This document shows, piece by piece, positions 1-64,000 of a stretch of DNA of 64,000 nt. The translations under genes were made by a program, and so were the position numbers. How positions within the stretch are numbered: position 1 is the stretch's first letter; every line of letters begins with the position of its first letter. Source of the DNA: Marivita hallyeonensis (lineage in GTDB: Bacteria; Pseudomonadota; Alphaproteobacteria; Rhodobacterales; Rhodobacteraceae). The stretch lies in assembly GCF_900129875.1 (NCBI RefSeq), contig NZ_FQXC01000002.1, forward strand, positions 1-64,000, given 5' to 3'. Below the pieces are notes generated by a model that worked only from the letters and a program-made list of their open reading frames with translations, did no database searches and had not been told where the DNA came from.

Positions 1-106
1 TAGCACGAGCAAAACACCCGGCTCCATTCCGAACCCGGCCGTTAAGTGCCGTCGCGCCAATGGTACTGCGTCTCAAGACGTGGGAGAGTAGGTCACCGCC
101 AAACCT
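1..106 (+). rRNA. rrf: 5S ribosomal RNA, 3' part
   Basis: The window opens inside a 5S rRNA. The stretch carries the conserved alphaproteobacterial 5S blocks, including the GTTAAGTGCCGT and CCAATGGTACTGCG segments and the terminal GGGAGAGTAGGTCACCGCC. The 5' end lies before the window. The 3' end is placed by comparison with typical 5S molecules and may be off by a few bases. It marks the end of a plus-strand rRNA operon. Confidence 0.93.
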
Positions 107-150
107 AGTAAAAAGTGATGTATCCCTCAAAAACGATGAAACAACCCTGT

Positions 151-169
151 CGCGGGGTGGAGCAGCCCG
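151..169 (+). pseudogene. Truncated initiator tRNA (tRNA-fMet), first 19 bases only
   Basis: Bases CGCGGGGTGGAGCAGCCCG match the acceptor 5' strand and the first half of the D arm of a bacterial initiator tRNA. This tRNA commonly ends alphaproteobacterial rRNA operons just after 5S. After base 169 the match stops: no anticodon arm (CAT), T arm or 3' acceptor follows. The piece therefore cannot make a tRNA and looks like a remnant left by a recombination or integration break. Confidence 0.72.
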
Positions 170-204
170 CGCACGTGCCTTGCACCAGCATGATTGACGC
201 ACCG

Positions 205-222
205 CTCGGATTACCGAGTTTT
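205..222 (+). terminator. Short hairpin plus T-run after the rRNA operon
   Basis: CTCGG and CCGAG form a 5 bp stem with loop ATTA, followed by TTTT. It is the only terminator-like structure seen between the 5S gene and the convergent gene ending at 239. The stem is short, so its strength is uncertain. Confidence 0.4.
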
Positions 223-238
223 GTGTCTGCTGCGACCT

Positions 239-616
239 CTATTCAACATGATACCAGATGACGGCATCTGAAAGTCTGAGGTTGTGGTCTCCGCTAAACC
301 GAAAGGCAAGTTCGTCTCCGGGCTGCGCGCCGTCCGGCACCACTGTCCGCCAGTCAAAAACTTCCGAGACAAAGACGTTGCTGTTCCGTCCCAGAGACCG
401 GGACACCAAAAGTACGCCGTTCAGGGTGGCACGGAATGTGACGCCGCCCTTGTTTGTCACGTTCGCGTGCATGACCGGTCGACGGCGATTGCTGTTCGTC
501 ACCAGTCCGTTCGGGACGCGGAAATAAAACGTCGTGAAGACCAGGTCCCCAAGGCCGTAGGGTGCGTAATGGGCAACTGCAGGGGTGTCTCTGAAAACCT
601 GGTACTCTACGGGCAT
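239..616 (-). CDS. Hypothetical protein, predicted beta-rich, 125 residues
   Basis: I do not recognise this protein. The ATG at 616 is preceded by an AAAGGAA ribosome-binding site at good spacing, which supports a real gene. The protein has no signal peptide, membrane segment or Cys pair. Alternating hydrophobic and polar residues with many Val, Phe and Asn (for example NRRRPVMHANVTNKGG near residues 43-58) suggest a beta-sandwich, but no family can be assigned. It stands alone between the truncated tRNA and the lipid A deacylase, reading towards the rRNA operon. Its position beside a broken tRNA would fit acquired DNA, though this is only inference. Confidence 0.7.
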   Translation of the reverse strand: MPVEYQVFRDTPAVAHYAPYGLGDLVFTTFYFRVPNGLVTNSNRRRPVMHANVTNKGGVTFRATLNGVLLVSRSLGRNSNVFVSEVFDWRTVVPDGAQPGDELAFRFSGDHNLRLSDAVIWYHVE

Positions 617-833
617 GTGAAATTCCTTTGAAAAATCTGAACATTGGGATCCTACAATGTCGGGGCACCGTGTCCAGATGCGGATATCGCACAGCGCGGT
701 GCAGGCGAGCGGTTTGAGCGACTAACCCGTGAACGGATGCTTCAGCGGAAACTTGGTCTTAGTCCGGGGGCGATGATTGCGTCTCACGCGCGAGTTTGGC
801 ATGGTCTGCAAAAGCAGTGACGAGGCAGGTATC

Positions 834-1355
834 ATGGCAGACGGGACCTTCGCGGTATTGTTGTTTGTTCTTGGATTGACCGACATGGGCATGAACCATT
901 GCGGCACCGAGGCGGGCTGTCTTGGCAAATCCGAGACCACGCCGCGGTTTGCGCTGTCGGGGGGCGAAGTGCTTGAACGACGGGCCGATCCGGCGGCGGA
1001 AGTGTATTTGCGCTACGATCTGGGCCATAAGCGGGGGCCGTTCGGCAATGCGGCGGGTCTGTCCGTTGGGGAAAACGGCGAGACCTGGATGGGTTTCGGC
1101 TCGACCTACACCATCCCGTTCGGCCGCAGCGGCGCCTATGCTGAACTGCACTCGATGCCGGGGCTCTATTTCGACAATGGCGGGTTCGACCTTGGTGGAC
1201 CCATCGCGTTCCGGTCTGGGATCGAGCTGGGATACGAAACCCGGCAAGGATGGCGCATGGCGGTGAGCTATGATCATCGCTCCAATGCCGGGATCTACGA
1301 CGACAACCCGGGCATCGAAACTGTTCAGTTTCGAGTATCGATCCCTTTGAACTGA
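834..1355 (+). CDS. PagL-like lipid A 3-O-deacylase (acyloxyacyl hydrolase family)
   Basis: Predicted outer-membrane hydrolase that removes the 3-O-linked acyl chain from lipid A. The C-terminal strand carries the PagL catalytic spacing: His148, Ser150 (H-x-S) and Glu162, the same +2 and +14 spacing as His126/Ser128/Glu140 of Pseudomonas PagL. Length (173 residues) and the short alternating strands fit an 8-strand barrel. Residues 1-20 are hydrophobic but the signal peptide is not clearly cleavable. The ATG at 834 was chosen because GAGGCAGG precedes it; in-frame upstream starts lack a site. The 217 bases between it and the divergent gene ending the minus-strand unit at 616 hold nothing else I can support. 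Confidence 0.68.
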   Translation: MADGTFAVLLFVLGLTDMGMNHCGTEAGCLGKSETTPRFALSGGEVLERRADPAAEVYLRYDLGHKRGPFGNAAGLSVGENGETWMGFGSTYTIPFGRSGAYAELHSMPGLYFDNGGFDLGGPIAFRSGIELGYETRQGWRMAVSYDHRSNAGIYDDNPGIETVQFRVSIPLN

Positions 1356-1390
1356 CCCTTTTGCCCCTTCAAAATTGACGGAGAGTGAGT

Positions 1391-1825
1391 ATGGCCCAGC
1401 GTATTGTTGTGTCGAGCGATCACGCCGCGATCGAATTGCGCCAGGCGGTGGCGCGTCACGCGCAAGGCTTGGGTTGGGACGTGGTCGATATCGGACCGAC
1501 CTCGACCGAGAGCACGCATTATCCGGTTCACGGCAAGGCTGCGGCCGAGAAGGTGGCCTCCGGCGATTGCGATCTGGGGATCATCCTGTGCGGCACCGGG
1601 CAGGGGATCATGATGGCCGCAAACAAGGTGCCAGGCATCCGCTGCGGTGTCTGTTCTGACACCTTCTCGGCGCGGATGATCCGGGCGCATAACGATGCGA
1701 ATATGCTGTCCCTCGGCGCGCGTGTCGTGGGCGAAGGACTGGCGCTTGATATCGTCGAGGCTTTTTTGACGACTGCGTTTGAAGGCGGGCGTCACGCCAC
1801 GCGGGTCGAGATGATCGAAGCCTGA
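1391..1825 (+). CDS. rpiB: Ribose-5-phosphate isomerase B / LacAB family sugar-phosphate isomerase
   Basis: Interconverts ribose 5-phosphate and ribulose 5-phosphate, or a related aldose/ketose phosphate pair. The 144-residue length, the N-terminal SSDHAAIELR segment, the THYP segment and the active-site Cys in ILCGTGQGIMMAANK are typical of RpiB. The RNDANMLSLGAR-type block (here HNDANMLSLGAR) near the C-terminus is also conserved. The start is the ATG at 1391 with GGAG seven bases upstream; an in-frame GTG at 1385 is too close to that site. It converges on the ABC ATPase gene, whose stop is only 7 bases away, so it may belong functionally with the sugar locus. LacA/LacB activity cannot be excluded from sequence alone. 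Confidence 0.85.
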   Translation: MAQRIVVSSDHAAIELRQAVARHAQGLGWDVVDIGPTSTESTHYPVHGKAAAEKVASGDCDLGIILCGTGQGIMMAANKVPGIRCGVCSDTFSARMIRAHNDANMLSLGARVVGEGLALDIVEAFLTTAFEGGRHATRVEMIEA

Positions 1826-1832
1826 TCCTCGG

Positions 1833-2885
1833 CTAGCGCAAACGCGCTTCGGTTTTTGCGTCGAACAAGAACAGGTGGTTGGGATCGATCACCAGACCTA
1901 CCATGTCGCCTTCGGAAGACCGGTGATCGCCTCGTTCTTCCACAACGATCTTCTCGCCGCTCGGGCAAGTGATATAGGCGTAGGACACGCCACCAAGACT
2001 CTCGGTCAGATCCACGCGGTGCTGGCCGCCCGGGGTTATCTCCAGATGTTCGGGGCGAAGGCCGATCAGAACGTTTTGCCCATCCTGAGCCGAGGCGGTT
2101 TTTGCAATGGATGTGCCAAGACCCTCGGACGAAACGCTGTCGCCTGAGACGGTCCCGGCAAGGAAATTCATCGACGGCGAGCCGATGAAACCGGCGACAA
2201 ACCGGTTGTCGGGGTCGCGGTAAAGCTCCATCGGGGCACCGACCTGTTCGATCCGACCCGCGCGCAGCACGACGATCTTGTCGGCGAGCGTCATGGCTTC
2301 GACCTGATCGTGGGTCACGTAGATCATGGTGGCGCCGATTTCCTTGTGCAGGCGCGCGATCTCGACGCGCATTTCCACGCGCAATTCGGCGTCGAGGTTG
2401 GAAAGCGGTTCGTCGAACAGGAACACCTCTGGTCCACGGACGATGGCGCGCCCGATGGCAACGCGCTGCCGCTGGCCGCCGGAAAGCGCCTTGGGCTTGC
2501 GTTTGAGATACTCGTCGAGCTTCAGGATACGGCTCGCTTCGGCCACTTTTTCGGTGATTGCCGCTTTGGGATGGCCTGTCATCTTCAGACCGAACCCCAT
2601 GTTTTCCTCAACCGTCATGTGCGGATAAAGCGCGTAGGTCTGGAACACCATGGATACGCCCCGGTCGGACGGGTCCAGCCGCGTCACATCGCGTGGGCCG
2701 ATATGGATCGTACCTTCCGTCGTTTCCTCCAGCCCGGCGACCATGCGAAGAAGCGTGGACTTGCCGCAGCCGGATGGTCCGACGAACACGCAGAACTCGC
2801 CGTGCTCGATGTCGAGGTCGACGCCATGGATGACTTGTGTGTCTCCATAGCGCTTGATGACTTTCTCAAGCGTCACTCCGGACAT
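1833..2885 (-). CDS. Sugar ABC transporter ATP-binding protein (UgpC/MalK type)
   Basis: ATPase of a carbohydrate importer, 350 residues. Walker A (GPSGCGKS) is at 36-43, the LSGGQRQR signature and FDEPLSNLD Walker B follow, then the switch His in VTHDQ. A C-terminal TOBE-like regulatory domain occupies roughly 240-350. The ATG at 2885 is preceded by GGGAGAGAG; the longer open frame upstream reads through the IclR gene in another frame and is not real. Its start overlaps the end of the IclR gene by 20 bases, so the two are one transcript. It most likely energises the permeases encoded divergently at 5234 and 6527, which have no ATPase of their own. Confidence 0.92.
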   Translation of the reverse strand: MSGVTLEKVIKRYGDTQVIHGVDLDIEHGEFCVFVGPSGCGKSTLLRMVAGLEETTEGTIHIGPRDVTRLDPSDRGVSMVFQTYALYPHMTVEENMGFGLKMTGHPKAAITEKVAEASRILKLDEYLKRKPKALSGGQRQRVAIGRAIVRGPEVFLFDEPLSNLDAELRVEMRVEIARLHKEIGATMIYVTHDQVEAMTLADKIVVLRAGRIEQVGAPMELYRDPDNRFVAGFIGSPSMNFLAGTVSGDSVSSEGLGTSIAKTASAQDGQNVLIGLRPEHLEITPGGQHRVDLTESLGGVSYAYITCPSGEKIVVEERGDHRSSEGDMVGLVIDPNHLFLFDAKTEARLR

Positions 2886-3702
2886 ATGGTCTCTCTCCCT
2901 GTGACATGGTGTGGGGCGCGGCTGACTGTGGAAACACCCAGCTTTCGGCGTCCCGGGCGATGGCGCGGGCCGCTTGCTGCAGCCGTGGTCCAAGTTGCGC
3001 CAGCGCGTCGAGATTGGTACGACGCGTTGTTCCGGTGACCGACAAAGCGCCAAGCGGGCGGTTCTGGCTGTTCAGGATCGGCGCGCTGACGCAAATGATC
3101 CCGATCTCGTGTTCTTCGCGATCAAAGCTGATCCCGGTTGCCCGGATCTCGGCCAATTCGGCACGGAGGCTCTCGGGCGATCCGTGCGTCGCGGGTGTGA
3201 ACTGGTGCCAGCTTTGTTGGGCCAGAACCGTGGTCAGTTCCGGTTCCGGCAGATGAGCCAGCATCGCCTTGCCGACCCCGGTGCAGTAGGCAGGGCCGAC
3301 CTTGCCCGCCTGGCTGAACATCTCAACCGGATCGCGCGCGTTGCGCTTGTCGACGTACAGAACCTGCGCATGGTCAAGCTGCGCCAGATGCACCGTCTCG
3401 CCAGTCTCATGGCTGAGCGCGTCGATATGGGGCCGCGCGACGGGTGCCAGAGAGGCCTGAGCCCATGCGGAATGCGCCAGACGCACAAGGCGTAAACCGG
3501 GTGCATAGGTCTGTCGCTCGACGTCGTATTGAAGCATGCCCTGATTGGTCAGGGTCTGCACAAACCGATAGAGCGTGGCCTTCGGCAGGGGCGAGTCACC
3601 CAGAAGCTCGGCAAAGCGCACGGGGCGCCCGTAAGACGCAATCTGGTCCAGCACGGCAAGCGCTTTGCCCACGGTTCCGTCGCTTTTATCGACCGCCGTC
3701 AT
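2866..3702 (-). CDS. IclR-family transcriptional regulator
   Basis: DNA-binding regulator of 278 residues. An N-terminal winged helix-turn-helix (about residues 10-65, including the PLPKATLYRFVQTL recognition segment) is followed by an IclR effector-binding domain (about 80-255). The ATG at 3702 has GGAGG about ten bases upstream; an in-frame ATG at 3759 lacks a site. It is divergent from the binding-protein gene at 3852, and a perfect 19-base palindrome lies between them, so it very likely controls the galactoside operon. The 3' end overlaps the ABC ATPase start. The effector is unknown; a sugar or pathway intermediate is the natural guess. Confidence 0.9.
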   Translation of the reverse strand: MTAVDKSDGTVGKALAVLDQIASYGRPVRFAELLGDSPLPKATLYRFVQTLTNQGMLQYDVERQTYAPGLRLVRLAHSAWAQASLAPVARPHIDALSHETGETVHLAQLDHAQVLYVDKRNARDPVEMFSQAGKVGPAYCTGVGKAMLAHLPEPELTTVLAQQSWHQFTPATHGSPESLRAELAEIRATGISFDREEHEIGIICVSAPILNSQNRPLGALSVTGTTRRTNLDALAQLGPRLQQAARAIARDAESWVFPQSAAPHTMSQGERPYVRSDA

Positions 3703-3748
3703 ATGCGCGAAAATCCTCCCTGTGCCGTCCGTCGCGTCGAAGCGGCTG

Positions 3749-3779
3749 TTGACAAGCATAGGCGAGTCGCTGTTATGAT
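3749..3779 (+). promoter_or_regulatory. Candidate promoter of the galactoside operon
   Basis: TTGACA (3749-3754) and TATGAT (3774-3779) resemble -35 and -10 elements, with a long 19-base spacer (18 if TTATGA is used). The element faces the binding-protein gene at 3852, and the palindromic operator begins 18 bases beyond the -10. Confidence 0.55.
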
Positions 3780-3796
3780 TTCAATATGCAAAACAA

Positions 3797-3815
3797 GGTT
3801 TCAAATAATGAAACC
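3797..3815. promoter_or_regulatory. IclR-type palindromic operator
   Basis: GGTTTCA-AATAA-TGAAACC is a perfect 7 bp inverted repeat around a 5-base centre. Its TTTCA/TGAAA half-sites resemble those bound by IclR-family proteins such as KdgR. Its position just downstream of the predicted start point suggests repression by the divergent IclR regulator. Confidence 0.65.
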
Positions 3816-3851
3816 AGTTGCGACAGAGTTGGGAGCATAAGGGAGGATACC

Positions 3852-5114
3852 ATGCGTTCCACATTGAAAGCGTCGGCACTGGCGCTTGCAGCGGCATTTG
3901 CCGCTCCGGCGGCGTTTGCAGAGGGCCACGCGCTGACCGGCGATTTGAAGATTTTTCTCGACACGTCGAACCCGGCACCGCGCGCCACAATGGAAGCCAT
4001 GATCGGCCGCTTCCAGGAAATGCATCCCGATCTGAACATCGAAACCACGGTGATCGACCGCGAAGCGTACAAGACGCAGATCCGCAACTTCCTGACTGCC
4101 GATGCGCCCGACGTGGCCACATGGTACGCGGCGAACCGCATGCGTCCGTATGTTGAGGCGGGTCTCTTCGAAGACGTCTCTGACCTGTGGGCAGAGCCCG
4201 AAATCGCCGAGAACCTTGCCTCGACCAAGGGCGCGATGACCATCGATGGCAAGCAGTGGGGGGTGCCGTACACGTACTATCAGTGGGGCGTCTATTACCG
4301 GAAGGACCTCTACGACCAGTACGGTCTGAGCGAGCCCACCAATTTTGATGAGATGAAGTCCAACTGTCAGACGCTCTTGGACAATGGCGTGAAGTGCTAC
4401 ACCATTGGCACCAAGTTCCTCTGGACCGCGGGTGGCTGGTTTGATTACCTGAACTTGCGCACGCATGGCTATGATTTCCATATGGAAATGGCCGCCGGGG
4501 ATGTGCCGTGGACGGATGACCGCGTGCGCGAGACCTTCGCCAATTGGCGCGAGCTGATCGACATGGGCGCTTATGTCGACAACCATCAGAACTACAGCTG
4601 GCAGGAAGCTCTGCCCTTCATGGTGAACGGCGAAGCTGCCGCGTATCTTATGGGGAATTTCGCCGTGGCTCCGCTGCGCGAAGCGGGTTTGAGCAACGAC
4701 CAGATCGATTTCTACCAGTTCCCGGCGATCAACCCGGATGTCGCGCTGGCCGAAGATGCGCCGACCGACACGTTCCACATTCCGGCAAATGCCGCGAACA
4801 AGGACGCGGCGCGTGAGTTCCTGCGCTTCGTCGTCTCGGCGCAAGAGCAGACGGAGATCAACAACGGCGCAAACCTGGGCCAGCTTCCGGTGAACGCCTC
4901 GGCGTCGATCGACGATGACAAGTTCCTCGCGGAAGGTTTCGAGATGCTCAGCTCCAACAGCCCGGGCGGTGTGGCGCAGTTCTTTGACCGCGACTTCCCG
5001 GCCGAGATGGCGGCAGAAGCGATGCAAGGCTTCCAGGAATTCATGGTGTTCCCGGACAACCTTGACGACATCCTGTCCCGCCTCGAACAGGTGCGCCAGC
5101 GCGTCTATCAATAA
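3852..5114 (+). CDS. Sugar ABC transporter substrate-binding protein
   Basis: Periplasmic solute-binding protein (420 residues, extracellular family 1) that captures a carbohydrate and delivers it to the two permeases downstream. A signal peptide spans residues 1-23 with an Ala-x-Ala type cut after AAFA. The mature part starts with the usual GDLKIFLDTSNPAPRATMEAM-like first strand and has aromatic residues expected for sugar stacking. The ATG at 3852 is preceded by GGGAGG; an earlier in-frame ATG at 3786 lies in the operator region. As first gene of the operon it is followed by two strong hairpins, a usual arrangement for making more binding protein than permease. The neighbouring enzymes suggest alpha- and beta-galactosides as substrates. 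Confidence 0.92.
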   Translation: MRSTLKASALALAAAFAAPAAFAEGHALTGDLKIFLDTSNPAPRATMEAMIGRFQEMHPDLNIETTVIDREAYKTQIRNFLTADAPDVATWYAANRMRPYVEAGLFEDVSDLWAEPEIAENLASTKGAMTIDGKQWGVPYTYYQWGVYYRKDLYDQYGLSEPTNFDEMKSNCQTLLDNGVKCYTIGTKFLWTAGGWFDYLNLRTHGYDFHMEMAAGDVPWTDDRVRETFANWRELIDMGAYVDNHQNYSWQEALPFMVNGEAAAYLMGNFAVAPLREAGLSNDQIDFYQFPAINPDVALAEDAPTDTFHIPANAANKDAAREFLRFVVSAQEQTEINNGANLGQLPVNASASIDDDKFLAEGFEMLSSNSPGGVAQFFDRDFPAEMAAEAMQGFQEFMVFPDNLDDILSRLEQVRQRVYQ

Positions 5115-5120
5115 TCTGAC

Positions 5121-5179
5121 GCCGGGCTTAGGCCCGGCCGACGCCAGACCGGTGGGCCGGTGCTTTGGCCCGGCCCACC
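5121..5179 (+). promoter_or_regulatory. Two consecutive hairpins between binding-protein and permease genes
   Basis: The first hairpin pairs 5121-5127 (GCCGGGC) with 5132-5138. The second pairs 5151-5160 (GGTGGGCCGG) with 5170-5179, a 10 bp stem with a 9-base loop. No T-run follows, so they more likely stabilise the upstream mRNA end or partly attenuate transcription than fully terminate it. Confidence 0.55.
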
Positions 5180-5233
5180 ACGACACATCCGCAAACTGCC
5201 GGTTTTCGCATGTGCCGTGTGGAGGAAACGCCC

Positions 5234-6166
5234 ATGACCGTCACAGCCTTGCCCGACACCGAAGCCACGCCGCCGAAACGCGGCTGGTACAAGCGTAACG
5301 AAATTGCGGTCACGCCATGGCTGTTTCTTGCGCCTGCGATCCTGTTCTTCGCGGTCTACGTCATCATCCCGATCTTCCAGAGTTTTTCGATCTCGCTCTA
5401 TGACTGGGACGGTCTGGGAGAGGCGCGCTTTGTCGGCATGGCGAACTACCAGGAACTGGTGACCGACCGCGCGTTCGAGGTGTCGCTCTGGAACAACCTC
5501 AAATGGCTGGTCTTCTACCTTCTCGCCATTCCCGCGGGCCTTTTCATTGCGTTGTTCCTCAACCAGACGGTCACGGGCATCCGCATCTACAAGTCGCTGT
5601 TTTTCTCTCCGTTTGTTCTCTCACAGGTCGTTGTCGGCCTTGTCTTCGCATGGTTCTACCTGCCGAATGAGGGCTTGTTGTCCAACATGCTGGGCTGGTT
5701 CGGCCTTGGCCCCGTGAACGTGCTGGGTGATCCGACATGGGCCACCTATGGCATCATCGCTGCCGGTCTGTGGCCGCAGACGGCGTATTGCATGATCCTT
5801 TACCTGACGGGCCTCAATGCCGTGGACCCGGAGCAGGTGGAGGCCGCGCGTCTGGATGGGGCAAAGGGCTGGAAGATGCTCTGGTACGTGATCATCCCGC
5901 AGCTCAAACCCGCCACGTTCATCGCGTTCGTCGTGACCATCATCGGCGCGCTGCGGTCGTTCGACCTCATTTCCATCATGACCAATGGCGGCCCGTTTGG
6001 GCAAACGCGGGTACTGTCCTTCTACATGTTCGAAAAAGCCCTGTCGGAATATGGCTTCCGCATGGGCTACGGCGCGGCCATTGCGGTTGTGCTCTTCCTC
6101 ATCATGCTGGTCTTCATCGCCTACTTCCTCTTCTCGATGTACCGCGAAGAGCGGGGAGGGCGCTGA
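5234..6166 (+). CDS. Sugar ABC transporter permease (MalF/UgpA type)
   Basis: Inner-membrane permease of 310 residues with six predicted membrane segments, the first at WLFLAPAILFFAVYVIIPIF. The cytoplasmic EAA loop that docks to the ATPase is visible as EAARLDGAKGWKMLWYVIIP. The ATG at 5234 has GGAGG eight bases upstream; the longer upstream frame starts inside the intergenic hairpins. It forms the heterodimeric channel with the permease at 6527, although an unrelated YjbR-like gene lies between them. Confidence 0.93.
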   Translation: MTVTALPDTEATPPKRGWYKRNEIAVTPWLFLAPAILFFAVYVIIPIFQSFSISLYDWDGLGEARFVGMANYQELVTDRAFEVSLWNNLKWLVFYLLAIPAGLFIALFLNQTVTGIRIYKSLFFSPFVLSQVVVGLVFAWFYLPNEGLLSNMLGWFGLGPVNVLGDPTWATYGIIAAGLWPQTAYCMILYLTGLNAVDPEQVEAARLDGAKGWKMLWYVIIPQLKPATFIAFVVTIIGALRSFDLISIMTNGGPFGQTRVLSFYMFEKALSEYGFRMGYGAAIAVVLFLIMLVFIAYFLFSMYREERGGR

Positions 6167-6167
6167 G

Positions 6168-6527
6168 ATGGCGGTCACCCGAGACCAGATTGACGCCATC
6201 TGTGCGACCTTTCCGGGAGCGACCCCGGCGCATCCGCCGGAACTGGTCAGCTGGAAAGTCGGCGGCAAGATGTACGCCTGCTTCGGCGGTGACGGCGACA
6301 TGGACGGTGTGTCTGTGAAAACCGAAAGCGCTGACATGGCGGCGATGCTCATTGACACGACCAGCGCCGTGAAAGCCCCTTATTTCCACGCAAGCTGGGT
6401 GCGGCTGCGGTTCGATGATGCCGATCTCGACGAGGTCACGCATCGTTTGGGTGCGTCCTATGATCTGATCCGGAAAAGCCTGAAGAAGGCAGAGCGCGAT
6501 GCGCTTCCAGCGAGAGAGGTGCGCTGA
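6168..6527 (+). CDS. MmcQ/YjbR family protein inside the ABC operon
   Basis: Small soluble protein of 119 residues resembling the YjbR/MmcQ fold, a double-wing-like domain of unclear function. Support comes from the ATFPGATPAHPPELVSWKVGGKMYA opening (VGGKMYA is a family-like segment) and the C-terminal LRKSLKKAERDA-type helix (here IRKSLKKAERDA). The ATG at 6168 follows the permease stop by one base and has GGGGAGGG just upstream; its stop overlaps the next permease start (TGATG). It is therefore translated with the transporter, which is unusual because it separates two permease genes that are normally adjacent. No transport role is known for the family. Confidence 0.78.
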   Translation: MAVTRDQIDAICATFPGATPAHPPELVSWKVGGKMYACFGGDGDMDGVSVKTESADMAAMLIDTTSAVKAPYFHASWVRLRFDDADLDEVTHRLGASYDLIRKSLKKAERDALPAREVR

Positions 6528-7375
6528 TGTTCCCGCGTCCCATCCAACAAGCGAGCCCCGCCGCGCAGACCACGTACAAAACGCTCCTGCCGCTCGCGCT
6601 CATCATGTGGCTCTTGCCGCTGATCGCCGTGGCTGTGTTTTCGGTCAAACCAGCCTCCGACTTCACGCAAGGCAATTACTGGGGCATGCCCGGCTCCTTC
6701 GACCTGATTGATAACTACTCTCAGGTGTTCTTCAACTCGGACATGCCGCGCTACATGTTGAATTCGGTGCTGATCACCGTGCCGACAGTGATCGGTGCGG
6801 TGGCGCTGTCCGCGATGGCGGGTTTTGCTCTTGGCATCTACAAGTTCAGGTCGAACCTGTGGGTGTTCTTCATGTTCGTCGCGGGCAATTTCGTGCCGTT
6901 CCAGATTCTGATGGTGCCGGTGCGCGATCTGACGCTCGACATGGGGCTTTACAACACGAAGACCGGTCTCGTTCTCTTTCACATCGCGTTCCAGACCGGC
7001 TTTTGCACGCTCTTCATGCGCAACTTCATCCGCGCCTTGCCGTTTCCGCTGATCGAAGCCGCGCGGGTCGAAGGCGTCGCGGAATGGCGCATCTTCTGGT
7101 TTGTGGTGCTTCCGCTGATGAAACCGGCCTTGGCCGCATTGGCGGTGCTGATCTTCACCTTCATCTGGAACGATTACTTCTGGGCCATCGTGCTGACGCA
7201 AGGGCCGGACGCCCAACCCGTCACTGCCGGCATCACCAGCTTCAACGCACAGTACCGCGCCGCCTACCACCTGATGAGCGCGGGCAGCATTGTCGCGGCC
7301 CTGCCGCCGGTGCTGATGTTCTTCCTCATGCAGAAACACTTTATCGCGGGCCTCACGCTGGGCGCGGTGAAATAA
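6527..7375 (+). CDS. Sugar ABC transporter permease (MalG/UgpE type)
   Basis: Second permease, 282 residues with six predicted membrane segments, the first at LIMWLLPLIAVAVF. The EAA loop reads EAARVEGVAEWRIFWFVVLP. The start ATG overlaps the stop of the YjbR-like gene (TGATG), so translation is coupled. It ends with the common C-terminal KHFIAGLTLGAVK. Together with the permease at 5234, the binding protein at 3852 and the divergent ATPase at 2885 it completes one importer. Confidence 0.93.
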   Translation: MFPRPIQQASPAAQTTYKTLLPLALIMWLLPLIAVAVFSVKPASDFTQGNYWGMPGSFDLIDNYSQVFFNSDMPRYMLNSVLITVPTVIGAVALSAMAGFALGIYKFRSNLWVFFMFVAGNFVPFQILMVPVRDLTLDMGLYNTKTGLVLFHIAFQTGFCTLFMRNFIRALPFPLIEAARVEGVAEWRIFWFVVLPLMKPALAALAVLIFTFIWNDYFWAIVLTQGPDAQPVTAGITSFNAQYRAAYHLMSAGSIVAALPPVLMFFLMQKHFIAGLTLGAVK

Positions 7376-7388
7376 GGACCTACGACAG

Positions 7389-8729
7389 ATGACACGTATC
7401 GCCTTTATCGGTGCGGGCTCGACGATTTTCATGAAGAATATCGTGGGCGATGTCCTCCACTTCCCGGCACTGGAGGGGGCCACCTTCGCGCTGATGGACA
7501 TCAACGAGCAGCGGCTGGAAGAATCGGCACTCGTCGCGCGCAAGCTGATTGCTGCCTCTGGTCGGCGCGCGCAGGTCGAAGCAACGATGGATCAACGCCG
7601 CGCGCTGGCCGGCGCCGACTTCGTCGTCACCGCGTTCCAGATCGGTGGGTATGAGCCGTCCACCGTGATCGACTTCGACATTCCCAAGCAATACGGGCTG
7701 CGCCAGACCATCGGCGACACGCTGGGCGTCGGCGGCATCATGCGTGGCCTGCGCACCGTACCGCATCTCTGGCGCGTGGCTGCGGACATGGCAGAGCTGT
7801 GTCCCGAGGCGACGCTTTTGCAATACGTGAACCCGATGGCGATCAACACCTGGGCGCTCGCCGAACGGTATCCTCACGTGAAGCAGGTGGGCCTGTGCCA
7901 TTCGGTGCAGAACACGGTCGAGGAACTGGCGCACGATCTTGATCTGCCGAAAGACGAGATCCGCTACCGCGTTGCCGGCGTGAATCACGTCGCCTTCTTC
8001 CTTGATCTCACCCACAAGGGCCAATCGCTCTATCCCGCGTTGCGCGAGGGGTATCGCACCGGCAGCCTGCCGAAACCGCCGCTGCTCATGCCGCGCTGTG
8101 CCAACAAGGTGCGCTACGAGGTGATGGAGCATCTGGGCTATTTCTGTACCGAAAGCTCGGAACACTTCGCGGAATACGTGCCGTGGTTCATCAAGGATGG
8201 ACGTGAGGACCTTATCGAGACGTTCAGCGTACCGCTCGACGAATACCCCAAGCGCTGCATCGAACAGATGGCCGACTGGTCTGAGCAGGCCAAAACCTAC
8301 CGCACGACGGATCAGATCGACTTCGCCAAAAGCCACGAATTCGCAGCCGAGATCATGAATGCGATGGTCACCGATCAGCCTTACACGATCTATGGCAACC
8401 TTCCGAATCGCGGGCAGGCGCCGCAATTGCCAATGGGCGCGGCGGTCGAGGTACCGTGCATGGTCGATCACAATGGCATTCAGCCTTCGGTCGTCGACGA
8501 TATCCCGCCGCAACTCGTGGCCCTGATGCGGTCACAGATCAACGTGCAGGAGTTGGTGGTCCGCGCATTAGTGGACGAAAACATTGACCACATCTACCAC
8601 GCCGCGATGATGGATCCGCACACCGCTGCTGAACTGGACCTGCGCCAGATCCGCAGCCTCGTGACCGATCTGCTCGCCGCGCATGGCGAGATGCTTCCCG
8701 AATTCGCCCGACGGAAAAAGGCCGCCTGA
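7389..8729 (+). CDS. GH4 family alpha-galactosidase/alpha-glucosidase
   Basis: NAD- and divalent-metal-dependent glycosidase of family GH4, 446 residues. The N-terminal Rossmann motif is IAFIGAGSTIF. The metal-binding Cys and His lie in the GLCHSVQNT segment and the GVNHVAFF segment, as in MelA. The ATG at 7389 has AAGGA about ten bases upstream. GH4 members cleave alpha-galactosides, alpha-glucosides or phospho-glycosides. With an ABC importer (no phosphotransferase system) and galactonate enzymes downstream, an unphosphorylated alpha-galactoside such as melibiose is the best guess. The stop codon directly abuts the dehydrogenase start. Confidence 0.88.
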   Translation: MTRIAFIGAGSTIFMKNIVGDVLHFPALEGATFALMDINEQRLEESALVARKLIAASGRRAQVEATMDQRRALAGADFVVTAFQIGGYEPSTVIDFDIPKQYGLRQTIGDTLGVGGIMRGLRTVPHLWRVAADMAELCPEATLLQYVNPMAINTWALAERYPHVKQVGLCHSVQNTVEELAHDLDLPKDEIRYRVAGVNHVAFFLDLTHKGQSLYPALREGYRTGSLPKPPLLMPRCANKVRYEVMEHLGYFCTESSEHFAEYVPWFIKDGREDLIETFSVPLDEYPKRCIEQMADWSEQAKTYRTTDQIDFAKSHEFAAEIMNAMVTDQPYTIYGNLPNRGQAPQLPMGAAVEVPCMVDHNGIQPSVVDDIPPQLVALMRSQINVQELVVRALVDENIDHIYHAAMMDPHTAAELDLRQIRSLVTDLLAAHGEMLPEFARRKKAA

Positions 8730-9503
8730 ATGTCGTCATATGCAACCTTCCACGACCTCAAGGGCGCGTCGGTGTTCATCACCGGGGGCGGGTCCGGTAT
8801 CGGTGCGGCTCTGACGGACGGTTTTCTGGGGCAGGGCGCCAAGGTCGCGTTTGTCGGCCGCTCGGACGCGTCGGAATTTGTGGCCACGATGGCGGACAAG
8901 CACGGCACAGAGTCGCTGTTCATACAATGCGACATCACCGACACCACTGCATTGCAGGCAGCCATTGCGCAGGCATCCGAGGCGCATGGCCCGATCACCG
9001 CACTTGTGAACAACGCTGCCAATGACAAGCGGCACGAGGCGCTCGATGTCGATCCGGAGTTCTGGGACTGGTCCCTGTCGATCAACCTCGACGCGTATTT
9101 CTTTGCCTGCCAGGCCGTGATCCCGGGCATGCAGTCCGCCGGCGGCGGCGCCATCGTCAACTTCAGCTCCATCAGCTACATGATGGGAAACGCTGGATAT
9201 ATCGCCTACACCACGTCGAACGCCGGGATCACCGGCATGACCCGCAGCCTTGCCCGCGAATTCGGCCCCGACAACATCCGGATCAACGCGCTGGCCCCCG
9301 GTTGGGTGCTGACCCCCAAACAGAAAGAGCTGTGGGCCGACCCGGCCTCGCTCGCCGCGCATCTCGAGAAGCAGTGCCTCAAGGAACACCTCGTGGAACA
9401 GGACGTGGTGGATGCCACGCTCTTTCTCGCGTCCAAAACCAGCCGCATGATGACGGGCCAGACGCTGGCCGTCGACGGTGGTGTCGTGACGGTGGCGGCA
9501 TGA
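8730..9503 (+). CDS. SDR family sugar dehydrogenase (candidate galactose dehydrogenase) with YxxxN active site
   Basis: Short-chain dehydrogenase/reductase, 257 residues. It has the TGGGSGIG cofactor motif near residue 18, the NNAA motif, catalytic Ser147 and Tyr160, and a C-terminal MMTGQTLAVDGG block. In this setting it would oxidise D-galactose to galactonolactone. The striking point is the catalytic motif: Tyr160-T-T-S-Asn164, where almost all active members have Lys. The codon is AAC at 9219-9221. The PGWVLTPKQKELW segment resembles aldose dehydrogenases of this class. It starts directly after the GH4 stop and overlaps the kinase gene by 4 bases. It may be active with a rearranged proton relay, or impaired. 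Confidence 0.85.
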   Translation: MSSYATFHDLKGASVFITGGGSGIGAALTDGFLGQGAKVAFVGRSDASEFVATMADKHGTESLFIQCDITDTTALQAAIAQASEAHGPITALVNNAANDKRHEALDVDPEFWDWSLSINLDAYFFACQAVIPGMQSAGGGAIVNFSSISYMMGNAGYIAYTTSNAGITGMTRSLAREFGPDNIRINALAPGWVLTPKQKELWADPASLAAHLEKQCLKEHLVEQDVVDATLFLASKTSRMMTGQTLAVDGGVVTVAA

Positions 9504-10402
9504 CGGATTGGCTGGCGGTCGATTGGGGCACTTCGCATCTGCGCGTCTGGGGCATGTCCCGAGACGGAGCAGTGAAGTTCCGGAAAACCAGCGATGCGGG
9601 CATGGGGCACCTGACGCGCGATCAGTTCGAACCCGCCTTGCTGGACCTTGTCGGCGAAGCGCTTGAGACGGATCGCACGCCTGTTGTCATCTGCGGGATG
9701 GCCGGTTCGCGGCAAGGTTGGGCCGAGGCGAAATACGTGGCTGTTCCTTGCGCTCCACCGGGCATCGACCGCGCGACACCGCTAGCGACACGGGATCCAC
9801 GGTTGACCGTTCACATCCTGCCGGGTGTGAAACAAACCAGCCCGGCGGATGTCATGCGCGGTGAGGAAACCCAGATCGCAGGCTTCCTCGCGCTCAACCC
9901 GAAATTCGACGGCATCATCTGCCTGCCCGGCACGCACACCAAGTGGGCGCATATCAGCGCGGGAGAGATCGTCAGTTTCCGCACCTTCATGACCGGCGAG
10001 ATGTTCGCTCTTCTGTCCGAACAATCGGTCCTCCGCCACAGCGTCGCGGAAATGGGATGGGATCCAGAAGCCTTTGCCGATGCAGTTTCGACCGCCATGT
10101 CGAACCCGTCCGACCTCGCTGCACGTCTTTTTTCCATACGGGCCGAGGGGTTGCTGAACAATCTTGATGCACACGAGGCGCGCGCCCGGCTGTCGGGTCT
10201 GCTCATTGGCGCAGAACTTGCCGCCGCGCGACCCTATTGGCTGGGCCAGCACGTTGCGCTGATCGGCGACGACGCGTTGTGCAAAGCTTACGCAGACGCG
10301 CTTGGAGCACAGGGTCTGCCCGTTAAACGAACGGATGCCGAACGCATGACGCTTGAAGGGTTGAAGGCGGCCTACGAGGGCCTGAAGGAGCGCGCAACAT
10401 GA
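9500..10402 (+). CDS. dgoK: 2-dehydro-3-deoxygalactonokinase
   Basis: Phosphorylates 2-keto-3-deoxygalactonate to the 6-phosphate with ATP, the penultimate step of galactonate breakdown. The 300-residue protein opens with the phosphate-binding DWGTSHLRVWG motif. It also carries the ICLPGTHTKWAHI segment, a kinase-fold ATP-binding loop characteristic of DgoK. The ATG at 9500 overlaps the upstream stop (ATGA), and its own stop overlaps the aldolase start, so dehydrogenase, kinase and aldolase are translated together. The longer in-frame stretch before 9500 runs antiparallel to no signal and lies inside the dehydrogenase gene. Confidence 0.93.
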   Translation: MTDWLAVDWGTSHLRVWGMSRDGAVKFRKTSDAGMGHLTRDQFEPALLDLVGEALETDRTPVVICGMAGSRQGWAEAKYVAVPCAPPGIDRATPLATRDPRLTVHILPGVKQTSPADVMRGEETQIAGFLALNPKFDGIICLPGTHTKWAHISAGEIVSFRTFMTGEMFALLSEQSVLRHSVAEMGWDPEAFADAVSTAMSNPSDLAARLFSIRAEGLLNNLDAHEARARLSGLLIGAELAAARPYWLGQHVALIGDDALCKAYADALGAQGLPVKRTDAERMTLEGLKAAYEGLKERAT

Positions 10403-11004
10403 GCCGCAAGATCATCGCCATCCTGCGCGGCATCACACCGGACGAGGCGCAACCGATCACCGAAGCGCTGATCAACGCGGGCATCGACCGGATCGAAGTG
10501 CCGCTCAATTCGCCGGACCCGTTTACCTCCATCGAACGCATGGTCGCGGCGTTCGGCGATACCGCTCTCATCGGCGCAGGCACGGTGTTGTCGCCCGACG
10601 ATGTGCTGCGCCTCAGCCGGATTGGGGCGGGGATGGTGGTGTCACCCGACTGCAACCCGCGCGTGATTGTGGCGACGAAACAGGCCGGCATGCAAAGCTA
10701 TCCGGGCGTGATGACGCCAACTGAATGCTTCACGGCGCTGCGCAATGGCGCGGACGGGCTGAAGCTCTTTCCCGGATCGCTGATCGGGCCGGACGGGCTG
10801 AAGGCAATCAAGGCGGTTTTGCCCGAGGATACAGAAACCTATGCTGTTGGTGGCGCGGGTCCGCAGAATTTTGCGGAGTGGGCTAAAGCCGGTGTCAGCG
10901 GTTTCGGCATCGGATCGGCACTCTACAAACCCGGTGCGAGCGTTGAGGACGTCCACAACCGCGCGACCGAGATTGTCACAGCCTATGACGCGGTGATGAC
11001 CTGA
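10399..11004 (+). CDS. dgoA: 2-dehydro-3-deoxy-6-phosphogalactonate aldolase
   Basis: Cleaves 2-keto-3-deoxy-6-phosphogalactonate to pyruvate and D-glyceraldehyde 3-phosphate. The 201-residue class I aldolase shows the catalytic Glu in RIEVPLNSP, the phosphate-binding PGVMTPTE segment, and the Schiff-base Lys in GLKLFPGS. The VPLNSP (rather than VTL) form is typical of DgoA as opposed to the Entner-Doudoroff aldolase Eda. It overlaps the kinase gene by 4 bases and the lactonase gene by one base. Confidence 0.93.
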   Translation: MSRKIIAILRGITPDEAQPITEALINAGIDRIEVPLNSPDPFTSIERMVAAFGDTALIGAGTVLSPDDVLRLSRIGAGMVVSPDCNPRVIVATKQAGMQSYPGVMTPTECFTALRNGADGLKLFPGSLIGPDGLKAIKAVLPEDTETYAVGGAGPQNFAEWAKAGVSGFGIGSALYKPGASVEDVHNRATEIVTAYDAVMT

Positions 11005-11849
11005 TGGCGGATATCTTCAGCCGAACGGTCTGCGCATTGGGAGAGGGGCCACTCTGGCACCCCGAAGAACAGGTGCTTTACTGGTTCGACATCCTTGGCA
11101 AACGGCTTTTCCGCAGCGATGGCACGGACGAGCAGAGCTGGGATTTCGATGAACACGTCTCGGCCGCGGGATGGATCGACACCGGCGTTCTTCTGATCGC
11201 CAGTGAGACTTCGCTGTCAGTGTTTGAGACTGCAACAGGCGAAAGCACCTTTCTGCATCCGCTTGAGAGTGACAATGACGTCACGCGGTCTAATGACGGG
11301 CGTGCGGATCCCTGGGGCGGGTTCTGGATCGGCACGATGGGCAAGAATGCCGAACCCAAGGCTGGCGCGATCTATCGGTACTACGATGGCACGCTGACCA
11401 AACTTTTCGACAGGATCACCATCTCGAACGCGATCTGTTTCGCCCCCGATCGCCGCCACGCATTCTACACGGATACGCCGAACCGCAAGATCCTGCGCGT
11501 CGCGCTGGATGATGACGGCTTTCCCGAGGGCAAGCCGGAGCTCTTCACGGATTTGAACGCGGCCGGTCTCAATCCCGATGGAGCCGTTGTGGATGCCAAC
11601 GGCAATCTCTGGGTCGCGCAGTGGGGGGCCGGGCGCGTGGCGTGCTACGGTCCCGACGGCGCGTTTGTCCGCGCTATCGACGTGCCGGGTGCACAGTCGA
11701 GTTGCCCGGCGTTTGGCGGTGCGGATCTGTCGACGCTCTTTGTGACCACCGCAGCTGATGGTCTGAACCCCGCAGGCGACACCGACGGGATGACCTTCTC
11801 TGCACCCTCGGGCACCACAGGCCAGAAAGAACACCAAGTCCTGCTATGA
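11004..11849 (+). CDS. SMP-30/gluconolactonase family protein (candidate galactonolactonase)
   Basis: Six-bladed propeller lactonase of 281 residues. The metal-binding Glu is in LGEGPLWHP, and the conserved Asn and Asp are seen in the NDVTRSNDG, SNAICFAPD and LNPDGAVVDANGNLWVAQWG segments. It would open the D-galactono-lactone made by the dehydrogenase to D-galactonate. The ATG overlaps the aldolase stop (TGATG). The whole set of dehydrogenase, lactonase, kinase and aldolase is present, but no dehydratase for the galactonate step lies in the cluster. Confidence 0.88.
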   Translation: MADIFSRTVCALGEGPLWHPEEQVLYWFDILGKRLFRSDGTDEQSWDFDEHVSAAGWIDTGVLLIASETSLSVFETATGESTFLHPLESDNDVTRSNDGRADPWGGFWIGTMGKNAEPKAGAIYRYYDGTLTKLFDRITISNAICFAPDRRHAFYTDTPNRKILRVALDDDGFPEGKPELFTDLNAAGLNPDGAVVDANGNLWVAQWGAGRVACYGPDGAFVRAIDVPGAQSSCPAFGGADLSTLFVTTAADGLNPAGDTDGMTFSAPSGTTGQKEHQVLL

Positions 11850-13765
11850 AACGCACGCTCGGCACTTGCTACTACCCCGAACACTGGCCGCGTGAGATCT
11901 GGGAAGAGGACGCGGCCCGGATGGCTGCGTTGGGCCTCACCTGGGTTCGTATCGGCGAATTTGCGTGGAGCCGGATTGAACCCGAAGGCGGACGGTTCGA
12001 CTGGGGCTGGCTCGACGATGCGATAGACGTTCTTGGAGAGGCCGGTCTCAAGGTCGTTCTGGGCACGCCAACTGCCACACCGCCGCGTTGGGTATGTGAC
12101 AAGCACCCCGACATGTTCGCGGTCGATGCAGATGGGCGGCGTCGGGGGTTCGGGTCGCGGCGGCACTACTGCTTCAGCCATCAGGGGTATCTGAACGAAT
12201 GCCGCCGGATCGTGACCGAGGTTGCCAAACGCTACGGGCGCAATCCGCACGTGGCGGCGTGGCAGACGGACAATGAATACGGCTGCCACGACACCATCCT
12301 GTCCTATTCCAGTGCCGCCCGTCAGGCATTTCGCGGCTGGCTGCGCGCGCGCTATCCGGGGCATGGCAACGATGGTGATATCAAGGCGCTGAACGCGGCT
12401 TGGGGCAACGTGTTCTGGTCGATGGACTACGACGATTTCGACCAGATCGAGTTGCCCAACCTCACGGTCACCGAACCCAACCCCGCGCATGTGCAGGCGT
12501 TTCGGCGATTTTCATCGGATCAGGTCGTCGCCTTCAACCGCGCGCAGGTGGACATCATCCGGCAGTATTCCGACGCGCCGATCTCGCACAATTACATGGG
12601 CCGGATCGTCGATTTTGACCATTTCGCAGTTGGCGAAGACCTCGAGATCGCGACATGGGACAGCTATCCGCTGGGGTTCCTCGAAGACCGCGTCGGGGCC
12701 ACGCCCCTGGACCAGCGCCATTATGCCCGTCAGGGGGACCCGGATTTTCAGGCATTTCACCACGATCTTTACCGTGCCGTTGGCAAAGGCCGTTGGTGGG
12801 TGATGGAACAGCAGCCCGGCCCGGTGAACTGGGCGCCCTACAACCCCGCGCCACTGCCCGGGATCGTGCGGCTTTGGACGTGGGAGGCGTTCGCGCACGG
12901 GGCAGAGGCGGTGTGCTATTTCCGCTGGCGGCAAGCGCCGTTTGCGCAGGAACAGCTGCACGCGGGCCTCCTGCGGCCCGACAGCGTGGCCGCACCGGGG
13001 TTTTTCGAGGCCGAGCAAGTGGCAGAGGAGCTGGCCGACGCGCCCGATGTGGCACCCGCCCAAGCACCGGTCGCGTTGATCTTCGACTACGACGCAGCGT
13101 GGTCCTGGGAGGTGCAGCCACAGGGGCAGGGGCTCGACTATTTCGGGCTGGTGTTCGATCTCTACCGGGCGTTCCGCAGGGCGGGCCTGTCCATCGACAT
13201 CCTTCCGCCGACGCAGCGACAGTTCGATGGCTATCGAATTGTGGCCGCGCCGGGCATGATGGTGATGCCAGATGACCTCAAGACCGCGTTGATGGCGTCA
13301 GATACCGAAGTTCTGATCGGACCGCGCAGCGCGTGCCGTGACGCGGATTTCAACATCCCTGTACCGCTGCCACCTGCCTGGCCGGATTTGGACGTGACGG
13401 TCTCTCGCCTCGAAACACTGCGCCCGGATATGCCGATCGCGGTGGCGGGTGGCGGTTCCGTTCGGAACTGGTTCGAGCATCTGGAAGGTGGCGCCGAGGC
13501 GGTCTTTGAAACCGAGAGCAAGATGCCGGTGGTCATGCGGTCTGGGACCACAACTTATTGCGGCGGATGGGGTGATGACGCGTTTTTTGACCGGTTGGTA
13601 AAAGATCTCTGCAACCGTGCTGGTGTTGAGACGCTCGACCTGCCGCGGGGCGTGCGTGTGCGTGACACCGCGACCGAACGATTCTGGTTTAACCACAACC
13701 CGCATGACGTTGAGATTGAAGGGGAAACGCTTGCGTCAGCTGGCGTGCGTCGCGACCCGATCTAA
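11846..13765 (+). CDS. GH42 beta-galactosidase
   Basis: Retaining beta-galactosidase, 639 residues, with the GH42 layout of an (alpha/beta)8 barrel (about 1-370), a trimerisation domain (about 380-580) and a small beta domain. The acid/base is Glu144 in the QTDNEYG motif and the nucleophile is Glu321 in VMEQQPGPVNW. No signal peptide is seen, so it hydrolyses imported galactosides in the cytoplasm. It overlaps the lactonase gene by 4 bases and is the last gene of the operon. With the GH4 enzyme it gives the locus both alpha- and beta-galactoside cleavage. Confidence 0.94.
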   Translation: MKRTLGTCYYPEHWPREIWEEDAARMAALGLTWVRIGEFAWSRIEPEGGRFDWGWLDDAIDVLGEAGLKVVLGTPTATPPRWVCDKHPDMFAVDADGRRRGFGSRRHYCFSHQGYLNECRRIVTEVAKRYGRNPHVAAWQTDNEYGCHDTILSYSSAARQAFRGWLRARYPGHGNDGDIKALNAAWGNVFWSMDYDDFDQIELPNLTVTEPNPAHVQAFRRFSSDQVVAFNRAQVDIIRQYSDAPISHNYMGRIVDFDHFAVGEDLEIATWDSYPLGFLEDRVGATPLDQRHYARQGDPDFQAFHHDLYRAVGKGRWWVMEQQPGPVNWAPYNPAPLPGIVRLWTWEAFAHGAEAVCYFRWRQAPFAQEQLHAGLLRPDSVAAPGFFEAEQVAEELADAPDVAPAQAPVALIFDYDAAWSWEVQPQGQGLDYFGLVFDLYRAFRRAGLSIDILPPTQRQFDGYRIVAAPGMMVMPDDLKTALMASDTEVLIGPRSACRDADFNIPVPLPPAWPDLDVTVSRLETLRPDMPIAVAGGGSVRNWFEHLEGGAEAVFETESKMPVVMRSGTTTYCGGWGDDAFFDRLVKDLCNRAGVETLDLPRGVRVRDTATERFWFNHNPHDVEIEGETLASAGVRRDPI

Positions 13766-13800
13766 CCATCGATGCGTATCGTGACTGCGTTAACGGATGT

Positions 13801-14757
13801 TCACCCGTAAATCTCCACCAGATGCGCAGCGGACCCGGTCAGCGCAGCGAAATCGTCTTCAATGACGTGCACCGGAAACTGATGCATGAAGTCCGAGAAC
13901 CGACCCTTGTCAAAATACGCCTCTTCAAAACCAAACCGTTCGAAATGCGGCGCAAAGTGCCGAGCGACGCCGCCGCAGAGATACACACCGCCGAAAGGCA
14001 GGTGAACCAAAGACAGATTGCCCGCCGCGCGACCGAGCATGCGGATGAACATCCGCACAGCCTCCACTGCACGCGGATTCGATCCGTCATCGACACCGGC
14101 CATGATCTGGCCAGCGTCGAGCGGGTCGCCGTCACCGGCCTCCTCGCAGAGCCAAGCGTAAACTCTCTCGAACCCTCGGCCCGACAGGACGTCTTCCAGT
14201 CCCGGTGTCCCGTGCTTGCGCGCGATCCAGTCCAGCAAGCGCAACTCTCGGGTATCTTGCGCGGGCAAGGACACGTGCCCTGCCTCTGATGGCGGTACCA
14301 ACGTGCGGCCGTCCAGCCGGTAGACCGCCGCGGCGTTCATGCCCGTGCCGACACCGATCACAAGTCGCGCCGCCTGCGGGCCGGCCTCTGCGCCTCTGAG
14401 GACCGTTTTGACCACGTCGGGTGCCAGGTGATCGACCGCGTGGCCCTGTGCTTGGAGATCGTTCAGCACCGCAACGGTGCTTGCGCCCGTGGCCTCGGCC
14501 ACCGCTGCGCGGTCCACCGTCCAGTTCAGATTGGTGAGTGTGCCGACACCGTCCCGAACCGGCCCCGCCATCGCAACCGATGCGGCATCCGGTGCGGCAT
14601 CTTGTTCGGCCATATAGGCCCGCAGGACTGAAGGCAGGTCCGGGTAGTCAGCATTGCGGTAACGTTTGATCGTATGCGTGCGGACCTGAGCACCATCGGT
14701 CAGCGCCACGCGTGTGTTGGTGCCGCCCAGATCGGCGACGAGGGCTTTCAGCGGCAT
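13801..14757 (-). CDS. glk: Glucokinase (Glk family)
   Basis: Phosphorylates glucose to glucose 6-phosphate. This 318-residue protein belongs to the bacterial Glk type rather than the ROK type. It has the N-terminal LVADLGGTNTRVAL phosphate loop, the SVAMAGPV segment, the LNDLQAQG substrate region (catalytic Asp), GVGTGMNAA, and the PSEAGHVSLP motif. The ATG at 14757 follows the GH1 stop (complement at 14759-14761) almost directly, and the longer open frame upstream overlaps GH1 in another frame. It is last in the lacI-GH1-glk transcript and would trap glucose released by the two glucosidases of this locus. Confidence 0.93.
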   Translation of the reverse strand: MPLKALVADLGGTNTRVALTDGAQVRTHTIKRYRNADYPDLPSVLRAYMAEQDAAPDAASVAMAGPVRDGVGTLTNLNWTVDRAAVAEATGASTVAVLNDLQAQGHAVDHLAPDVVKTVLRGAEAGPQAARLVIGVGTGMNAAAVYRLDGRTLVPPSEAGHVSLPAQDTRELRLLDWIARKHGTPGLEDVLSGRGFERVYAWLCEEAGDGDPLDAGQIMAGVDDGSNPRAVEAVRMFIRMLGRAAGNLSLVHLPFGGVYLCGGVARHFAPHFERFGFEEAYFDKGRFSDFMHQFPVHVIEDDFAALTGSAAHLVEIYG

Positions 14758-14758
14758 A

Positions 14759-16087
14759 TCAGCTCCGGGCCAAAGCGGTTTTGAGCGCGTGATAAGAGGA
14801 TTTCGGCGTGCGGTCCAGCGTGTCAAAATCGACATGCACCAGTCCGAAGCGTTTCTCGTATCCAAGCGCCCATTCGTAATTGTCGAGCAGCGACCAGATG
14901 AAATATCCCTTGAGCGGCACACCGTCGGCCATCGCCCGTTGCGCGGCGGCGACATGCTGGTTGAGGTAATCGATCCGGTGCGAGTCCGCGACCTGACCGT
15001 TTTCCAGCACATCAGGGGCCGCCATGCCGTTCTCGGTGACATAGATCGGCAAATCGCCTGTGTAGTCCTGCGCCGTCCGGGTCAGGAACTGGTAGAGGCC
15101 ATCGGGATAGATCTCCCAATCCATGAAAGTCTTGGGCAACGGGCCTTCAACCTCTTCGTGGCTCGGCCACGGGTCATCGTTCGGCGCGATAATCTTGCGG
15201 GTGTAGTAATTGATCCCGCACCAGTCGAGCGGGCTTTGGATGACATCGAAATCGTCCTGCCAGCCTTTTGGCATGTGGGGCCCGAGACCTTCCATCACGG
15301 TTTCGGGGTAGGTGCCTTTGAAGACGCCGGACAGGAAGAAATGGTTGTAATACCCGTCATATAGGTCAGCGGCTTGTCTCGCGGCCAAACTGTCATCCGC
15401 GGGCGTCGCCCATTCCAAGTTGAACACGCCGCCAAGGTTGGTCATGCCAAGCCCCCGCATCGTCTGGATCGCTGTGCCATGAGCGAGAAGAACGTGGTGC
15501 ATCGCATGCGCCGTCGCCCGGATGTCGCGCAGGCCGGGGGCGTGGTGGCCCAAAAAGTGCGACAGCCAGCCGACACACCAAGGTTCATTGATGGGCGCAA
15601 CCGAATACATGCGGTCCCCGATCCGAGACATGATCACGTGCGCGAAATCGCCGAACCATTTTGCGATGTCCGGATTGCGCCAGCCGCCGAGATCGGCCAT
15701 CGGCACAGGCAATTCCCAATGGTAGAGCGTCGCGCAGGGCTTCAGACCGCGTTCCAGCATCGCGTCGGTGAGGCGATCGTAAAAGTCGAGACCCTCGGCA
15801 TTCGGTGTGCCGCGGCCCTCGGGCAGAACCCGCGCCCAGCTGGTCGAAAAGCGATAGGCGTCAAGGCCCGCTGCAGCGACCAGATCAAGGTCTTCTTCGT
15901 AGCGGTGGTAATGGTCGCAGGCGCGGTCGCCGTTTTCGGCGCGAACCACGTTGCCGGGTGTGGCGGCAAACGTGTCCCAATGGGTCTTTCCGGCGCCTCC
16001 GAAGGCATGGCCTTCGATCTGGTAACTCGACGTCGCGGTGCCAAAGAGGAAGTCGTCAGGAAAGTCCTGCCGCGTGAAATTGAACAT
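14759..16087 (-). CDS. GH1 beta-glucosidase
   Basis: Cytoplasmic retaining beta-glycosidase of 442 residues. It has the N-terminal FLFGTATSSYQIEG signature, acid/base Glu168 in INEPW and nucleophile Glu352 in YVTENG. The aglycone region SLLDNYEWALGYEKRFGLVHVD is intact. The start has AGGA upstream and lies 11 bases after the LacI stop, so both are on one transcript. It likely releases glucose from cellobiose-like beta-glucosides and also may act on beta-galactosides, as many GH1 enzymes do. Confidence 0.94.
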   Translation of the reverse strand: MFNFTRQDFPDDFLFGTATSSYQIEGHAFGGAGKTHWDTFAATPGNVVRAENGDRACDHYHRYEEDLDLVAAAGLDAYRFSTSWARVLPEGRGTPNAEGLDFYDRLTDAMLERGLKPCATLYHWELPVPMADLGGWRNPDIAKWFGDFAHVIMSRIGDRMYSVAPINEPWCVGWLSHFLGHHAPGLRDIRATAHAMHHVLLAHGTAIQTMRGLGMTNLGGVFNLEWATPADDSLAARQAADLYDGYYNHFFLSGVFKGTYPETVMEGLGPHMPKGWQDDFDVIQSPLDWCGINYYTRKIIAPNDDPWPSHEEVEGPLPKTFMDWEIYPDGLYQFLTRTAQDYTGDLPIYVTENGMAAPDVLENGQVADSHRIDYLNQHVAAAQRAMADGVPLKGYFIWSLLDNYEWALGYEKRFGLVHVDFDTLDRTPKSSYHALKTALARS

Positions 16088-16098
16088 AGCGATGTCCT

Positions 16099-17124
16099 TT
16101 ATGTTGGGGCAGGGCCGGTGGAGCGACCGATGATCAGTTCCGCCTCAAGAAGCCGTGTTTTTGGAGCGTTCATGGGCACCGAGATCAGCGACAAAAGCAT
16201 CTCTGCCGCTTCCCGTCCCGCATAGCGCACCGAGGACCGCAGTGCCGTGAAGATCGGCACATCGTCCCCGTTTTCCAGGTAGCTCAGCGCATCGTCGAAG
16301 GTGATGATCGACACATCCCGCGCCAGCGTCAGTCCCGCCTCGTGGATGGCACGGCGCGCGCCGATGGCGGTGATGATCGACGAGCACACAATCGCGGTGG
16401 GCGGGTCTTCGTACCCCAGCATGGCTTTCGTGGCGCGGTAGCCATAGATCTCGGTCATCTCCTCGCTCCGCATCAGATCCGGGTCGATGGAGAGGGCGTT
16501 GTTCTGCAGCGCGGTTTCGTACCCCTTGCGACGGCGGAATGCGAAATCCATGTGCTCAAGCCCGTTGAGCAGGGCGATCCGCCGGTGGCCGAGTTCGATC
16601 AGAAACTGCGTGCCGCGTTCGAACGCGCCGCGGTTGTTCACGTCGATCCAAGAATAGGCCAGATTCACGTCCGTCGACCGGCCATGCACGACAAAGGGCA
16701 AGCCGATGCCCGACAAAAGCGCGATGCGGACATCGTTGATGACTGGTCCGTGCACGATGATGCCATCCACGGTGCCACGCGCGCGGATGTCCTGATAGGC
16801 GCGCGCCTCGTCCTGATCGGCGACGAGCGACAGCATCATGTCGTAGCCCGCCTTGGCATAGCTTTCGCCAGCGCCCGCGATGAAGTCGCCGAAGACCGGA
16901 TTGACCATCTCATGCTGGTTCGAGACCGGTATGACGTGTCCGATGGCCAGAGCGCGACCCGTGGCGAGGCCTTTGGCGCGTGTGTTTGGACGATAATTCA
17001 GCTCGTGCGCTGCTTTCAGAACCCGTGTACGTGTGTCCTCGTTCACTTCTGGGTACCCGTTCAGCGCACGGCTGACCGTGGTTTGCGACAGGTTCAGGTA
17101 TTCTGACAATTGTTTGAGATTCAC
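16099..17124 (-). CDS. LacI-family regulator of the alpha-glucoside locus (AglR type)
   Basis: 341-residue repressor with an N-terminal LacI helix-turn-helix (MNLKQLSEYLNLSQTTVSRAL), a YRPNTRAKGLATG hinge region and a periplasmic-binding-like effector domain. The start codon is GTG at 17124; no better ATG lies near. It is divergent from aglE, and two palindromes sharing CAAAGCGCTTTG lie in the 242-base gap, one overlapping its own leader and one before aglE. This places it like AglR of Sinorhizobium meliloti, controlling both directions and itself. Confidence 0.92.
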   Translation of the reverse strand: MNLKQLSEYLNLSQTTVSRALNGYPEVNEDTRTRVLKAAHELNYRPNTRAKGLATGRALAIGHVIPVSNQHEMVNPVFGDFIAGAGESYAKAGYDMMLSLVADQDEARAYQDIRARGTVDGIIVHGPVINDVRIALLSGIGLPFVVHGRSTDVNLAYSWIDVNNRGAFERGTQFLIELGHRRIALLNGLEHMDFAFRRRKGYETALQNNALSIDPDLMRSEEMTEIYGYRATKAMLGYEDPPTAIVCSSIITAIGARRAIHEAGLTLARDVSIITFDDALSYLENGDDVPIFTALRSSVRYAGREAAEMLLSLISVPMNAPKTRLLEAELIIGRSTGPAPT

Positions 17125-17134
17125 GTGTCGGTCC

Positions 17135-17146
17135 CAAAGCGCTTTG
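17135..17146. promoter_or_regulatory. LacI-family operator, regulator side
   Basis: CAAAGCGCTTTG is a perfect 12-base palindrome with the central CG common to LacI-family sites. It starts 11 bases upstream of the regulator's GTG start, which suggests autoregulation. Confidence 0.7.
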
Positions 17147-17256
17147 AAAACACCCGATCAGTAACACACAAAACTTCTTTGGTGGGAAGCCCTCTTGAGA
17201 AACGAATTATGCTGCAAAGCAGCAAAACTTATGTGGTTAGCGGTATCATCATTGGA

Positions 17257-17284
17257 TTGACAGGTGCACGGGAATGCGTATCGT
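17257..17284 (+). promoter_or_regulatory. Candidate promoter of aglE
   Basis: TTGACA (17257-17262) and TATCGT (17279-17284) are separated by 16 bases. The larger operator palindrome begins 7 bases after the -10-like box, a position that would block RNA polymerase. Confidence 0.45.
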
Positions 17285-17291
17285 CACTGCA

Positions 17292-17307
17292 TCCAAAGCG
17301 CTTTGGA
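17292..17307. promoter_or_regulatory. LacI-family operator, agl operon side
   Basis: TCCAAAGCGCTTTGGA is a perfect 16-base palindrome with the same core as the site at 17135-17146. It lies 60 bases before the aglE start and just downstream of the candidate promoter. Confidence 0.75.
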
Positions 17308-17366
17308 GTGATTCCGGGGCGGGGGATGAGTTAGGCGCTGATAAAGCGCAACTTGGGAGGTATTTC

Positions 17367-18635
17367 ATGAAAAAGACACTCACGTCGAGTGTGGCCGTTG
17401 CCGCGCTCTGCGCTAGCGCCGCTTATGCTGAAGACCTGACGGTCTTCGGCCCGTGGCTCGGCCCGGACCAGGAAATCGTTGAGGCGGTGCTCGCCGACTT
17501 CGCGGAAAAGTCCGGCCACAACGTCAGCTATGTCGGCTCCGACAGCTTTGAACAGCAGATCGTGGTGGATGCCGAAGCCGGGTCCGCTCCGAACATCGCC
17601 GTGTTCCCGCAGCCGGGTCTGGCGTCCGACATGGCGTCGCGCGGGTTCCTGACACCGCTGCGTGATGGCACGGCAGATTGGGTTGCCGAAAACTACGCGG
17701 CGGGTCAGTCATGGGTTGATCTGGGCACCTATGCGGGTCCCGACGGGTCCGAGGACCTCTATGGCTTCTTCTACAAGGTCGATGTGAAGTCGCTCGTCTG
17801 GTACTCGCCGGAGAACTTCGAAGACGCGGGTTACGACATCCCCGAGACAATGGAAGAGCTCAAGGCGCTGACCGATCAGATTGTTGCCGACGGTGAAACA
17901 CCGTGGTGCATCGGTCTGGGGTCCGGCGGGGCCACAGGTTGGCCAGCGACGGACTGGGTCGAAGACATGATGCTGCGCACGCAGCCGCCTGAAGTCTACG
18001 ACCAGTGGGTCGCCAACGAGATCCCGTTCAATGACGAGCGTGTCGTTGCGGCGATCGAAGAGTTCGGAGCGTTCGCCCGCAACGACGATTACGTTGCCGG
18101 TGGAGCGGGGGCCGTGGCCTCGACCGATTTCCGCGACAGTCCCAAGGGTCTCTTTGCAGCGCCGCCGCAGTGCTACATGCACCGTCAGGCGTCGTTCATT
18201 CCGGCATTCTTCCCGGAAGGCACCGAAGTGGGCGCGGATGCCGACTTCTTCTACTTCCCGGCCTATGCAGGTCAGGATCTTGGCGCCCCGGTTCTGGGTG
18301 CTGGCACGCTCTGGGCCATCACCAACGAAAACGACGCGGCGCATGACCTGATCGCGTATCTGCAAACCACAGACGCGCACGAGATCTGGATGGAGAAGGG
18401 TGGCTTCCTCACACCGCTGAAGGGTGTGGACAGCTCCAAGTTCTCCACCGACGCGGCAGCCAAGATGAACGACATCCTGCTGAACGCGACGACCTTCCGC
18501 TTTGACGGGTCCGACCTGATGCCGGGTGGCGTGGGTGCAGGCACGTTCTGGACCGGCATGGTCGACTATGCTGGCGGCGCAGACGCTGGTGAAGTTGCCA
18601 GCCAGATCCAGGACAGCTGGGACGCGCTGAAGTAA
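17367..18635 (+). CDS. aglE: Alpha-glucoside ABC transporter substrate-binding protein
   Basis: Periplasmic binding protein of 422 residues. The signal peptide (about residues 1-20, cut after ASAAYA) is followed by the EDLTVFGPWLGPDQE first strand seen in AglE proteins. Gene order (binding protein, two permeases, GH13 glucosidase, ATPase) matches aglEFGAK of Sinorhizobium, whose substrates are sucrose, trehalose and maltose. The ATG at 17367 is preceded by GGGAGG; the longer upstream frame includes the operator and is not used. A strong hairpin follows the stop. Confidence 0.93.
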   Translation: MKKTLTSSVAVAALCASAAYAEDLTVFGPWLGPDQEIVEAVLADFAEKSGHNVSYVGSDSFEQQIVVDAEAGSAPNIAVFPQPGLASDMASRGFLTPLRDGTADWVAENYAAGQSWVDLGTYAGPDGSEDLYGFFYKVDVKSLVWYSPENFEDAGYDIPETMEELKALTDQIVADGETPWCIGLGSGGATGWPATDWVEDMMLRTQPPEVYDQWVANEIPFNDERVVAAIEEFGAFARNDDYVAGGAGAVASTDFRDSPKGLFAAPPQCYMHRQASFIPAFFPEGTEVGADADFFYFPAYAGQDLGAPVLGAGTLWAITNENDAAHDLIAYLQTTDAHEIWMEKGGFLTPLKGVDSSKFSTDAAAKMNDILLNATTFRFDGSDLMPGGVGAGTFWTGMVDYAGGADAGEVASQIQDSWDALK

Positions 18636-18653
18636 GCACGCCTATCAAGCAAA

Positions 18654-18679
18654 GGGCTGCCCGGTTCCCCGGGCAGCCC
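18654..18679 (+). promoter_or_regulatory. Hairpin after aglE
   Basis: GGGCTGCCCGG (18654-18664) pairs perfectly with 18669-18679 around a TTCC loop. The 11 bp stem lacks a T-run, so it probably protects the aglE message or attenuates read-through into the permease genes, like the pair at 5121-5179. Confidence 0.6.
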
Positions 18680-18766
18680 GCAGCCTGACCGCTGCACTAC
18701 CAAGAGCCCGCGAAGGGTCTGCCAGCGAAACATGCTGGATCAGCCAACACATTGGGAGGGACGAGA

Positions 18767-19786
18767 ATGAATCCCGCGCTACAAGGTCTTCTGACCATCG
18801 CCATCGGCGTCGGCGGTTGTCTCAGCTATTTCTACTTTTCGAACCAGCTTCTGGACAAGGTGATCTTCCCGGCCAAGGGACCGAACGCCGGAAAGAACAT
18901 CAACCGGGCCAATCTTGTGCGTCCCTGGCTGTTTCTCTTGCCTGCCATTCTGGCTCTGGGGCTTTATCTGGCCTACCCGGTTTTTGAAACCATTCGTCTG
19001 TCCCTGACCGAACGCGAAACGCTGCCGGACGGGACCACGGTTTATAATTTCGTGGGGCTCGCCAATTACACGCAAATGGCATCCGAACCGAAGTTCTGGG
19101 AAGCCATGCGCAACAATATGATGTGGCTGATCGTGGTGCCTGCAATGTCGACGGCCTTCGGCCTTCTTGCGGCGCAGCTGACCGACCGGATCTCGTGGGG
19201 GAATATCGCGAAATCGTTGATCTTCATGCCGATGGCGATCTCTTTCGTGGGCGCGGCGGTGATCTGGAAACTGGTCTACGATGCACGCCCGCCGGGGACC
19301 GAGCAGATCGGTGTACTGAACGCGATCTATGTCTGGATGACCGGCAACGACCCGCAACAGTGGCTGACCGTTCCGATCTGGAACAGCTTCCTGCTGATGA
19401 TCGTACTGATCTGGATCCAGACAGGCTTTGCCATGGTGATCCTGTCCGCCGCTCTACGCGGGATTCCGGAAGAAACCATCGAGGCCGCCATCGTGGACGG
19501 CGCGAGTCCCTTGCAGATCTTCTTCAAGATCAAAGTTCCGCAGATCATGGGGACCATTGTCGTGGTCTGGACCACCATCACGCTCGTCGTTCTCAAGGTT
19601 TTCGACATCGTCTTCGCGATGACCAATGGCCAGTGGGAGACGCAGGTTCTTGCCAACTACATGTTCGACAAACTGTTCCGCGCCAATGACTGGGGCGTCG
19701 GGTCGGCCAGTGCGATTGTCATCATGCTCTTGGTGACGCCGATCCTGGTCTGGAATGTGCGCAACGCGCGCGCTGAAATGCGCTAG
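18767..19786 (+). CDS. aglF: Alpha-glucoside ABC transporter permease
   Basis: Inner-membrane permease of 339 residues. After an N-terminal hydrophobic segment it shows WLFLLPAILALGLYLAYPVF and further membrane helices. The EAA loop is EAAIVDGASPLQIFFKIKVP. The ATG at 18767 has GGGAGGG about seven bases upstream; a TTG five codons earlier lies inside that site. It pairs with AglG to form the channel. Confidence 0.92.
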   Translation: MNPALQGLLTIAIGVGGCLSYFYFSNQLLDKVIFPAKGPNAGKNINRANLVRPWLFLLPAILALGLYLAYPVFETIRLSLTERETLPDGTTVYNFVGLANYTQMASEPKFWEAMRNNMMWLIVVPAMSTAFGLLAAQLTDRISWGNIAKSLIFMPMAISFVGAAVIWKLVYDARPPGTEQIGVLNAIYVWMTGNDPQQWLTVPIWNSFLLMIVLIWIQTGFAMVILSAALRGIPEETIEAAIVDGASPLQIFFKIKVPQIMGTIVVVWTTITLVVLKVFDIVFAMTNGQWETQVLANYMFDKLFRANDWGVGSASAIVIMLLVTPILVWNVRNARAEMR

Positions 19787-19800
19787 GGAGAGACGGACCA

Positions 19801-20958
19801 ATGGACAATATCGCAGGAACCAAATCCTCTCTCACCTGGGCCGTTCATATCTCGGTCGTGGTGCTGGTCGCGCTCTGGCTATTCCCGACCGTGGGTCTGT
19901 TCGTGTCGTCCTTCCGGACGGCCGACCAGATTGCCACGTCGGGCTGGTGGAACGCGTTGTTCCCGACCGAGCAAAGCCTCACGCTCCGCACTGCGGCACC
20001 GGATGAACAAGTGCTGGTCGACGGTGTCTACGTGATCGAAGGCAACCTGTTCGCCGGGGAAGACCTGTCGGACGAAATCGACATGTCCGCATGGGGTACC
20101 TCGTCCCGCGATGTGGGGGCGTATGCACCCGGCGACACAGCCGAGCTGCGCGACGGCGAGCGCATCACGGTCAACGCCAATGGCGATTACCGGCTGGAAA
20201 GCCCGGTGCAGATGGAGGGCAATCGAGGGCAGCGCGTCTTTGTGACTGCAGAAGTGCCGCCGGACTTCACGCTGGAAAATTACGAGCAGGTTCTGTTGTC
20301 GGGCAACGCGACCGACAGTATGGCGAAGGCGTTTTTCAACACGCTGACCGTGACCATCCCGGCGACCATTATTCCCATCGTGGTGGCCGCCTTTGCAGCC
20401 TATGCGCTGGCATGGATGGATTTCCCGGGCAGGGCGCTGTTGATCGCGATTGTCGTGGGCCTCTTGGTGGTGCCGCTGCAACTGGCCCTCATCCCGCTTC
20501 TGAAACTGCACCTCGGGATCGGCATCGGAAAGGGCTACCTTGGCACGTGGCTGGCGCATACCGGGTTCGGGTTACCCTTGGCGGTCTACCTCTTGCGCAA
20601 CTACATGGTCGGCCTGCCGCGTGACATCATCGAGAACGCGCGCGTCGACGGGGCGACGGAATTCCAGATCTTTGTTAAGATCATCCTGCCGCTGTCCTTC
20701 CCGGCGCTCGCCAGTTTCGCGATTTTCCAGTTCCTCTGGACGTGGAACGACCTGCTGGTGGCAAAAGTGTTCCTGATCGACGCGACGGGGCAGACGACCG
20801 TCATGACCAACCAGATCGTGGAATTGCTCGGCACCCGTGGAGGCAACTGGGAAATCCTCGCCACCGCCGCCTTCGTGTCGATCGCCGTACCACTTTTGGT
20901 GTTCTTCGCGATGCAGAAATACCTGGTGCGCGGACTTCTTGCCGGGTCGGTCAAGTAA
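19801..20958 (+). CDS. aglG: Alpha-glucoside ABC transporter permease with periplasmic insert
   Basis: Second permease, 385 residues, longer than an ordinary MalG-type protein. Between the first membrane helix (about 15-35) and the core permease domain (from about 170) sits a polar region of about 100 residues rich in acidic residues. It is predicted to be periplasmic, and AglG proteins share this length. The EAA loop reads ENARVDGATEFQIFVKIILP. It ends in KYLVRGLLAGSVK. The gene follows aglF by 14 bases with GGGAGAG upstream. Confidence 0.92.
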   Translation: MDNIAGTKSSLTWAVHISVVVLVALWLFPTVGLFVSSFRTADQIATSGWWNALFPTEQSLTLRTAAPDEQVLVDGVYVIEGNLFAGEDLSDEIDMSAWGTSSRDVGAYAPGDTAELRDGERITVNANGDYRLESPVQMEGNRGQRVFVTAEVPPDFTLENYEQVLLSGNATDSMAKAFFNTLTVTIPATIIPIVVAAFAAYALAWMDFPGRALLIAIVVGLLVVPLQLALIPLLKLHLGIGIGKGYLGTWLAHTGFGLPLAVYLLRNYMVGLPRDIIENARVDGATEFQIFVKIILPLSFPALASFAIFQFLWTWNDLLVAKVFLIDATGQTTVMTNQIVELLGTRGGNWEILATAAFVSIAVPLLVFFAMQKYLVRGLLAGSVK

Positions 20959-21024
20959 CATCGACCCCCGCCCAAATAACAACTGAGACCGGCCCGAAAG
21001 GGGCCAATTCAAGGATTGAGACAC

Positions 21025-22680
21025 ATGAGCGTTGCAATGAGCCAAGCAGCGAAATTGCCAGCCATCGACACGGATTGGTGGCGCGGTGCGGTGATCTACC
21101 AGATCTATCCGCGCAGCTATCAGGACAGCAATGGCGACGGTATCGGCGATCTTCTTGGAATCGCCAACCGTTTGCCGCATGTCGCGTCGCTTGGCGTGGA
21201 TGCGATCTGGATCAGCCCGTTCTTCACCTCTCCGATGAAGGATTTCGGCTATGACGTGAGCAACTACTGCGATGTCGATCCGATGTTCGGTTCGCTCGCC
21301 GATTTCGATCATCTCGTTCAGATCGCGCATCAGCACGGCATGCGCGTGATGATCGATCTCGTGCTCAGCCACACCTCGGATCAGCACCCGTGGTTCAAGG
21401 AAAGCCGGTCAAGCCGCGACAACGCGCGGGCGAACTGGTATGTCTGGGCCGATCCCAAACCCGATGGCACACCGCCCAACAACTGGCTGTCGATCTTTGG
21501 CGGCTCGGCCTGGCAGTGGGACGGTCGGCGAGAGCAGTACTACCTGCACAACTTCCTGACCTCGCAGCCTGACCTGAATTTCCACGAACCCGCAGTGCAG
21601 GATGCATTGTTGGACGTGGCACGGTTCTGGCTGGATCGCGGGGTGGATGGCTTCCGTCTGGATACGATCAACTTCTACGTCCATGACAAGGAGTTGCGGG
21701 ACAACCCGCCATTGCCGCCCGAGAAGCGCAATTCGACCATCGCGCCCAGCGTGAACCCGTATAATCACCAGGATCACCTGTATTCCAAGAACCAACCCGA
21801 GAACCTCGATTTCCTGCGCAAACTGCGCGCGGAGATGGAACCCTACGGGGCCGCCGCCGTGGGCGAGGTGGGCGATGCACAGCGCGGGCTCGAGATCATG
21901 GGCGAATATACCAAGGGCGATGATCTCATGCAGATGTGCTACGCGTTCGAGTTCCTTTCCGGGACCCGACCGACGGCTGACTACATCGTGCAGGTCATGG
22001 ACCGGGTCGATAACGTGGCCGCCGACGGCTGGGCGTGCTGGGCTTTCTCCAACCACGATGTGCAACGCCACGCCACCCGCTGGAGCCTCGACCACAGCGC
22101 GCAGCGCCTGATGACGACGCTGATGATGTGCCTGCGCGGATCGGCCTGTATCTACCAGGGCGAAGAGCTTGGCCTGACCGAAGCCGACGTGGCGTTCGAA
22201 GACCTGCAGGACCCGTACGGCATCGAGTTCTGGCCGGAGTACAAGGGTCGCGACGGATGCCGCACGCCGATGGTGTGGGAGCATTCCAACCAGAACGGCG
22301 GCTTCACCACCGGAATGCCTTGGCTCCCGGTCAGCCATGAACACCTGCAGCGGTCAGTGGCGCACCAGGAGGAGGATCCGTCAGCGATCCTGCACCACTA
22401 CCGTCGCGCAATCGGCTTCCGCCACGCGCACCGCGCGCTGAGCAAGGGCAGCCATGACAAGGTCAAGGCAACCGGGACGGTGATCCATTTCACCCGGACC
22501 TACGAGAACGAAACGATCTTCTGCGCCTTCAACATCAGCGATGACCCGGCGGTCATCGACATGCCGAAAGGGAAATGGGCGCAGATCGGTCTGGAATTAG
22601 GGAGTGCCGGACCACAGCCGGACGGCAAATTGCATCTTGGCCCGTGGCAACCCAGCCTCGCGCTGAAAATGAATTCCTGA
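21025..22680 (+). CDS. aglA: GH13 alpha-glucosidase
   Basis: Cytoplasmic retaining alpha-glucosidase of 551 residues, GH13 oligo-1,6-glucosidase-like subfamily. Catalytic residues are Asp213 (nucleophile, in GFRLDTIN), Glu281 (acid/base, in AVGEVGD) and Asp345 (in FSNHDVQR). The conserved DLVLSHTSDQHPWF block is present. The ATG at 21025 follows AAGGA by nine bases; a second ATG four codons later is possible. It would split imported sucrose, maltose or trehalose-like sugars, feeding the glucokinase at 13801. Confidence 0.93.
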   Translation: MSVAMSQAAKLPAIDTDWWRGAVIYQIYPRSYQDSNGDGIGDLLGIANRLPHVASLGVDAIWISPFFTSPMKDFGYDVSNYCDVDPMFGSLADFDHLVQIAHQHGMRVMIDLVLSHTSDQHPWFKESRSSRDNARANWYVWADPKPDGTPPNNWLSIFGGSAWQWDGRREQYYLHNFLTSQPDLNFHEPAVQDALLDVARFWLDRGVDGFRLDTINFYVHDKELRDNPPLPPEKRNSTIAPSVNPYNHQDHLYSKNQPENLDFLRKLRAEMEPYGAAAVGEVGDAQRGLEIMGEYTKGDDLMQMCYAFEFLSGTRPTADYIVQVMDRVDNVAADGWACWAFSNHDVQRHATRWSLDHSAQRLMTTLMMCLRGSACIYQGEELGLTEADVAFEDLQDPYGIEFWPEYKGRDGCRTPMVWEHSNQNGGFTTGMPWLPVSHEHLQRSVAHQEEDPSAILHHYRRAIGFRHAHRALSKGSHDKVKATGTVIHFTRTYENETIFCAFNISDDPAVIDMPKGKWAQIGLELGSAGPQPDGKLHLGPWQPSLALKMNS

Positions 22681-22706
22681 AATACCAGGAAAAGGGAGGG
22701 ACAATC

Positions 22707-23795
22707 ATGGCCAACTTGAAGCTGACCAATGTCGAAAAGACATATGCCGGCGCGGTCAACGTGCTCAACAATATCAACCTCGATATCAAGCAGGGGGAGT
22801 TGATCGTCTTCGTCGGCCCGTCCGGCTGTGGCAAGTCCACGCTTCTGCGGATGATCGCAGGTCTTGAAAAGATCACTGGCGGCACGCTGGAAATCGACGG
22901 CGAAATGGTCAACGACATGCCCCCCGCGATGCGCGGGATTGCCATGGTGTTCCAGTCCTACGCGCTCTACCCGCACATGACCGTGCGCGAGAACATGAGC
23001 TTTGCGCTCAAGATCGCGAAGAAGCCGCAGAACGAAATCGACGAGGCGGTGAACCGCGCAGCGACGATGCTGCAGCTTGATCCTTACCTCGACCGGTTGC
23101 CCAAAGCACTGTCCGGTGGCCAGCGTCAGCGTGTGGCCATCGGCCGGTCCATCGTGCGTGATCCGAAGGTCTACCTTTTCGACGAACCGCTCTCCAACCT
23201 GGACGCGGCACTGCGCGTCGCCACCCGGATCGAGATCGCGCAGCTGAAAGAGCAGATGCCCGAATCCACGATGATCTACGTGACCCACGACCAGGTCGAA
23301 GCGATGACGCTCGCATCCCGCATCGTGGTTCTGGCCAACAAGGGCATCGCGCAGGTCGGCGCGCCTCTCGAACTTTACGAGCGGCCCAACAGCGAATTCG
23401 TCGCGCAGTTCATCGGCTCGCCGTCGATGAACCTGCTTCCGGGCGAAATCGTCGGCACCGGGCAGCAAACCACGATCAAGATGGATCGCGGCGGGACCGC
23501 GGTGTCCGATTACCCGACCACGGACGCGGACATGGGATTGAAGGTCAATGTCGGCGTCCGCCCCGAGGACTTCCTCGAAACCGACGGGGAACACATCTTC
23601 GAAGGCAAGGTGAACATCACAGAAGCCCTCGGAGAGGTCACGCTGCTTTACTTCGAAAAGCAGGGCGATGGCGATGCTGTCATCGGCAAATTGCCCGGCA
23701 TCCACGCGGAACTGCGCGGGAAATCGGTGAAATTGGGGGCGTCACCTGACAAGGTGCACGTGTTCCATAACGGGACATCGCTCCTCTATCGGTGA
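22707..23795 (+). CDS. aglK: Alpha-glucoside ABC transporter ATP-binding protein
   Basis: ATPase of the alpha-glucoside importer, 362 residues. Walker A is GPSGCGKS, then LSGGQRQR, FDEPLSNLD and the VTHDQ switch, followed by a TOBE-type C-terminal domain with GVRPEDF. The ATG at 22707 has GGGAGGG seven bases upstream; the longer upstream frame overlaps aglA. As last gene of aglEFGAK it is followed by a large structured 3' region. Confidence 0.93.
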   Translation: MANLKLTNVEKTYAGAVNVLNNINLDIKQGELIVFVGPSGCGKSTLLRMIAGLEKITGGTLEIDGEMVNDMPPAMRGIAMVFQSYALYPHMTVRENMSFALKIAKKPQNEIDEAVNRAATMLQLDPYLDRLPKALSGGQRQRVAIGRSIVRDPKVYLFDEPLSNLDAALRVATRIEIAQLKEQMPESTMIYVTHDQVEAMTLASRIVVLANKGIAQVGAPLELYERPNSEFVAQFIGSPSMNLLPGEIVGTGQQTTIKMDRGGTAVSDYPTTDADMGLKVNVGVRPEDFLETDGEHIFEGKVNITEALGEVTLLYFEKQGDGDAVIGKLPGIHAELRGKSVKLGASPDKVHVFHNGTSLLYR

Positions 23796-23802
23796 TCCCT
23801 GC

Positions 23803-23851
23803 GCGGAAGCAGGTCGGTACCCTGACCTCCCGAAAATTGATCTGCTTCCGC
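23803..23851 (+). terminator. Long stem-loop closing the agl operon
   Basis: Bases 23803-23815 (GCGGAAGCAGGTC) pair with 23839-23851 with one G-T pair, enclosing 23 bases that contain a smaller GGTC/GACC pairing. It begins 7 bases after the aglK stop. There is no T-run, so it may be a message-end stabiliser rather than an intrinsic terminator. Confidence 0.45.
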
Positions 23852-23909
23852 CACAATCTGCCCACAAATCCCGCTTATCCGAATTGGAAACAGTTCAATG
23901 AGGATGAGC

Positions 23910-25022
23910 ATGTCTGTTTACGTCGAAGACCTCGCGCTGATCGAGGGCAAAACAAAGGTCAACGCGGCCGAGCAACTCGCCGCCGCCGCCAAAGCCAGCG
24001 GTCTGAGCCCGATCACAATCGCGCTTGACTTTTTCAAGCTGCGCAAGCAGCGCGGCAAGCTGAAGCTGTACGAATACCTCATGTACAAGCTCTATGACCG
24101 CAGCAAATACACCGACGACCAGCGCTCGCGTTTCATCTCGGCCCATATCCACTGGCCGACGATCAAGCCCTGCAATGACCCGCAGTGGTGGTCCGTGACG
24201 GAAGACAAATGGCTGTCTTTCTCCATCCTCGCCGCACATGGTGTGCCCCAGCCGCGCAACGCCGCCGTCTACGATGCAAGCCCGCGCTACTATCCGGACG
24301 TGCCGAAGGTACACGGCGCTGACGCGCTGAAAGACTTCCTGACGACGTGCAAAGAGTTCCCGCTCTTCGCCAAGAACCTCAATGGCATGTGGAGCGCGGG
24401 CGCAGTGCGTCTGTCTGGCTGCACCGACACGCATGTGATGGTCGATGGCCGTGATCCTGTGACGTACGAGGAACTGGCGAATGACGTCTTCGGCGACCGC
24501 AGCTACCTCATCCAGCACTGCGTTGTCCCGCATAGCTTCTTCGACGGTGTGACGGATGCCGTGGCAACGGTGCGCTGTCTGAACCTCATCACTGACGATG
24601 GCTTCCGCGTGCCGTTTACGCTGCTCAAGCTGCCCATGGGCGCGAACATTGCCGACAACTTCTGGCGCAAAGGCAATCTGGTGTGCCTGCTTGAGCCGGA
24701 AACGGGCGAAATCAAGCGCATCGTCGCCAACCGCAATGGCGAGCTGACCGAGCTTGATGGCCTTCCCGGATCGGATCGCAAGTTTCTGGGCGAGACCCTG
24801 CCGTACTGGAAAGAAGTGCTGGACGTTAACGAGAAGGTGGCGCTCATGCATGGGGCGAACCGCTTCGGATCGACTGATATCGCGATCACCGAAGACGGTC
24901 CCGTCGTTATTGAAGTCAACAATGGCTGTGCCTTCGAACTGATCCAGATCGCCACCGGCGAAGGCTTTCTGACCGACGAAATCCTCGCGTTCTTCGAAAG
25001 TTGCGGCGTGACGCTCAAGTAA
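23910..25022 (+). CDS. ATP-grasp family protein (sugar-transfer-associated type)
   Basis: 370-residue soluble protein that I place in the ATP-grasp superfamily, close to the 'sugar-transfer associated' group. Support is the [16 protein letters not shown] segment (an ATP-binding Lys in the first grasp lobe) and the C-terminal [21 protein letters not shown] segment, where Glu and Asn would bind metal. The enzyme's acceptor is unknown. Three in-frame ATGs occur (23898, 23904, 23910); GAGGA sits five bases before the third, which I chose. It stands between the agl operon and uvrA with its own terminator, and no glycan genes are nearby to suggest a substrate. Confidence 0.75.
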
Positions 25023-25045
25023 CGGCCAGCATATCGCATCACGAC

Positions 25046-25079
25046 AAAGCCCTGGGGATGGCCCGGGGCTTTTGCTTTT
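25046..25079 (+). terminator. Intrinsic terminator after the ATP-grasp gene
   Basis: AAAGCCC and GGGCTTT form a stem with further G-C pairs inside, followed by the T-rich tail TTTTGCTTTT. It separates the ATP-grasp gene from uvrA. Confidence 0.75.
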
Positions 25080-25098
25080 CCTGTGGGCGAAATGTGAA

Positions 25099-25113
25099 GT
25101 TCCGCCTTTGTTC
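25099..25113 (+). promoter_or_regulatory. LexA (SOS) box upstream of uvrA
   Basis: GTTC-CGCCTTT-GTTC is an exact match to the GTTC-N7-GTTC operator bound by alphaproteobacterial LexA. It lies 66 bases before the uvrA start, so uvrA should be induced by DNA damage. Confidence 0.85.
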
Positions 25114-25179
25114 TCATTTTTCGATTGGCGAAATCGGAGGCGTCTACTATGTGTTAACGCATCCGATCCGGGGGACATG

Positions 25180-28083
25180 ATGGCCGAGCTGAAGAACATC
25201 GAAGTACGCGGCGCGCGTGAGCACAATCTCAAGAACATCGACGTGGATATTCCACGCGATCAGCTTGTGGTGATCACCGGTCTCAGCGGCTCGGGCAAGT
25301 CGTCTCTGGCCTTCGACACGATTTATGCCGAGGGTCAACGCCGTTATGTGGAGTCGCTTTCCGCCTACGCGCGGCAGTTCCTCGACATGATGGAAAAGCC
25401 GGATGTGGATCACATCTCGGGCCTGAGCCCGGCCATTTCAATCGAACAGAAGACGACCTCGAAAAACCCGCGCTCGACCGTGGGCACGGTTACCGAAATC
25501 TACGACTACATGCGCTTGCTGTTCGCACGCGTCGGCACGCCCTACAGCCCCGCCACCGGCATGCCTATCGAAGCGCAGCAAGTGCAGGACATGGTTGACC
25601 GTGTCATGGCGATGGAGGAGGGCACGCGCGCCTATCTTCTTGCCCCCATCGTGCGCGACCGGAAGGGCGAGTACCGCAAGGAATTCCTTGAACTGCGCAA
25701 GCAGGGCTTCCAGCGCGTCAAGGTTGACGGTCAGTTTTACGAGTTGGACGAACCACCGACGCTCGACAAGAAGTTCCGGCATGACATCGACGTGGTGGTC
25801 GATCGTCTGGTGGTGAAGGAAGGGCTTGAGACGCGGTTGGCCGATAGTTTCCGCACCGCGCTCGATCTCGCGGATGGCATTGCGATCCTTGAAACCGTGC
25901 CGTCCTCCTCCGGCGACGATGGCGCTCAGGAGCCTCAGCGCTTCACGTTTTCAGAAAACTTCGCCTGTCCGGTCAGCGGTTTCACCATCCCCGAGATCGA
26001 ACCGCGCCTGTTTTCGTTCAACGCGCCGTTCGGGGCTTGCCCGGATTGCGATGGTTTGGGTGTCGAGCTGTTCTTCGACGAACGTCTGGTCGTCCCGGAT
26101 GCCACACTCAAGATCGCAGACGGTGCATTGGCCCCGTGGCGTAAGGGCAAGTCACCCTATTTCCTGCAGACCATCGAAGCGCTCGCCAAGCATTACGAGT
26201 TCAACAAGAATGACCGCTGGAAGGACCTCGCACCGCATATCCAGCAGGTCTTCCTCTACGGCTCCGGCGACGAAGAGATCCTGTTCCGCTACGATGAAGG
26301 CGGTCGCGTCTATCAGGTCACGCGCAGCTTCGAAGGCGTGATCCCGAACATGGAACGCCGCTATCGCGAGACCGACAGCAACTGGATCCGGGAAGAGTTC
26401 GAGCGGTACCAGAACAATCGCTCCTGTGGTACCTGCGGCGGCTATCGCCTGCGGGAAGAGGCTCTGGCGGTCAAGATCGGCCCGTCGAATGACCCGGACA
26501 GTCTTCTGCATATCGGCCAGGTGGTGCAGATGTCGATCAAGGAGGCGTTCGCCTGGTGTCAAATCGTGCCGGAACACCTGACCGATCAGAAGAACGAGAT
26601 TGCGCGTGCGATCCTCAAGGAAATCCGCGAACGGCTCGGGTTCCTCAACAATGTGGGTCTTGAATACCTGACGCTCAGCCGCAATGCCGGGACGCTTTCG
26701 GGCGGCGAGAGCCAGCGGATCCGGCTTGCCAGCCAGATCGGGTCGGGTCTGACCGGCGTGCTTTACGTGCTGGACGAACCCTCGATCGGTCTGCACCAGC
26801 GCGACAATGACCGTCTGCTCGGCACGCTGAAATCGCTGCGCGATCAAGGCAATACGGTGATCGTTGTGGAACATGACGAGGAGGCCATCCGCGAAGCCGA
26901 CTATGTCTTCGATATCGGCCCGGGCGCCGGTGTGCATGGTGGGCAGGTCGTCGCCAAGGGCACGCCCAAGCAGGTCGCCGACGATCCGGCGTCGCTGACC
27001 GGCCAGTACCTCAGCGGCGCGCGGGAGATTGCGGTGCCACCGGAACGGCGGAAGGGCAAGAAGGGCAAGTCGATCAAGGTGGTCAAGGCCACTGGCAACA
27101 ACCTTCAAAACGTCACTGCCGAATTCCCGCTTGGCAAATTCGTCTGCGTCACGGGTGTGTCGGGCGGCGGCAAGTCCACGCTGACGATCGAGACGTTGTT
27201 CAAGACCGCCTCCATGCGCCTCAACGGTGCGCGGCAGACACCGGCGCCGTGCGAAACGATCAAGGGGCTGGAGCACCTCGACAAGGTCATCGATATCGAT
27301 CAACGCCCGATTGGCCGGACGCCACGGTCGAACCCGGCGACCTACACCGGGGCCTTCACTCCGATCCGCGACTGGTTCGCGGGCCTGCCCGAGGCCAAGG
27401 CGCGCGGTTACAAACCGGGGCGGTTCAGCTTCAACGTCAAGGGCGGTCGCTGCGAGGCGTGTCAGGGCGACGGTGTCATCAAGATCGAGATGCACTTCCT
27501 CCCAGATGTCTATGTCACCTGCGAAACCTGCAAAGGCGCGCGGTACAACCGCGAGACACTTGAAATCAAGTTCAAGGGCAAGAGCATAGCCGACGTTCTT
27601 GATATGACGGTTGAGGATGCGCAGGAGTTCTTCAAGGCGGTGCCCAGCATCCGCGAGAAGATGGATGCATTGGTACGAGTCGGGCTTGGCTACATCAAGG
27701 TTGGCCAGCAAGCGACGACTCTGTCAGGCGGAGAAGCGCAGCGCGTGAAGCTGTCGAAAGAGCTCGCAAAACGGTCGACCGGGCGGACGCTTTACATCTT
27801 GGACGAGCCCACAACTGGCTTACATTTCGAGGATGTGCGTAAACTTCTTGAAGTGCTGCATGAACTTGTGGAGCAGGGAAATTCGGTCATCGTGATCGAA
27901 CACAATCTCGACGTGATCAAGACGGCCGACTGGCTGATCGACATTGGCCCTGAGGGCGGCGATGGCGGTGGGGAAATCGTGGCCACGGGTACGCCCGAGC
28001 AAGTGGCCGAGGTCGCGACCTCGCATACCGGTCGCTACCTCAAACCGATGCTGGGAACAAAGAAACCGATGGCCGCGGAATGA
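25180..28083 (+). CDS. uvrA: Excinuclease ABC subunit A
   Basis: DNA-damage sensor ATPase of nucleotide excision repair, 967 residues. Both ABC modules are complete: Walker [10 protein letters not shown] near residue 32 and GVSGGGKST near 665, each with an LSGGE-type signature ([32 protein letters not shown]). Zinc-finger Cys pairs [22 protein letters not shown] and CETCKG are present. Two adjacent ATGs (25177 and 25180) exist; the second is better spaced from GGGGGA. The gene is solitary and carries a LexA box upstream. Confidence 0.97.
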
Positions 28084-28086
28084 CGA

Positions 28087-29661
28087 TCACGCCGCGCGTG
28101 CCAGCAGGGTGCGCGCTTCGTGACTCTTCAGGATGGGGCGCACGGACGGCCACGCCCGATTGGTCACATCGGCCAGCTCCGGAAACAGCGCGACGATCTC
28201 GGCCTGCGCCTCTGCGTCAAAGCTTTTGGACATCATCGGCCCCGGCAGGTAGCTCTCGGATGCCAATCCGCTGCTTCGTACAATTTGATGACGGTCGAAC
28301 AATAGATGCACGTAGGTCACCGGTGTTCCGGTCGGCACGCGTTGCACGGTGGTTCCGTTCACCAAATCCTTCGCCTTGATCAGCACCTCGGGTTCGCCGA
28401 ACAGCAGATCCGCCCAGTAATCGCTGATCAACACGCGGTGCTGGGGTGACAGCCAGATATCGGCGCTTGCGCCGAATGTGCCCGCGGAAATCCGGATGGG
28501 CGCGAAATCACCCTGTGCCGCTGTCTCGCGCGCACCGGCCCATTGCACCGGCTGCGGCCCATCATCCAGCGTCATGACCAGATCACCGGCCTTGATGGTC
28601 TCGACAGGGACCGGGCCTTTGGGTGTGTCGATCAGCGTGCCGGCAACGAAGCAGGGCATCTGCGTGACCTGAACGATCGCGGTATCCTCGTTTCCGAGGC
28701 CATTGGACACCGTGTAGTTGAAATAGACGGTCTCCACGTCCGCGTCGGTATCAACCGTCAGAGTTCCGTCTGCGTTCAGCGTGACAACCTGCCCGGAGGT
28801 GAGCGTGACCGAGTCTCCCGGATTGACGGAAATGCCATTGATCTTGGTGATCGTCAGCGTCCCGCCAGTCGTGCTGTCATTGTCCAGAACGGCGAGGGTT
28901 TTGGTGCTGTTCAAACCCGCGTTCACCTGATCGTCTTGTGCCACGATCGTGGACTGCACCGAGCCACCCGCAATCAGAAGGTTTGTGTCGTAGTTCGGGT
29001 CGGATACGTCCGCGACGCCGATTTTGATGGTGTTGGCGACACCGGGATTGACCGGCGCCACAAAGGTCAGTGTGACGGTGAAGCCGTCCATTTCGGTGTT
29101 GAACTGGTCGCCGGTGTTGTCGTTGTACAGGTTCGGCGCAGAAGAACTGTTGATGTTGCCAACCGACGCATCGCCGTTCCCGATGGATACGGTGGCTTCC
29201 ACGCCATTCACCCAAACACCTACGGTATCAAGGAATTCCGAATTCACGAATTCCGGGTACTCGTCAGAGGCGATGACAAAGTCGACGGTGATCTGATCCC
29301 CATCGGGAACGAACACGGCTTCGAGGATCGCCGCATCGAACGTGCGGCGTCCGGCAAGGGCATCAAAGTCGGCATCACCGTTAATACCACTGGAGTTGCT
29401 CCCGGTGCTGGCGCTGATGTTCGTGTTCGTGGTGCCGGAATCGTTGGTGAAGTCTGCGACAAACCCAGTGGACAGAATAACGCCCGTATCTGCCGGAACA
29501 ACGCCCGGTGATACCACAAGACCGTTGGAATAGGTTCCCGACGACAGCGGGTCCCCGGAATAGGTGGCACTGACGACGGTAACGCCGCTGCCGAAGATTT
29601 CGTTCGCCATGTCAAGCGCAGTGGCGGCGGTGTTGATTGGAAGCTCTGTTGCGATGGGCAT
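28087..29661 (-). CDS. Secreted-type protein with choice-of-anchor L-like domain and C-terminal Hint domain
   Basis: 524-residue protein. The N-terminal part (about 15-235) has ALDMANEIFGSGVTVVSATYSG, VILSTGFVADFTNDSG and FVIASDEYPEFVNSEFLD, segments typical of the choice-of-anchor L domain. A cadherin-like linker with VAQDDQVNAGLNSTKTLAVLDND follows (about 240-330). From Cys337 (CFVAGTLIDTPKGPVPVE) to about residue 465 is a Hint/intein-like module with the conserved SPQHRVLI. No Sec signal is seen; such proteins are often exported by type I secretion, but no secretion genes or RTX repeats are present here. ATG 29661 was chosen over a TTG at 29688 that lies in an inverted repeat. The stop almost touches uvrA, with which it converges. 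Confidence 0.82.
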   Translation of the reverse strand: MPIATELPINTAATALDMANEIFGSGVTVVSATYSGDPLSSGTYSNGLVVSPGVVPADTGVILSTGFVADFTNDSGTTNTNISASTGSNSSGINGDADFDALAGRRTFDAAILEAVFVPDGDQITVDFVIASDEYPEFVNSEFLDTVGVWVNGVEATVSIGNGDASVGNINSSSAPNLYNDNTGDQFNTEMDGFTVTLTFVAPVNPGVANTIKIGVADVSDPNYDTNLLIAGGSVQSTIVAQDDQVNAGLNSTKTLAVLDNDSTTGGTLTITKINGISVNPGDSVTLTSGQVVTLNADGTLTVDTDADVETVYFNYTVSNGLGNEDTAIVQVTQMPCFVAGTLIDTPKGPVPVETIKAGDLVMTLDDGPQPVQWAGARETAAQGDFAPIRISAGTFGASADIWLSPQHRVLISDYWADLLFGEPEVLIKAKDLVNGTTVQRVPTGTPVTYVHLLFDRHQIVRSSGLASESYLPGPMMSKSFDAEAQAEIVALFPELADVTNRAWPSVRPILKSHEARTLLARAA

Positions 29662-29676
29662 GGGATACTGTCCCGA

Positions 29677-29713
29677 CGAGTGAACCAAAGGTGACTTGCC
29701 TTTGTTTCACTCG
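29677..29713. promoter_or_regulatory. 15 bp inverted repeat in the leader of the Hint-domain gene
   Basis: Arms 29677-29691 and 29699-29713 match at 14 of 15 positions around a 7-base loop. The repeat sits 16 bases upstream of the chosen start (minus strand). It could be an operator for a dimeric regulator or an mRNA hairpin close to the ribosome-binding site. Confidence 0.55.
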
Positions 29714-29799
29714 CCAAGACGGCATCAGTGCGCAGGAATTAAGGTTAATTGGGACTTAATCTTGACGATTGTTTACGGGTTGGCCCGAATTAAGGCAGG

Positions 29800-29994
29800 T
29801 CAGCCGGACGTCTTGATCCCAAAAACCGAGTATGCGGGACAGGATCCCAGCACTCCGGTTACAAGCGGGACGATGCCGATCAGAAACGCCCAGTTCCATG
29901 AGCCGCCAACGCCCATAAAGAACGCGATGATCAGGGCCGCTCCGACGACGATGCGCAGAATGCGGTCCCAAGTCCGCATATTTTTTGCAAACAT
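29800..29994 (-). CDS. Small membrane protein, DUF2892/YgaP-transmembrane-like
   Basis: 64-residue protein with two predicted membrane segments (VVGAALIIAFFMGV and WAFLIGIVPLVTGVLG) after a MRTWDRILRI N-terminus, and a CPAYSVFGIKT end. This layout matches the DUF2892 family, also found as the tail of YgaP rhodaneses. The ATG at 29994 is preceded by GGGAGG; the upstream in-frame start at 30024 is not needed. The role is unknown. The Cys near the C-terminus corresponds to the family CP motif. Confidence 0.85.
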   Translation of the reverse strand: MFAKNMRTWDRILRIVVGAALIIAFFMGVGGSWNWAFLIGIVPLVTGVLGSCPAYSVFGIKTSG

Positions 29995-30079
29995 ATCAGC
30001 CTCCCAAGGTTTCCATGCCGTCACTCTACGTCACATGCACCACCTGGAATATGATATGAATCAAACCTGCGCCGCCATA

Positions 30080-30952
30080 TCACCCACGCTTGCGGGCTTC
30101 GAACCTGGGCAACATGGCTGAAAAATCGCGCCCCTTACCGTCTTCATCTTCAACGAAGGTCCGGTAGAGCTCGGTCGCCGCCTGACCGAGCGGCGTGTCC
30201 GCATCCGAGGCTTCGGCGGCCTGCTGACTGAGCCGCAAATCCTTGAGCATCAATTCCGCTGCGAAACCGGGGGTATAGTCATTGTCGGCCGGACTTTGCG
30301 GTCCGATCCCCGGGGCTGGGCAGTAGGCGTTCATCGACCAGCTGTAGCCCGAGGACGTGCTTACCACGTCGAACATCGCCTGCCGGTCGAGCCCCAGCTT
30401 GTCTGCCAGGGCAAACGCCTCGCAGGTGGCGATCATTGTGACGCCAAGGATCATGTTGTTGCAGATTTTCGCCGCCTGACCGTTTCCGGACGCGCCACAA
30501 TGCACCGCCTTCTGGCCCATGATGTCGAACAGGGGCAGGGCGGTCTTGTACGCCGCCTCGGATCCTCCGACCATGAAGGTGAGCGTTCCGGCAGCCGCGC
30601 CGCCAATCCCGCCGGACACCGGCGCATCGAGGGGCAGAAGACCGGCAGCCTCGGCATCTGCCGCCACGGCGCGCGCGCTTTCGACGTCGACGGTCGAGCA
30701 ATCAAGGAGCACGGCCCCGGATTTCATAGCCGGGATCACCTCGGCGGCGACGGCGCGAAGGATATCGCCATTTGGCAGCATTGTGACGACGATGTCGGCA
30801 TCGGTCGCCGCCTCGGACGCGCTGCGGGCCGACCAGACGCCATCGACTGCAACCGTGGCCATGTCATAGCCGATGACTTCATGTCCGGCGCGTGCCAGGT
30901 TCTTCGCCATTGGTGCGCCCATGTTCCCCAAACCGATAAACCCGATCTTCAT
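30080..30952 (-). CDS. mmsB: 3-hydroxyisobutyrate dehydrogenase, possible internal start within the fusion
   Basis: NAD-dependent oxidation of 3-hydroxyisobutyrate to methylmalonate semialdehyde. If translation begins at the internal ATG (30952), which has AGGAG seven bases upstream, the product is a normal-length 290-residue MmsB with an intact N-terminal Rossmann motif. This entry shares the stop and frame of the fusion gene, so it is an alternative product and not a second locus. In most genomes mmsB is a separate gene, and the retained ribosome-binding site suggests the fusion arose by loss of the upstream stop. Confidence 0.6.
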   Translation of the reverse strand: MKIGFIGLGNMGAPMAKNLARAGHEVIGYDMATVAVDGVWSARSASEAATDADIVVTMLPNGDILRAVAAEVIPAMKSGAVLLDCSTVDVESARAVAADAEAAGLLPLDAPVSGGIGGAAAGTLTFMVGGSEAAYKTALPLFDIMGQKAVHCGASGNGQAAKICNNMILGVTMIATCEAFALADKLGLDRQAMFDVVSTSSGYSWSMNAYCPAPGIGPQSPADNDYTPGFAAELMLKDLRLSQQAAEASDADTPLGQAATELYRTFVEDEDGKGRDFSAMLPRFEARKRG

Positions 30953-31999
30953 CGCTCGCTCCTGTCGTTCGAAATCCAACTTTTCCCCAGTCACCGGACG
31001 CAGCATCGCCGCCATGTCGACCGCGGGCACCGACTCCAGATCATGCCGCCATTTTGGTGATCTGTCTTTGTCGATGATGGCGGCGCGGATACCTTCGATG
31101 AAATCGCCATGTTCCATCGACCGCGAAGTGAAGCGATACTCCAGCTCCAGCGCCTTGCGAATGTTCGGTGTGCCTTCACGCAACCGGTGTATGATCTCAA
31201 GCGCGCAAGCCATCGATAGGGGCGCATTGCGGCGCAGCTTGTCCAGCGCCGACTGCGCGAACTCACCGCCATCGGCCCGCAGCGCGTTCACGACATCGCC
31301 CAGCTGCGCACCACCGAAGAGTGCATCGATCTGCGCCTGCTGCGCGGCGAGAGGGGCGTCGGGTGGTGTTTGTGCGCGGGTCTTTAGGTGCGTCACGTCG
31401 CCGGAGGCGCTTAGGGCGGTTTTCACGCCTTCCCACTCAGCCTCGGGCAAGTAGAGATCGGCAAAGCCCACGTGGATTGCATCGCCCGCGCCCATCCGTT
31501 CGGCTGTCAGGCCCAGATATTCGCCCAGACGCCCCGGCGCGCGGGCCAGCAGGTAGGACCCGCCCACATCGGGAACCAGACCGATCCCGCATTCCGGCAT
31601 GGCGATCTTGCTCGTGTCGCCAACAACGCGATGCGATCCATGGCAGCCGACCCCGACGCCGCCGCCCATCGTGAAGCCCTGCAGGAAGCTGACCACGGGT
31701 TTGGGGTATTCCGCCACCAATGCGTTCATGCGGTATTCATCGCGCCAGAAGCGTTGACCGTAGGCGAAGTCCCCTGCGGTCCCGGTGGCGTACATCTCTG
31801 CGATGTCGCCGCCCGCGCAGAACGCCTTTTCGCCTTCCGCGTCGATCAGCACCAGCTTGACACCCGCGTCGTCACGCCAGCGCCACAACGCGTCTTCGAT
31901 GGCGAGGCACATCTCGTAGGTCAGCGCATTCAGGGCTTTCGGCCGGTTCAGCGTGATGCGACCGGCGTGGCCGTCTTGGCGAATGTGGATGTCTGTCAT
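30080..31999 (-). CDS. Fusion of 3-hydroxyisobutyryl-CoA hydrolase and 3-hydroxyisobutyrate dehydrogenase
   Basis: One open frame of 639 residues joins two consecutive enzymes of valine breakdown. Residues 1-349 form a crotonase-fold 3-hydroxyisobutyryl-CoA hydrolase (LNRPKALNALT, AFCAGGDI, GFTMGGGVGVG, and catalytic Glu and Asp in PECGIGLVPDVGGSY). Residues 350-639 form 3-hydroxyisobutyrate dehydrogenase (GFIGLGNMGAPMA, DAPVSGGIGGA, catalytic Lys in GNGQAAKICNN). No stop codon separates them; the junction reads GEKLDFERQERAMKIGF. AGGAG lies just before the internal ATG at 30952, so free dehydrogenase may also be made. ATG 31999 is the start; upstream frame overlaps the acyl-CoA dehydrogenase. 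The acyl-CoA dehydrogenase upstream catalyses the earlier step. Confidence 0.85.
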   Translation of the reverse strand: MTDIHIRQDGHAGRITLNRPKALNALTYEMCLAIEDALWRWRDDAGVKLVLIDAEGEKAFCAGGDIAEMYATGTAGDFAYGQRFWRDEYRMNALVAEYPKPVVSFLQGFTMGGGVGVGCHGSHRVVGDTSKIAMPECGIGLVPDVGGSYLLARAPGRLGEYLGLTAERMGAGDAIHVGFADLYLPEAEWEGVKTALSASGDVTHLKTRAQTPPDAPLAAQQAQIDALFGGAQLGDVVNALRADGGEFAQSALDKLRRNAPLSMACALEIIHRLREGTPNIRKALELEYRFTSRSMEHGDFIEGIRAAIIDKDRSPKWRHDLESVPAVDMAAMLRPVTGEKLDFERQERAMKIGFIGLGNMGAPMAKNLARAGHEVIGYDMATVAVDGVWSARSASEAATDADIVVTMLPNGDILRAVAAEVIPAMKSGAVLLDCSTVDVESARAVAADAEAAGLLPLDAPVSGGIGGAAAGTLTFMVGGSEAAYKTALPLFDIMGQKAVHCGASGNGQAAKICNNMILGVTMIATCEAFALADKLGLDRQAMFDVVSTSSGYSWSMNAYCPAPGIGPQSPADNDYTPGFAAELMLKDLRLSQQAAEASDADTPLGQAATELYRTFVEDEDGKGRDFSAMLPRFEARKRG

Positions 32000-32026
32000 G
32001 GTCCGTCGCTTGTTGATGGCGGAGCA

Positions 32027-32084
32027 GGGGGCGCTGCCCCCTCGGCCTTCGGCCGCACCCCCGGGATATTTGGAAACCAGAGAA
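32027..32084. repeat. GC-rich intergenic repeat, copy 1
   Basis: GGGGGCGCTGCCCCC is an inner inverted repeat, followed by a CGGCCTTCGGCCG hairpin, CCCCCGGGATATTT and GGAAACCAGAGAA. A related copy in opposite orientation is at 51455-51499. Short elements of this pattern are frequent between genes in Rhodobacterales. Here it lies between the acyl-CoA dehydrogenase and fusion genes. Confidence 0.7.
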
Positions 32085-32097
32085 GCCCGGACGCGGG

Positions 32098-33237
32098 CTA
32101 TTTGGCAAGCATCTGGCGCGCCACGATGAGGCGCATGATCTCGTTCGTGCCTTCGAGGATCTGGTGCACACGCAGATCGCGGACCAGCTTTTCGATGCCG
32201 TAATCGGCGAGGTAGCCGTAGCCGCCATGCAGCTGCAGGCACTGGTCGACCACCTTGCTGCCGGCTTCGGTCACGAATTTCTTGGCCATCGCGCAAAATT
32301 TCGTGGCATCCGGTGCGTTTGTGTCGAGCTTCCACGCAGCCTGACGCAGGAAGGTTCGGGCCGCCTGCAATTCGATTTCCATATCGGCCAGGCGGAACTG
32401 CAAGGCCTGGAACTGATCGATGGATTTCCCGAACGCCTTGCGCTCGCTCATATAGGCAAGCGTTGCGTCCAGTCCGGTCTGCGCCGCACCGAGCGAGCAG
32501 GCGGCGATGTTCAGACGTCCGCCATCGAGACCCGCCATGGCATATTTGAAGCCATGGCCTTCCTCACCCAGAAGGTTCGCGGCGGGGATTTTGCAGTCGT
32601 CGAACTGCACCTGTCGCGTGGGTTGCGACCGCCAGCCCATCTTGTCTTCCAACCCGCCAAAGCTCAGCCCCGGCGTGCCATCCTCGACAAGAACAGCGGA
32701 TACGCCTTTCGGTCCGTCCTCACCGGTGCGCACCATCGCGACGTAAAGGTCCGAATAGCCGCCACCCGAGATGAACGCCTTGGTTCCGTTGAGCGTATAG
32801 CCTTCATTGGTGCGATCCGCGCGGGTCTTCAGCGCGGCTGCGTCCGACCCGCTGCCCGGCTCGGTCAGGCAATAGCTGAGCACGGTTTCCATCGTCATGG
32901 CCTTGGGTAGCACCCGGGATTTCATCTCGTCGCTGGCGAAGCTGTCGATCATCTTGGCGCACATGTTGTGGATCGACAGAAACGCCGCGACCGAGGGGCA
33001 AGCCATTGACAGGGCCTCGAACACCAGCGTCGCGTCGAGGCGGCTCAGGCCCGACCCTCCGCTGTCCTCAGAGACATAGAGCCCCGCAAGGCCCAAGGCC
33101 CCCAGTTCCGGCCAGAGCTCTTTCGGGATGGTGCCCTGCGCTTCCCACTCGCGGGCATGCGGCGCGATGTTCTCTTGCCCGAAGGCGTAGGCCATGTCGA
33201 AAATCGCGGATTGTTCTTCGGTCAGGGCGAAATCCAT
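32098..33237 (-). CDS. Acyl-CoA dehydrogenase, probably isobutyryl-CoA dehydrogenase
   Basis: FAD-dependent dehydrogenase of 379 residues that introduces a 2,3-double bond into a short-chain acyl-CoA. It has the FALTEEQSAIFDMAYAFG N-terminal helix, the CLTEPGSGSDAAALKT substrate/FAD loop, and a C-terminal LHGGYGYL and LEGTNEIMRLIVAR with the usual flavin contacts. The adjacent hydroxyisobutyryl-CoA hydrolase/dehydrogenase and the mmsA gene at 35511 make isobutyryl-CoA the most likely substrate. The start at 33237 is preceded by GGGGGAG. A palindrome at 33265-33280 may be its operator. Confidence 0.9.
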   Translation of the reverse strand: MDFALTEEQSAIFDMAYAFGQENIAPHAREWEAQGTIPKELWPELGALGLAGLYVSEDSGGSGLSRLDATLVFEALSMACPSVAAFLSIHNMCAKMIDSFASDEMKSRVLPKAMTMETVLSYCLTEPGSGSDAAALKTRADRTNEGYTLNGTKAFISGGGYSDLYVAMVRTGEDGPKGVSAVLVEDGTPGLSFGGLEDKMGWRSQPTRQVQFDDCKIPAANLLGEEGHGFKYAMAGLDGGRLNIAACSLGAAQTGLDATLAYMSERKAFGKSIDQFQALQFRLADMEIELQAARTFLRQAAWKLDTNAPDATKFCAMAKKFVTEAGSKVVDQCLQLHGGYGYLADYGIEKLVRDLRVHQILEGTNEIMRLIVARQMLAK

Positions 33238-33264
33238 CGCACAGCTCCCCCTCTGGTCTGCGAA

Positions 33265-33280
33265 TTGAACGCCCGTTTAA
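33265..33280. promoter_or_regulatory. Candidate TetR-type operator before the valine genes
   Basis: TTGAACGCCCGTTTAA has matching arms TT-AACG and CGTT-AA around a CC centre with one mismatched pair. It lies 28 bases upstream of the acyl-CoA dehydrogenase start, where TetR-family regulators of acyl-CoA breakdown often bind. Confidence 0.4.
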
Positions 33281-33315
33281 TTTCCAACTGTTTCAGGAGT
33301 TTTGCAAGACCCGCG

Positions 33316-34443
33316 CTAGAGCCCGTCATGGAAAGCATCGACAAGATGCGCCACCACATCCCGCATCTGGGTGTCCTGGTCCTTGCCCGCCGACTTGGAC
33401 GCCTCAACGACATCGCGTTGCCGGGTCGTGCCATTGCCCGATGTGACCATGGCGCGGCTGTTCTCCAATTCGCTGAGACAGCGCAGGATGCCAGCGTCCT
33501 CCTCGATCAGGTCGATGAGTTCGTCGATCAGTTCCGGCATCGGCACGATCGCGCCACGGCCGAAATCGATCAACCCGTCGCTCACACCGTAGCGCTGCGC
33601 GCGCCAGCGATTTTCGGCGATAAGGAAAGGATCATAGCGCCGCCACCGCTGGTTCTTGGTGCGCAGACGCCACAGCATCCGCATGATGCACTGGTTCAGG
33701 GCCGCAAGGCTCAGCGTGTCTTCCAGCCGGGGTTGCACATCCATGATACGGGTTTCCAGCGTTGGAAAATTGGCAGAGGGGCGCAGATCCCACCAGATCT
33801 TCGTGCCATCCTCGATCACGCCGAGGTCGATCAGCACCTGTACGGAGCGTTCGTATTCCGACCAGCTGTCGAAGGACGGTGGCAAGCCCGTGCGAGGCAG
33901 GTTGTCGAAGACGGAGATGCGATAGGAGGCAAGACCCGTATCCTCGCCTTGCCAGAACGGAGAGGAGGTGGACAAGGCCAGCAGATGCGGCAGGAAATAC
34001 GCCATCTGGCCCATGAGATCGGCGCGCAACGCGTCGTCATTCAGTCCAATATGAACATGCATGCCGCAGATCAGCATGCGCCGCACGACCCCGCCCAGGG
34101 CGGAATTGAGGTTATTGTACCTTTCCTTGTCAGTGTGGTGCTGCGCCTTCCAGTCGCCGAACGGATGGCAGGAGGCGGCAATCGGCGCGAGGTTGTATGT
34201 CTTGGCACAACGCGCCACCGTGCTGCGCAGTCGTTTGAGATCGTCCCGCGCCTCGTTGATGTCGGCGCACACCTTGGTGCCGATCTCGATCTGGCATTGC
34301 AAGAACTCGGGGCTGACCTGATCCTCCAGCTCCGCTGCACAGGCATTCATCAGCTCTTCCGGGGCCTCGGCCAACTCGAAACTGTCGAGGTCGACCAGCA
34401 GGTATTCCTCTTCGATCCCGATGCTGAATTCCGGTTCTGCCAT
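33316..34443 (-). CDS. Carboxylate-amine ligase, GCS2/YbdK type
   Basis: 375-residue member of the glutamate-cysteine ligase 2 family, related to E. coli YbdK, which has weak gamma-glutamylcysteine synthetase activity. The N-terminal [13 protein letters not shown] motif carries metal-binding Glu residues. The [11 protein letters not shown] segment and the [18 protein letters not shown] segment are further family landmarks. The start at 34443 has AGGAGG upstream. It is a single gene convergent with nothing obvious; its physiological substrate is uncertain, and a normal gshA probably exists elsewhere. Confidence 0.87.
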
Positions 34444-34507
34444 GCCGTGCCTCCTGTCGCAAGTCGCGTCAGTTTAGACATTGTGTGTCTGTTGTCATCA
34501 ACCCGCG

Positions 34508-34939
34508 TCAGGCGCGTTTGCGTTCTTCAGCGGTGAGCATGGCCGAGATGTTCGAAAACGCCAGACCAAGTGACGACAACGCCGCGGCCTCGGTTTCCTG
34601 AACGATCGCGATGACCCCTTGGCTTGCCGACCAGCCGTTCTTCGCCAGCGCCGCCGCCTTCAGCGAGACGGGCGTATTGGCGAAATAGACCATCATGGTC
34701 TCCAATCCGTTATGAGCAAGGTCCTCCGCCTTTGCGGCCTGAAGCTGCATCACCTTTGCGAAATCCCGCTCCATATCCGTGATGCGGCTCAGATCGATCA
34801 AATGGCGCTGGCCCGGTCGGGCGTCGGGGTGTTGTGCGTAAGCGCCGAAGGCCCGCAGACTGTCTTCGACCAGCATCAGCCCGCTGTACTGGACATAGAC
34901 AAGGTTGTGGGAGGGCAGGATTTGAAACGTGGCGGGCAT
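34508..34939 (-). CDS. Conserved hypothetical protein, STAS/SpoIIAA-like
   Basis: 143-residue soluble protein I cannot assign firmly. Features are an N-terminal beta hairpin (FQILPSHNLVYVQYSGLMLVEDS), the LIDLSRITDMERDFAKVM segment, and a predicted alternating alpha/beta order. This resembles SpoIIAA-like/STAS folds where a LIDLS strand precedes a helix. The ATG at 34939 was chosen because the extra N-terminal 33 residues of the longer frame look random; no strong ribosome-binding site is visible. It lies 64 bases upstream of nothing co-directional and may be a single transcript. Confidence 0.6.
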   Translation of the reverse strand: MPATFQILPSHNLVYVQYSGLMLVEDSLRAFGAYAQHPDARPGQRHLIDLSRITDMERDFAKVMQLQAAKAEDLAHNGLETMMVYFANTPVSLKAAALAKNGWSASQGVIAIVQETEAAALSSLGLAFSNISAMLTAEERKRA

Positions 34940-35049
34940 ATGGGAACCGGGCGATTGTGGGTCAATACCCCGGTTCTTTCGCAAAACATAAGGAAGATCA
35001 ATCCCTTGTCGCGCAAACCTGATTGTGAGGCGCACCACGTGAGATCGCG

Positions 35050-35340
35050 TCAGGTGACGGTGATTGAGCCCGGAAAGCTGGGATGGGTCGCGCAGATATC
35101 GGCGAAAGAGGCTGCGGACGCGAACTGTGGCTGCGCGCTTTCATCGCGTCCCAGACGCCCCGGATCGAACGCGCCGTTGCTTGCCGTTGCCGCATGCGGT
35201 GCGGCGTCGGCATTCGTGAAAACGAGCGTGTCGCCCGGAGAATTCGTGAGCGAGGAAGGCGAAAACGCAAAGCCCTGTAGGGTGACGGTATGGGTGGCTG
35301 CCTTGGCCCGCGTGGCCAGTGCTGCGGGTGCAACAGCCAT
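35050..35340 (-). CDS. Cupredoxin-like protein, probably degenerate
   Basis: 96-residue blue-copper-like protein with a clear cupredoxin strand order (VTLQGFAFSPSSL, GDTLVFTNADAAPHAAT, CATHPSF). Copper ligands His49, Cys83 and His86 are present, but the axial Met expected three residues after the second His is Phe89. The N-terminus MAVAPAALATRAKA resembles only the tail of a Tat or Sec signal peptide: no positively charged n-region precedes it, and a TGA lies four codons before the ATG. The gene may therefore be a truncated remnant, or export may differ. No reading of the other frames restores a signal. Confidence 0.6.
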   Translation of the reverse strand: MAVAPAALATRAKAATHTVTLQGFAFSPSSLTNSPGDTLVFTNADAAPHAATASNGAFDPGRLGRDESAQPQFASAASFADICATHPSFPGSITVT

Positions 35341-35465
35341 CGACCCAAGTCAGTGGCGGCGTGAAATCTGATGTGACGCGGGAATTTTGCGCCCTGAAAT
35401 TGACGTGTACCTCAGAGCGTGACCCGAACTGCTTGCCGTGGCGCAAGTCGTGACGCTGTTGAGAT

Positions 35466-35493
35466 GCGGAAGCGGGGGATCGCCCGCTTCCGC
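35466..35493 (-). terminator. Stem-loop downstream of mmsA
   Basis: GCGGAAGCGGG (35466-35476) pairs perfectly with 35483-35493 across a 6-base loop. It starts 17 bases after the mmsA stop on the minus strand. No clear T-run follows. Confidence 0.6.
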
Positions 35494-35510
35494 GTTGAAA
35501 ACCCGTGCGG

Positions 35511-37010
<1,500 letters not shown>

Positions 37011-37176
37011 GAGAATCCTCCTCCACAAGTCGCGCGCAGCTTAGTCACCGCGCGCTTAGGCTCAAGGGGGTGTGAGAGTGCGCAGACTTCTTAGCCAGCA
37101 ATACCAAACGAGACGGAGCACGGTTTGTGCCGAGTTATGGCAACTCCGAGCCTGAAGTGGACGTCACCTGCACTGA

Positions 37177-38022
37177 CTAATTTCTCGCGCGACTGACGAT
37201 CAGCCCAAAAGTCACCAGTGTGGCAGAGACAAAGCGCCACACACCGAATCCTTCCTTAAGTATGAATGTCGAAATGAGCGCCGCGAAGAGGACACTTGTT
37301 TCTCGCAAGCCGGAAACCATGGCCATTGGTGCGACGGCCAAGGCATACACAATGATCCAATACGCCCCGATTTGCATCGCGCCAGCGGCGAAGCCGATCA
37401 ATGCGCTGTCTCTGATGACGCCAGTGATTTCGCGGCGTTTCCAGATCAGCGCGATCAGAAACGTCAGGATGCCATCCCCAATCGTAAGCCACACCGCAAA
37501 GCCCAAAATGGAACCCGCCTGCCGCGCGCCCAACCCGTCGACGACCGTGTAGGCAGCAATACAAACCCCAGTCGCAAGCGCAAAAAAGACTGCTTTGGGT
37601 TTGATTGAACTGGCTTTTCCGCCATCAAACGTGAGCGCCATGACCCCCACCGCAAGGCAACCAATGCCAACGAGTGCAAACCCACTGACACTTTCACCTG
37701 CAAAAACAAACGCGCCCACTGTCACGAGGATCGGTGCGGCGCCTCGAGCGATGGGATACACCTGCCCAAGGTCACCGTGGTCGTAGGCTACAGGAAGAAA
37801 GAAATGATATCCGGTGTGAATGAGGATACTCAACGCCAGTAGCGGCCAGCTTGCCGGTGCCGGGCTCTCCACAAAAGGCAGGGCAAACAGAGAGAGAACT
37901 GCGCCAGCCAACGTGACAACCGCCATGACGGCGATACGGTCACCGCTGATCTTGATCAGTGCATTCCAGCCTGCGTGCAACGCGGCCGCGATCAGTACCA
38001 GCAGTGTGATCTCAAGGCTCAT
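37177..38022 (-). CDS. EamA/DMT-superfamily transporter
   Basis: 281-residue inner-membrane protein with ten predicted helices in two EamA repeats, beginning ITLLVLIAAALHAGWNALIKIS. The PIARGAAPILVTVGAFVFAGE segment is typical of the first repeat. Substrate is unknown; the family exports amino acids and metabolites. The ATG at 38022 is chosen over a TTG two codons earlier; the ribosome-binding site is weak. The coding sequence has visibly fewer G and C than its neighbours, which could indicate later acquisition. Confidence 0.87.
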   Translation of the reverse strand: MSLEITLLVLIAAALHAGWNALIKISGDRIAVMAVVTLAGAVLSLFALPFVESPAPASWPLLALSILIHTGYHFFLPVAYDHGDLGQVYPIARGAAPILVTVGAFVFAGESVSGFALVGIGCLAVGVMALTFDGGKASSIKPKAVFFALATGVCIAAYTVVDGLGARQAGSILGFAVWLTIGDGILTFLIALIWKRREITGVIRDSALIGFAAGAMQIGAYWIIVYALAVAPMAMVSGLRETSVLFAALISTFILKEGFGVWRFVSATLVTFGLIVSRARN

Positions 38023-38248
38023 GTTCAAGAAGACTAACTGTTGATCAGATATTTGCTACGATTCATCGAGTTCGACGAACGGCAGCAAAGCCAACCGTTG
38101 TCGTTTTCCCGATGCGACTGGTTCAATCCGATGCGGTGGATAGCGCGCAGCGTTTCCGCCGGGCGCACCTGTCCGACCTTGAAACACTTGACAGATCACG
38201 GTCCGGTGAGGACGCTGGTGTTTAAGATCACGTCATCGGAGGACGATC

Positions 38249-38683
38249 ATGCAAGTGCACCACATCCTGAAGAGCAAAGCCAACGACGCGGTTGTGACGG
38301 TGGCGTCCGGGACGAGCATCTCTGAAGCGGCCAAGGTGCTTGCGGAAAAGCGGATCGGGACGGTGGTGATCTCCAACGACGGGGTCGAAGCGCTTGGCAT
38401 TCTTTCCGAGCGCGACATCGTCCGCGAGCTGGCTGCGCGCGGGGCAGGGTGCCTGTCCGAAACGGTCGACACCTACATGACATCCAAACTCGTGACCTGC
38501 CAACGCAACAATGACGCCGATGATGTTCTTGCCAAGATGACCGAGGGCCGTTTCCGACACATGCCGGTGGTCGAGGATGGCAAGATGATCGGCCTCATCA
38601 CACTGGGTGACGTGGTCAAGGCCCGGCTGAACGAACTGGCGATGGAGAAGAATGCGCTCGAAGGGATGATCATGGGCCACTAG
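38249..38683 (+). CDS. CBS-domain pair protein
   Basis: 144-residue protein consisting of two CBS motifs (about residues 8-62 and 76-130) and little else. Such stand-alone Bateman modules bind adenine nucleotides and sense energy state. Recognisable blocks are IGTVVISNDGVEALGILSERDIV and FRHMPVVEDGKMIGLITLGDVV. GGAGG lies seven bases before the ATG. It lies 79 bases before coaD on the same strand; a functional link is not evident. Confidence 0.92.
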   Translation: MQVHHILKSKANDAVVTVASGTSISEAAKVLAEKRIGTVVISNDGVEALGILSERDIVRELAARGAGCLSETVDTYMTSKLVTCQRNNDADDVLAKMTEGRFRHMPVVEDGKMIGLITLGDVVKARLNELAMEKNALEGMIMGH

Positions 38684-38762
38684 GCCCGAAGCCCATCGAC
38701 TTGATTCTCCTCAGTCTTTGATGCCAGACAGGCACACAGCGACGTCACGCCGGAGACTGCCC

Positions 38763-39263
38763 ATGCGCATTGGTCTTTACCCAGGGACCTTCGACCCGAT
38801 CACCATGGGCCATATCGACATCATTCGCCGTGCGGCGGCGCTCGTGGATCGCCTTGTCATCGGCGTGGCGATCAATCGCGACAAAGGTCCGTTGTTCAAT
38901 CTGGAAGAGCGTGTGGCGATGATCGAGGCCGAATGCGTCTCTCTTGCGGAACAGACCGGGATCGAGATCGTGGTGCATCCGTTTGAAAACCTGCTTATCG
39001 ACTGTGCCCATGACGTGAAGGCGACCCTGATAATTCGCGGGCTTCGTGCCGTTGCGGATTTCGAATACGAATTTCAGATGGTGGGCATGAATCGGGCCAT
39101 GGATGACAGCGTCGAGACGGTCTTCCTCATGGCCGAAGCGCGTCACCAGGCGATTGCGTCGAAACTGGTCAAGGAAATCGCGCGACTTGGCGGCGACGTC
39201 AGCAAGTTTGTCACGGCCCCGGTGCGGGACGCATTGACCCAACGGTTCCAGAACACCAAATGA
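38763..39263 (+). CDS. coaD: Phosphopantetheine adenylyltransferase
   Basis: Transfers AMP from ATP to 4'-phosphopantetheine, giving dephospho-CoA in coenzyme A synthesis. The 166-residue protein opens with GLYPGTFDPITMGHIDI, the nucleotidyltransferase TxGH motif, and has IIRGLRAVADFEYEFQM and the C-terminal ASKLVKEIA (the ISS-type ATP contact region). The ATG at 38763 with GGAGA upstream gives the normal length; the longer frame is not used. A hairpin terminator follows. Confidence 0.96.
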   Translation: MRIGLYPGTFDPITMGHIDIIRRAAALVDRLVIGVAINRDKGPLFNLEERVAMIEAECVSLAEQTGIEIVVHPFENLLIDCAHDVKATLIIRGLRAVADFEYEFQMVGMNRAMDDSVETVFLMAEARHQAIASKLVKEIARLGGDVSKFVTAPVRDALTQRFQNTK

Positions 39264-39268
39264 CAAAA

Positions 39269-39288
39269 GCCGCGCGAGATCGCGCGGC
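39269..39288 (+). terminator. Hairpin after coaD
   Basis: GCCGCGCG pairs with CGCGCGGC around AGAT, beginning 5 bases after the coaD stop. It also lies beyond the 3' end of the convergent DUF1127-like gene, so it may serve both directions. No T-run is seen. Confidence 0.6.
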
Positions 39289-39317
39289 TGTGCCATGGGT
39301 CCGAGTGTGATCGGCGC

Positions 39318-39482
39318 TCACCGGCCGTAAACGGCGTGATACGCGATTTTCTCCGCGTCACCTGGGTAGATATCCAGGTCAAGTGCCACATCCAGCGGCA
39401 TGTTGCGGATTTCGCGCACGGTGCGATTGTAAGCGGCCCGCTTTTCGATACGGTCACGCACGGAAGACATAAAATGGGCCAT
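39318..39482 (-). CDS. Small DUF1127-like protein
   Basis: 54-residue protein with the DUF1127/YjiS layout: a basic helix (RDRIEKRAAYNRTVREIRNM) followed by the LALDLDI-type element (here VALDLDIYPGDAEKIAYHAVYG). DUF1127 proteins of alphaproteobacteria include small regulators of RNA turnover and phosphate or carbon uptake, but the role here is unknown. AAGGA precedes the ATG at 39482; the ORF extension upstream is not used. Confidence 0.78.
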   Translation of the reverse strand: MAHFMSSVRDRIEKRAAYNRTVREIRNMPLDVALDLDIYPGDAEKIAYHAVYGR

Positions 39483-39640
39483 TGTCAGTCCTTTCCTTGC
39501 TCTATGGTCCTGAACCGACAGCACTGTTTGCGCTACCAGCTATGCCCAAGAGATAGGGATGCCGCGCCGCAGCACAACTGCAGAAAACGTCAAGCCACCA
39601 TGCATGGGATGCATAGCGACCCGACGTCAAGTTGTGTCCG

Positions 39641-40111
39641 TCAATCCAGATGCTTGGTGCGATCCAGCAGGTCTTCCAGTTCGGCGCGCAAGGCGATCAG
39701 ACGTGCTTCGTCAGCCTGTGACACACTCGCCTCTGCAGTACGGAAGGCATCGATGACATGCTCTTCCCCGCGACGGACCTGGTCCATGACGTCTTCGTCG
39801 ATCTCGTCGAAAAACGCGCGCATGGAGACCACGGCCTTGTTGATCGTGCCCATGAACGACCCGTCCTCCTCCACATTGCCGTGGAGCATGTCCTTGATCG
39901 TGTCGGCATGGCGCTGATGCATGTCGCGAAAAGACAGGGCCACATCGCGGAAGTCCGGTTCGGCCTTATCCACCATGACGTCAAAGCCAGCCTTGGCGTC
40001 AACGATGCGGGTATACAGTTCTTGCAGGTGATCGTTCGGAGTGCGGGCATCCTCATCGGCCAGATCGGGCTCGCGGCCTGCGGTGATGGGGGGATTGACG
40101 GAATGGGTCAT
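39641..40111 (-). CDS. DUF2383-like four-helix-bundle protein
   Basis: 156-residue all-helical protein that resembles the DUF2383/PA2169 ferritin-like family: NDHLQELYTRIVDAKAGFD and FRDMHQRHADTIKDML helices with acidic and His residues, then a MRAFFDEIDEDVMDQVRRGEEHVIDAFR helix pair. Metal binding is possible but unproven. The start at 40111 has GGAGG ten bases upstream. It is solitary, between the DUF1127-like gene and gap. Confidence 0.78.
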   Translation of the reverse strand: MTHSVNPPITAGREPDLADEDARTPNDHLQELYTRIVDAKAGFDVMVDKAEPDFRDVALSFRDMHQRHADTIKDMLHGNVEEDGSFMGTINKAVVSMRAFFDEIDEDVMDQVRRGEEHVIDAFRTAEASVSQADEARLIALRAELEDLLDRTKHLD

Positions 40112-40179
40112 GATGGTCCTCCTTGTGAAGGCTCAACGCCATGACGCGAACACTGTTCCCGGACCACGTATCGGTCAGC

Positions 40180-40206
40180 AAAAAAGCGCCCCGATGGGAC
40201 GCTTTT
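40180..40206 (-). terminator. Intrinsic terminator after gap
   Basis: On the minus strand AAAAGCG-T-CCC pairs with GGG-CGCTTTT around ATCG, with one bulged base, followed by a run of T. It starts 23 bases after the stop of the gap gene. Flanking A-runs allow function in both directions. Confidence 0.75.
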
Positions 40207-40229
40207 CAGGTCTTGCAGGGCGAGAAGGC

Positions 40230-41231
40230 CTAGATCAGCTTGCCCATCGCCACCGCCGTATCCGCCATACGGTTCGAGAACCCCCATTCGTTGTCATACC
40301 ACGTCAGGATCCGCACCATAGTGCCGTCCATGACCTTGGTCTGATCGGTGTGGAAGATCGACGAATGCGGATCGTGGTTGAAATCCGATGACACCAGCTT
40401 GCGGTCGGTATAGCCAAGGATGCCCTTGAGCTGCCCGTTTGCCGCCGTGCGGATCGCGTCGTTGATCTCATCCACGGTTGTCTCGCGCGACGCAGTGAAG
40501 GTGAGGTCAACCACGGACACGTTCGGTGTCGGCACCCGGATCGCCACGCCGTCCAGCTTGCCATTGAGCTCAGGCAGGACCAGTCCCACGGCTTTGGCTG
40601 CACCGGTGGAGGTGGGGATCATGCTCAGTGCCGCCGCGCGGGCGCGGTACAGATCCTTGTGCATCGTGTCCAGCGTCGGCTGGTCGCCGGTATAGGAGTG
40701 GATCGTGGTCATAAACCCACGCTCAATACCGATCGCATTGTTGAGCACGTAGGCCACTGGCGACAGGCAGTTCGTGGTGCAGGACGCGTTCGAGACCACC
40801 AGATCGTCCGAGGTCAGACTGTCGTGGTTCACGCCGTATACGATTGTCTTGTCGGCATCTTTCCCTGGCGCCGAAATGAGGACGCGGGAAGACCCGTTGT
40901 CCAGATGCGCCTGACAGGCCTCTTTCGACGTGAAGATGCCGGTGCATTCCATGACGACATCCACGTCCGACCAGGGCAGGTCAGCCGGGTTGCGCATCGC
41001 GGTCACGCGCATCGGGCCACGGCCCACATCAATCGTGTCTTCGGTGGTTTTCACCTCGACCGGGAAACGGCCGTGCACAGAGTCGAATTGAAGCAAATGC
41101 GCGTTGGTTTCGACCGGACCCAGATCGTTGATCGCAACGACCTCGATATCGGTGCGCCCCGATTCAATGATACTCCGCAACACATTCCGGCCGATCCGGC
41201 CAAATCCATTGATTGCAACCTTTATGCTCAT
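40230..41231 (-). CDS. gap: Glyceraldehyde-3-phosphate dehydrogenase, NAD-type
   Basis: Phosphorylating GAPDH, 333 residues. The active-site NASCTTNC motif, the HSYTGDQ segment and [12 protein letters not shown] are present. In the cofactor region it keeps the Asp of INDLG (position 32 in Bacillus numbering) that binds the NAD ribose. Residues at the 187/188 positions are Thr-Met. This points to NAD. The ATG at 41231 has GAGGAG upstream; the longer frame is not used. A LacI-type palindrome lies at 41274-41287. A paralogue with a different cofactor signature is at 41976. Confidence 0.96.
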
Positions 41232-41273
41232 TCGGGGCTCCTCGCTTTTGGTGGCAGCCGCGCCGGACGGCGC

Positions 41274-41287
41274 TGTTAACGCTAACA
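41274..41287. promoter_or_regulatory. LacI-family (CceR-like) operator before gap
   Basis: TGTTAACGCTAACA is a near-perfect 14-base palindrome with TGTTA and TAACA arms. It lies 43 bases upstream of the gap start. Related sites precede the second gap gene, suggesting a shared LacI-family carbon regulator such as CceR. Confidence 0.6.
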
Positions 41288-41330
41288 ATCAGACCATCAT
41301 TCCACTGTCAAGCGACCGAACACGCGGTCG

Positions 41331-41474
41331 CTATCGCCAGAACGCGATCCACTCGAGCAGATCTAGGCCCTTGCGCACCAGAAACAAAAATCCTTCGCCC
41401 CCGGTCAGAAAGGCATCCACGCCTATCCCTCCAAGGATCAAAAGCCCCAGGCCAATGGCAATTGAGTTGGTCAC
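41331..41474 (-). CDS. 47-residue single-pass membrane protein next to gap
   Basis: Read directly from the sequence. The frame from GTG (41474) to TAG (41331-41333) encodes a hydrophobic helix (SIAIGLGLLILGGIGVDAFL), then a GGEGFLFLVRKGLDLLEW segment and an AFWR C-terminus. GGGTGA lies just upstream; another GTG at 41483 is possible. I recall very similar small proteins near gap in other Rhodobacterales, but cannot confirm it here. The function is unknown; one membrane pass with a cationic C-terminal half would fit a membrane-anchored small regulator. It stands between the two gap genes, upstream of the first. Confidence 0.75.
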   Translation of the reverse strand: MTNSIAIGLGLLILGGIGVDAFLTGGEGFLFLVRKGLDLLEWIAFWR

Positions 41475-41577
41475 GTCACCCACACTTTCTGCTCGGGCCA
41501 AACATGCCAGAGCGCAATCGGCTTGTCACGCCACCCCATCACAGGTTCTGTGCCACAGTGGAAACCAGGGGCCTGGA

Positions 41578-41949
41578 GTGACGGAGGATGCAATTAACGC
41601 CATCAATCTTGTGGAAAAACTTGGCGTAATTTCAAAGCACTGGGACCCGCACGTTGTCGCGGATTACAACGACAGCGAAGTCATGGTGGTGAAATTCCAG
41701 GGCGAATTTCCTTTCCACAAACACGATAGGACCGACGATTTCTTTCTCGTGCTGACGGGTGAGATGATCATGGATTACGAGGATCGCACATCCGAAGTGG
41801 TGCGGGCAGGTGAGATGGTCATCGTGCCCAAAAGAGTCGTGCACCGTCCGCGCGCGGAAAGGGAAGTTCAGGTGCTGCTGATCGAAGCGAAGGGGGAGCC
41901 CAATACTTGCGATTCAGACCGGGAACCGGCGTCCAAACCGCGCATTTGA
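41578..41949 (+). CDS. Cupin-domain protein
   Basis: 123-residue single-domain cupin. The first motif is seen as FPFHKHDRTDDFFLVLTGEM, with two His but Asp in place of the usual Glu region, and the second as GEMVIVPKRVVHRPRAE with the third His. This gives a likely 3-His metal site. The start is a GTG at 41578 with AGGGG upstream; the long in-frame extension before it overlaps gap and the 47-residue gene. The tail after residue 110 is polar and probably disordered. Its substrate is unknown. It converges with the second gap gene. Confidence 0.8.
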   Translation: MTEDAINAINLVEKLGVISKHWDPHVVADYNDSEVMVVKFQGEFPFHKHDRTDDFFLVLTGEMIMDYEDRTSEVVRAGEMVIVPKRVVHRPRAEREVQVLLIEAKGEPNTCDSDREPASKPRI

Positions 41950-41975
41950 CGGCATTCGGGTGTCAACGCGCCGCG

Positions 41976-42980
41976 TTAGTGCAACAGGCGTCCCATCGCA
42001 CCCGCGACGTCCGCCATCCGCGCCGAGAAACCCCATTCGTTGTCGTACCACGCCAACACCCGAACCATGCGCTTGCCCACAACCTTGGTCTGGTCTGGCG
42101 CAAAGATCGAGGATTGCGTGGTGTGATTGAAATCGATCGAGACCTTGGGTTCCGGATCGTAAGCCAGAACAGTGCCCATATGTGTCGCCGCCGCTTCGGC
42201 CACGACCGCGTTCACATCATCTACCGTGACATCTTTCTTCGCATAAAACGTCAGATCGACAGCCGACACATTCGGCGTCGGCACCCGAACGGCCGATCCA
42301 TCGAGCTTGCCCTTGAGGTTCGGCAAGACCTCGCCCAACGCTTTCGCAGCGCCCGTAGAGGTCGGGATCATCGCCATCGCCGCGGCGCGGGCGCGATACA
42401 GGTCTTTGTGCCGACGGTCCAGCGTCGGCTGATCGCCAGTGTAGGAGTGGATCGTCGTCATAATGCCCGACTCGAGGCCGATGGCTTCATCCAGCACTTT
42501 CGCGAGCGGTGCGAGACAGTTGGTGGTGCAGGACCCATTTGACACCATCGTATCGCCCGCCACCAGGTCGCGATGGTTGACGCCGTAGACGACGGTTTTC
42601 TGCACGTTCTTCGCAGGTGCCGAGATCAGAACCGATTTCGCACCACGTTTCATGTGCACATCGGCTTTGTGGCCATCATTGAATTTGCCGGTGCATTCCA
42701 GCACCACGTCACAGCCTGACCAGTCGAGCTCTTCCGGGTTGTAGGTCGAGAAGACGTCCATCGGACCGCGGCCCAGATCCATCGTCGAGCCACTGATCTT
42801 CACGTCGCCGGCAAACCGGCCATGAACGCTGTCATATTTCAGAAGGTGCGCGTTGGTCTCAATCGGGCCGGTCGCGTTGATTTTCACAACCTGAACATCA
42901 TTGCGGCTGCTTTCCGCGATATGCGCGAGCGTGCAGCGCCCGATGCGTCCGAAACCGTTGATACCGAGAGTGACCGTCAT
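41976..42980 (-). CDS. Second glyceraldehyde-3-phosphate dehydrogenase, NADP-type signature
   Basis: Phosphorylating GAPDH paralogue, 334 residues, with the catalytic NGSCTTNC motif (Gly where the first has Ala), HSYTGDQ and [12 protein letters not shown]. Cofactor residues differ from the first copy. The ribose-binding Asp is replaced by Ala (INATG instead of INDLG), and the 187/188 positions are Arg-Arg (LDRRHKDL). Loss of the Asp with nearby Arg residues is the pattern expected for NADP binding. It may serve gluconeogenesis or supply NADPH. The ATG at 42980 has AGGAGA upstream. Three LacI-type half or full sites lie in the 254-base upstream gap. Confidence 0.94.
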   Translation of the reverse strand: MTVTLGINGFGRIGRCTLAHIAESSRNDVQVVKINATGPIETNAHLLKYDSVHGRFAGDVKISGSTMDLGRGPMDVFSTYNPEELDWSGCDVVLECTGKFNDGHKADVHMKRGAKSVLISAPAKNVQKTVVYGVNHRDLVAGDTMVSNGSCTTNCLAPLAKVLDEAIGLESGIMTTIHSYTGDQPTLDRRHKDLYRARAAAMAMIPTSTGAAKALGEVLPNLKGKLDGSAVRVPTPNVSAVDLTFYAKKDVTVDDVNAVVAEAAATHMGTVLAYDPEPKVSIDFNHTTQSSIFAPDQTKVVGKRMVRVLAWYDNEWGFSARMADVAGAMGRLLH

Positions 42981-43060
42981 GACTGCGTCTCCTGCGTTTT
43001 CACGCTTCGTATACCGATGCATGCAATGCGGGCAAAGGCAAAAGCCGTTTTTTCGCAATA

Positions 43061-43142
43061 TGTTAGCGATAAACGTGGCGTGGTGCCTCGTGCTTGCGCT
43101 AACAATCGCGCGCCATGCGGAAACCGTTTGCGATAACGGTTT
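43061..43142. promoter_or_regulatory. Cluster of LacI-type operator-like sites before the second gap
   Basis: Three sites share a core with the gap operator: TGTTAGCGATAAAC (43061-43074), TGCTTGCGCTAACA (43091-43104) and AAACCGTT-TGCGAT-AACGGTTT (43121-43142), the last a perfect 8 bp inverted repeat around a 6-base centre. They lie 81-162 bases upstream of the start on the minus strand, and also upstream of the divergent DUF808 gene. Confidence 0.5.
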
Positions 43143-43234
43143 GCACCGTCGCGCGCTGCGGGGAATCACACGGGTGGTCTTGACCGGCAAGTGGCGCTAG
43201 GTTTTCGCGCAGACCGGTCGCGTGGAGAGATGGT

Positions 43235-44191
43235 ATGAGTGGCTTGCTGGCCTTGCTGGACGATGTTGCGGGAATTGCAAAGGTAGCGGCGGCCTCTGTC
43301 GACGATATTGGTGCTGCGGCGGCGAAAGCCGGGTCAAAGACCGCAGGCGTCCTGATCGATGACGCGGCGGTCACACCGAAATACCTGCACGGGTTCGAAC
43401 CGGCCCGCGAGCTGCCGATCATCTGGCGCATCGCGCGCGGGTCCTTCATCAACAAGCTCGTCTTTCTTCTGCCCGCCGCGCTGTTGTTGTCCACCTTTGC
43501 GCCATGGCTGATCCCGCCACTTCTTATCCTCGGCGGCAGTTACCTTTGCTTCGAGGGCGCCGAAAAGATCGTGCATGTTTTGCAGCCCCATGACGATCAC
43601 TCCGGTGGCCCGGATGGCAGCCACGACATCGAGGACCCGCTGCATCTCGAGGAAGAGAAGGTCAAAGGCGCCATCAAGACCGACTTCATTCTGTCGGCCG
43701 AGATCATGACTATTGCGCTCTCGGTCATCGACAGTGACAATATCTGGATGCAGGGCGCGACACTGGCGCTCGTCGGGATCATGGTGACGGTCGCCGTCTA
43801 CGGTGCCGTGGCGATCATCGTGAAGATGGATGACGTGGGGCTGTGGCTCAGCCAGGTGGGCAAGCTTGGCATCACGCGGGCGCTCGGACGTGGCATTGTG
43901 AAGTTCATGCCGTGGCTGCTGAAGGGGCTGACGATTGTCGGCACGGCGGCGATGCTGTGGGTTGGCGGGTCCATCATCGTGCACTCCGTCGCGCAGATGG
44001 GCTGGCATTGGCCCGAGGACACGATCCATCATCTCGCAGTCGCGCTCGGCAATGGGAACGGTTTCCTCGAATGGGCGGTGACCGCAGCCGTTGACTTCGT
44101 ACTGGGCTTTTTGTGGGGGCTGATCCTGATCCCAGTTGGCGTGAAGGTGGTCGGTCCCGTCTGGAGGGCGATCATGCCCAAGGGGGCTTAA
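43235..44191 (+). CDS. DUF808 family inner-membrane protein (YedI-like)
   Basis: 318-residue membrane protein. The N-terminal MSGLLALLDDVAGIAKVAAASVDD and the VLIDDAAVTPKYLHGF segment are the hallmarks of DUF808. Six or so membrane helices follow, with a large cytoplasmic acidic loop (FEGAEKIVHVLQPHDDH...). The function is unknown; E. coli YedI is also uncharacterised. GGAGAGA lies before the ATG. It is co-directional with the small conserved gene at 44228. Confidence 0.93.
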   Translation: MSGLLALLDDVAGIAKVAAASVDDIGAAAAKAGSKTAGVLIDDAAVTPKYLHGFEPARELPIIWRIARGSFINKLVFLLPAALLLSTFAPWLIPPLLILGGSYLCFEGAEKIVHVLQPHDDHSGGPDGSHDIEDPLHLEEEKVKGAIKTDFILSAEIMTIALSVIDSDNIWMQGATLALVGIMVTVAVYGAVAIIVKMDDVGLWLSQVGKLGITRALGRGIVKFMPWLLKGLTIVGTAAMLWVGGSIIVHSVAQMGWHWPEDTIHHLAVALGNGNGFLEWAVTAAVDFVLGFLWGLILIPVGVKVVGPVWRAIMPKGA

Positions 44192-44227
44192 CTACTCCTT
44201 AACCGCGATGGGACCATGCTCTACCGC

Positions 44228-44530
44228 ATGACAACACCGTGTCCCCTCGATCCCGTCCATTGGCTCCGCAGCGTCTTTTCCGCCAAGGCGGTTGGCCGTG
44301 GTGGTGTTATCCATCGCGCCGTGCGCGACGTGGAACGGATCGCGGGGCGCGAGTTGTTCGTTGCCGAAGTCCACAGACGCGGCTTCACACTGGTGGAGAA
44401 CGGGGAACAGTTCGTGGTGTTCTGCAACCGCGATCCGGTGCGCCTCATCGTGGAGCGTGATCCGCCAAAACTCTCGGAACGGGCCTATCCGGTGTTCCAA
44501 AGATCGACGGAGCTGCGCCGCACGTCCTGA
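44228..44530 (+). CDS. Conserved small protein of unknown function
   Basis: 100-residue soluble protein. I recognise the pattern RGGVIHRAVRDVERIAGRELFVAEVHRRGF and the following VENGEQFVVFCNRDPVR as a conserved alphaproteobacterial small protein, sometimes misnamed an N-(5'-phosphoribosyl)anthranilate isomerase. It lacks that enzyme's barrel. The predicted order is helix-helix-strand-strand. The start was set at the ATG at 44228; an upstream ATG-like start at 44216 is possible. It is followed by the hairpin array. Confidence 0.72.
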   Translation: MTTPCPLDPVHWLRSVFSAKAVGRGGVIHRAVRDVERIAGRELFVAEVHRRGFTLVENGEQFVVFCNRDPVRLIVERDPPKLSERAYPVFQRSTELRRTS

Positions 44531-44537
44531 CAGCACA

Positions 44538-44667
44538 GAGACTGCGTCACCGCAGTCTCAGCGATGCCGTCCGGCATCGCCCGGATCGCGTCATCGCGAT
44601 ACGACCGATGCGTCACCGCATCGTGCGGGCGGTGTGCACCGCCCGACGCGCACGTCTTACGTGCGCG
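44538..44667. repeat. Array of six tandem hairpins between convergent genes
   Basis: Six adjacent inverted repeats with 6-9 bp stems and 3-4 base loops fill the gap. They are 44538-44559 (loop TCAC), 44561-44580 (GTCC), 44585-44600 (TCAT), 44606-44623 (TCAC), 44626-44645 (GTGC) and 44647-44667 (CTT, covering the tkt stop). Three share the core GCG-TCAY-CGC. Stems differ in sequence, so this is not a simple direct repeat. Confidence 0.85.
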
Positions 44668-46702
44668 GGTCCGGCTGCCACTTGCCCTCAATGAGACCCC
44701 GCACCTTTTGCGCCACGGCCTCTGCCGTGATGCCGAACTCGGAATAGAGGGTCTCGGCCGGGGCAGACGCGCCGAAGCCATGCATGCCGACAAATCCCGA
44801 CTTTTCGCGCTTGCCGCGCTCGCCAAAGAGCCACCGGTCCCAGCCAAAGCGAATGCCTGCCTCGACCGCAACGCGCACGGGGCCGCCGGGAAGAACCCGC
44901 TTGCGATAGCGCTCGTCCTGCTCTTCGAACAGTTCCCAGCAGGGCATGGACACGACACGCGTGCCAATACCGTCGGCCTGCAGCATATCACGCGCCGCCA
45001 TGGCAATTTCGACTTCCGACCCGGTGGCCAGCAGGATCGCTTGGCGTTTGCCGTCCGCATCGGCCAGCACATAAGCGCCTTGGGCTACCATATTCTTGGT
45101 TTTGTGCTCGGTCCTGACAGTGGACAGGCCTTGCCGCGTCAGCGACAGGACGGAGGGGGTGGAGGTCTGTGTCAGCGCCAACTCCCATGCCTCTGCGGTC
45201 TCGACCGTGTCGGCAGGCCGGAAGACCAGCGTGTTCGGTGTAGCGCGGCTGATGGCGAGGTGTTCGACAGGTTGGTGCGTTGGGCCGTCTTCGCCCAGTC
45301 CAATCGAGTCGTGCGTCATCACGTAGACCGTCGGCACCTTCATCAACGCCGAAAGGCGCATTGCCGGGCGCGCGTAATCGGTAAAGCACATGAACGTGCC
45401 GCCATAGGGCCGAATGCCGCCATGCAGCGCCATCCCGTTCATCGCGGCGGCCATGCCGTGTTCCCGGATGCCCCAATAGACGTAACGGCCCTTGCGGTTG
45501 TCGACGTCGAAGACACCCAGATCGCCGGTTTTTGTGTTGTTCGATCCGGTAAGGTCCGCTGATCCGCCGATGGTTTCCTTCACGATGGGATTCACCACTT
45601 CAAGAACCATTTCGGAGCTTTTGCGTGTCGCAACTTTCGGCGCGGATTCGGAGATTTGCTTCTTCAGGGCCTTGATGGTCGAGGACAGTTTCTTCGGGGC
45701 CTCGCCCGACATCGTCCGCGTGAACTCGGCCCGACGCGTGGCGGAGAGGTCGGCCACGCGCGCCTCCCAGGCCTCGCGTTCCGCAACACCTCGGCGGCCG
45801 ATGTCTTCCCACGCCGTCTTCGTGTCATCCGGGACTTCGAATGGTCCGGTGGTCCATCCCCATAGCGCCTTTGCGGCCGCGTTCTGGTCAGCGTCGGTCA
45901 GCGCGCCATGCCCTTTGGACGTATCCTGTGCCGCGTGGCCGAGGGCGATATGCGTCTTGCAGGCAATCATGGACGGACGGTCGTCGGTCTTCGCCGCAGT
46001 GATGGCCGCGTCGATCTCGGACGGATCATGGCCGTCGATTTCCTGGACGTGCCAGCCCGCCGCTTTGAAACGAGCGACCTGATCCGTCCGGTCCGACAAC
46101 TCAACCGTGCCATCGATTGTGATGTTGTTGTTGTCCCAGAAGACAACGAGCTTCGACAATTTCTGTCGGCCCGCGATGCCGATGGCCTCGTGGCTGACAC
46201 CTTCCATCAGGCATCCGTCGCCTGCGATTACGTAGGTGTAGTGGTCGACCAGTTTCTTGCCGAACCGCGCCCGCAGGGATTCCTCGGCCATTGCGAAGCC
46301 CACGGAGTTGGCAAGACCCTGACCCAGCGGACCGGTTGTCGTCTCAATCCCTTGCGCGAGGAAGTTCTCCGGGTGTCCGGCGGTCTTTGCGCCCCACTGA
46401 CGAAAGTTCTTGATCTCATCGAGGGTGATTTCGGGATCGCCACACAGGTACAGAAGCGAATAGAGCAACATCGACCCGTGCCCTGCGGACAGGATGAACC
46501 GGTCGCGGTCGAACCAATCCGGGCGCGCGGCATCGAATTTCAGGTGCTTCTCGTACAGCACGGTCGCCACATCCGCCATGCCGATAGGCATGCCCGAATG
46601 TCCCGAATTCGCAGCCGCAACCGCGTCGAGCGTCAGCGCCCGGATGGCGGCGGCCTTGGTCCAGTGAGCGGGGTTCTGCGCTTTGAGTGTTTCGATATCC
46701 AC
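44657..46702 (-). CDS. tkt: Transketolase
   Basis: Thiamine-diphosphate enzyme of the pentose phosphate and Calvin pathways, 681 residues. The N-terminal half has [13 protein letters not shown], and the ThDP motif [13 protein letters not shown] ... [10 protein letters not shown]. The second domain carries [19 protein letters not shown], including the catalytic Glu. The C-terminal domain is complete. The start codon is GTG (46702) with AAGGAC upstream. It is divergent from the coiled-coil-zapA unit, and the last hairpin of the array overlaps its stop. Confidence 0.96.
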
Positions 46703-46939
46703 GGGCCAATTCGTCCTTGTCGTAAAGGTGATGAGGGTCGGTCAGGGCGCTCATACCAGTGTTGTGTCAGAGTTCAAGCCGCACGCCTGCGCCGGTCACC
46801 GATAGGGGGGCGCATTTTTATGCGCGGATTGTTAAACTTTCACATTAAGAGGACGGAGCGATTCGTTCCGGGAGCACGGAAAAATGGGTGTGACCGCAGT
46901 TGGACACGCTCGGGCAGAGAAGAAACAGGGATCAGGCAA

Positions 46940-47458
46940 ATGACCCAGATTGACGAGTTGCAACACCGCATCACGGCGGCTTTGGACAGGGTGGCGCAGG
47001 GTGTCGCGCGCCTCGAAGAGCGTGCCTCTGCGGCCTCCAGCCCAGCACCGGAACCACAGGGTGACCCCGAAGAGGTGGCCCGTCTGAAGGAAGCACTCGA
47101 AGACGAAAAGCTCGCCAACGCACAATTGGAAGAGCGGGTACGCAAGCTGCATGAAAGTCACCGGGACGAGTTGGAAGCGGCCCGCGCGAGCGCGGCGCCG
47201 GGCGTCGATGTCTCTGCCCTAGACCTTGAAATGCAGCGTTTGCGCCAGTCGAACGAGATGCTGCGCGCCACAAACGAAGAGCTGCGCAGCGCGCTTGCCG
47301 AAAACGTCGGAGAACCGCATCTAATCAACAAAGCCATGCTGGCCGAGTTGGAAGGCCTGCGCGCCGCGCGCGCGGTCGAGAGCGCGGAAACACAAGCGGT
47401 GCTGGCCTCGCTCGAACCGCTCCTCGAAGCGGCAGCGGACAAACAGGAGGCAAGCTGA
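46940..47458 (+). CDS. Coiled-coil protein encoded with ZapA
   Basis: 172-residue protein that is almost wholly predicted coiled coil. The stretches are about 1-30, 45-85 (EEVARLKEALEDEKLANAQLEERVRKL) and 95-135 (LDLEMQRLRQSNEMLRATNEEL), with a Pro/Ala-rich break at 33-44. The family is not known to me by name; similar proteins precede zapA in other Rhodobacterales. The ATG at 46940 was chosen as the first in a region free of overlap with transketolase promoter DNA. Its stop overlaps the zapA start (TGATG), so it is probably a division-related partner. Confidence 0.82.
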   Translation: MTQIDELQHRITAALDRVAQGVARLEERASAASSPAPEPQGDPEEVARLKEALEDEKLANAQLEERVRKLHESHRDELEAARASAAPGVDVSALDLEMQRLRQSNEMLRATNEELRSALAENVGEPHLINKAMLAELEGLRAARAVESAETQAVLASLEPLLEAAADKQEAS

Positions 47459-47850
47459 TGCCCGAAGTCGAAATCTCGATCGGTGGACGCAAATTCGATG
47501 TTGCCTGCCAGGAAGGCGAAGAGCAGTACCTGCATGCGGCAGCCAAGATGCTGGACACCGAAGCGCAGGTTCTGGCCCAGCAGGTCGGGCGTATTCCGGA
47601 AGCCCGCATGTTGTTGATGGCGGGTCTGATGTTGGCGGACAAGACTGCCGGTCTTGAAGACAAGCTGCGCGAAATGGAAGATCGTGCAGCGGGCTATCAA
47701 TCAGAGCTGCGGATGCTCAAAGACGCGCCGCCACCCAAACCCGAGCGGGTGGAAGTTCCGGTGGTCCCAACCGAAGTCACGGAGACGCTGCAGGAGATCG
47801 CCGCGCGCACCGAAGCCTTGGCGCGCGATGTCGAGGAACGGGCCGGGTAG
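47458..47850 (+). CDS. zapA: Cell division protein ZapA
   Basis: FtsZ-ring associated protein that cross-links FtsZ filaments. The 130-residue protein has the ZapA start VEISIGGRKFDVACQEGEEQYLHAAAKMLD and a C-terminal coiled coil (about 65-90). A Pro-rich linker and extra helix follow. The ATG overlaps the stop of the coiled-coil gene, so the two are co-translated. A strong terminator ends the unit. Confidence 0.9.
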   Translation: MPEVEISIGGRKFDVACQEGEEQYLHAAAKMLDTEAQVLAQQVGRIPEARMLLMAGLMLADKTAGLEDKLREMEDRAAGYQSELRMLKDAPPPKPERVEVPVVPTEVTETLQEIAARTEALARDVEERAG

Positions 47851-47862
47851 GGGCCGCTTCAA

Positions 47863-47892
47863 GAAAAAAGGGCGCCTCCGGGGCGCCTTTTT
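47863..47892 (+). terminator. Bidirectional intrinsic terminator between zapA and grxD
   Basis: An A-run, GGCGCC, a short loop, GGCGCC and a T-run form a symmetrical stem-loop. The A and T flanks allow termination from both the plus-strand zapA unit and the minus-strand glutaredoxin unit. Confidence 0.85.
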
Positions 47893-47911
47893 CCTGATAC
47901 GCAAAGCAGTG

Positions 47912-48274
47912 TCAGGCGTTTGCTTGACGAATTTTCTCCGCCGCGTCCTTGTCGTAGGCGACGCCGTTTTCATCGAAAAGTGTGTCCAGTTCACCGGACA
48001 GCGTCATCTCGGTCACGATATCGCACCCGCCGACGAATTCGCCTTTGACGTAGAGTTGCGGGATGGTCGGCCAGTCGGAATACTCCTTGATCCCCTGCCG
48101 AATGCCTTCGTCTGCCAGCACGTTCACATCCGTATAGTCGATGCCCATGTAGTTGAGCACACCAGCCACACGGCTGGAGAACCCGCATTGCGGCATCTCT
48201 TTCGTGCCCTTCATATACAGCACCACGTCGTGGGATTTGACGGTTTCCTCGATTTTCTGCGTCGCGTCACTCAT
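47912..48274 (-). CDS. grxD: Monothiol glutaredoxin, Grx4 type
   Basis: 120-residue CGFS glutaredoxin, active-site Cys30 in PQCGFS. The remaining glutathione-binding residues ([27 protein letters not shown]) are present. These proteins bind a 2Fe-2S cluster with glutathione and transfer it to partners, notably BolA. It is last in a four-gene run with bolA and two tiny membrane proteins. Its ATG lies inside the last codons of the upstream 45-residue gene, an 8-base overlap. Confidence 0.95.
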
Positions 48275-48404
48275 TGTCTTGCTCCATCTCTTCGTGGCGT
48301 TTCCGGTCCTTGCGGATATACGGCATGGTTGCGCCTATGGTTATTACGGTCACGAGACCGATGGCGGCGAACATCGGCCATGTATTGGCAAGGAAGTCTA
48401 GCAT
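48267..48404 (-). CDS. 45-residue single-pass membrane protein between bolA and grxD
   Basis: Read directly from the sequence. The frame from ATG (48404) to TGA (48267-48269) starts [20 protein letters not shown], one hydrophobic helix, followed by the cytoplasmic cationic-acidic tail [17 protein letters not shown]. Its start overlaps the stop of the 40-residue gene and its stop overlaps the grxD start, so all are coupled. The function is unknown; the topology suggests a small membrane anchor or regulator with an Fe-S link. Confidence 0.75.
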
Positions 48405-48520
48405 TCCGCGCCAGCCTTGGAAGGGGGCTCACCGGGTTTCGCGCCGACGGGTTTCCAAACCAAATAGGCGAATGGCCCAATCAGAAGCACCATGAAGATG
48501 TTCCACAGGCGTGCGGGCAT
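48398..48520 (-). CDS. 40-residue single-pass membrane protein downstream of bolA
   Basis: Read directly from the sequence. The frame from ATG (48520) to TAG (48398-48400) gives MPARLWNIFMVLLIGPFAYL, a hydrophobic helix, then a polar tail ending in a Cys (GAEC). The ATG overlaps the bolA stop (TGATG), and the stop overlaps the next ATG. Translation of the group is therefore continuous. I do not know a family for it. Confidence 0.72.
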   Translation of the reverse strand: MPARLWNIFMVLLIGPFAYLVWKPVGAKPGEPPSKAGAEC

Positions 48521-48762
48521 CAGTCCGGGGCTTTCGTCGTCAGAGCCAGCGCGTGCAATTCACCGTTCGACCCATCCATCTTGCCCTTGAGCGCCGCGTA
48601 GACCGCGCGCTGCTGTTGCACCCGGTTCTTGCCCTTGAAGCTTTCGTCGATGACCTCGGCCGCGTAATGATTTCCGTCACCCGCCAGATCGGTGATGGTG
48701 ATCTTGGCATTCGGAAACTCTGCGCGGATCAAGTCTTCGATTTCCTGCGCTTGCATGGCCAT
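48520..48762 (-). CDS. bolA: BolA-family protein
   Basis: 80-residue BolA/YrbA-like protein with the order alpha-beta-beta-alpha-alpha-beta. The FKGKNRVQQQRAVYAALKG segment is the second helix region, and the C-terminal LHALALTTKAP carries the conserved His. BolA proteins form 2Fe-2S heterodimers with CGFS glutaredoxins; the grxD gene at 47912 in the same operon is the natural partner. Two ATGs (48762 and 48756) are possible. The longer open frame upstream overlaps exonuclease III and is not used. Confidence 0.92.
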   Translation of the reverse strand: MAMQAQEIEDLIRAEFPNAKITITDLAGDGNHYAAEVIDESFKGKNRVQQQRAVYAALKGKMDGSNGELHALALTTKAPD

Positions 48763-48839
48763 ACTGGGGAACTCCGTGGTTGGTCTTGGTGACGATGTAA
48801 GTCGCGGTGGTCTGTTGCGCAAGGCAAGAGACGTGTCGC

Positions 48840-49622
48840 TCAGGCCGTCAGGGATACCCAGACGGGCACGTGGTCGGACGGTTTTTCCCGGCCGCGTACA
48901 GCGCTTTCGATCCAGCAATCCGTCATCATGTCCGCACAGGCGGGCGTCAGCAGGAAATGGTCGATGCGGATACCATTGTTCCGTTCCCATGCACCAGCCT
49001 GGTAGTCCCAGAACGAATAATGCCCGCCGCCGTGCGTGCGTGCGCGGAAGGCTTCGGTAAAGCCTAGGTTCAGGATGCGTCGAAACGCCTGACGGGTTTC
49101 GGGCAGGAACAGCGCGTCCTTGGTCCATTGCTCCGGCTTCGCGGCATCCTCGGCTTGTGGAATCACGTTGTAATCCCCGGCCATCAGCGCGGGCATCTCG
49201 GCCGCCAGAAGCGCCTGTGCGCGCGCATGCAGCCGCTCCATCCACGCCAGCTTGTAGTCGTATTTCGGTCCGGGCGCCGGGTTGCCGTTCGGCAGGTACA
49301 GACCACAGACCCGAACAGCGTCCGTTTCACCCACGACCGTGGCCTCGATCCAGCGGGTCTGTTCGTCGTCGTCATCACCGGGCAAGCCGCGTGTGACGTC
49401 CTCCAAGGGCAGCTTCGACAGGATGGCGACCCCGTTGAAGCCTTTCTGGCCGTGTGTTTCGACCGCATATCCAAGCTCTTCGATGGCCTCGCGCGGGAAG
49501 GCGTCATCGACGGATTTGATCTCTTGCAGGATCGCCACATCCGGGGCGCTCTCGGTCAGCCAGTCTTTCAGGGCCGGCAGGCGCGCCTTGATCCCGTTGA
49601 TGTTGAACGTGGCTATTTTCAT
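48840..49622 (-). CDS. xth: Exodeoxyribonuclease III
   Basis: AP endonuclease and 3'-5' exonuclease of base excision repair, 260 residues. The N-terminal MKIATFNINGIKARL, metal-binding Glu in LQEIKSVD, catalytic Asp-Asn in GDYNV, and C-terminal SDHVPVWVSL with catalytic His are all present. The start at 49622 has GGGAGG; the longer frame upstream is not used. It is co-directional with bolA but 77 bases away. Confidence 0.95.
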   Translation of the reverse strand: MKIATFNINGIKARLPALKDWLTESAPDVAILQEIKSVDDAFPREAIEELGYAVETHGQKGFNGVAILSKLPLEDVTRGLPGDDDDEQTRWIEATVVGETDAVRVCGLYLPNGNPAPGPKYDYKLAWMERLHARAQALLAAEMPALMAGDYNVIPQAEDAAKPEQWTKDALFLPETRQAFRRILNLGFTEAFRARTHGGGHYSFWDYQAGAWERNNGIRIDHFLLTPACADMMTDCWIESAVRGREKPSDHVPVWVSLTA

Positions 49623-49776
49623 GTCAGACCTCCCGCCATGCCCCTCTATCCCAAGATGCAGTGAGACGCACAAGGCGTGTTTGTACCGAATCGAAACGCA
49701 AGGATTCGGCGCTAGATCGAGGTTCTGCGGTCCCGAAAAAGCACAATGTGTCCGGTGTCGTTGACCAAACGTCATC

Positions 49777-49899
49777 TTATCCACAAGAAATTTGCATTTG
49801 TGGACAAGCCAGAACCGCCAATTTCAAAAACAACCTATAGGCGAGTCCTCGTGTGGATAAGATCGCCTAGTACACGTTTAACGATATTCAATATTCACA
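49777..49899. promoter_or_regulatory. DnaA-box cluster in an AT-rich spacer
   Basis: The 333-base spacer 49623-49955 is clearly AT-richer than its surroundings. It has two perfect TTATCCACA boxes (49777-49785 on +, 49852-49860 on -) and two near matches (TTGTCCACA on - at 49799-49807; ATATTCACA on + at 49891-49899). TAGGCGA/TCGCCTA arms (49838-49844, 49863-49869) flank the second perfect box. This could be DnaA-dependent control of the repeat-protein gene. I see no other gene in the spacer. Confidence 0.55.
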
Positions 49900-49955
49900 A
49901 ATACAATTTTTGCGTGCCAGCCTGAGGCTCTAAACCCTAGCCACAGGAGGTCATC

Positions 49956-50315
49956 ATGACCGCACTTCGTAAGTTCCAGATTACTGAAAACACGCAAGAA
50001 ATTCAGCAGGAATTCGCCGCAAGCGATATTCACGGCGGAGATGCAACTGCGCTCTTCACCTGCGGTCTCACTTCGACGTCTTCAGGCGACGTGATGCTCG
50101 GTGACGCGACCGAGATGTTCACCTGCGGCCTCGCCCCGACGTCTTCCGACAGCCGCACTGGTGACGCCGTTGAGGCTTTCACATGCGGTCTGGGGGTGAC
50201 CTCCACCGACAGCCGTACTGGCGACGCCGTCGAGGCTTTCACCTGCGGTCTCTCGGCATCCGCGTCCGACACACGCTCCGGTGACGGCTGCGCGCTGTTC
50301 ACCTGCGGCCTGTAA
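49956..50315 (+). CDS. FTCGL pentapeptide-repeat protein, 119 residues, unknown function
   Basis: A strongly repetitive protein I cannot assign. After a Cys-free, charged N-terminus (1-28, ending HGG) come five units of about 20 residues, each with GDA-x3-FTCGL and a Ser/Thr-rich linker (SSDSRT). Cys lie at 36, 57, 77, 97 and 117, spacing 21-20-20-20, plus Cys112; the protein ends in FTCGL. Units 3 and 4 share the 15-residue DSRTGDAVEAFTCGL, encoded with five synonymous differences. GGAGG precedes the ATG. The architecture (leader-like N-terminus, GG, Cys core repeats) resembles multi-core peptide precursors or metal-binding repeats; neither is proven. It is followed 65 bases on by an unknown gene. 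Confidence 0.8.
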   Translation: MTALRKFQITENTQEIQQEFAASDIHGGDATALFTCGLTSTSSGDVMLGDATEMFTCGLAPTSSDSRTGDAVEAFTCGLGVTSTDSRTGDAVEAFTCGLSASASDTRSGDGCALFTCGL

Positions 50316-50380
50316 TCCACGTATCTGACCCGGGGCGGGGTGGCCCGTCCTGTCGCCCGAAAAAAATGGAGGCATGGACA

Positions 50381-51451
50381 ATGACCAACGTCATTCAACT
50401 CACCCCCCCGTCCCGGATCAACCCGCAAGAGGCGCGCCTCGGCGCGCTTCTGAGCTGCTTCGCCCGCCACCGCCGCACCACGGACGATGTGTTCTGGCTC
50501 AAGGAAAACGCAGAGGTCCTCAACATCCTCGAATGCACCGGAACGCAACCTGGTGCCGAAGCGCTCAACCCCTACACCGAGTTTTACGCCAAGATCGAAA
50601 AGCGGCTGCAGTTCTTCCCGCAGTACTACCGGTTCTTTTTGTCGATCACCCTCGATCTGGAAGACCTTGGCATGCCGGGCGACCACGCGGAGCGTTTGAT
50701 CCGATGGGTCGCCGACAAGGACCTGCCGCAGAGCGAATTGTCCGACCTGCAAAGGTTCGAAGCCGTGCGCCTGATGACACGTCGCGGCGTGATGCCGAAA
50801 GGCGATATTCCGGCGCTTGAGGCCCGGGCGCGGGACTTCATGGCCCGGTCAGAGACATTCACACTGCCCAACAAGAAGGCCGCCTACGAACTCACGCATA
50901 TCGTGTTCTATCTGAGCGAATACGGCCGCCGCGATCCGCAGATTGACGCGCAGGCCAAGCGCAGTCTGCATTTCGCCGGGCTGCTGGCCTTCATCGAGCA
51001 GAACGCCGATCTGCTGTCGGAAATCTGCATCGCCATGCACTACGCAGGTGAAACGCCAAGCCCGCTCTGGACTGACTGGCTGAAACGCGAAACCGCGCTC
51101 TTCCATGTCGAGGAAGGATCACATGTCGGTCTGCAGGACGATTACCACGAGTTTCTGGTCTGCAACTGGCACCAGGCCGTCACCGGTGACCCGGCCTTCG
51201 TAAAGGGTTTCGCGTATGACCGGATGCGCTTCGATCACCGTCCCGGTCGCGCCACACCGATGCGAGAGATGTCCGAAGCGATGTTGAACATGGACGCGCG
51301 CAGCGGCGATTGGCTGACCATGCGCTTGCATATGGAAGACGCCCTGTCGCAAGAGGCCATGACGGTGCTCGACCAGGCCGAAACCTCATCACAGCACTTT
51401 GCGGACTTTTTCCACGGCTTCGCCCGCGCGGATCAGAGCGTCGCCCGCTGA
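50381..51451 (+). CDS. Unknown protein encoded after the FTCGL-repeat gene
   Basis: 356-residue soluble protein of a family I do not recognise. It looks mostly helical. Recurrent features are an N-terminal IQLTPPSRINPQEARLGALLSCFARHRR, a FEAVRLMTRRGVMPKGD segment, AYELTHIVFYLSEYGRRDPQ, and a C-terminal helical part with His- and Asp-containing segments (HVGLQDDYHEFLVCNWHQ) that could bind metal. No known enzyme motif is visible. The ATG at 50381 was preferred because GGAGG lies 8 bases upstream; an ATG at 50366 overlaps that site. With the repeat gene it forms a two-gene unit, so it could modify, bind or export the repeat peptide. Confidence 0.78.
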   Translation: MTNVIQLTPPSRINPQEARLGALLSCFARHRRTTDDVFWLKENAEVLNILECTGTQPGAEALNPYTEFYAKIEKRLQFFPQYYRFFLSITLDLEDLGMPGDHAERLIRWVADKDLPQSELSDLQRFEAVRLMTRRGVMPKGDIPALEARARDFMARSETFTLPNKKAAYELTHIVFYLSEYGRRDPQIDAQAKRSLHFAGLLAFIEQNADLLSEICIAMHYAGETPSPLWTDWLKRETALFHVEEGSHVGLQDDYHEFLVCNWHQAVTGDPAFVKGFAYDRMRFDHRPGRATPMREMSEAMLNMDARSGDWLTMRLHMEDALSQEAMTVLDQAETSSQHFADFFHGFARADQSVAR

Positions 51452-51454
51452 TCC

Positions 51455-51499
51455 TTCTCTGTTTCGGAAATACCTCGGGGGTTTGGGGGCAGCGCCCCC
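51455..51499. repeat. GC-rich intergenic repeat, copy 2 (inverted)
   Basis: TTCTCTGTTT, GGAAATACCTCGGGGG and GGGGGCAGCGCCCCC match the reverse of copy 1 at 32027-32084, with a shorter middle. It lies between two convergent genes, directly after the unknown 356-residue gene. Confidence 0.7.
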
Positions 51500-51506
51500 A
51501 AGATCG

Positions 51507-51830
51507 CTACATCGAAAAACTGGTGCCGCATCCGCATGAGGATGTGGCGTTCGGGTTTTGGATCACGAACCGCGCGCCGATCAGCTCCTCGGAGAAATCG
51601 ATCACCGCATTCGACAGAAACGGCAACGAGATGGAGTCCACCACGACCCGTTCGCCGTGTCCTTCAAGGACCAGATCGTCCTCGGCGGGCTCATCCAGCT
51701 TGATGTCGTACTGAAACCCGGAGCACCCGCCGCCTTCGACCGCAACGCGCAGTGCCTTGCCCTCTGCGCCTGCGCCGATCTCGGACAAACGTTCGAACGC
51801 ACGTTCTGTGACTTTTGGGGGAAGCTGCAT
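51507..51830 (-). CDS. erpA: A-type iron-sulfur insertion protein (ErpA/HesB family)
   Basis: 107-residue A-type Fe-S carrier with the three ligand Cys: Cys36 in GGGCSGFQY, and Cys99 and Cys101 in SCGCGTSF at the C-terminus. It delivers clusters to apo-enzymes. The ATG at 51830, with GAGGG upstream, gives the family's normal length; a TTG 11 codons earlier is unlikely. It is divergent from dgt across 84 bases, a common arrangement in Rhodobacterales. ErpA and IscA are hard to separate by sequence alone. Confidence 0.88.
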   Translation of the reverse strand: MQLPPKVTERAFERLSEIGAGAEGKALRVAVEGGGCSGFQYDIKLDEPAEDDLVLEGHGERVVVDSISLPFLSNAVIDFSEELIGARFVIQNPNATSSCGCGTSFSM

Positions 51831-51914
51831 GTTGCCCTCGGCTACGCTTTGATTTGTGCTCAACCCTCAATATAAGGATCGGCGGGACAGGCGACAAGAA
51901 CAGGCGGTGCGGCG

Positions 51915-53075
51915 ATGACGGCGCGATTTGCGTGCGATCCGAAGGGATCGCGGGGCAGGCTTTATCCGGAAGAGGAAAGCGAGTTCCGCTCCTGTTTCCA
52001 GCGCGACCGCGACCGGATCATCCACGCCTCGGCGTTTCGGCGGTTGAAACACAAGACGCAGGTCTTCATCGAACACGAGGGTGACTACTTCCGCACACGT
52101 CTGACCCATTCGATCGAGGTCGGGCAGGTGGCGCGGACCATCGCCAAGACGCTGGGCCTCGATCTGGAACTGACCGAGGCGGTTGCGCTGGCGCATGACT
52201 TGGGCCACACGCCGTTTGGCCACACGGGCGAAGACGCGCTCAATGCGCTGATGCAACCCTATGGCGGGTTCGATCACAATGCCCAGGCGATCCGCATTGT
52301 CAGCTCTCTGGAGCGGCACTACGCCGATTTCGACGGGTTGAACCTCACCTGGGAAACTCTTGAAGGCATTGCCAAACACAATGGCCCGGTGGGCGCCCCA
52401 GTGCCACTTGCCCTGGCCGATTACAACGCGCGCCACGATCTTGAACTGCACACCCACGCCAGCGCCGAGGCGCAGGTCGCGGCTTTGTCAGACGACATCG
52501 CGTACAACCATCACGACCTGCATGACGGTCTTCGTGCCGAGTTGTTTTCGACCGATGAACTGGCCGAACTCCCCATCGTAAGTGATTGTTTTACCGAGGT
52601 GGATCGCAAACATCCCGGCCTCAACTACTACCGCCGCAGGCACGAAGCGTTGCGCCGGTTCTTCGGATTGCTGGTCTCCGATGTCATCACCGTGACGCGC
52701 CGCAACCTAGCTGACCTCGATCCGCAATCACCGACCGATATCCGGCACGCCGGCCGGATGATGGTGCAATTCTCGCCCGACCTTTGGACGCATCTGAAGG
52801 TGATCCGCGAATTCCTGTTCCACCGGATGTACCGCGCTCCCGACGTGGTCACAATGCGCACGCAAGTGACGGATGTGATCAACACGCTCTTCCCGCTCTT
52901 CATGTCCGATCCGTCGCTTTTGCCCAAACAGTGGCGCAAGGACGTGGCCGAGGTGACGTCGGACACCGAACTCGCCCGGATCGTGGCCGATTACATCGCC
53001 GGTATGACCGACCGCTTTGCCCTGCAAGAGCACGCCCGTCTGACCGGGACCGATGTCATGGACGCGCATTCCTGA
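51915..53075 (+). CDS. dgt: Deoxyguanosinetriphosphate triphosphohydrolase
   Basis: HD-domain dNTPase of 386 residues that converts dGTP to deoxyguanosine and triphosphate and so tunes dNTP pools. The metal-binding HD motif is seen as [14 protein letters not shown] and [16 protein letters not shown], with the downstream [10 protein letters not shown] segment. The N-terminal [16 protein letters not shown]-type segment (here [16 protein letters not shown]) is typical. It begins the dgt-argS-SPOR-nagZ-scpAB run. Confidence 0.94.
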
Positions 53076-53145
53076 CCCACGGAAACCGCCATTTGACGCC
53101 GCGCGCCAAGGTGGTAGAGGACGTGCCGAGCAAAGGACGTGTGAC

Positions 53146-54891
53146 ATGAACCTCTTTTCCGACATTCGGACACTGGTGATCGACAACCTCAATGCCATGG
53201 TGGCCGAGGGTGCGCTCCCGGACGGGCTGGGCTTTGACAACGTGACGGTCGAACCGCCACGCGATCCGTTGCACGGTGACATGGCGACCAATGCGGCCAT
53301 GGTGTTGGCAAAACCGTCCGGCAAGAAACCGCGCGATATCGCAGAGGCGCTGGCTGATAAACTTGCGCAGGATCCGCGGGTGTCGACCGCCGAGGTCGCC
53401 GGTCCGGGGTTTTTGAACCTGCGGCTGGATACCTCGGTCTGGCAAACTCTGCCGAGCGCCATTCTGGGTGCTGGCGCGAGCTATGGCCAGTCCGACATGG
53501 GCGCGGGCAAACAGGTGAATGTCGAATATGTCAGCGCCAACCCGACCGGTCCGCTTCATGTCGGTCACACCCGTGGCGCGGTGTTCGGGGACGCGCTGGC
53601 GTCCTTGCTTGATTACGCGGGCTACGACGTCACGCGGGAATACTACATCAACGACGGTGGCGCGCAGGTCGATGTGCTCGCGCGGTCCGTCTACCTGCGC
53701 TACCTCGAAGCGCATGGTCAGGCGGTGGCCTTTGAGGACGGCACCTATCCCGGCGACTACCTGATCCCGGTCGGGGAGGCGCTGATGGCCGAGGTCGGCG
53801 ACGCCTATGTCGATCAACCCGAGTCCGTCTGGCTGGCCGAGGTCCGGTCCTTCGCCACCGACGCGATGATGCAGTTGATCCGCGAGGATCTCGCGCTGCT
53901 CGGTGTCGAAATGGACGTGTTCTTTAGCGAAAAGTCGCTCTACGGCACCGGTCTGATCGAGGCGGCCATCGATAGTCTGCGGGACAAGAACCTGATCTAC
54001 CGGGGGGTGTTGGAACCGCCCAAGGGCAAGAAACCCGAAGATTGGGAACCGCGCGAACAGACGCTGTTCAAGTCGACCGCGCATGGCGACGACGTCGACC
54101 GCCCGATCATGAAGTCGGATGGCAGCTGGACCTATTTCGCGCCCGACATCGCGTATCACTACGACAAGGTGCAGCGTGGTTACGACCTCTTGATCGACGT
54201 CTTCGGTGCTGACCATGGCGGCTATGTCAAACGGATGAAAGCAGCGGTCAGTGCGCTGTCGGATGGTAAGACGCCGCTCGACATCAAACTCACCCAACTT
54301 GTGAAGCTCTACAAGAACGGCGAGCCGTTCAAGATGTCCAAGCGGGCAGGGACCTTTGTCACCCTGCGGGACGTTGTCGATCAGGTTGGCCCCGACGTGA
54401 CCCGTTTTGTCATGCTCACGCGGAAGAACGATGCGCCGCTGGATTTCGACTTCGACAAGGTGCTGGAGCAGTCCAAGGACAATCCCGTCTTCTACGTGCA
54501 ATACGCCAACGCCCGGGTAAATTCGGTGTTGCGCAAGGCGCGGGAGGCCGGGATTGATGTTGATGACGCGACCCTCGCCTCCGTCGATCTGTCCGGTATG
54601 ACCCATGACACGGAACTCGCAGTCGCGCGGAAACTGGCCGAATGGCCACGTCTGATCCAGATCGCCGCCCGGACCAACGAACCGCACCGCGTGGCGTTCT
54701 ATCTCTATGAACTCGCGTCGGATTTGCACACGCTTTGGAACAGGGGCAACGACGTGCCCGAGCTTCGGTTTTTGCAGGAAGGCAACACCGCGGCCTCACA
54801 AGCGAAAATCGCCCTCGCTCGGGCGGTCTCGGTTGTTATTTCGTCCGGCCTTGGTATCTTGGGCGTGACGCCAGTCGAAGAGATGCGCTGA
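53146..54891 (+). CDS. argS: Arginyl-tRNA synthetase
   Basis: Class I synthetase of 581 residues charging tRNA-Arg. The HIGH motif appears as [10 protein letters not shown] and the KMSKS motif as FKMSKRAG. The N-terminal Arg-synthetase domain (about 1-100) and the C-terminal anticodon-binding domain (about 460-581) are intact. The ATG at 53146 has AAGGA upstream; the longer frame overlaps the end of dgt. Confidence 0.97.
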
Positions 54892-54964
54892 CAAAAGCGC
54901 CGTGACTGGCTGAGGCAAAGGCAAGAGATCACCGGTGGCACAGTCACCGGGCAAAGAGGCGGAC

Positions 54965-55951
54965 ATGGCAGACATGCAGATGACGGGCCCCGCACGCGGG
55001 GAGAAGACGTCGGGCAACGTGGCCTCGGCAGCCAACTGGCTGGGCGCGGCCATGTCGCTGGCGTTGGTTGTGGGGATTGCAGTGTGGGGCTACAGGCTCA
55101 TCATGCGAGACGTATCCGGCGTCCCGGTGGTGCAGGCGATCGACGGCCCGATGCGGGTGGCCCCGGAAAACCCGGGTGGACAGATTGCCCGTCACGAAGG
55201 ACTGGCCGTCAACGACGTGGCCGGATCTGGCACCTCGGCCAAACCGCCCGAGCAATTGGTCCTCGCGCCGCGTCCTCTGGATATCACGGATGAAGACATC
55301 CCGGTCTCTCAGATCGGCCCCGACACGTCGCTGACCGAGGCAGAGCAGGTAGCTCTCGCATCCTTGCGCCAGGACGCGGAAGAAGACACATCGTCTTTGG
55401 CCCTCACCGATATCATGAGCGCGGATGATCCGATCCGCGCGTTGGCGGACCAGATCGCCGCAAACGCCACGCCGTTTGCCGACCTGGACCCCGCGCCGGA
55501 CACGGGTGTCTTTGACGACACCGCCACGGAACAGGTGGCCGCCGTCGACCAGGGCCCAGAGATCATCCCCGCCTCGATCCCGGGTGTCGCGCGATCCCTG
55601 CGACCGGCCCAACGCCCGGCCGGGCTGCAGCAGGCGTCCTTGGCCATCCCCGCCGCCGCGCCGACCGGCGTTTCGGAACTCTCTCCGTCCGAGATCCCCA
55701 CCGGCACACGGCTCGTGCAGTTCGGTGCGTATGACAGCCCCGAGATTGCTCGCGATCAGTGGACAAAGCTCGAAGCGCGGTTCGGCGAATACCTTGAAGG
55801 CAAGTCGCGCGTGATCGAGGAAGCCACGTCAGGTGGGCGCGTCTTCTACCGCCTTCGGGCGCACGGATTTGCCGATCTGAGCGACTCGCGTCGCTTTTGT
55901 GCCGCCATTGTTGCAGAAGGCACCGATTGCATCCCGGTGGTCAGTCGGTGA
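54965..55951 (+). CDS. SPOR-domain inner-membrane protein
   Basis: 328-residue bitopic protein. A cytoplasmic N-terminus is followed by one membrane helix (NWLGAAMSLALVVGIAVWGY, about 24-43), a long acidic Pro/Ala-rich periplasmic linker (about 50-245), and a C-terminal SPOR domain (about 250-328, RLVQFGAYDSPEIARDQW...). SPOR domains bind denuded peptidoglycan at the septum. The next gene, nagZ, also acts on peptidoglycan. The start is ATG 54965 with GAGGCGG; a GTG at 54935 is an alternative. The stop overlaps the nagZ GTG. Confidence 0.88.
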   Translation: MADMQMTGPARGEKTSGNVASAANWLGAAMSLALVVGIAVWGYRLIMRDVSGVPVVQAIDGPMRVAPENPGGQIARHEGLAVNDVAGSGTSAKPPEQLVLAPRPLDITDEDIPVSQIGPDTSLTEAEQVALASLRQDAEEDTSSLALTDIMSADDPIRALADQIAANATPFADLDPAPDTGVFDDTATEQVAAVDQGPEIIPASIPGVARSLRPAQRPAGLQQASLAIPAAAPTGVSELSPSEIPTGTRLVQFGAYDSPEIARDQWTKLEARFGEYLEGKSRVIEEATSGGRVFYRLRAHGFADLSDSRRFCAAIVAEGTDCIPVVSR

Positions 55952-56955
55952 CACCGTTTGGCGCAGCCATTTTCGGCTGCGACGGCGCGCGCCTGTCTCC
56001 GGACGAGCGCGCGTTTTTTGCAGAGGCCAACCCCTTTGGCTTCATCCTCTTCGACCGAAATCTTGAAACCGCCGATCAGATCCGCGCGCTGACCGCCGAC
56101 CTGCGCGACACGGTGGGCTGGAACGCGCCCATCTTCATCGATCAGGAGGGCGGCCGCGTACAGCGCCTGCGCCCCCCATTGGCGACGGTATGGCTGCCCC
56201 CACTTGACCACGTGACACGCCTTGGCAAAAACGCGGAAGAGGGCATGCACCTGCGTTACCGGATCATCGCGCACGAACTGATGGACTTGGGTATCGACGC
56301 CAACTGTGCCCCGATGCTTGACATCGCGCGTCCCGAAACCCATCCGTTCCTGCGCAATCGCTGCTACGGATCGGATCTGGATCAGGTGGTTCGGATTGGC
56401 CGAGCCGTGGTCGAAGGGCACCTCTCTGGCGGGGTGTTCCCGGTGATTAAGCACATCCCGGGGCACGGCCTGGCGCGGATGGACAGCCATCTTGACTTGC
56501 CCCGGATCGACGCACCGGAAGAGACGCTGAACACGATCGATTTCGCGGCGTTCAAACCCTTTGCAGACTGCGCCATGGGCATGACCGCGCACCTTGTTTT
56601 CAGTGCCTTGGGCGAAACACAACCGGCCACCACATCACCCAGCATGATCCGGCGAATCCGCGACGATATCGGGTTCAACGGTCTTCTCATGACCGACGAC
56701 ATTTCGATGAACGCGCTCAGTGGCACTGTCCCGGAGAGGGGCGCCGCGTCGATGCGCGCCGGTTGCGATGTCATTCTGCACTGCAACGGCGATCTGGCCG
56801 AACGGATCGCCCTGATCGACCGGATCGGGACCATGCCCGCTGCAAGTCAGGCCCGGGCCGAGGCGGCCATCGTGCGACGTCCGACGCCAGAGGATGTTGA
56901 CATTGCCGCCCTCAAGGCCAATCTGGCAGAACTTGAGCAGGGACGCAGTGCATGA
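55948..56955 (+). CDS. nagZ: Beta-N-acetylhexosaminidase
   Basis: GH3 enzyme that removes GlcNAc from cytosolic muropeptides in peptidoglycan recycling, 335 residues. The NagZ-specific KHIPGHGLARMDSHLDLP loop holds the catalytic His, and the nucleophile Asp lies in LLMTDDISMNAL. The IDQEGGRVQRL block is typical. The start is a GTG at 55948 overlapping the SPOR-gene stop (GTGA), and its stop overlaps the scpA ATG. Confidence 0.95.
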   Translation: MTPFGAAIFGCDGARLSPDERAFFAEANPFGFILFDRNLETADQIRALTADLRDTVGWNAPIFIDQEGGRVQRLRPPLATVWLPPLDHVTRLGKNAEEGMHLRYRIIAHELMDLGIDANCAPMLDIARPETHPFLRNRCYGSDLDQVVRIGRAVVEGHLSGGVFPVIKHIPGHGLARMDSHLDLPRIDAPEETLNTIDFAAFKPFADCAMGMTAHLVFSALGETQPATTSPSMIRRIRDDIGFNGLLMTDDISMNALSGTVPERGAASMRAGCDVILHCNGDLAERIALIDRIGTMPAASQARAEAAIVRRPTPEDVDIAALKANLAELEQGRSA

Positions 56956-57746
56956 ACGACGTGACTCCAGAGACGTTTGACGTGTCAGTCGCTGATCGGC
57001 TTGCCGCCGAGGCACTGATTGTCGATGTCGATGGGTTCGAAGGCCCGCTCGATCTGCTCCTCAGTCTAAGCCGCACCCAAAAGGTCGATCTGCGCAAGGT
57101 CTCGGTCCTGCAACTCGCACAGCAATACCTCGCCTTTATCGAACAGGCCAAAGCCTTGCGGATCGAACTGGCGGCCGATTACCTTGTGATGGCGGCGTGG
57201 CTCGCCTTTCTCAAATCCCGCCTTTTGCTGCCACCGGACCCGACCGAAGAAGGTCCGTCAGGCGAAGATCTTGCCGCGCATCTCGCGTTTCAGCTGGAAC
57301 GGCTTCAGGCGATGCGCGACGTGGCGGCAAAGCTCATGGCGCGCGACCAGTTGGGGCGCGATTTCTTTGCCCGCGGCGTGACACAACAGGTCGAGCGCGT
57401 GCGCAAGGTCGAATATACGGCCACCTTGCTTGACCTCATGCAGGGCTACGCCCGTATCCGCACCAAGGATGAATTCCGCCCCTTCGTTATGGACAGGGAC
57501 GCGGTGTTCACGATGGAACAAGCGCTTGAGCGGATGCGTGGTTTGATTGGCTTTGCGGGAACGTGGACGGACATCTCCACCTATATGCCGGATGGGTGGA
57601 ATATCGATCCGGGGCGCTGGCGTTCAGCCACCGCGTCGACCTTTGCGGCCTCGCTGGAACTGGCGAAGGAGGGCAAGGTTGAATTGCGTCAGTCCGACAC
57701 CTTCGCCCCCATCGAACTGCGCCGGAAGGAGCCGCGCGGTGACTGA
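56952..57746 (+). CDS. scpA: Segregation and condensation protein A
   Basis: Kleisin subunit that bridges the Smc heads in the condensin complex, 264 residues. The N-terminal EGPLDLLLSLSRTQKVDLRKVSV and the YLAFIEQ...YLVMAAWLAFLKSRLLLP block are the family signature. The C-terminal winged helix ends near KVELRQSDTFAPIELR. It overlaps both nagZ (4 bases) and scpB (8 bases), so the operon is tightly coupled. Confidence 0.95.
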   Translation: MNDVTPETFDVSVADRLAAEALIVDVDGFEGPLDLLLSLSRTQKVDLRKVSVLQLAQQYLAFIEQAKALRIELAADYLVMAAWLAFLKSRLLLPPDPTEEGPSGEDLAAHLAFQLERLQAMRDVAAKLMARDQLGRDFFARGVTQQVERVRKVEYTATLLDLMQGYARIRTKDEFRPFVMDRDAVFTMEQALERMRGLIGFAGTWTDISTYMPDGWNIDPGRWRSATASTFAASLELAKEGKVELRQSDTFAPIELRRKEPRGD

Positions 57747-58404
57747 CACAACCGAAAGCGAGATCGAAGAGAGCCTTTTCGAAGCACCGCCGATGGGCGA
57801 ACAGGAGCGTATGGTCGAAGCGATCCTCTTCGCCACAGCAGAACCTGTAACCGTGAAGGAACTGAACGACCGCATGCCGCATGGCGCGGACGCCGCCGAA
57901 GCGCTGGTGCATCTGCGCAAGCGCTACGAAGGCCGGGGGGTCAATGTAGTCAAGGTCGGCGATGCTTGGGCCATCCGCACCGCGCCGGACCTTGGATTTC
58001 TGATGCAAAAGGAAACGGTTGAGACACGTAAACTCAGCCGCGCCGCGATCGAAACACTCGCGATCATCGCCTACCACCAACCGGTGACCCGTGCCGAGAT
58101 CGAAGAGATCCGCGGCGTCTCGGTCAGCCGGGGCACTGTCGATCAACTGCTTGAGATGGAGTGGATCCGCTTCGGGCGTCGCCGCATGACGCCGGGTCGG
58201 CCTGTGACCTTTGTCGTCACACAGGATTTCCTCGACCATTTTGGTCTCGAATCCGCGCGCGATCTTCCTGGACTCAAAGAACTTCGCGCAGCAGGTCTTC
58301 TAGAGAACCGTCCGCCGCCCGGAACTGTCCCGCAGCTTGGGGAAGGCGATGTGGACGCGGAGGAAGAGACCGAAGAGGGTCAGTCCGAACTGTTTGAAGA
58401 TTAA
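57739..58404 (+). CDS. scpB: Segregation and condensation protein B
   Basis: Partner of ScpA in the Smc complex, 221 residues. Two winged-helix domains are visible, with MVEAILFATAEPVTVKEL at the start of the first and SRAAIETLAIIAYHQPVTRAEIEEIRGV in the linker region. A C-terminal acidic tail (DVDAEEETEEG) follows. The start is GTG 57739 within the last codons of scpA, with AAGGAG well placed; a much longer frame is a shadow of scpA. Confidence 0.94.
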   Translation: MTDTTESEIEESLFEAPPMGEQERMVEAILFATAEPVTVKELNDRMPHGADAAEALVHLRKRYEGRGVNVVKVGDAWAIRTAPDLGFLMQKETVETRKLSRAAIETLAIIAYHQPVTRAEIEEIRGVSVSRGTVDQLLEMEWIRFGRRRMTPGRPVTFVVTQDFLDHFGLESARDLPGLKELRAAGLLENRPPPGTVPQLGEGDVDAEEETEEGQSELFED

Positions 58405-58501
58405 TTAATTCTGCACATTTTTTCAGAAACACTGCCTGAAAATCGTCGCAATTGTCGCCTATCTGCAGGATCGAGGCAGCCAAAAGCAGTAGGAGGGCGA
58501 C

Positions 58502-58657
58502 ATGAACCTCAATCAGATCATCAACATGGTAATGCGCACTGTGATGCGTCGCGTCATCAATTCCGGCATCAATGCAGGGATGAACGCGGGCCAAAGTGCA
58601 CTGGCCAAGCGGAAAAAACCGCAGCCGTCACAGCATTCCGACGACGCGCAGCACTAA
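58502..58657 (+). CDS. Small basic protein, 51 residues, unknown function
   Basis: Read directly from the sequence. AGGAGG precedes the ATG at 58502; the frame ends TAA at 58655-58657. The N-terminal MNLNQIINMVMRTVMRRVIN is an amphipathic helix, then SGINAGMNAGQSAL and a basic RKKPQ tail with His residues. I recall similar small proteins in other Rhodobacterales, but not a function. It follows scpB by 97 bases and overlaps the 3' end of the convergent dcd gene by 4 bases. Confidence 0.78.
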   Translation: MNLNQIINMVMRTVMRRVINSGINAGMNAGQSALAKRKKPQPSQHSDDAQH

Positions 58658-59730
58658 GCCGCGAAATGCTTGGACAGCTTTAGACCCTGTCCCTGATAAT
58701 TCGATTTGATCCCCGCGCCATAAAGCTGGCTCGGGGATTGATCCATTTTTTCATACACCAGACGCCCCACGATCTGCCCGTGTTCCAGCACGAACGGCGC
58801 TTCGTGGCAGCGCACTTCCAGTACGCCCCGAGACCCCGTGCCACCTGCTGCGTCATGGCCGAAGCCCGGATCGAAGAACCCCGCGTAGTGAACGCGAAAT
58901 TCACCCACCATCGCCAAAAACGGTGCCATCTCGGCGGCGTAATCCGGCGGGATGTGTACCGCCTCACGGCTCACCAGAATGTAGAACGCATCCGGATCAA
59001 GGATCAGGCGGCCATTTGTGGTGTGCAGCTCTTCCCAGAACTCGGACGGGCGATAATGCCCCAGCTTGTCGAGGTCGATCACCCCGGTATGCGGTTTCGC
59101 CCGATACCCGACCAGATCCCCCTCGGCAGGTTTCAGGTCGACTGAAAATCCCAGCCCGTCGCCAATGACCGCCGGGCCGCCATTCACAAGCGTTTGCTCT
59201 TCATGCAGCGTTGCAAGCGCGTCATCCGACAGCACGGACTGCCCATTGCGGAACCGGATCTGGTTCAGCCGCATTCCGGGCCGAACCAACACAGAGAATG
59301 ATCTCGGACAGATCTCGGCATAAAGCGGCCCGGTGTAACCAGCGGTGATCCGATCGAACTCCGTGCCCTCGTCGGTGATCGTCCGCGTCAGCAGATCCAG
59401 CCGCCCGGTGGAGCTTTTGGCATTGGCCACCGCACTGATATCTTTGGGCAGCGCCAGCCGCTCCATCAACGGCACAAGGTATACGCAACCTTTCTCAAGC
59501 ACCGCCCCGCTTTCGAGCGAAATCCGGTGCATCTCGAAATCGGCGAGCCGATCCTCGACGCGCTGGCCTTTGCCCGCAAGGAACGACGCCCGCACGCGAT
59601 AGGCGACCGTACCAAGACGCAGGTCGAGGCTTGCGGGTTGAACCTGACCATCGACGAACGGCACATCAGCGGCAATCACGCCCTGATCCATCAGTGCCTC
59701 GATCTGCTGGTTGGCCAACACACCCGTCAT
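58654..59730 (-). CDS. dcd: 2'-deoxycytidine 5'-triphosphate deaminase, long two-domain form
   Basis: 358-residue deaminase/dUTPase-fold protein, about twice the length of E. coli Dcd. The QPASLDLRLG, ANAKSSTGRLDLLTRTITDEG and GPLYAEICPRSFSVLVRPGMRLNQIRF segments make the active-site trimer interface; a second trimerisation-like half follows. It converts dCTP to dUTP. The ATG at 59730 with GGGGGAG was preferred over an in-frame start at 59811. It is downstream of the tRNA-Pro gene on the same strand. Confidence 0.9.
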   Translation of the reverse strand: MTGVLANQQIEALMDQGVIAADVPFVDGQVQPASLDLRLGTVAYRVRASFLAGKGQRVEDRLADFEMHRISLESGAVLEKGCVYLVPLMERLALPKDISAVANAKSSTGRLDLLTRTITDEGTEFDRITAGYTGPLYAEICPRSFSVLVRPGMRLNQIRFRNGQSVLSDDALATLHEEQTLVNGGPAVIGDGLGFSVDLKPAEGDLVGYRAKPHTGVIDLDKLGHYRPSEFWEELHTTNGRLILDPDAFYILVSREAVHIPPDYAAEMAPFLAMVGEFRVHYAGFFDPGFGHDAAGGTGSRGVLEVRCHEAPFVLEHGQIVGRLVYEKMDQSPSQLYGAGIKSNYQGQGLKLSKHFAA

Positions 59731-59832
59731 GCCAAACTCCCCCGGTTCGCGTTTCGCCTTGCATAGCAACTGGGTGAGCCCCGCGCGAGAGTGATTTTCG
59801 TGCGAAGACATGTGATAGCGGATGGTGTGATT

Positions 59833-59909
59833 GGTCGGGCTAGCAGGACTTGAACCTGCGACCTTCCGTCCCCCAGACGGACGCGCTACCAGGCTGCGCC
59901 ATAGCCCGA
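59833..59909 (-). tRNA. tRNA-Pro (anticodon GGG)
   Basis: On the minus strand a complete cloverleaf reads from 59909 to 59833, including an encoded CCA. The acceptor CGGGCTA pairs with TAGCCCG, the anticodon arm TCCGT/ACGGA holds loop CTGGGGG (anticodon GGG), and the T arm is GCAGG-TTCAAGT-CCTGC. It lies upstream of dcd on the same strand. Confidence 0.95.
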
Positions 59910-59977
59910 CTGCGGACTGTCATAACGGTTTTGGATCAGGCCGCAAGAGCGAATTCCACCGTCACTTCATGCATCAA

Positions 59978-60832
59978 TCACCCAACGCGGGCGCGGAGCT
60001 TCTCGACGATGGGCGCGATCTCTTTGGCCGACTCGGGCGACAGCGTTCGGATCCGCGAAAGGTGACTTAGGACGCTGGGCGCAGGTTCTTTCGGCTCCGG
60101 TGCCACGACGGCGGGCTCCGGTGTGGGGTCGGCGACAGCGGCTTCGGTCTCTGCCTCTTCCGCCTGAACCTCGATGCGCTCTTCCATCGATTTCTGAAGA
60201 AAGCCGGGCAGGGCGGCCGTCTCTGGTTCCGGTTCAAGGTCTTCTGACTTGTCGGGCTCGGCGTCGGCCTCGAGCGTGTCTTCAACAGCCGTTTCGGGCT
60301 CAGGCAGGGCCTCTTCTTCCGGCGACACGGGTTCTGTGTCCGAGGCGTCAGATTCGGCAATCTGCGCATCCGCTGGTGCGTTTTCGTCTTCGGTCGATAC
60401 CTCCAACATCGCGTCCTCGGCATGCGCAACGATCTCCTCCGTCGCGTCATCAACGGTGTCAGACTCGGCCGGTTTCGCGAAGGGCACGACAGTGTCCACC
60501 GGTTCGGACGCGGGTACCTCTTGAAGCACCACGTCCTCGATGATGTCCTCGTCACCGACACTTAAAGTGCAGAGTGAAGAAACGTGCTTTATGCCTTGTT
60601 CACGCAATATTTTCTGCGCGCCCTTGATGGTCATACCATCTTCGTGAAGCAGCTTCTTGATCCCCCCGAGCAGCAGCATGTCTGACGGACGATAATACCG
60701 TCGCCCCCCGGCGCGTTTGACCGGTTTGACTTGCGTGAACTTGCTCTCCCAAAACCGCAGAACATGGGCTGGTGTGTCCAGCCACTCTGCCACCTCACTT
60801 ATGGTGCGGAAGGCATCTGCGGATTTGCTCAT
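59978..60832 (-). CDS. MerR-family regulator with long acidic tail
   Basis: 284-residue protein. Residues 8-75 form a MerR-type winged helix-turn-helix ([22 protein letters not shown] and [12 protein letters not shown]). No effector-binding Cys or ligand pocket is seen; instead residues 95-250 are dominated by Glu, Asp, Ala and Pro, a disordered acidic region, ending in a short helix ([16 protein letters not shown]). Conserved next to ihfA in alphaproteobacteria. The start at 60832 lies 5 bases after the ihfA stop, so both are on one transcript. Confidence 0.9.
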
Positions 60833-60837
60833 TGTGG

Positions 60838-61140
60838 TCAGCCCTTATTGCCGGCGGCCACGCGGTCTTTCATCAGATGAGAGGGCCGGAAAGTCAGAAC
60901 GCGGCGCGGATTGATCGGGACTTCTTCACCGGTTTTCGGATTGCGTCCAACGCGTGCCGCCTTGTCGCGGATCGAGAACGTGCCAAAGGACGAAATCTTG
61001 ACCTGTTCGCCCGCGACCAGCGCGTCCGACATGTGATTCAGCACGCTTTCAACAAGGTCGGCGCTTTCATTTCGGGACAATCCAACCTCGCGAAAAACCG
61101 CTTCGCTCAGGTCCATCCGTGTCAAAGTCTTTTGGCCCAT
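60838..61140 (-). CDS. ihfA: Integration host factor subunit alpha
   Basis: 100-residue histone-like DNA-bending protein. [23 protein letters not shown], the [29 protein letters not shown] beta-arm block and the Pro at the arm tip (NPKTG) identify the HU/IHF fold; the alpha assignment rests on position between fabH and a merR gene. The ATG at 61140 has GGGAGGG upstream; the longer frame is not used. Confidence 0.93.
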
Positions 61141-61233
61141 CAATACATCCCTCCCGGTTCCGGACAGCATGCGACCTGCGAATTTCCGAGTCAATATCAA
61201 TGGCTTGTGTGCGAGAATTTAGAAGGTTTTTGC

Positions 61234-62205
61234 CTACCAGCGCAGCACCACGGCGCCCCAGGCCAGACCGCCACCAATCGCTTCGGTGACAACGACATCT
61301 CCGCGCTTGATCTGGCCGCGCTCGACGCCAACCGACAGCGCCAACGGAATCGAGGCCGCCGATGTGTTCCCGTGGTCCTGAACCGTGACGACAACGTTAT
61401 CCATCGACAGGCCAAGCTTCTTCGCGGTGCCCTGGATGATGCGAATATTGGCCTGATGTGGCACGATCCAGTCCACATCCGCGCTGTCGATGCCCGCCTG
61501 TTCCATCGCTGTGGTCGCTGTCTGTGCCAGCTTCTCGACCGCATGGCGGAACACTTCCTTGCCCTGCATCCGCAGGAAGCCGGTTGACTGAGTGCTCACC
61601 CCGCCGTCAACGAAGAGGATGTCCTTGTGTTGCCCGTCGGAATTCAGATCGACAGAAAGAATACCGCGATCCGCTGCCGTCCCCTCACCCTCTTGTGCTT
61701 CGAGGATCACCGCACCGGCCCCGTCGCCGAACAGGACACAGGTGCCGCGGTCGGTCCAGTCCATGATCTTCGAAAAGGTCTCGGCCCCGATCACCATGAT
61801 CCGTTTGGCCTGACCCGACAGGATCAGCGCGTTGGCCGTGCTGAGCGCATAGATGAACCCGGCGCAGACGGCCTGAACGTCAAATGCAAAGCCCCGTGTC
61901 ATGCCAAGGGCGTGTTGCACCATCGTGGCCGCTGAAGGGAAGGTCAGATCTGCCGTGGACGTCGCCAGGACAATCGCGTCAAGGTCGTTCGCCTCAAGCC
62001 CCGCATTCGCAAGCGCCTTCTCGGCAGCCCGCGTCGCAAGGTCAGATGTCGTCTCGCCCTCTGCCGCGAAGTGACGCCGTTCGATGCCGGAGCGTGACTT
62101 GATCCACTCGTCCGAGGTCTCAAGCGTGGCCTCGAACTCCGAATTTGGCACGACCCGTTCCGGTAGGTAATGCCCAAGCCCGACAACAACCGCACGTCTG
62201 GTCAT
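61234..62205 (-). CDS. fabH: 3-oxoacyl-ACP synthase III
   Basis: Condenses acetyl-CoA with malonyl-ACP to start fatty acid synthesis. The 323-residue protein has the complete Cys-His-Asn triad: Cys114 in DVQAVCAGF, His250 in VPHQANIRI and Asn280 in DHGNTSAAS. The C-terminal GGGLAWGAVVLRW is typical. The ATG overlaps the plsX stop (ATGA), coupling it to phospholipid precursor synthesis. Confidence 0.96.
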   Translation of the reverse strand: MTRRAVVVGLGHYLPERVVPNSEFEATLETSDEWIKSRSGIERRHFAAEGETTSDLATRAAEKALANAGLEANDLDAIVLATSTADLTFPSAATMVQHALGMTRGFAFDVQAVCAGFIYALSTANALILSGQAKRIMVIGAETFSKIMDWTDRGTCVLFGDGAGAVILEAQEGEGTAADRGILSVDLNSDGQHKDILFVDGGVSTQSTGFLRMQGKEVFRHAVEKLAQTATTAMEQAGIDSADVDWIVPHQANIRIIQGTAKKLGLSMDNVVVTVQDHGNTSAASIPLALSVGVERGQIKRGDVVVTEAIGGGLAWGAVVLRW

Positions 62206-63287
62206 GCCTGGCTCTCCTTGTCGCTGCCGGTGTCTTCGGTGATGTCCCAGGTGATGTCGTTGATCGACTCAAGCCGCGCGGCAAGCCGTTCCGAAAAACC
62301 GGATTGCGCCAATTGGAAGGCCAGCTTGATCGCCGCCGACACACCAGTCGCATCCGCAGATCCGTGCGACTTCACCACGGTGCCGTTCAAGCCAAGAAAC
62401 ACACCGCCGTTCACGCGCCGTGGGTCAATCTTCTTGCGCAGACGTCGCAGGGACGTCAGCGCCAGAAGCGATGCGAGACGCGACAAAGGTGAATAGGCAA
62501 ACGCTTCCTTCAGGCGATCGCCGATCAGCGATGCGGTACCTTCACCTGTCTTGAGCGCGACATTGCCCGTGAATCCGTCGGTGACGATGACGTCACAGGC
62601 TTTGCCCGGGATGTCGCCGCCTTCGACAAAGCCCACGAATTCAAAAGGCGCACGTTCTGCCGCCTTGGAGATCAGCTCATGTGCATCGTGCAGTTCCGGG
62701 CGACCCTTGTGCTCTTCAGTGCCGACATTGAGAAGTCCGACGCGGGGCTTCTTCAGATGCAATCCGTTGCGGGCGTAGGACACCCCCATCAGCGCGTATT
62801 GCAACAGGTCTTCGGCGTCCGCGCGGATATCGGCACCCACATCCAGCATCACGTTGAAGCCCTGCGGGTTACGCGACGGCCAAAGGATCGCGATGGCCGG
62901 ACGGTTCACGCCGGGCAGCTTGCGCAGCCGGATCATCGACAGCGCCATGAGCGCACCGGTATTGCCGCAGGACACGGCCACGGTTGCCTCGCCATTGCGG
63001 ACAGCCTCAATGGCGGCCCACATGGAGGTCTCGCGCCCGTTGCGCACGACATGGCTCGGTTTGTCGGTCATCGACACGACACTGTCGGCATCGCGGACCT
63101 CGCACCGCTCGGCGAGGCCTTTCTTCTTTGCAATCAGCTTGTTGAGCTTCTTTGCAGGGCCATGCACCAAGAACCGGATTTCCGGATTCGCCTTCGCAGA
63201 ACGAGACATGCCGGAGACAACTGCCTCCGGCCCCAGATCGCCGCCCATCGCGTCGATTGATAAAACGATTGGTCCGTCACCCGCCAT
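62202..63287 (-). CDS. plsX: Phosphate acyltransferase PlsX
   Basis: Makes acyl-phosphate from acyl-ACP for phospholipid synthesis; 361 residues. The N-terminal LSIDAMGGDLGPEAVVSG and the CGNTGALMALS and DVGADIRADAEDLLQYALMG segments are PlsX hallmarks. ATG 63287 with AGGATC upstream was chosen; an in-frame ATG at 63311 has no site. It sits between rpmF and fabH as in many bacteria. Confidence 0.95.
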   Translation of the reverse strand: MAGDGPIVLSIDAMGGDLGPEAVVSGMSRSAKANPEIRFLVHGPAKKLNKLIAKKKGLAERCEVRDADSVVSMTDKPSHVVRNGRETSMWAAIEAVRNGEATVAVSCGNTGALMALSMIRLRKLPGVNRPAIAILWPSRNPQGFNVMLDVGADIRADAEDLLQYALMGVSYARNGLHLKKPRVGLLNVGTEEHKGRPELHDAHELISKAAERAPFEFVGFVEGGDIPGKACDVIVTDGFTGNVALKTGEGTASLIGDRLKEAFAYSPLSRLASLLALTSLRRLRKKIDPRRVNGGVFLGLNGTVVKSHGSADATGVSAAIKLAFQLAQSGFSERLAARLESINDITWDITEDTGSDKESQA

Positions 63288-63336
63288 ATGTTGATCCTGC
63301 AAGGAGGTCATGCGGAGGGAAACGCCTTATCGTTGC

Positions 63337-63543
63337 TTATGCTGCGTCTTCGTCCAGGTCGATTTCGTCGGCCTGTGCGATCACTTCGCGATCCGCGTAG
63401 TGGCCGCAGGACGGGCACACGTGGTGCGGACGCTTCAGTTCACCGCAGTTGGTGCACTCGTTCGGGTTTCCCGCAACCAGAGCGTCATGTGCGCGGCGAT
63501 TGTTGCGACGCGACTTCGATACTTTGTTCTGTTGGACAGCCAT
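63337..63543 (-). CDS. rpmF: 50S ribosomal protein L32
   Basis: 68-residue L32 with the zinc-ribbon Cys pairs CTNC and CPSC (so a C+ form). The N-terminal [18 protein letters not shown] basic stretch binds rRNA. The acidic C-terminal tail is longer than in E. coli but common in alphaproteobacteria. It follows the yceD gene on the same strand. Confidence 0.96.
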
Positions 63544-63709
63544 GTCTCAACCTCAATTGTCTATAACCGGTGGCATGAATGCCATGCCGCATTTTCGGGT
63601 GTGTCCGGCCTCTTACGGGGAACCGGGTCAGGGGGCAACCCCCACCTCAGATGAAGGCGCGAACATAGGGGCAAACGCGAAATCCGCAAGCGTTTTCTGG
63701 CGCCTTTAT

Positions 63710-64000
63710 TCACTCTTCCTTGTCGAGCTTGTCGCGCAGCGCTGCAAGGCCCGCAAAGGGCTTTGTATCCTCGTCCGTCAGCGGGGTGACACCATCTTCG
63801 GCAAACACCGCGTCGCCCAGATCAGCATCCGCGCGCCGCGGATATTGCGGCAGCGCCAGAGACAGCGATTCTATCATCACGTCATAGGCCGAGATCACCG
63901 GCCCGAGAGGCTCCAACCGCGTGTCTTCGGGCATTTCGGTTTCCGCCCCGGCCTCTGCTTCGATCTCAAGATACGAGGCGGGAACAAAAAGCCGCTCGAC
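63710..64000 (-). CDS. yceD: YceD/DUF177 family protein, 5' end outside the window
   Basis: Only the C-terminal 96 or so residues lie here; the frame is still open at base 64000. The first visible part is SYLEIEAEAGAETEMP, then RLEPLGPVISAYDVMIESLSLALPQYPRRAD and a C-terminal PFAGLAALRDKL. The C-terminal LRDKL-like helix and the location just before rpmF identify YceD, a factor affecting 23S rRNA accumulation. Confidence 0.85.
   Translation of the reverse strand, partial: VERLFVPASYLEIEAEAGAETEMPEDTRLEPLGPVISAYDVMIESLSLALPQYPRRADADLGDAVFAEDGVTPLTDEDTKPFAGLAALRDKLDKEE

Follow-up and report, generated by a model that had tools for sequence, protein, structure and literature searches.

What does a short reading frame of Marivita hallyeonensis (Rhodobacteraceae) encode when its product repeats the pentapeptide FTCGL five times, and which gene, if any, goes with it? 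The reading frame lies in a stretch of 64,000 nucleotides (positions 1 to 64,000 of contig NZ_FQXC01000002.1, assembly GCF_900129875.1; hereafter the window), and an earlier note, written from the sequence alone, took its product for either a multi-core precursor or a Cys ladder for metal. Here we find that the repeat gene and the DUF6902 gene downstream of it are a real, selected and widespread two-gene system. We lean towards reading the pair as a peptide-maturation cassette, in which a RiPP-like multi-core precursor would be served by a DUF6902 enzyme that modifies every core. The cassette, its borders and the parts of its precursor are as follows.

48840 to 49622, minus strand: xth, exonuclease III-type gene (Pfam Exo_endo_phos), left border of the cassette
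49777 to 49785, plus strand: exact DnaA box TTATCCACA, which we take to be the consensus, promoter region
49799 to 49807, minus strand: DnaA box with one mismatch, TTGTCCACA
49852 to 49860, minus strand: exact DnaA box TTATCCACA, promoter region
49956 to 50315 (stop included), plus strand: multi-core precursor-like protein, 119 aa, five units, with homologous arrays in relatives
49956 to 50036, plus strand: leader, residues 1–27, starting M-T/S-A-x-x-K in most of 15 aligned relatives
50037 to 50069, plus strand: unit 1, GDATALFTCGL (anchor G-x5-F plus core)
50100 to 50132, plus strand: unit 2, GDATEMFTCGL
50160 to 50192, plus strand: unit 3, GDAVEAFTCGL
50220 to 50252, plus strand: unit 4, GDAVEAFTCGL
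50280 to 50312, plus strand: unit 5, GDGCALFTCGL, C-terminus of the protein
50381 to 51451, plus strand: DUF6902 protein, probable maturase (Pfam E 5.2e-176; conserved start MTNVIQL)
51507 to 51863, minus strand: HesB/IscA-type Fe-S gene (Pfam Fe-S_biosyn), right border of the cassette

A precursor-like protein built of boxes and cores

The precursor gene is single-copy in its own genome and starts with ATG, with AGGAGG just upstream. Its FTCGL motifs end at residues 38, 59, 79, 99 and 119, the last being the exact C-terminus, and the spacing of 21, 20, 20 and 20 bears out the five Cys-bearing units at near-constant 20-residue intervals that the earlier note had described; a sixth Cys, absent from that note, lies at residue 112. 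Units 3 and 4 read directly as had been claimed: 15 residues in common (DSRTGDAVEAFTCGL) and five differing third bases, all synonymous. Tandem Repeats Finder, even at its lowest threshold, sees just 2.1 copies of a 60-bp unit here, so that the array has diverged in DNA while its peptide was kept. We take a minus-strand reading frame (50030–50752), opposite most of the precursor gene and the start of the DUF6902 gene, for an antisense artefact. At the limits used the precursor matched nothing in Pfam, NCBIfam or PADLOC, and its one PHROGs match (E 0.039) is not credible as a family, so that the earlier note's remark that no described system has this repeat holds as far as tested.

Homologous arrays in relatives support the multi-core precursor and extend it with a unit grammar, namely G-x5-F followed by four core residues. 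Units were sought from the anchor Gly, and the grammar statistics cover arrays of at least three units (115 arrays, 844 units), leaving out shorter arrays; L031 and L092, which are masked by Ns, and L120, which is masked in part; L181, which has no array; L167, at a contig end; and L122 and L179, which are in other registers. L163 and L164 yielded no array. The Phe is present in 785 of the 844 units, successive anchors stand 20 or 21 residues apart in 674 of 729 cases, and the protein ends exactly on a core in 77 of the 115 arrays. A recognition box of the pattern G-[D/E]-x-[V/T]-x-x directly precedes the five-residue core, the spacer is loose, and arrays hold from 2 to 20 units. Two variant layouts were seen: Shimia-type arrays (L101, L015, L113 and others) carry 8-residue mini-repeats, VQMFTSGL, after normal units, so that the core is doubled without a box, and L120 (Salipiger) and L122 (Citreicella) have mostly lost the G-x5 box and pack TSCA cores closely.

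The grammar also explains the GG of the window protein, which does sit at residues 27–28 as previously reported. As a cleavage or leader signal it fails: many relatives have D or T in place of the first G (LDGD, LTGE), giving DG or TG, and the second G is the anchor Gly of unit 1. A double-glycine leader of the C39-exported type was rejected on the same grounds. Two features expected of a RiPP are found, namely a ribosomal precursor with leader or recognition sequence and variable core, and the co-occurrence of its gene with that of what we infer to be a maturase.

Arrays occur with DUF6902

DUF6902 is present in 82 of 295 sampled Rhodobacteraceae genomes (genera). The precursor query directly matched 61 of the 295, all within those 82 and each with a match adjoining the DUF6902 gene, and matched none of the 213 genomes that lack DUF6902. 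That leaves 21 genomes with DUF6902 and no direct match. Reading them by eye or script revealed an upstream array in 18; one (G139) is untestable because a contig end cuts the locus, and two (G039, locus L164; G288, locus L181) carry the DUF6902 gene without a visible upstream array. In all, 79 of the 81 testable genomes have an array ahead of DUF6902. Similarly, 79 of the best 80 of 291 candidate named loci have an array, and the other (L092) is masked by Ns. The pairing exceeds chance, and the array and DUF6902 are probably substrate and enzyme.

A class-wide search placed DUF6902 above cut-off in 4 of 385 genomes, all Rhodobacteraceae, and the plasmid collection yielded nothing that matched the query. 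One array (L118, JAFKDC010000021.1) comes from a record named Enemella evansiae, an actinobacterial name; the array is identical to that of the Rhodobacteraceae genome G002, and for this reason the record is probably misnamed or mixed.

DUF6902 as a putative epimerase

The ORF list starts the DUF6902 gene at 50366, and we prefer the conserved start at 50381. Its product matches the whole DUF6902 profile (PF21843, positions 1–351 of 351) with 585 bits against a cut-off of 27, and also DUF6895 (PF21836; 93.8 bits against 23.8, E 1.6e-26, profile 13–233 of 289). Three motifs, YxLTHxxFY..[DE]xG, DLxxE and YH, are found together by regular expression in 111 of 120 DUF6902 and 9 of 9 DUF6895-type proteins; judged by profile and motifs, DUF6902 is homologous to the DUF6895 superfamily. 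Among 120 aligned array-linked DUF6902 proteins, H178, D215 and E219 are invariant, and H261 is present in all 117 with a letter there. All four residues recur outside this set in L154, L173, L167 and L120, and the motif residues are present in L031 too. Both array-lacking genes (L164 and L181) have lost H178 and D215 and are probably relics or re-purposed proteins.

We propose that the precursor would consist of an N-terminal leader and then several box-plus-core units separated by loose spacer. Since leader and boxes are constant, DUF6902 most likely reads one or both, the box being G-[D/E]-x-[V/T]-x-x, and would act on each five-residue core in turn (F-T-C-G-L in the window). The chemistry would be inversion at a core alpha carbon, probably at the Ser/Cys/Thr position, with residues such as His178, Asp215, Glu219 and His261 as acid and base. 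Epimerisation of the core is a tentative best guess, made by analogy and for two reasons. First, the most constant core position takes Ser, Cys, Thr, Asn and, once, Ala; these residues have an alpha proton in common and no common side-chain reaction. Second, the sister family DUF6895 is reported as an epimerase, in that a DUF6895 protein is titled a lasso-peptide epimerase (Shi et al., ACS Catal. 2026, as given in the reference list of PMC13352647, the one place where the literature searched has DUF6895).

DUF6902 might instead modify each core in some other way, such as by dehydration, acylation or lipidation, or hydroxylation. The structure model (pLDDT 91.5) is nearly all helical, and the nearest solved folds, none with a Foldseek E below 0.2, include the protein prenyltransferase beta subunit and terpene cyclases; together with cores rich in Ser, Thr and Cys, this likeness speaks for such chemistry. 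We nevertheless consider it rather unlikely, as no single side-chain reaction easily fits a site occupied by Ser, Thr, Cys, Asn or Ala, and as the sole family member with a reported activity is, going by its title in the reference list of PMC13352647, an epimerase. The DUF6902 profile found no sequence relative in the PDB at E up to 1. When enzyme columns were compared with one core feature, Trp-containing cores, the candidate columns followed the main clade and none was common to all four other lineages.

DUF6895 genes elsewhere also tend to follow a short reading frame. Such genes are rare among the sampled genomes outside Rhodobacteraceae. Within the phylum, 11 of 398 genomes carry DUF6895 above cut-off, eight of them Rhodobacteraceae, and two further families (144 and 151 genomes) each add one genome, the starting one; one match (L162, G242) scores 38.9 bits, and the phage collection gave none. 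Outside Rhodobacteraceae, with the sub-cut-off matches G738 and G748 excluded, seven of eight loci read have a short ORF ahead of the DUF6895 gene, and in six of them the two are adjacent: L158, L159, L160, L183 (Kitasatospora), L184 (Pseudalkalibacillus) and L185 and L186 (Streptomyces) have it, and L161 has none. These precursor-like ORFs span Actinomycetota, Bacillota and Proteobacteria. The weakest case is L186, where two genes separate the short ORF from the best-matching DUF6895 gene; two DUF6895 genes stand in tandem at that locus. The remaining short ORFs have a common start with a SGLID/SGIIN/AGIVD-like motif and aromatic-rich segments, for example VGPWFVL, ADWTFVSPNYVYKG and SGYVLAWDKYVLV, and in several a Gly-x-x-Val/Leu box is seen by eye before the aromatic segment, resembling the G-D-x-V box of the arrays.

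Cores vary between species and match within arrays

The majority core is of 38 kinds in 120 arrays, two-unit and odd arrays included, and of 33 kinds in the 115 arrays with at least three units, where FTSGS (23), FTSWS (17), FSSGS (16), FTSGL (12) and FTSGA (7) are commonest and FTCGL occurs twice. These counts make the window array the form that a broader peptide family takes in one species. Such variety bears on whether the array could remain whole and be a repeat protein, a beta-solenoid or amyloid-like scaffold for which DUF6902 would be a dedicated chaperone or modifier. A period of 20–21 residues in most units and a low-confidence structure model with a strand at every core are in keeping with a scaffold of this kind. 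We think it quite improbable, given that arrays range from 2 to 20 units, two-unit arrays included, that Shimia-type arrays insert 8-residue mini-repeats, and that cores range from FTSGS to MMCCS and FTNWC on a period that is not fixed.

Within arrays, synonymous differences affect 41% of codon pairs in the core and 25% in the spacers of the same units, and nonsynonymous differences 1.7% and 42%, respectively; the nonsynonymous/synonymous ratio is 0.04 for core, 1.18 for box and 1.65 for spacer. Units for these counts had been chosen for similar cores (3 or more of 5 residues), a choice that lowers the core nonsynonymous figure and inflates identity within arrays. A second set, 916 units of 114 arrays picked by scaffold only, without use of the core and with some units out of register, agrees: core identity is 0.82 within arrays and 0.50 between them, and 200 permutations gave a mean of 0.52 and a maximum of 0.53. 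The four core letters are identical in every detected unit of 114 of the 120 arrays, an upper estimate because units were picked by core similarity, and one that misses other cores in L165 and L174.

Whole cores also switch together. In L008 and L106, whose DUF6902 proteins are 95.4% identical, the core is FTSGS in all seven units of the one and FSSGS in all six of the other; four units can be matched by their spacers, Thr stands against Ser each time, and two of these four units also differ in the third base. On the DUF6902 tree, a quick one of 120 rows in which 50 of 117 inner branches are open, core type changes at least 55 times, against a mean of 88 and a minimum of 82 in 100 label shuffles, so that cores appear to follow ancestry in part and to switch often. 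The tree and the residue counts leave out L031, L181, L120, L167, L154 and L173. The coordinated Thr/Ser switch and the uniformity of cores show that something demands identical core copies in each genome. The earlier claim that the peptide is under selection is likewise supported, now by a core kept through synonymous change and by the coordinated switch. Mixed arrays occur (L165, L168, L174, L141, L094), for example with STSC units between FSSGS ends, or CSWS alternating with SSLS, and may be intermediates of core switching.

Two further readings fare worse. Cores could be uniform with no selection if whole units had recently been duplicated or gene-converted, and near-identical tandem units do exist in some arrays (L003, L008, L062); this is very improbable as the explanation, however, because the pattern that it calls for, cores lacking synonymous as much as nonsynonymous change in most arrays, was not seen, and because the figures above (41% synonymous against 1.7% nonsynonymous in cores, the latter lowered by unit picking, and 42% nonsynonymous in spacers) and the agreement of scaffold-picked with core-picked units run against it. 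The Cys ladder for metal or redox, or a Cys cross-linked peptide, is on this comparison refuted as the family's function, in spite of six Cys in the window protein and 18 further arrays of the 120 with Cys somewhere in the majority core, since 101 of the 120 have none there, the window's Cys position is non-Cys in 116 (Ser 106, Thr 8, Asn 1, Ala 1, leaving Cys in 4), and most Marivita relatives have cores without Cys (FTSGS, FTSGL, FTSAS and IMSAS occur, and the Cys of FTTSC sits elsewhere). Membership of a metallothionein-like class was rejected on the same counts, 4 of 120 at the position and 19 of 120, the window's included, in the majority core.

A present/absent cassette with DnaA boxes

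The pair and its promoter appear, from comparison of genomes, to behave as a cassette that is present or absent at one site, because in cassette-free genomes (six read by eye) the sequence upstream of xth runs directly into the end of the Fe-S gene. No peptidase or exporter was recognised among recurrent neighbours of the pair by crude ORF clustering and by eye.

The promoter region is marked by DnaA boxes. The two exact copies of TTATCCACA, at 49777 and 49852, are the only ones in the whole window, where 0.19 are expected, and two per window were reached in 3 of 100 shuffles. Of 117 loci, 67 carry at least one exact box within 400 bases ahead of unit 1, the density there being 0.906 per 400 bases against 0.0018 elsewhere in the same loci. 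That the boxes belong to xth was rejected: among the best 30 xth matches (29 genomes compared, plus G039), an exact box lies within 500 bases upstream of xth in 0 of 12 cassette-free genomes and in 10 of 17 cassette-bearing ones. The two genomes with DUF6902 and no visible array, G039 and G288, have no exact boxes upstream of DUF6902. A chromosomal origin was rejected as well: the G141 locus, at 2.57 Mb, is inside a mostly negative GC-skew arm (20 samples of 20 kb; the nearby sample at 2.45 Mb is weakly positive) and away from any lasting switch, which makes regulation or titration by DnaA seem likelier than an origin.

Other control elements were sought. TTAA-N7-TTAA, the CtrA site motif, is enriched (8 of 116 array promoters against 0.8 in mononucleotide shuffles), and such sites are too few for a claim of CtrA control. 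A GTGCAAGC stretch recurs upstream of the array gene in 27 of 116 promoters, in the printed cases near a TTAAC-type stretch. A stem-loop between the precursor and DUF6902 genes was rejected as an attenuator, being no better than shuffles (z 0.61).

Comparison with known systems

Multi-core RiPP precursors that hold several cores and recognition sequences in one protein are known from graspetides and cyanobactins. The arrays resemble them in this respect and differ in having five-residue cores that are near-uniform per genome and species-specific, with one enzyme gene only. Yeast alpha-factor-type pheromone precursors also carry tandem identical short peptides with spacers, and are species-specific; the likeness is pure analogy, as the arrays have no signal peptide apparent by eye and no protease or receptor gene is known for the cassette. 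The lasso-peptide epimerase of the DUF6895 kind is homologous to DUF6902 and has the three conserved motifs in common with it, whereas the DUF6902 substrate would be an array of five-residue cores, and crude ORF clustering judged by eye revealed neither a lasso cyclase nor a B-protein gene next to the pair.

Another lasso-peptide epimerase, MslH, inverts its substrate by two His/Asp pairs and has a calcineurin-like fold with Ca(II) (PMC10406935). Acid-base inversion is proposed for DUF6902 by analogy, as it too has two near-invariant His and acidic residues, although the folds are unrelated, DUF6902 being nearly all helical in the model. The epimerase described in PMC10676384 is a radical-SAM enzyme, and it and the DUF4135 treated there are other than the DUF6902 family. 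FlmA, a precursor of the DD(I/V)LF type on which a peptide arginase acts (PMC12703449), deserves mention because its NCBIfam model (NF052472) weakly matches repeat stretches in three of 15 array proteins; membership was rejected, as the one relative looked at in detail scored 14.1 of 30 bits, below cut-off, and the window precursor had no match to it at E up to 1. At that limit the 15 array proteins touch 32 Pfam and 18 NCBIfam families, with at most three members per family. Some of these matches have small E-values, zf-FCS at 1.6e-11 in one protein and Herpes_UL35 at 6.8e-10 in two, and we take them all for scores summed by chance across identical repeats.

Neither the scanned family libraries nor the literature searched takes the pair further than a DUF number. 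A search covering few subscription papers found no use of DUF6902, DUF6749 or FTCGL, and a wider one of similar scope found nothing on the system of array plus DUF6902.

What the cassette may mean for Rhodobacteraceae

The system is best filed as of the RiPP kind, pending its chemistry. A more specific version, in which the arrays would be a widespread, minimal class of D-residue peptides, DUF6902 inverting the alpha carbon of Ser, Cys or Thr in each core so that each species makes its own peptide in many copies, and the cores a species-specific, DnaA-linked, kin- or self-like recognition code replaced in a coordinated way, is speculative and, taken whole, unlikely. If the peptide-maturation cassette is real in the form that we favour, a large share of Rhodobacteraceae would make a peptide family unnamed in the family libraries scanned, and the DUF6902 maturase family would gain a natural substrate grammar of box plus core. 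The DnaA boxes would tie the cassette to the replication initiator. All core copies being alike, and switching together between species, is an unusual natural record of selection on repeated motifs, and this coordinated switching points to a specificity function. The arrays and DUF6902 look like an unrecognised class of modified bacterial peptides in many marine bacteria.
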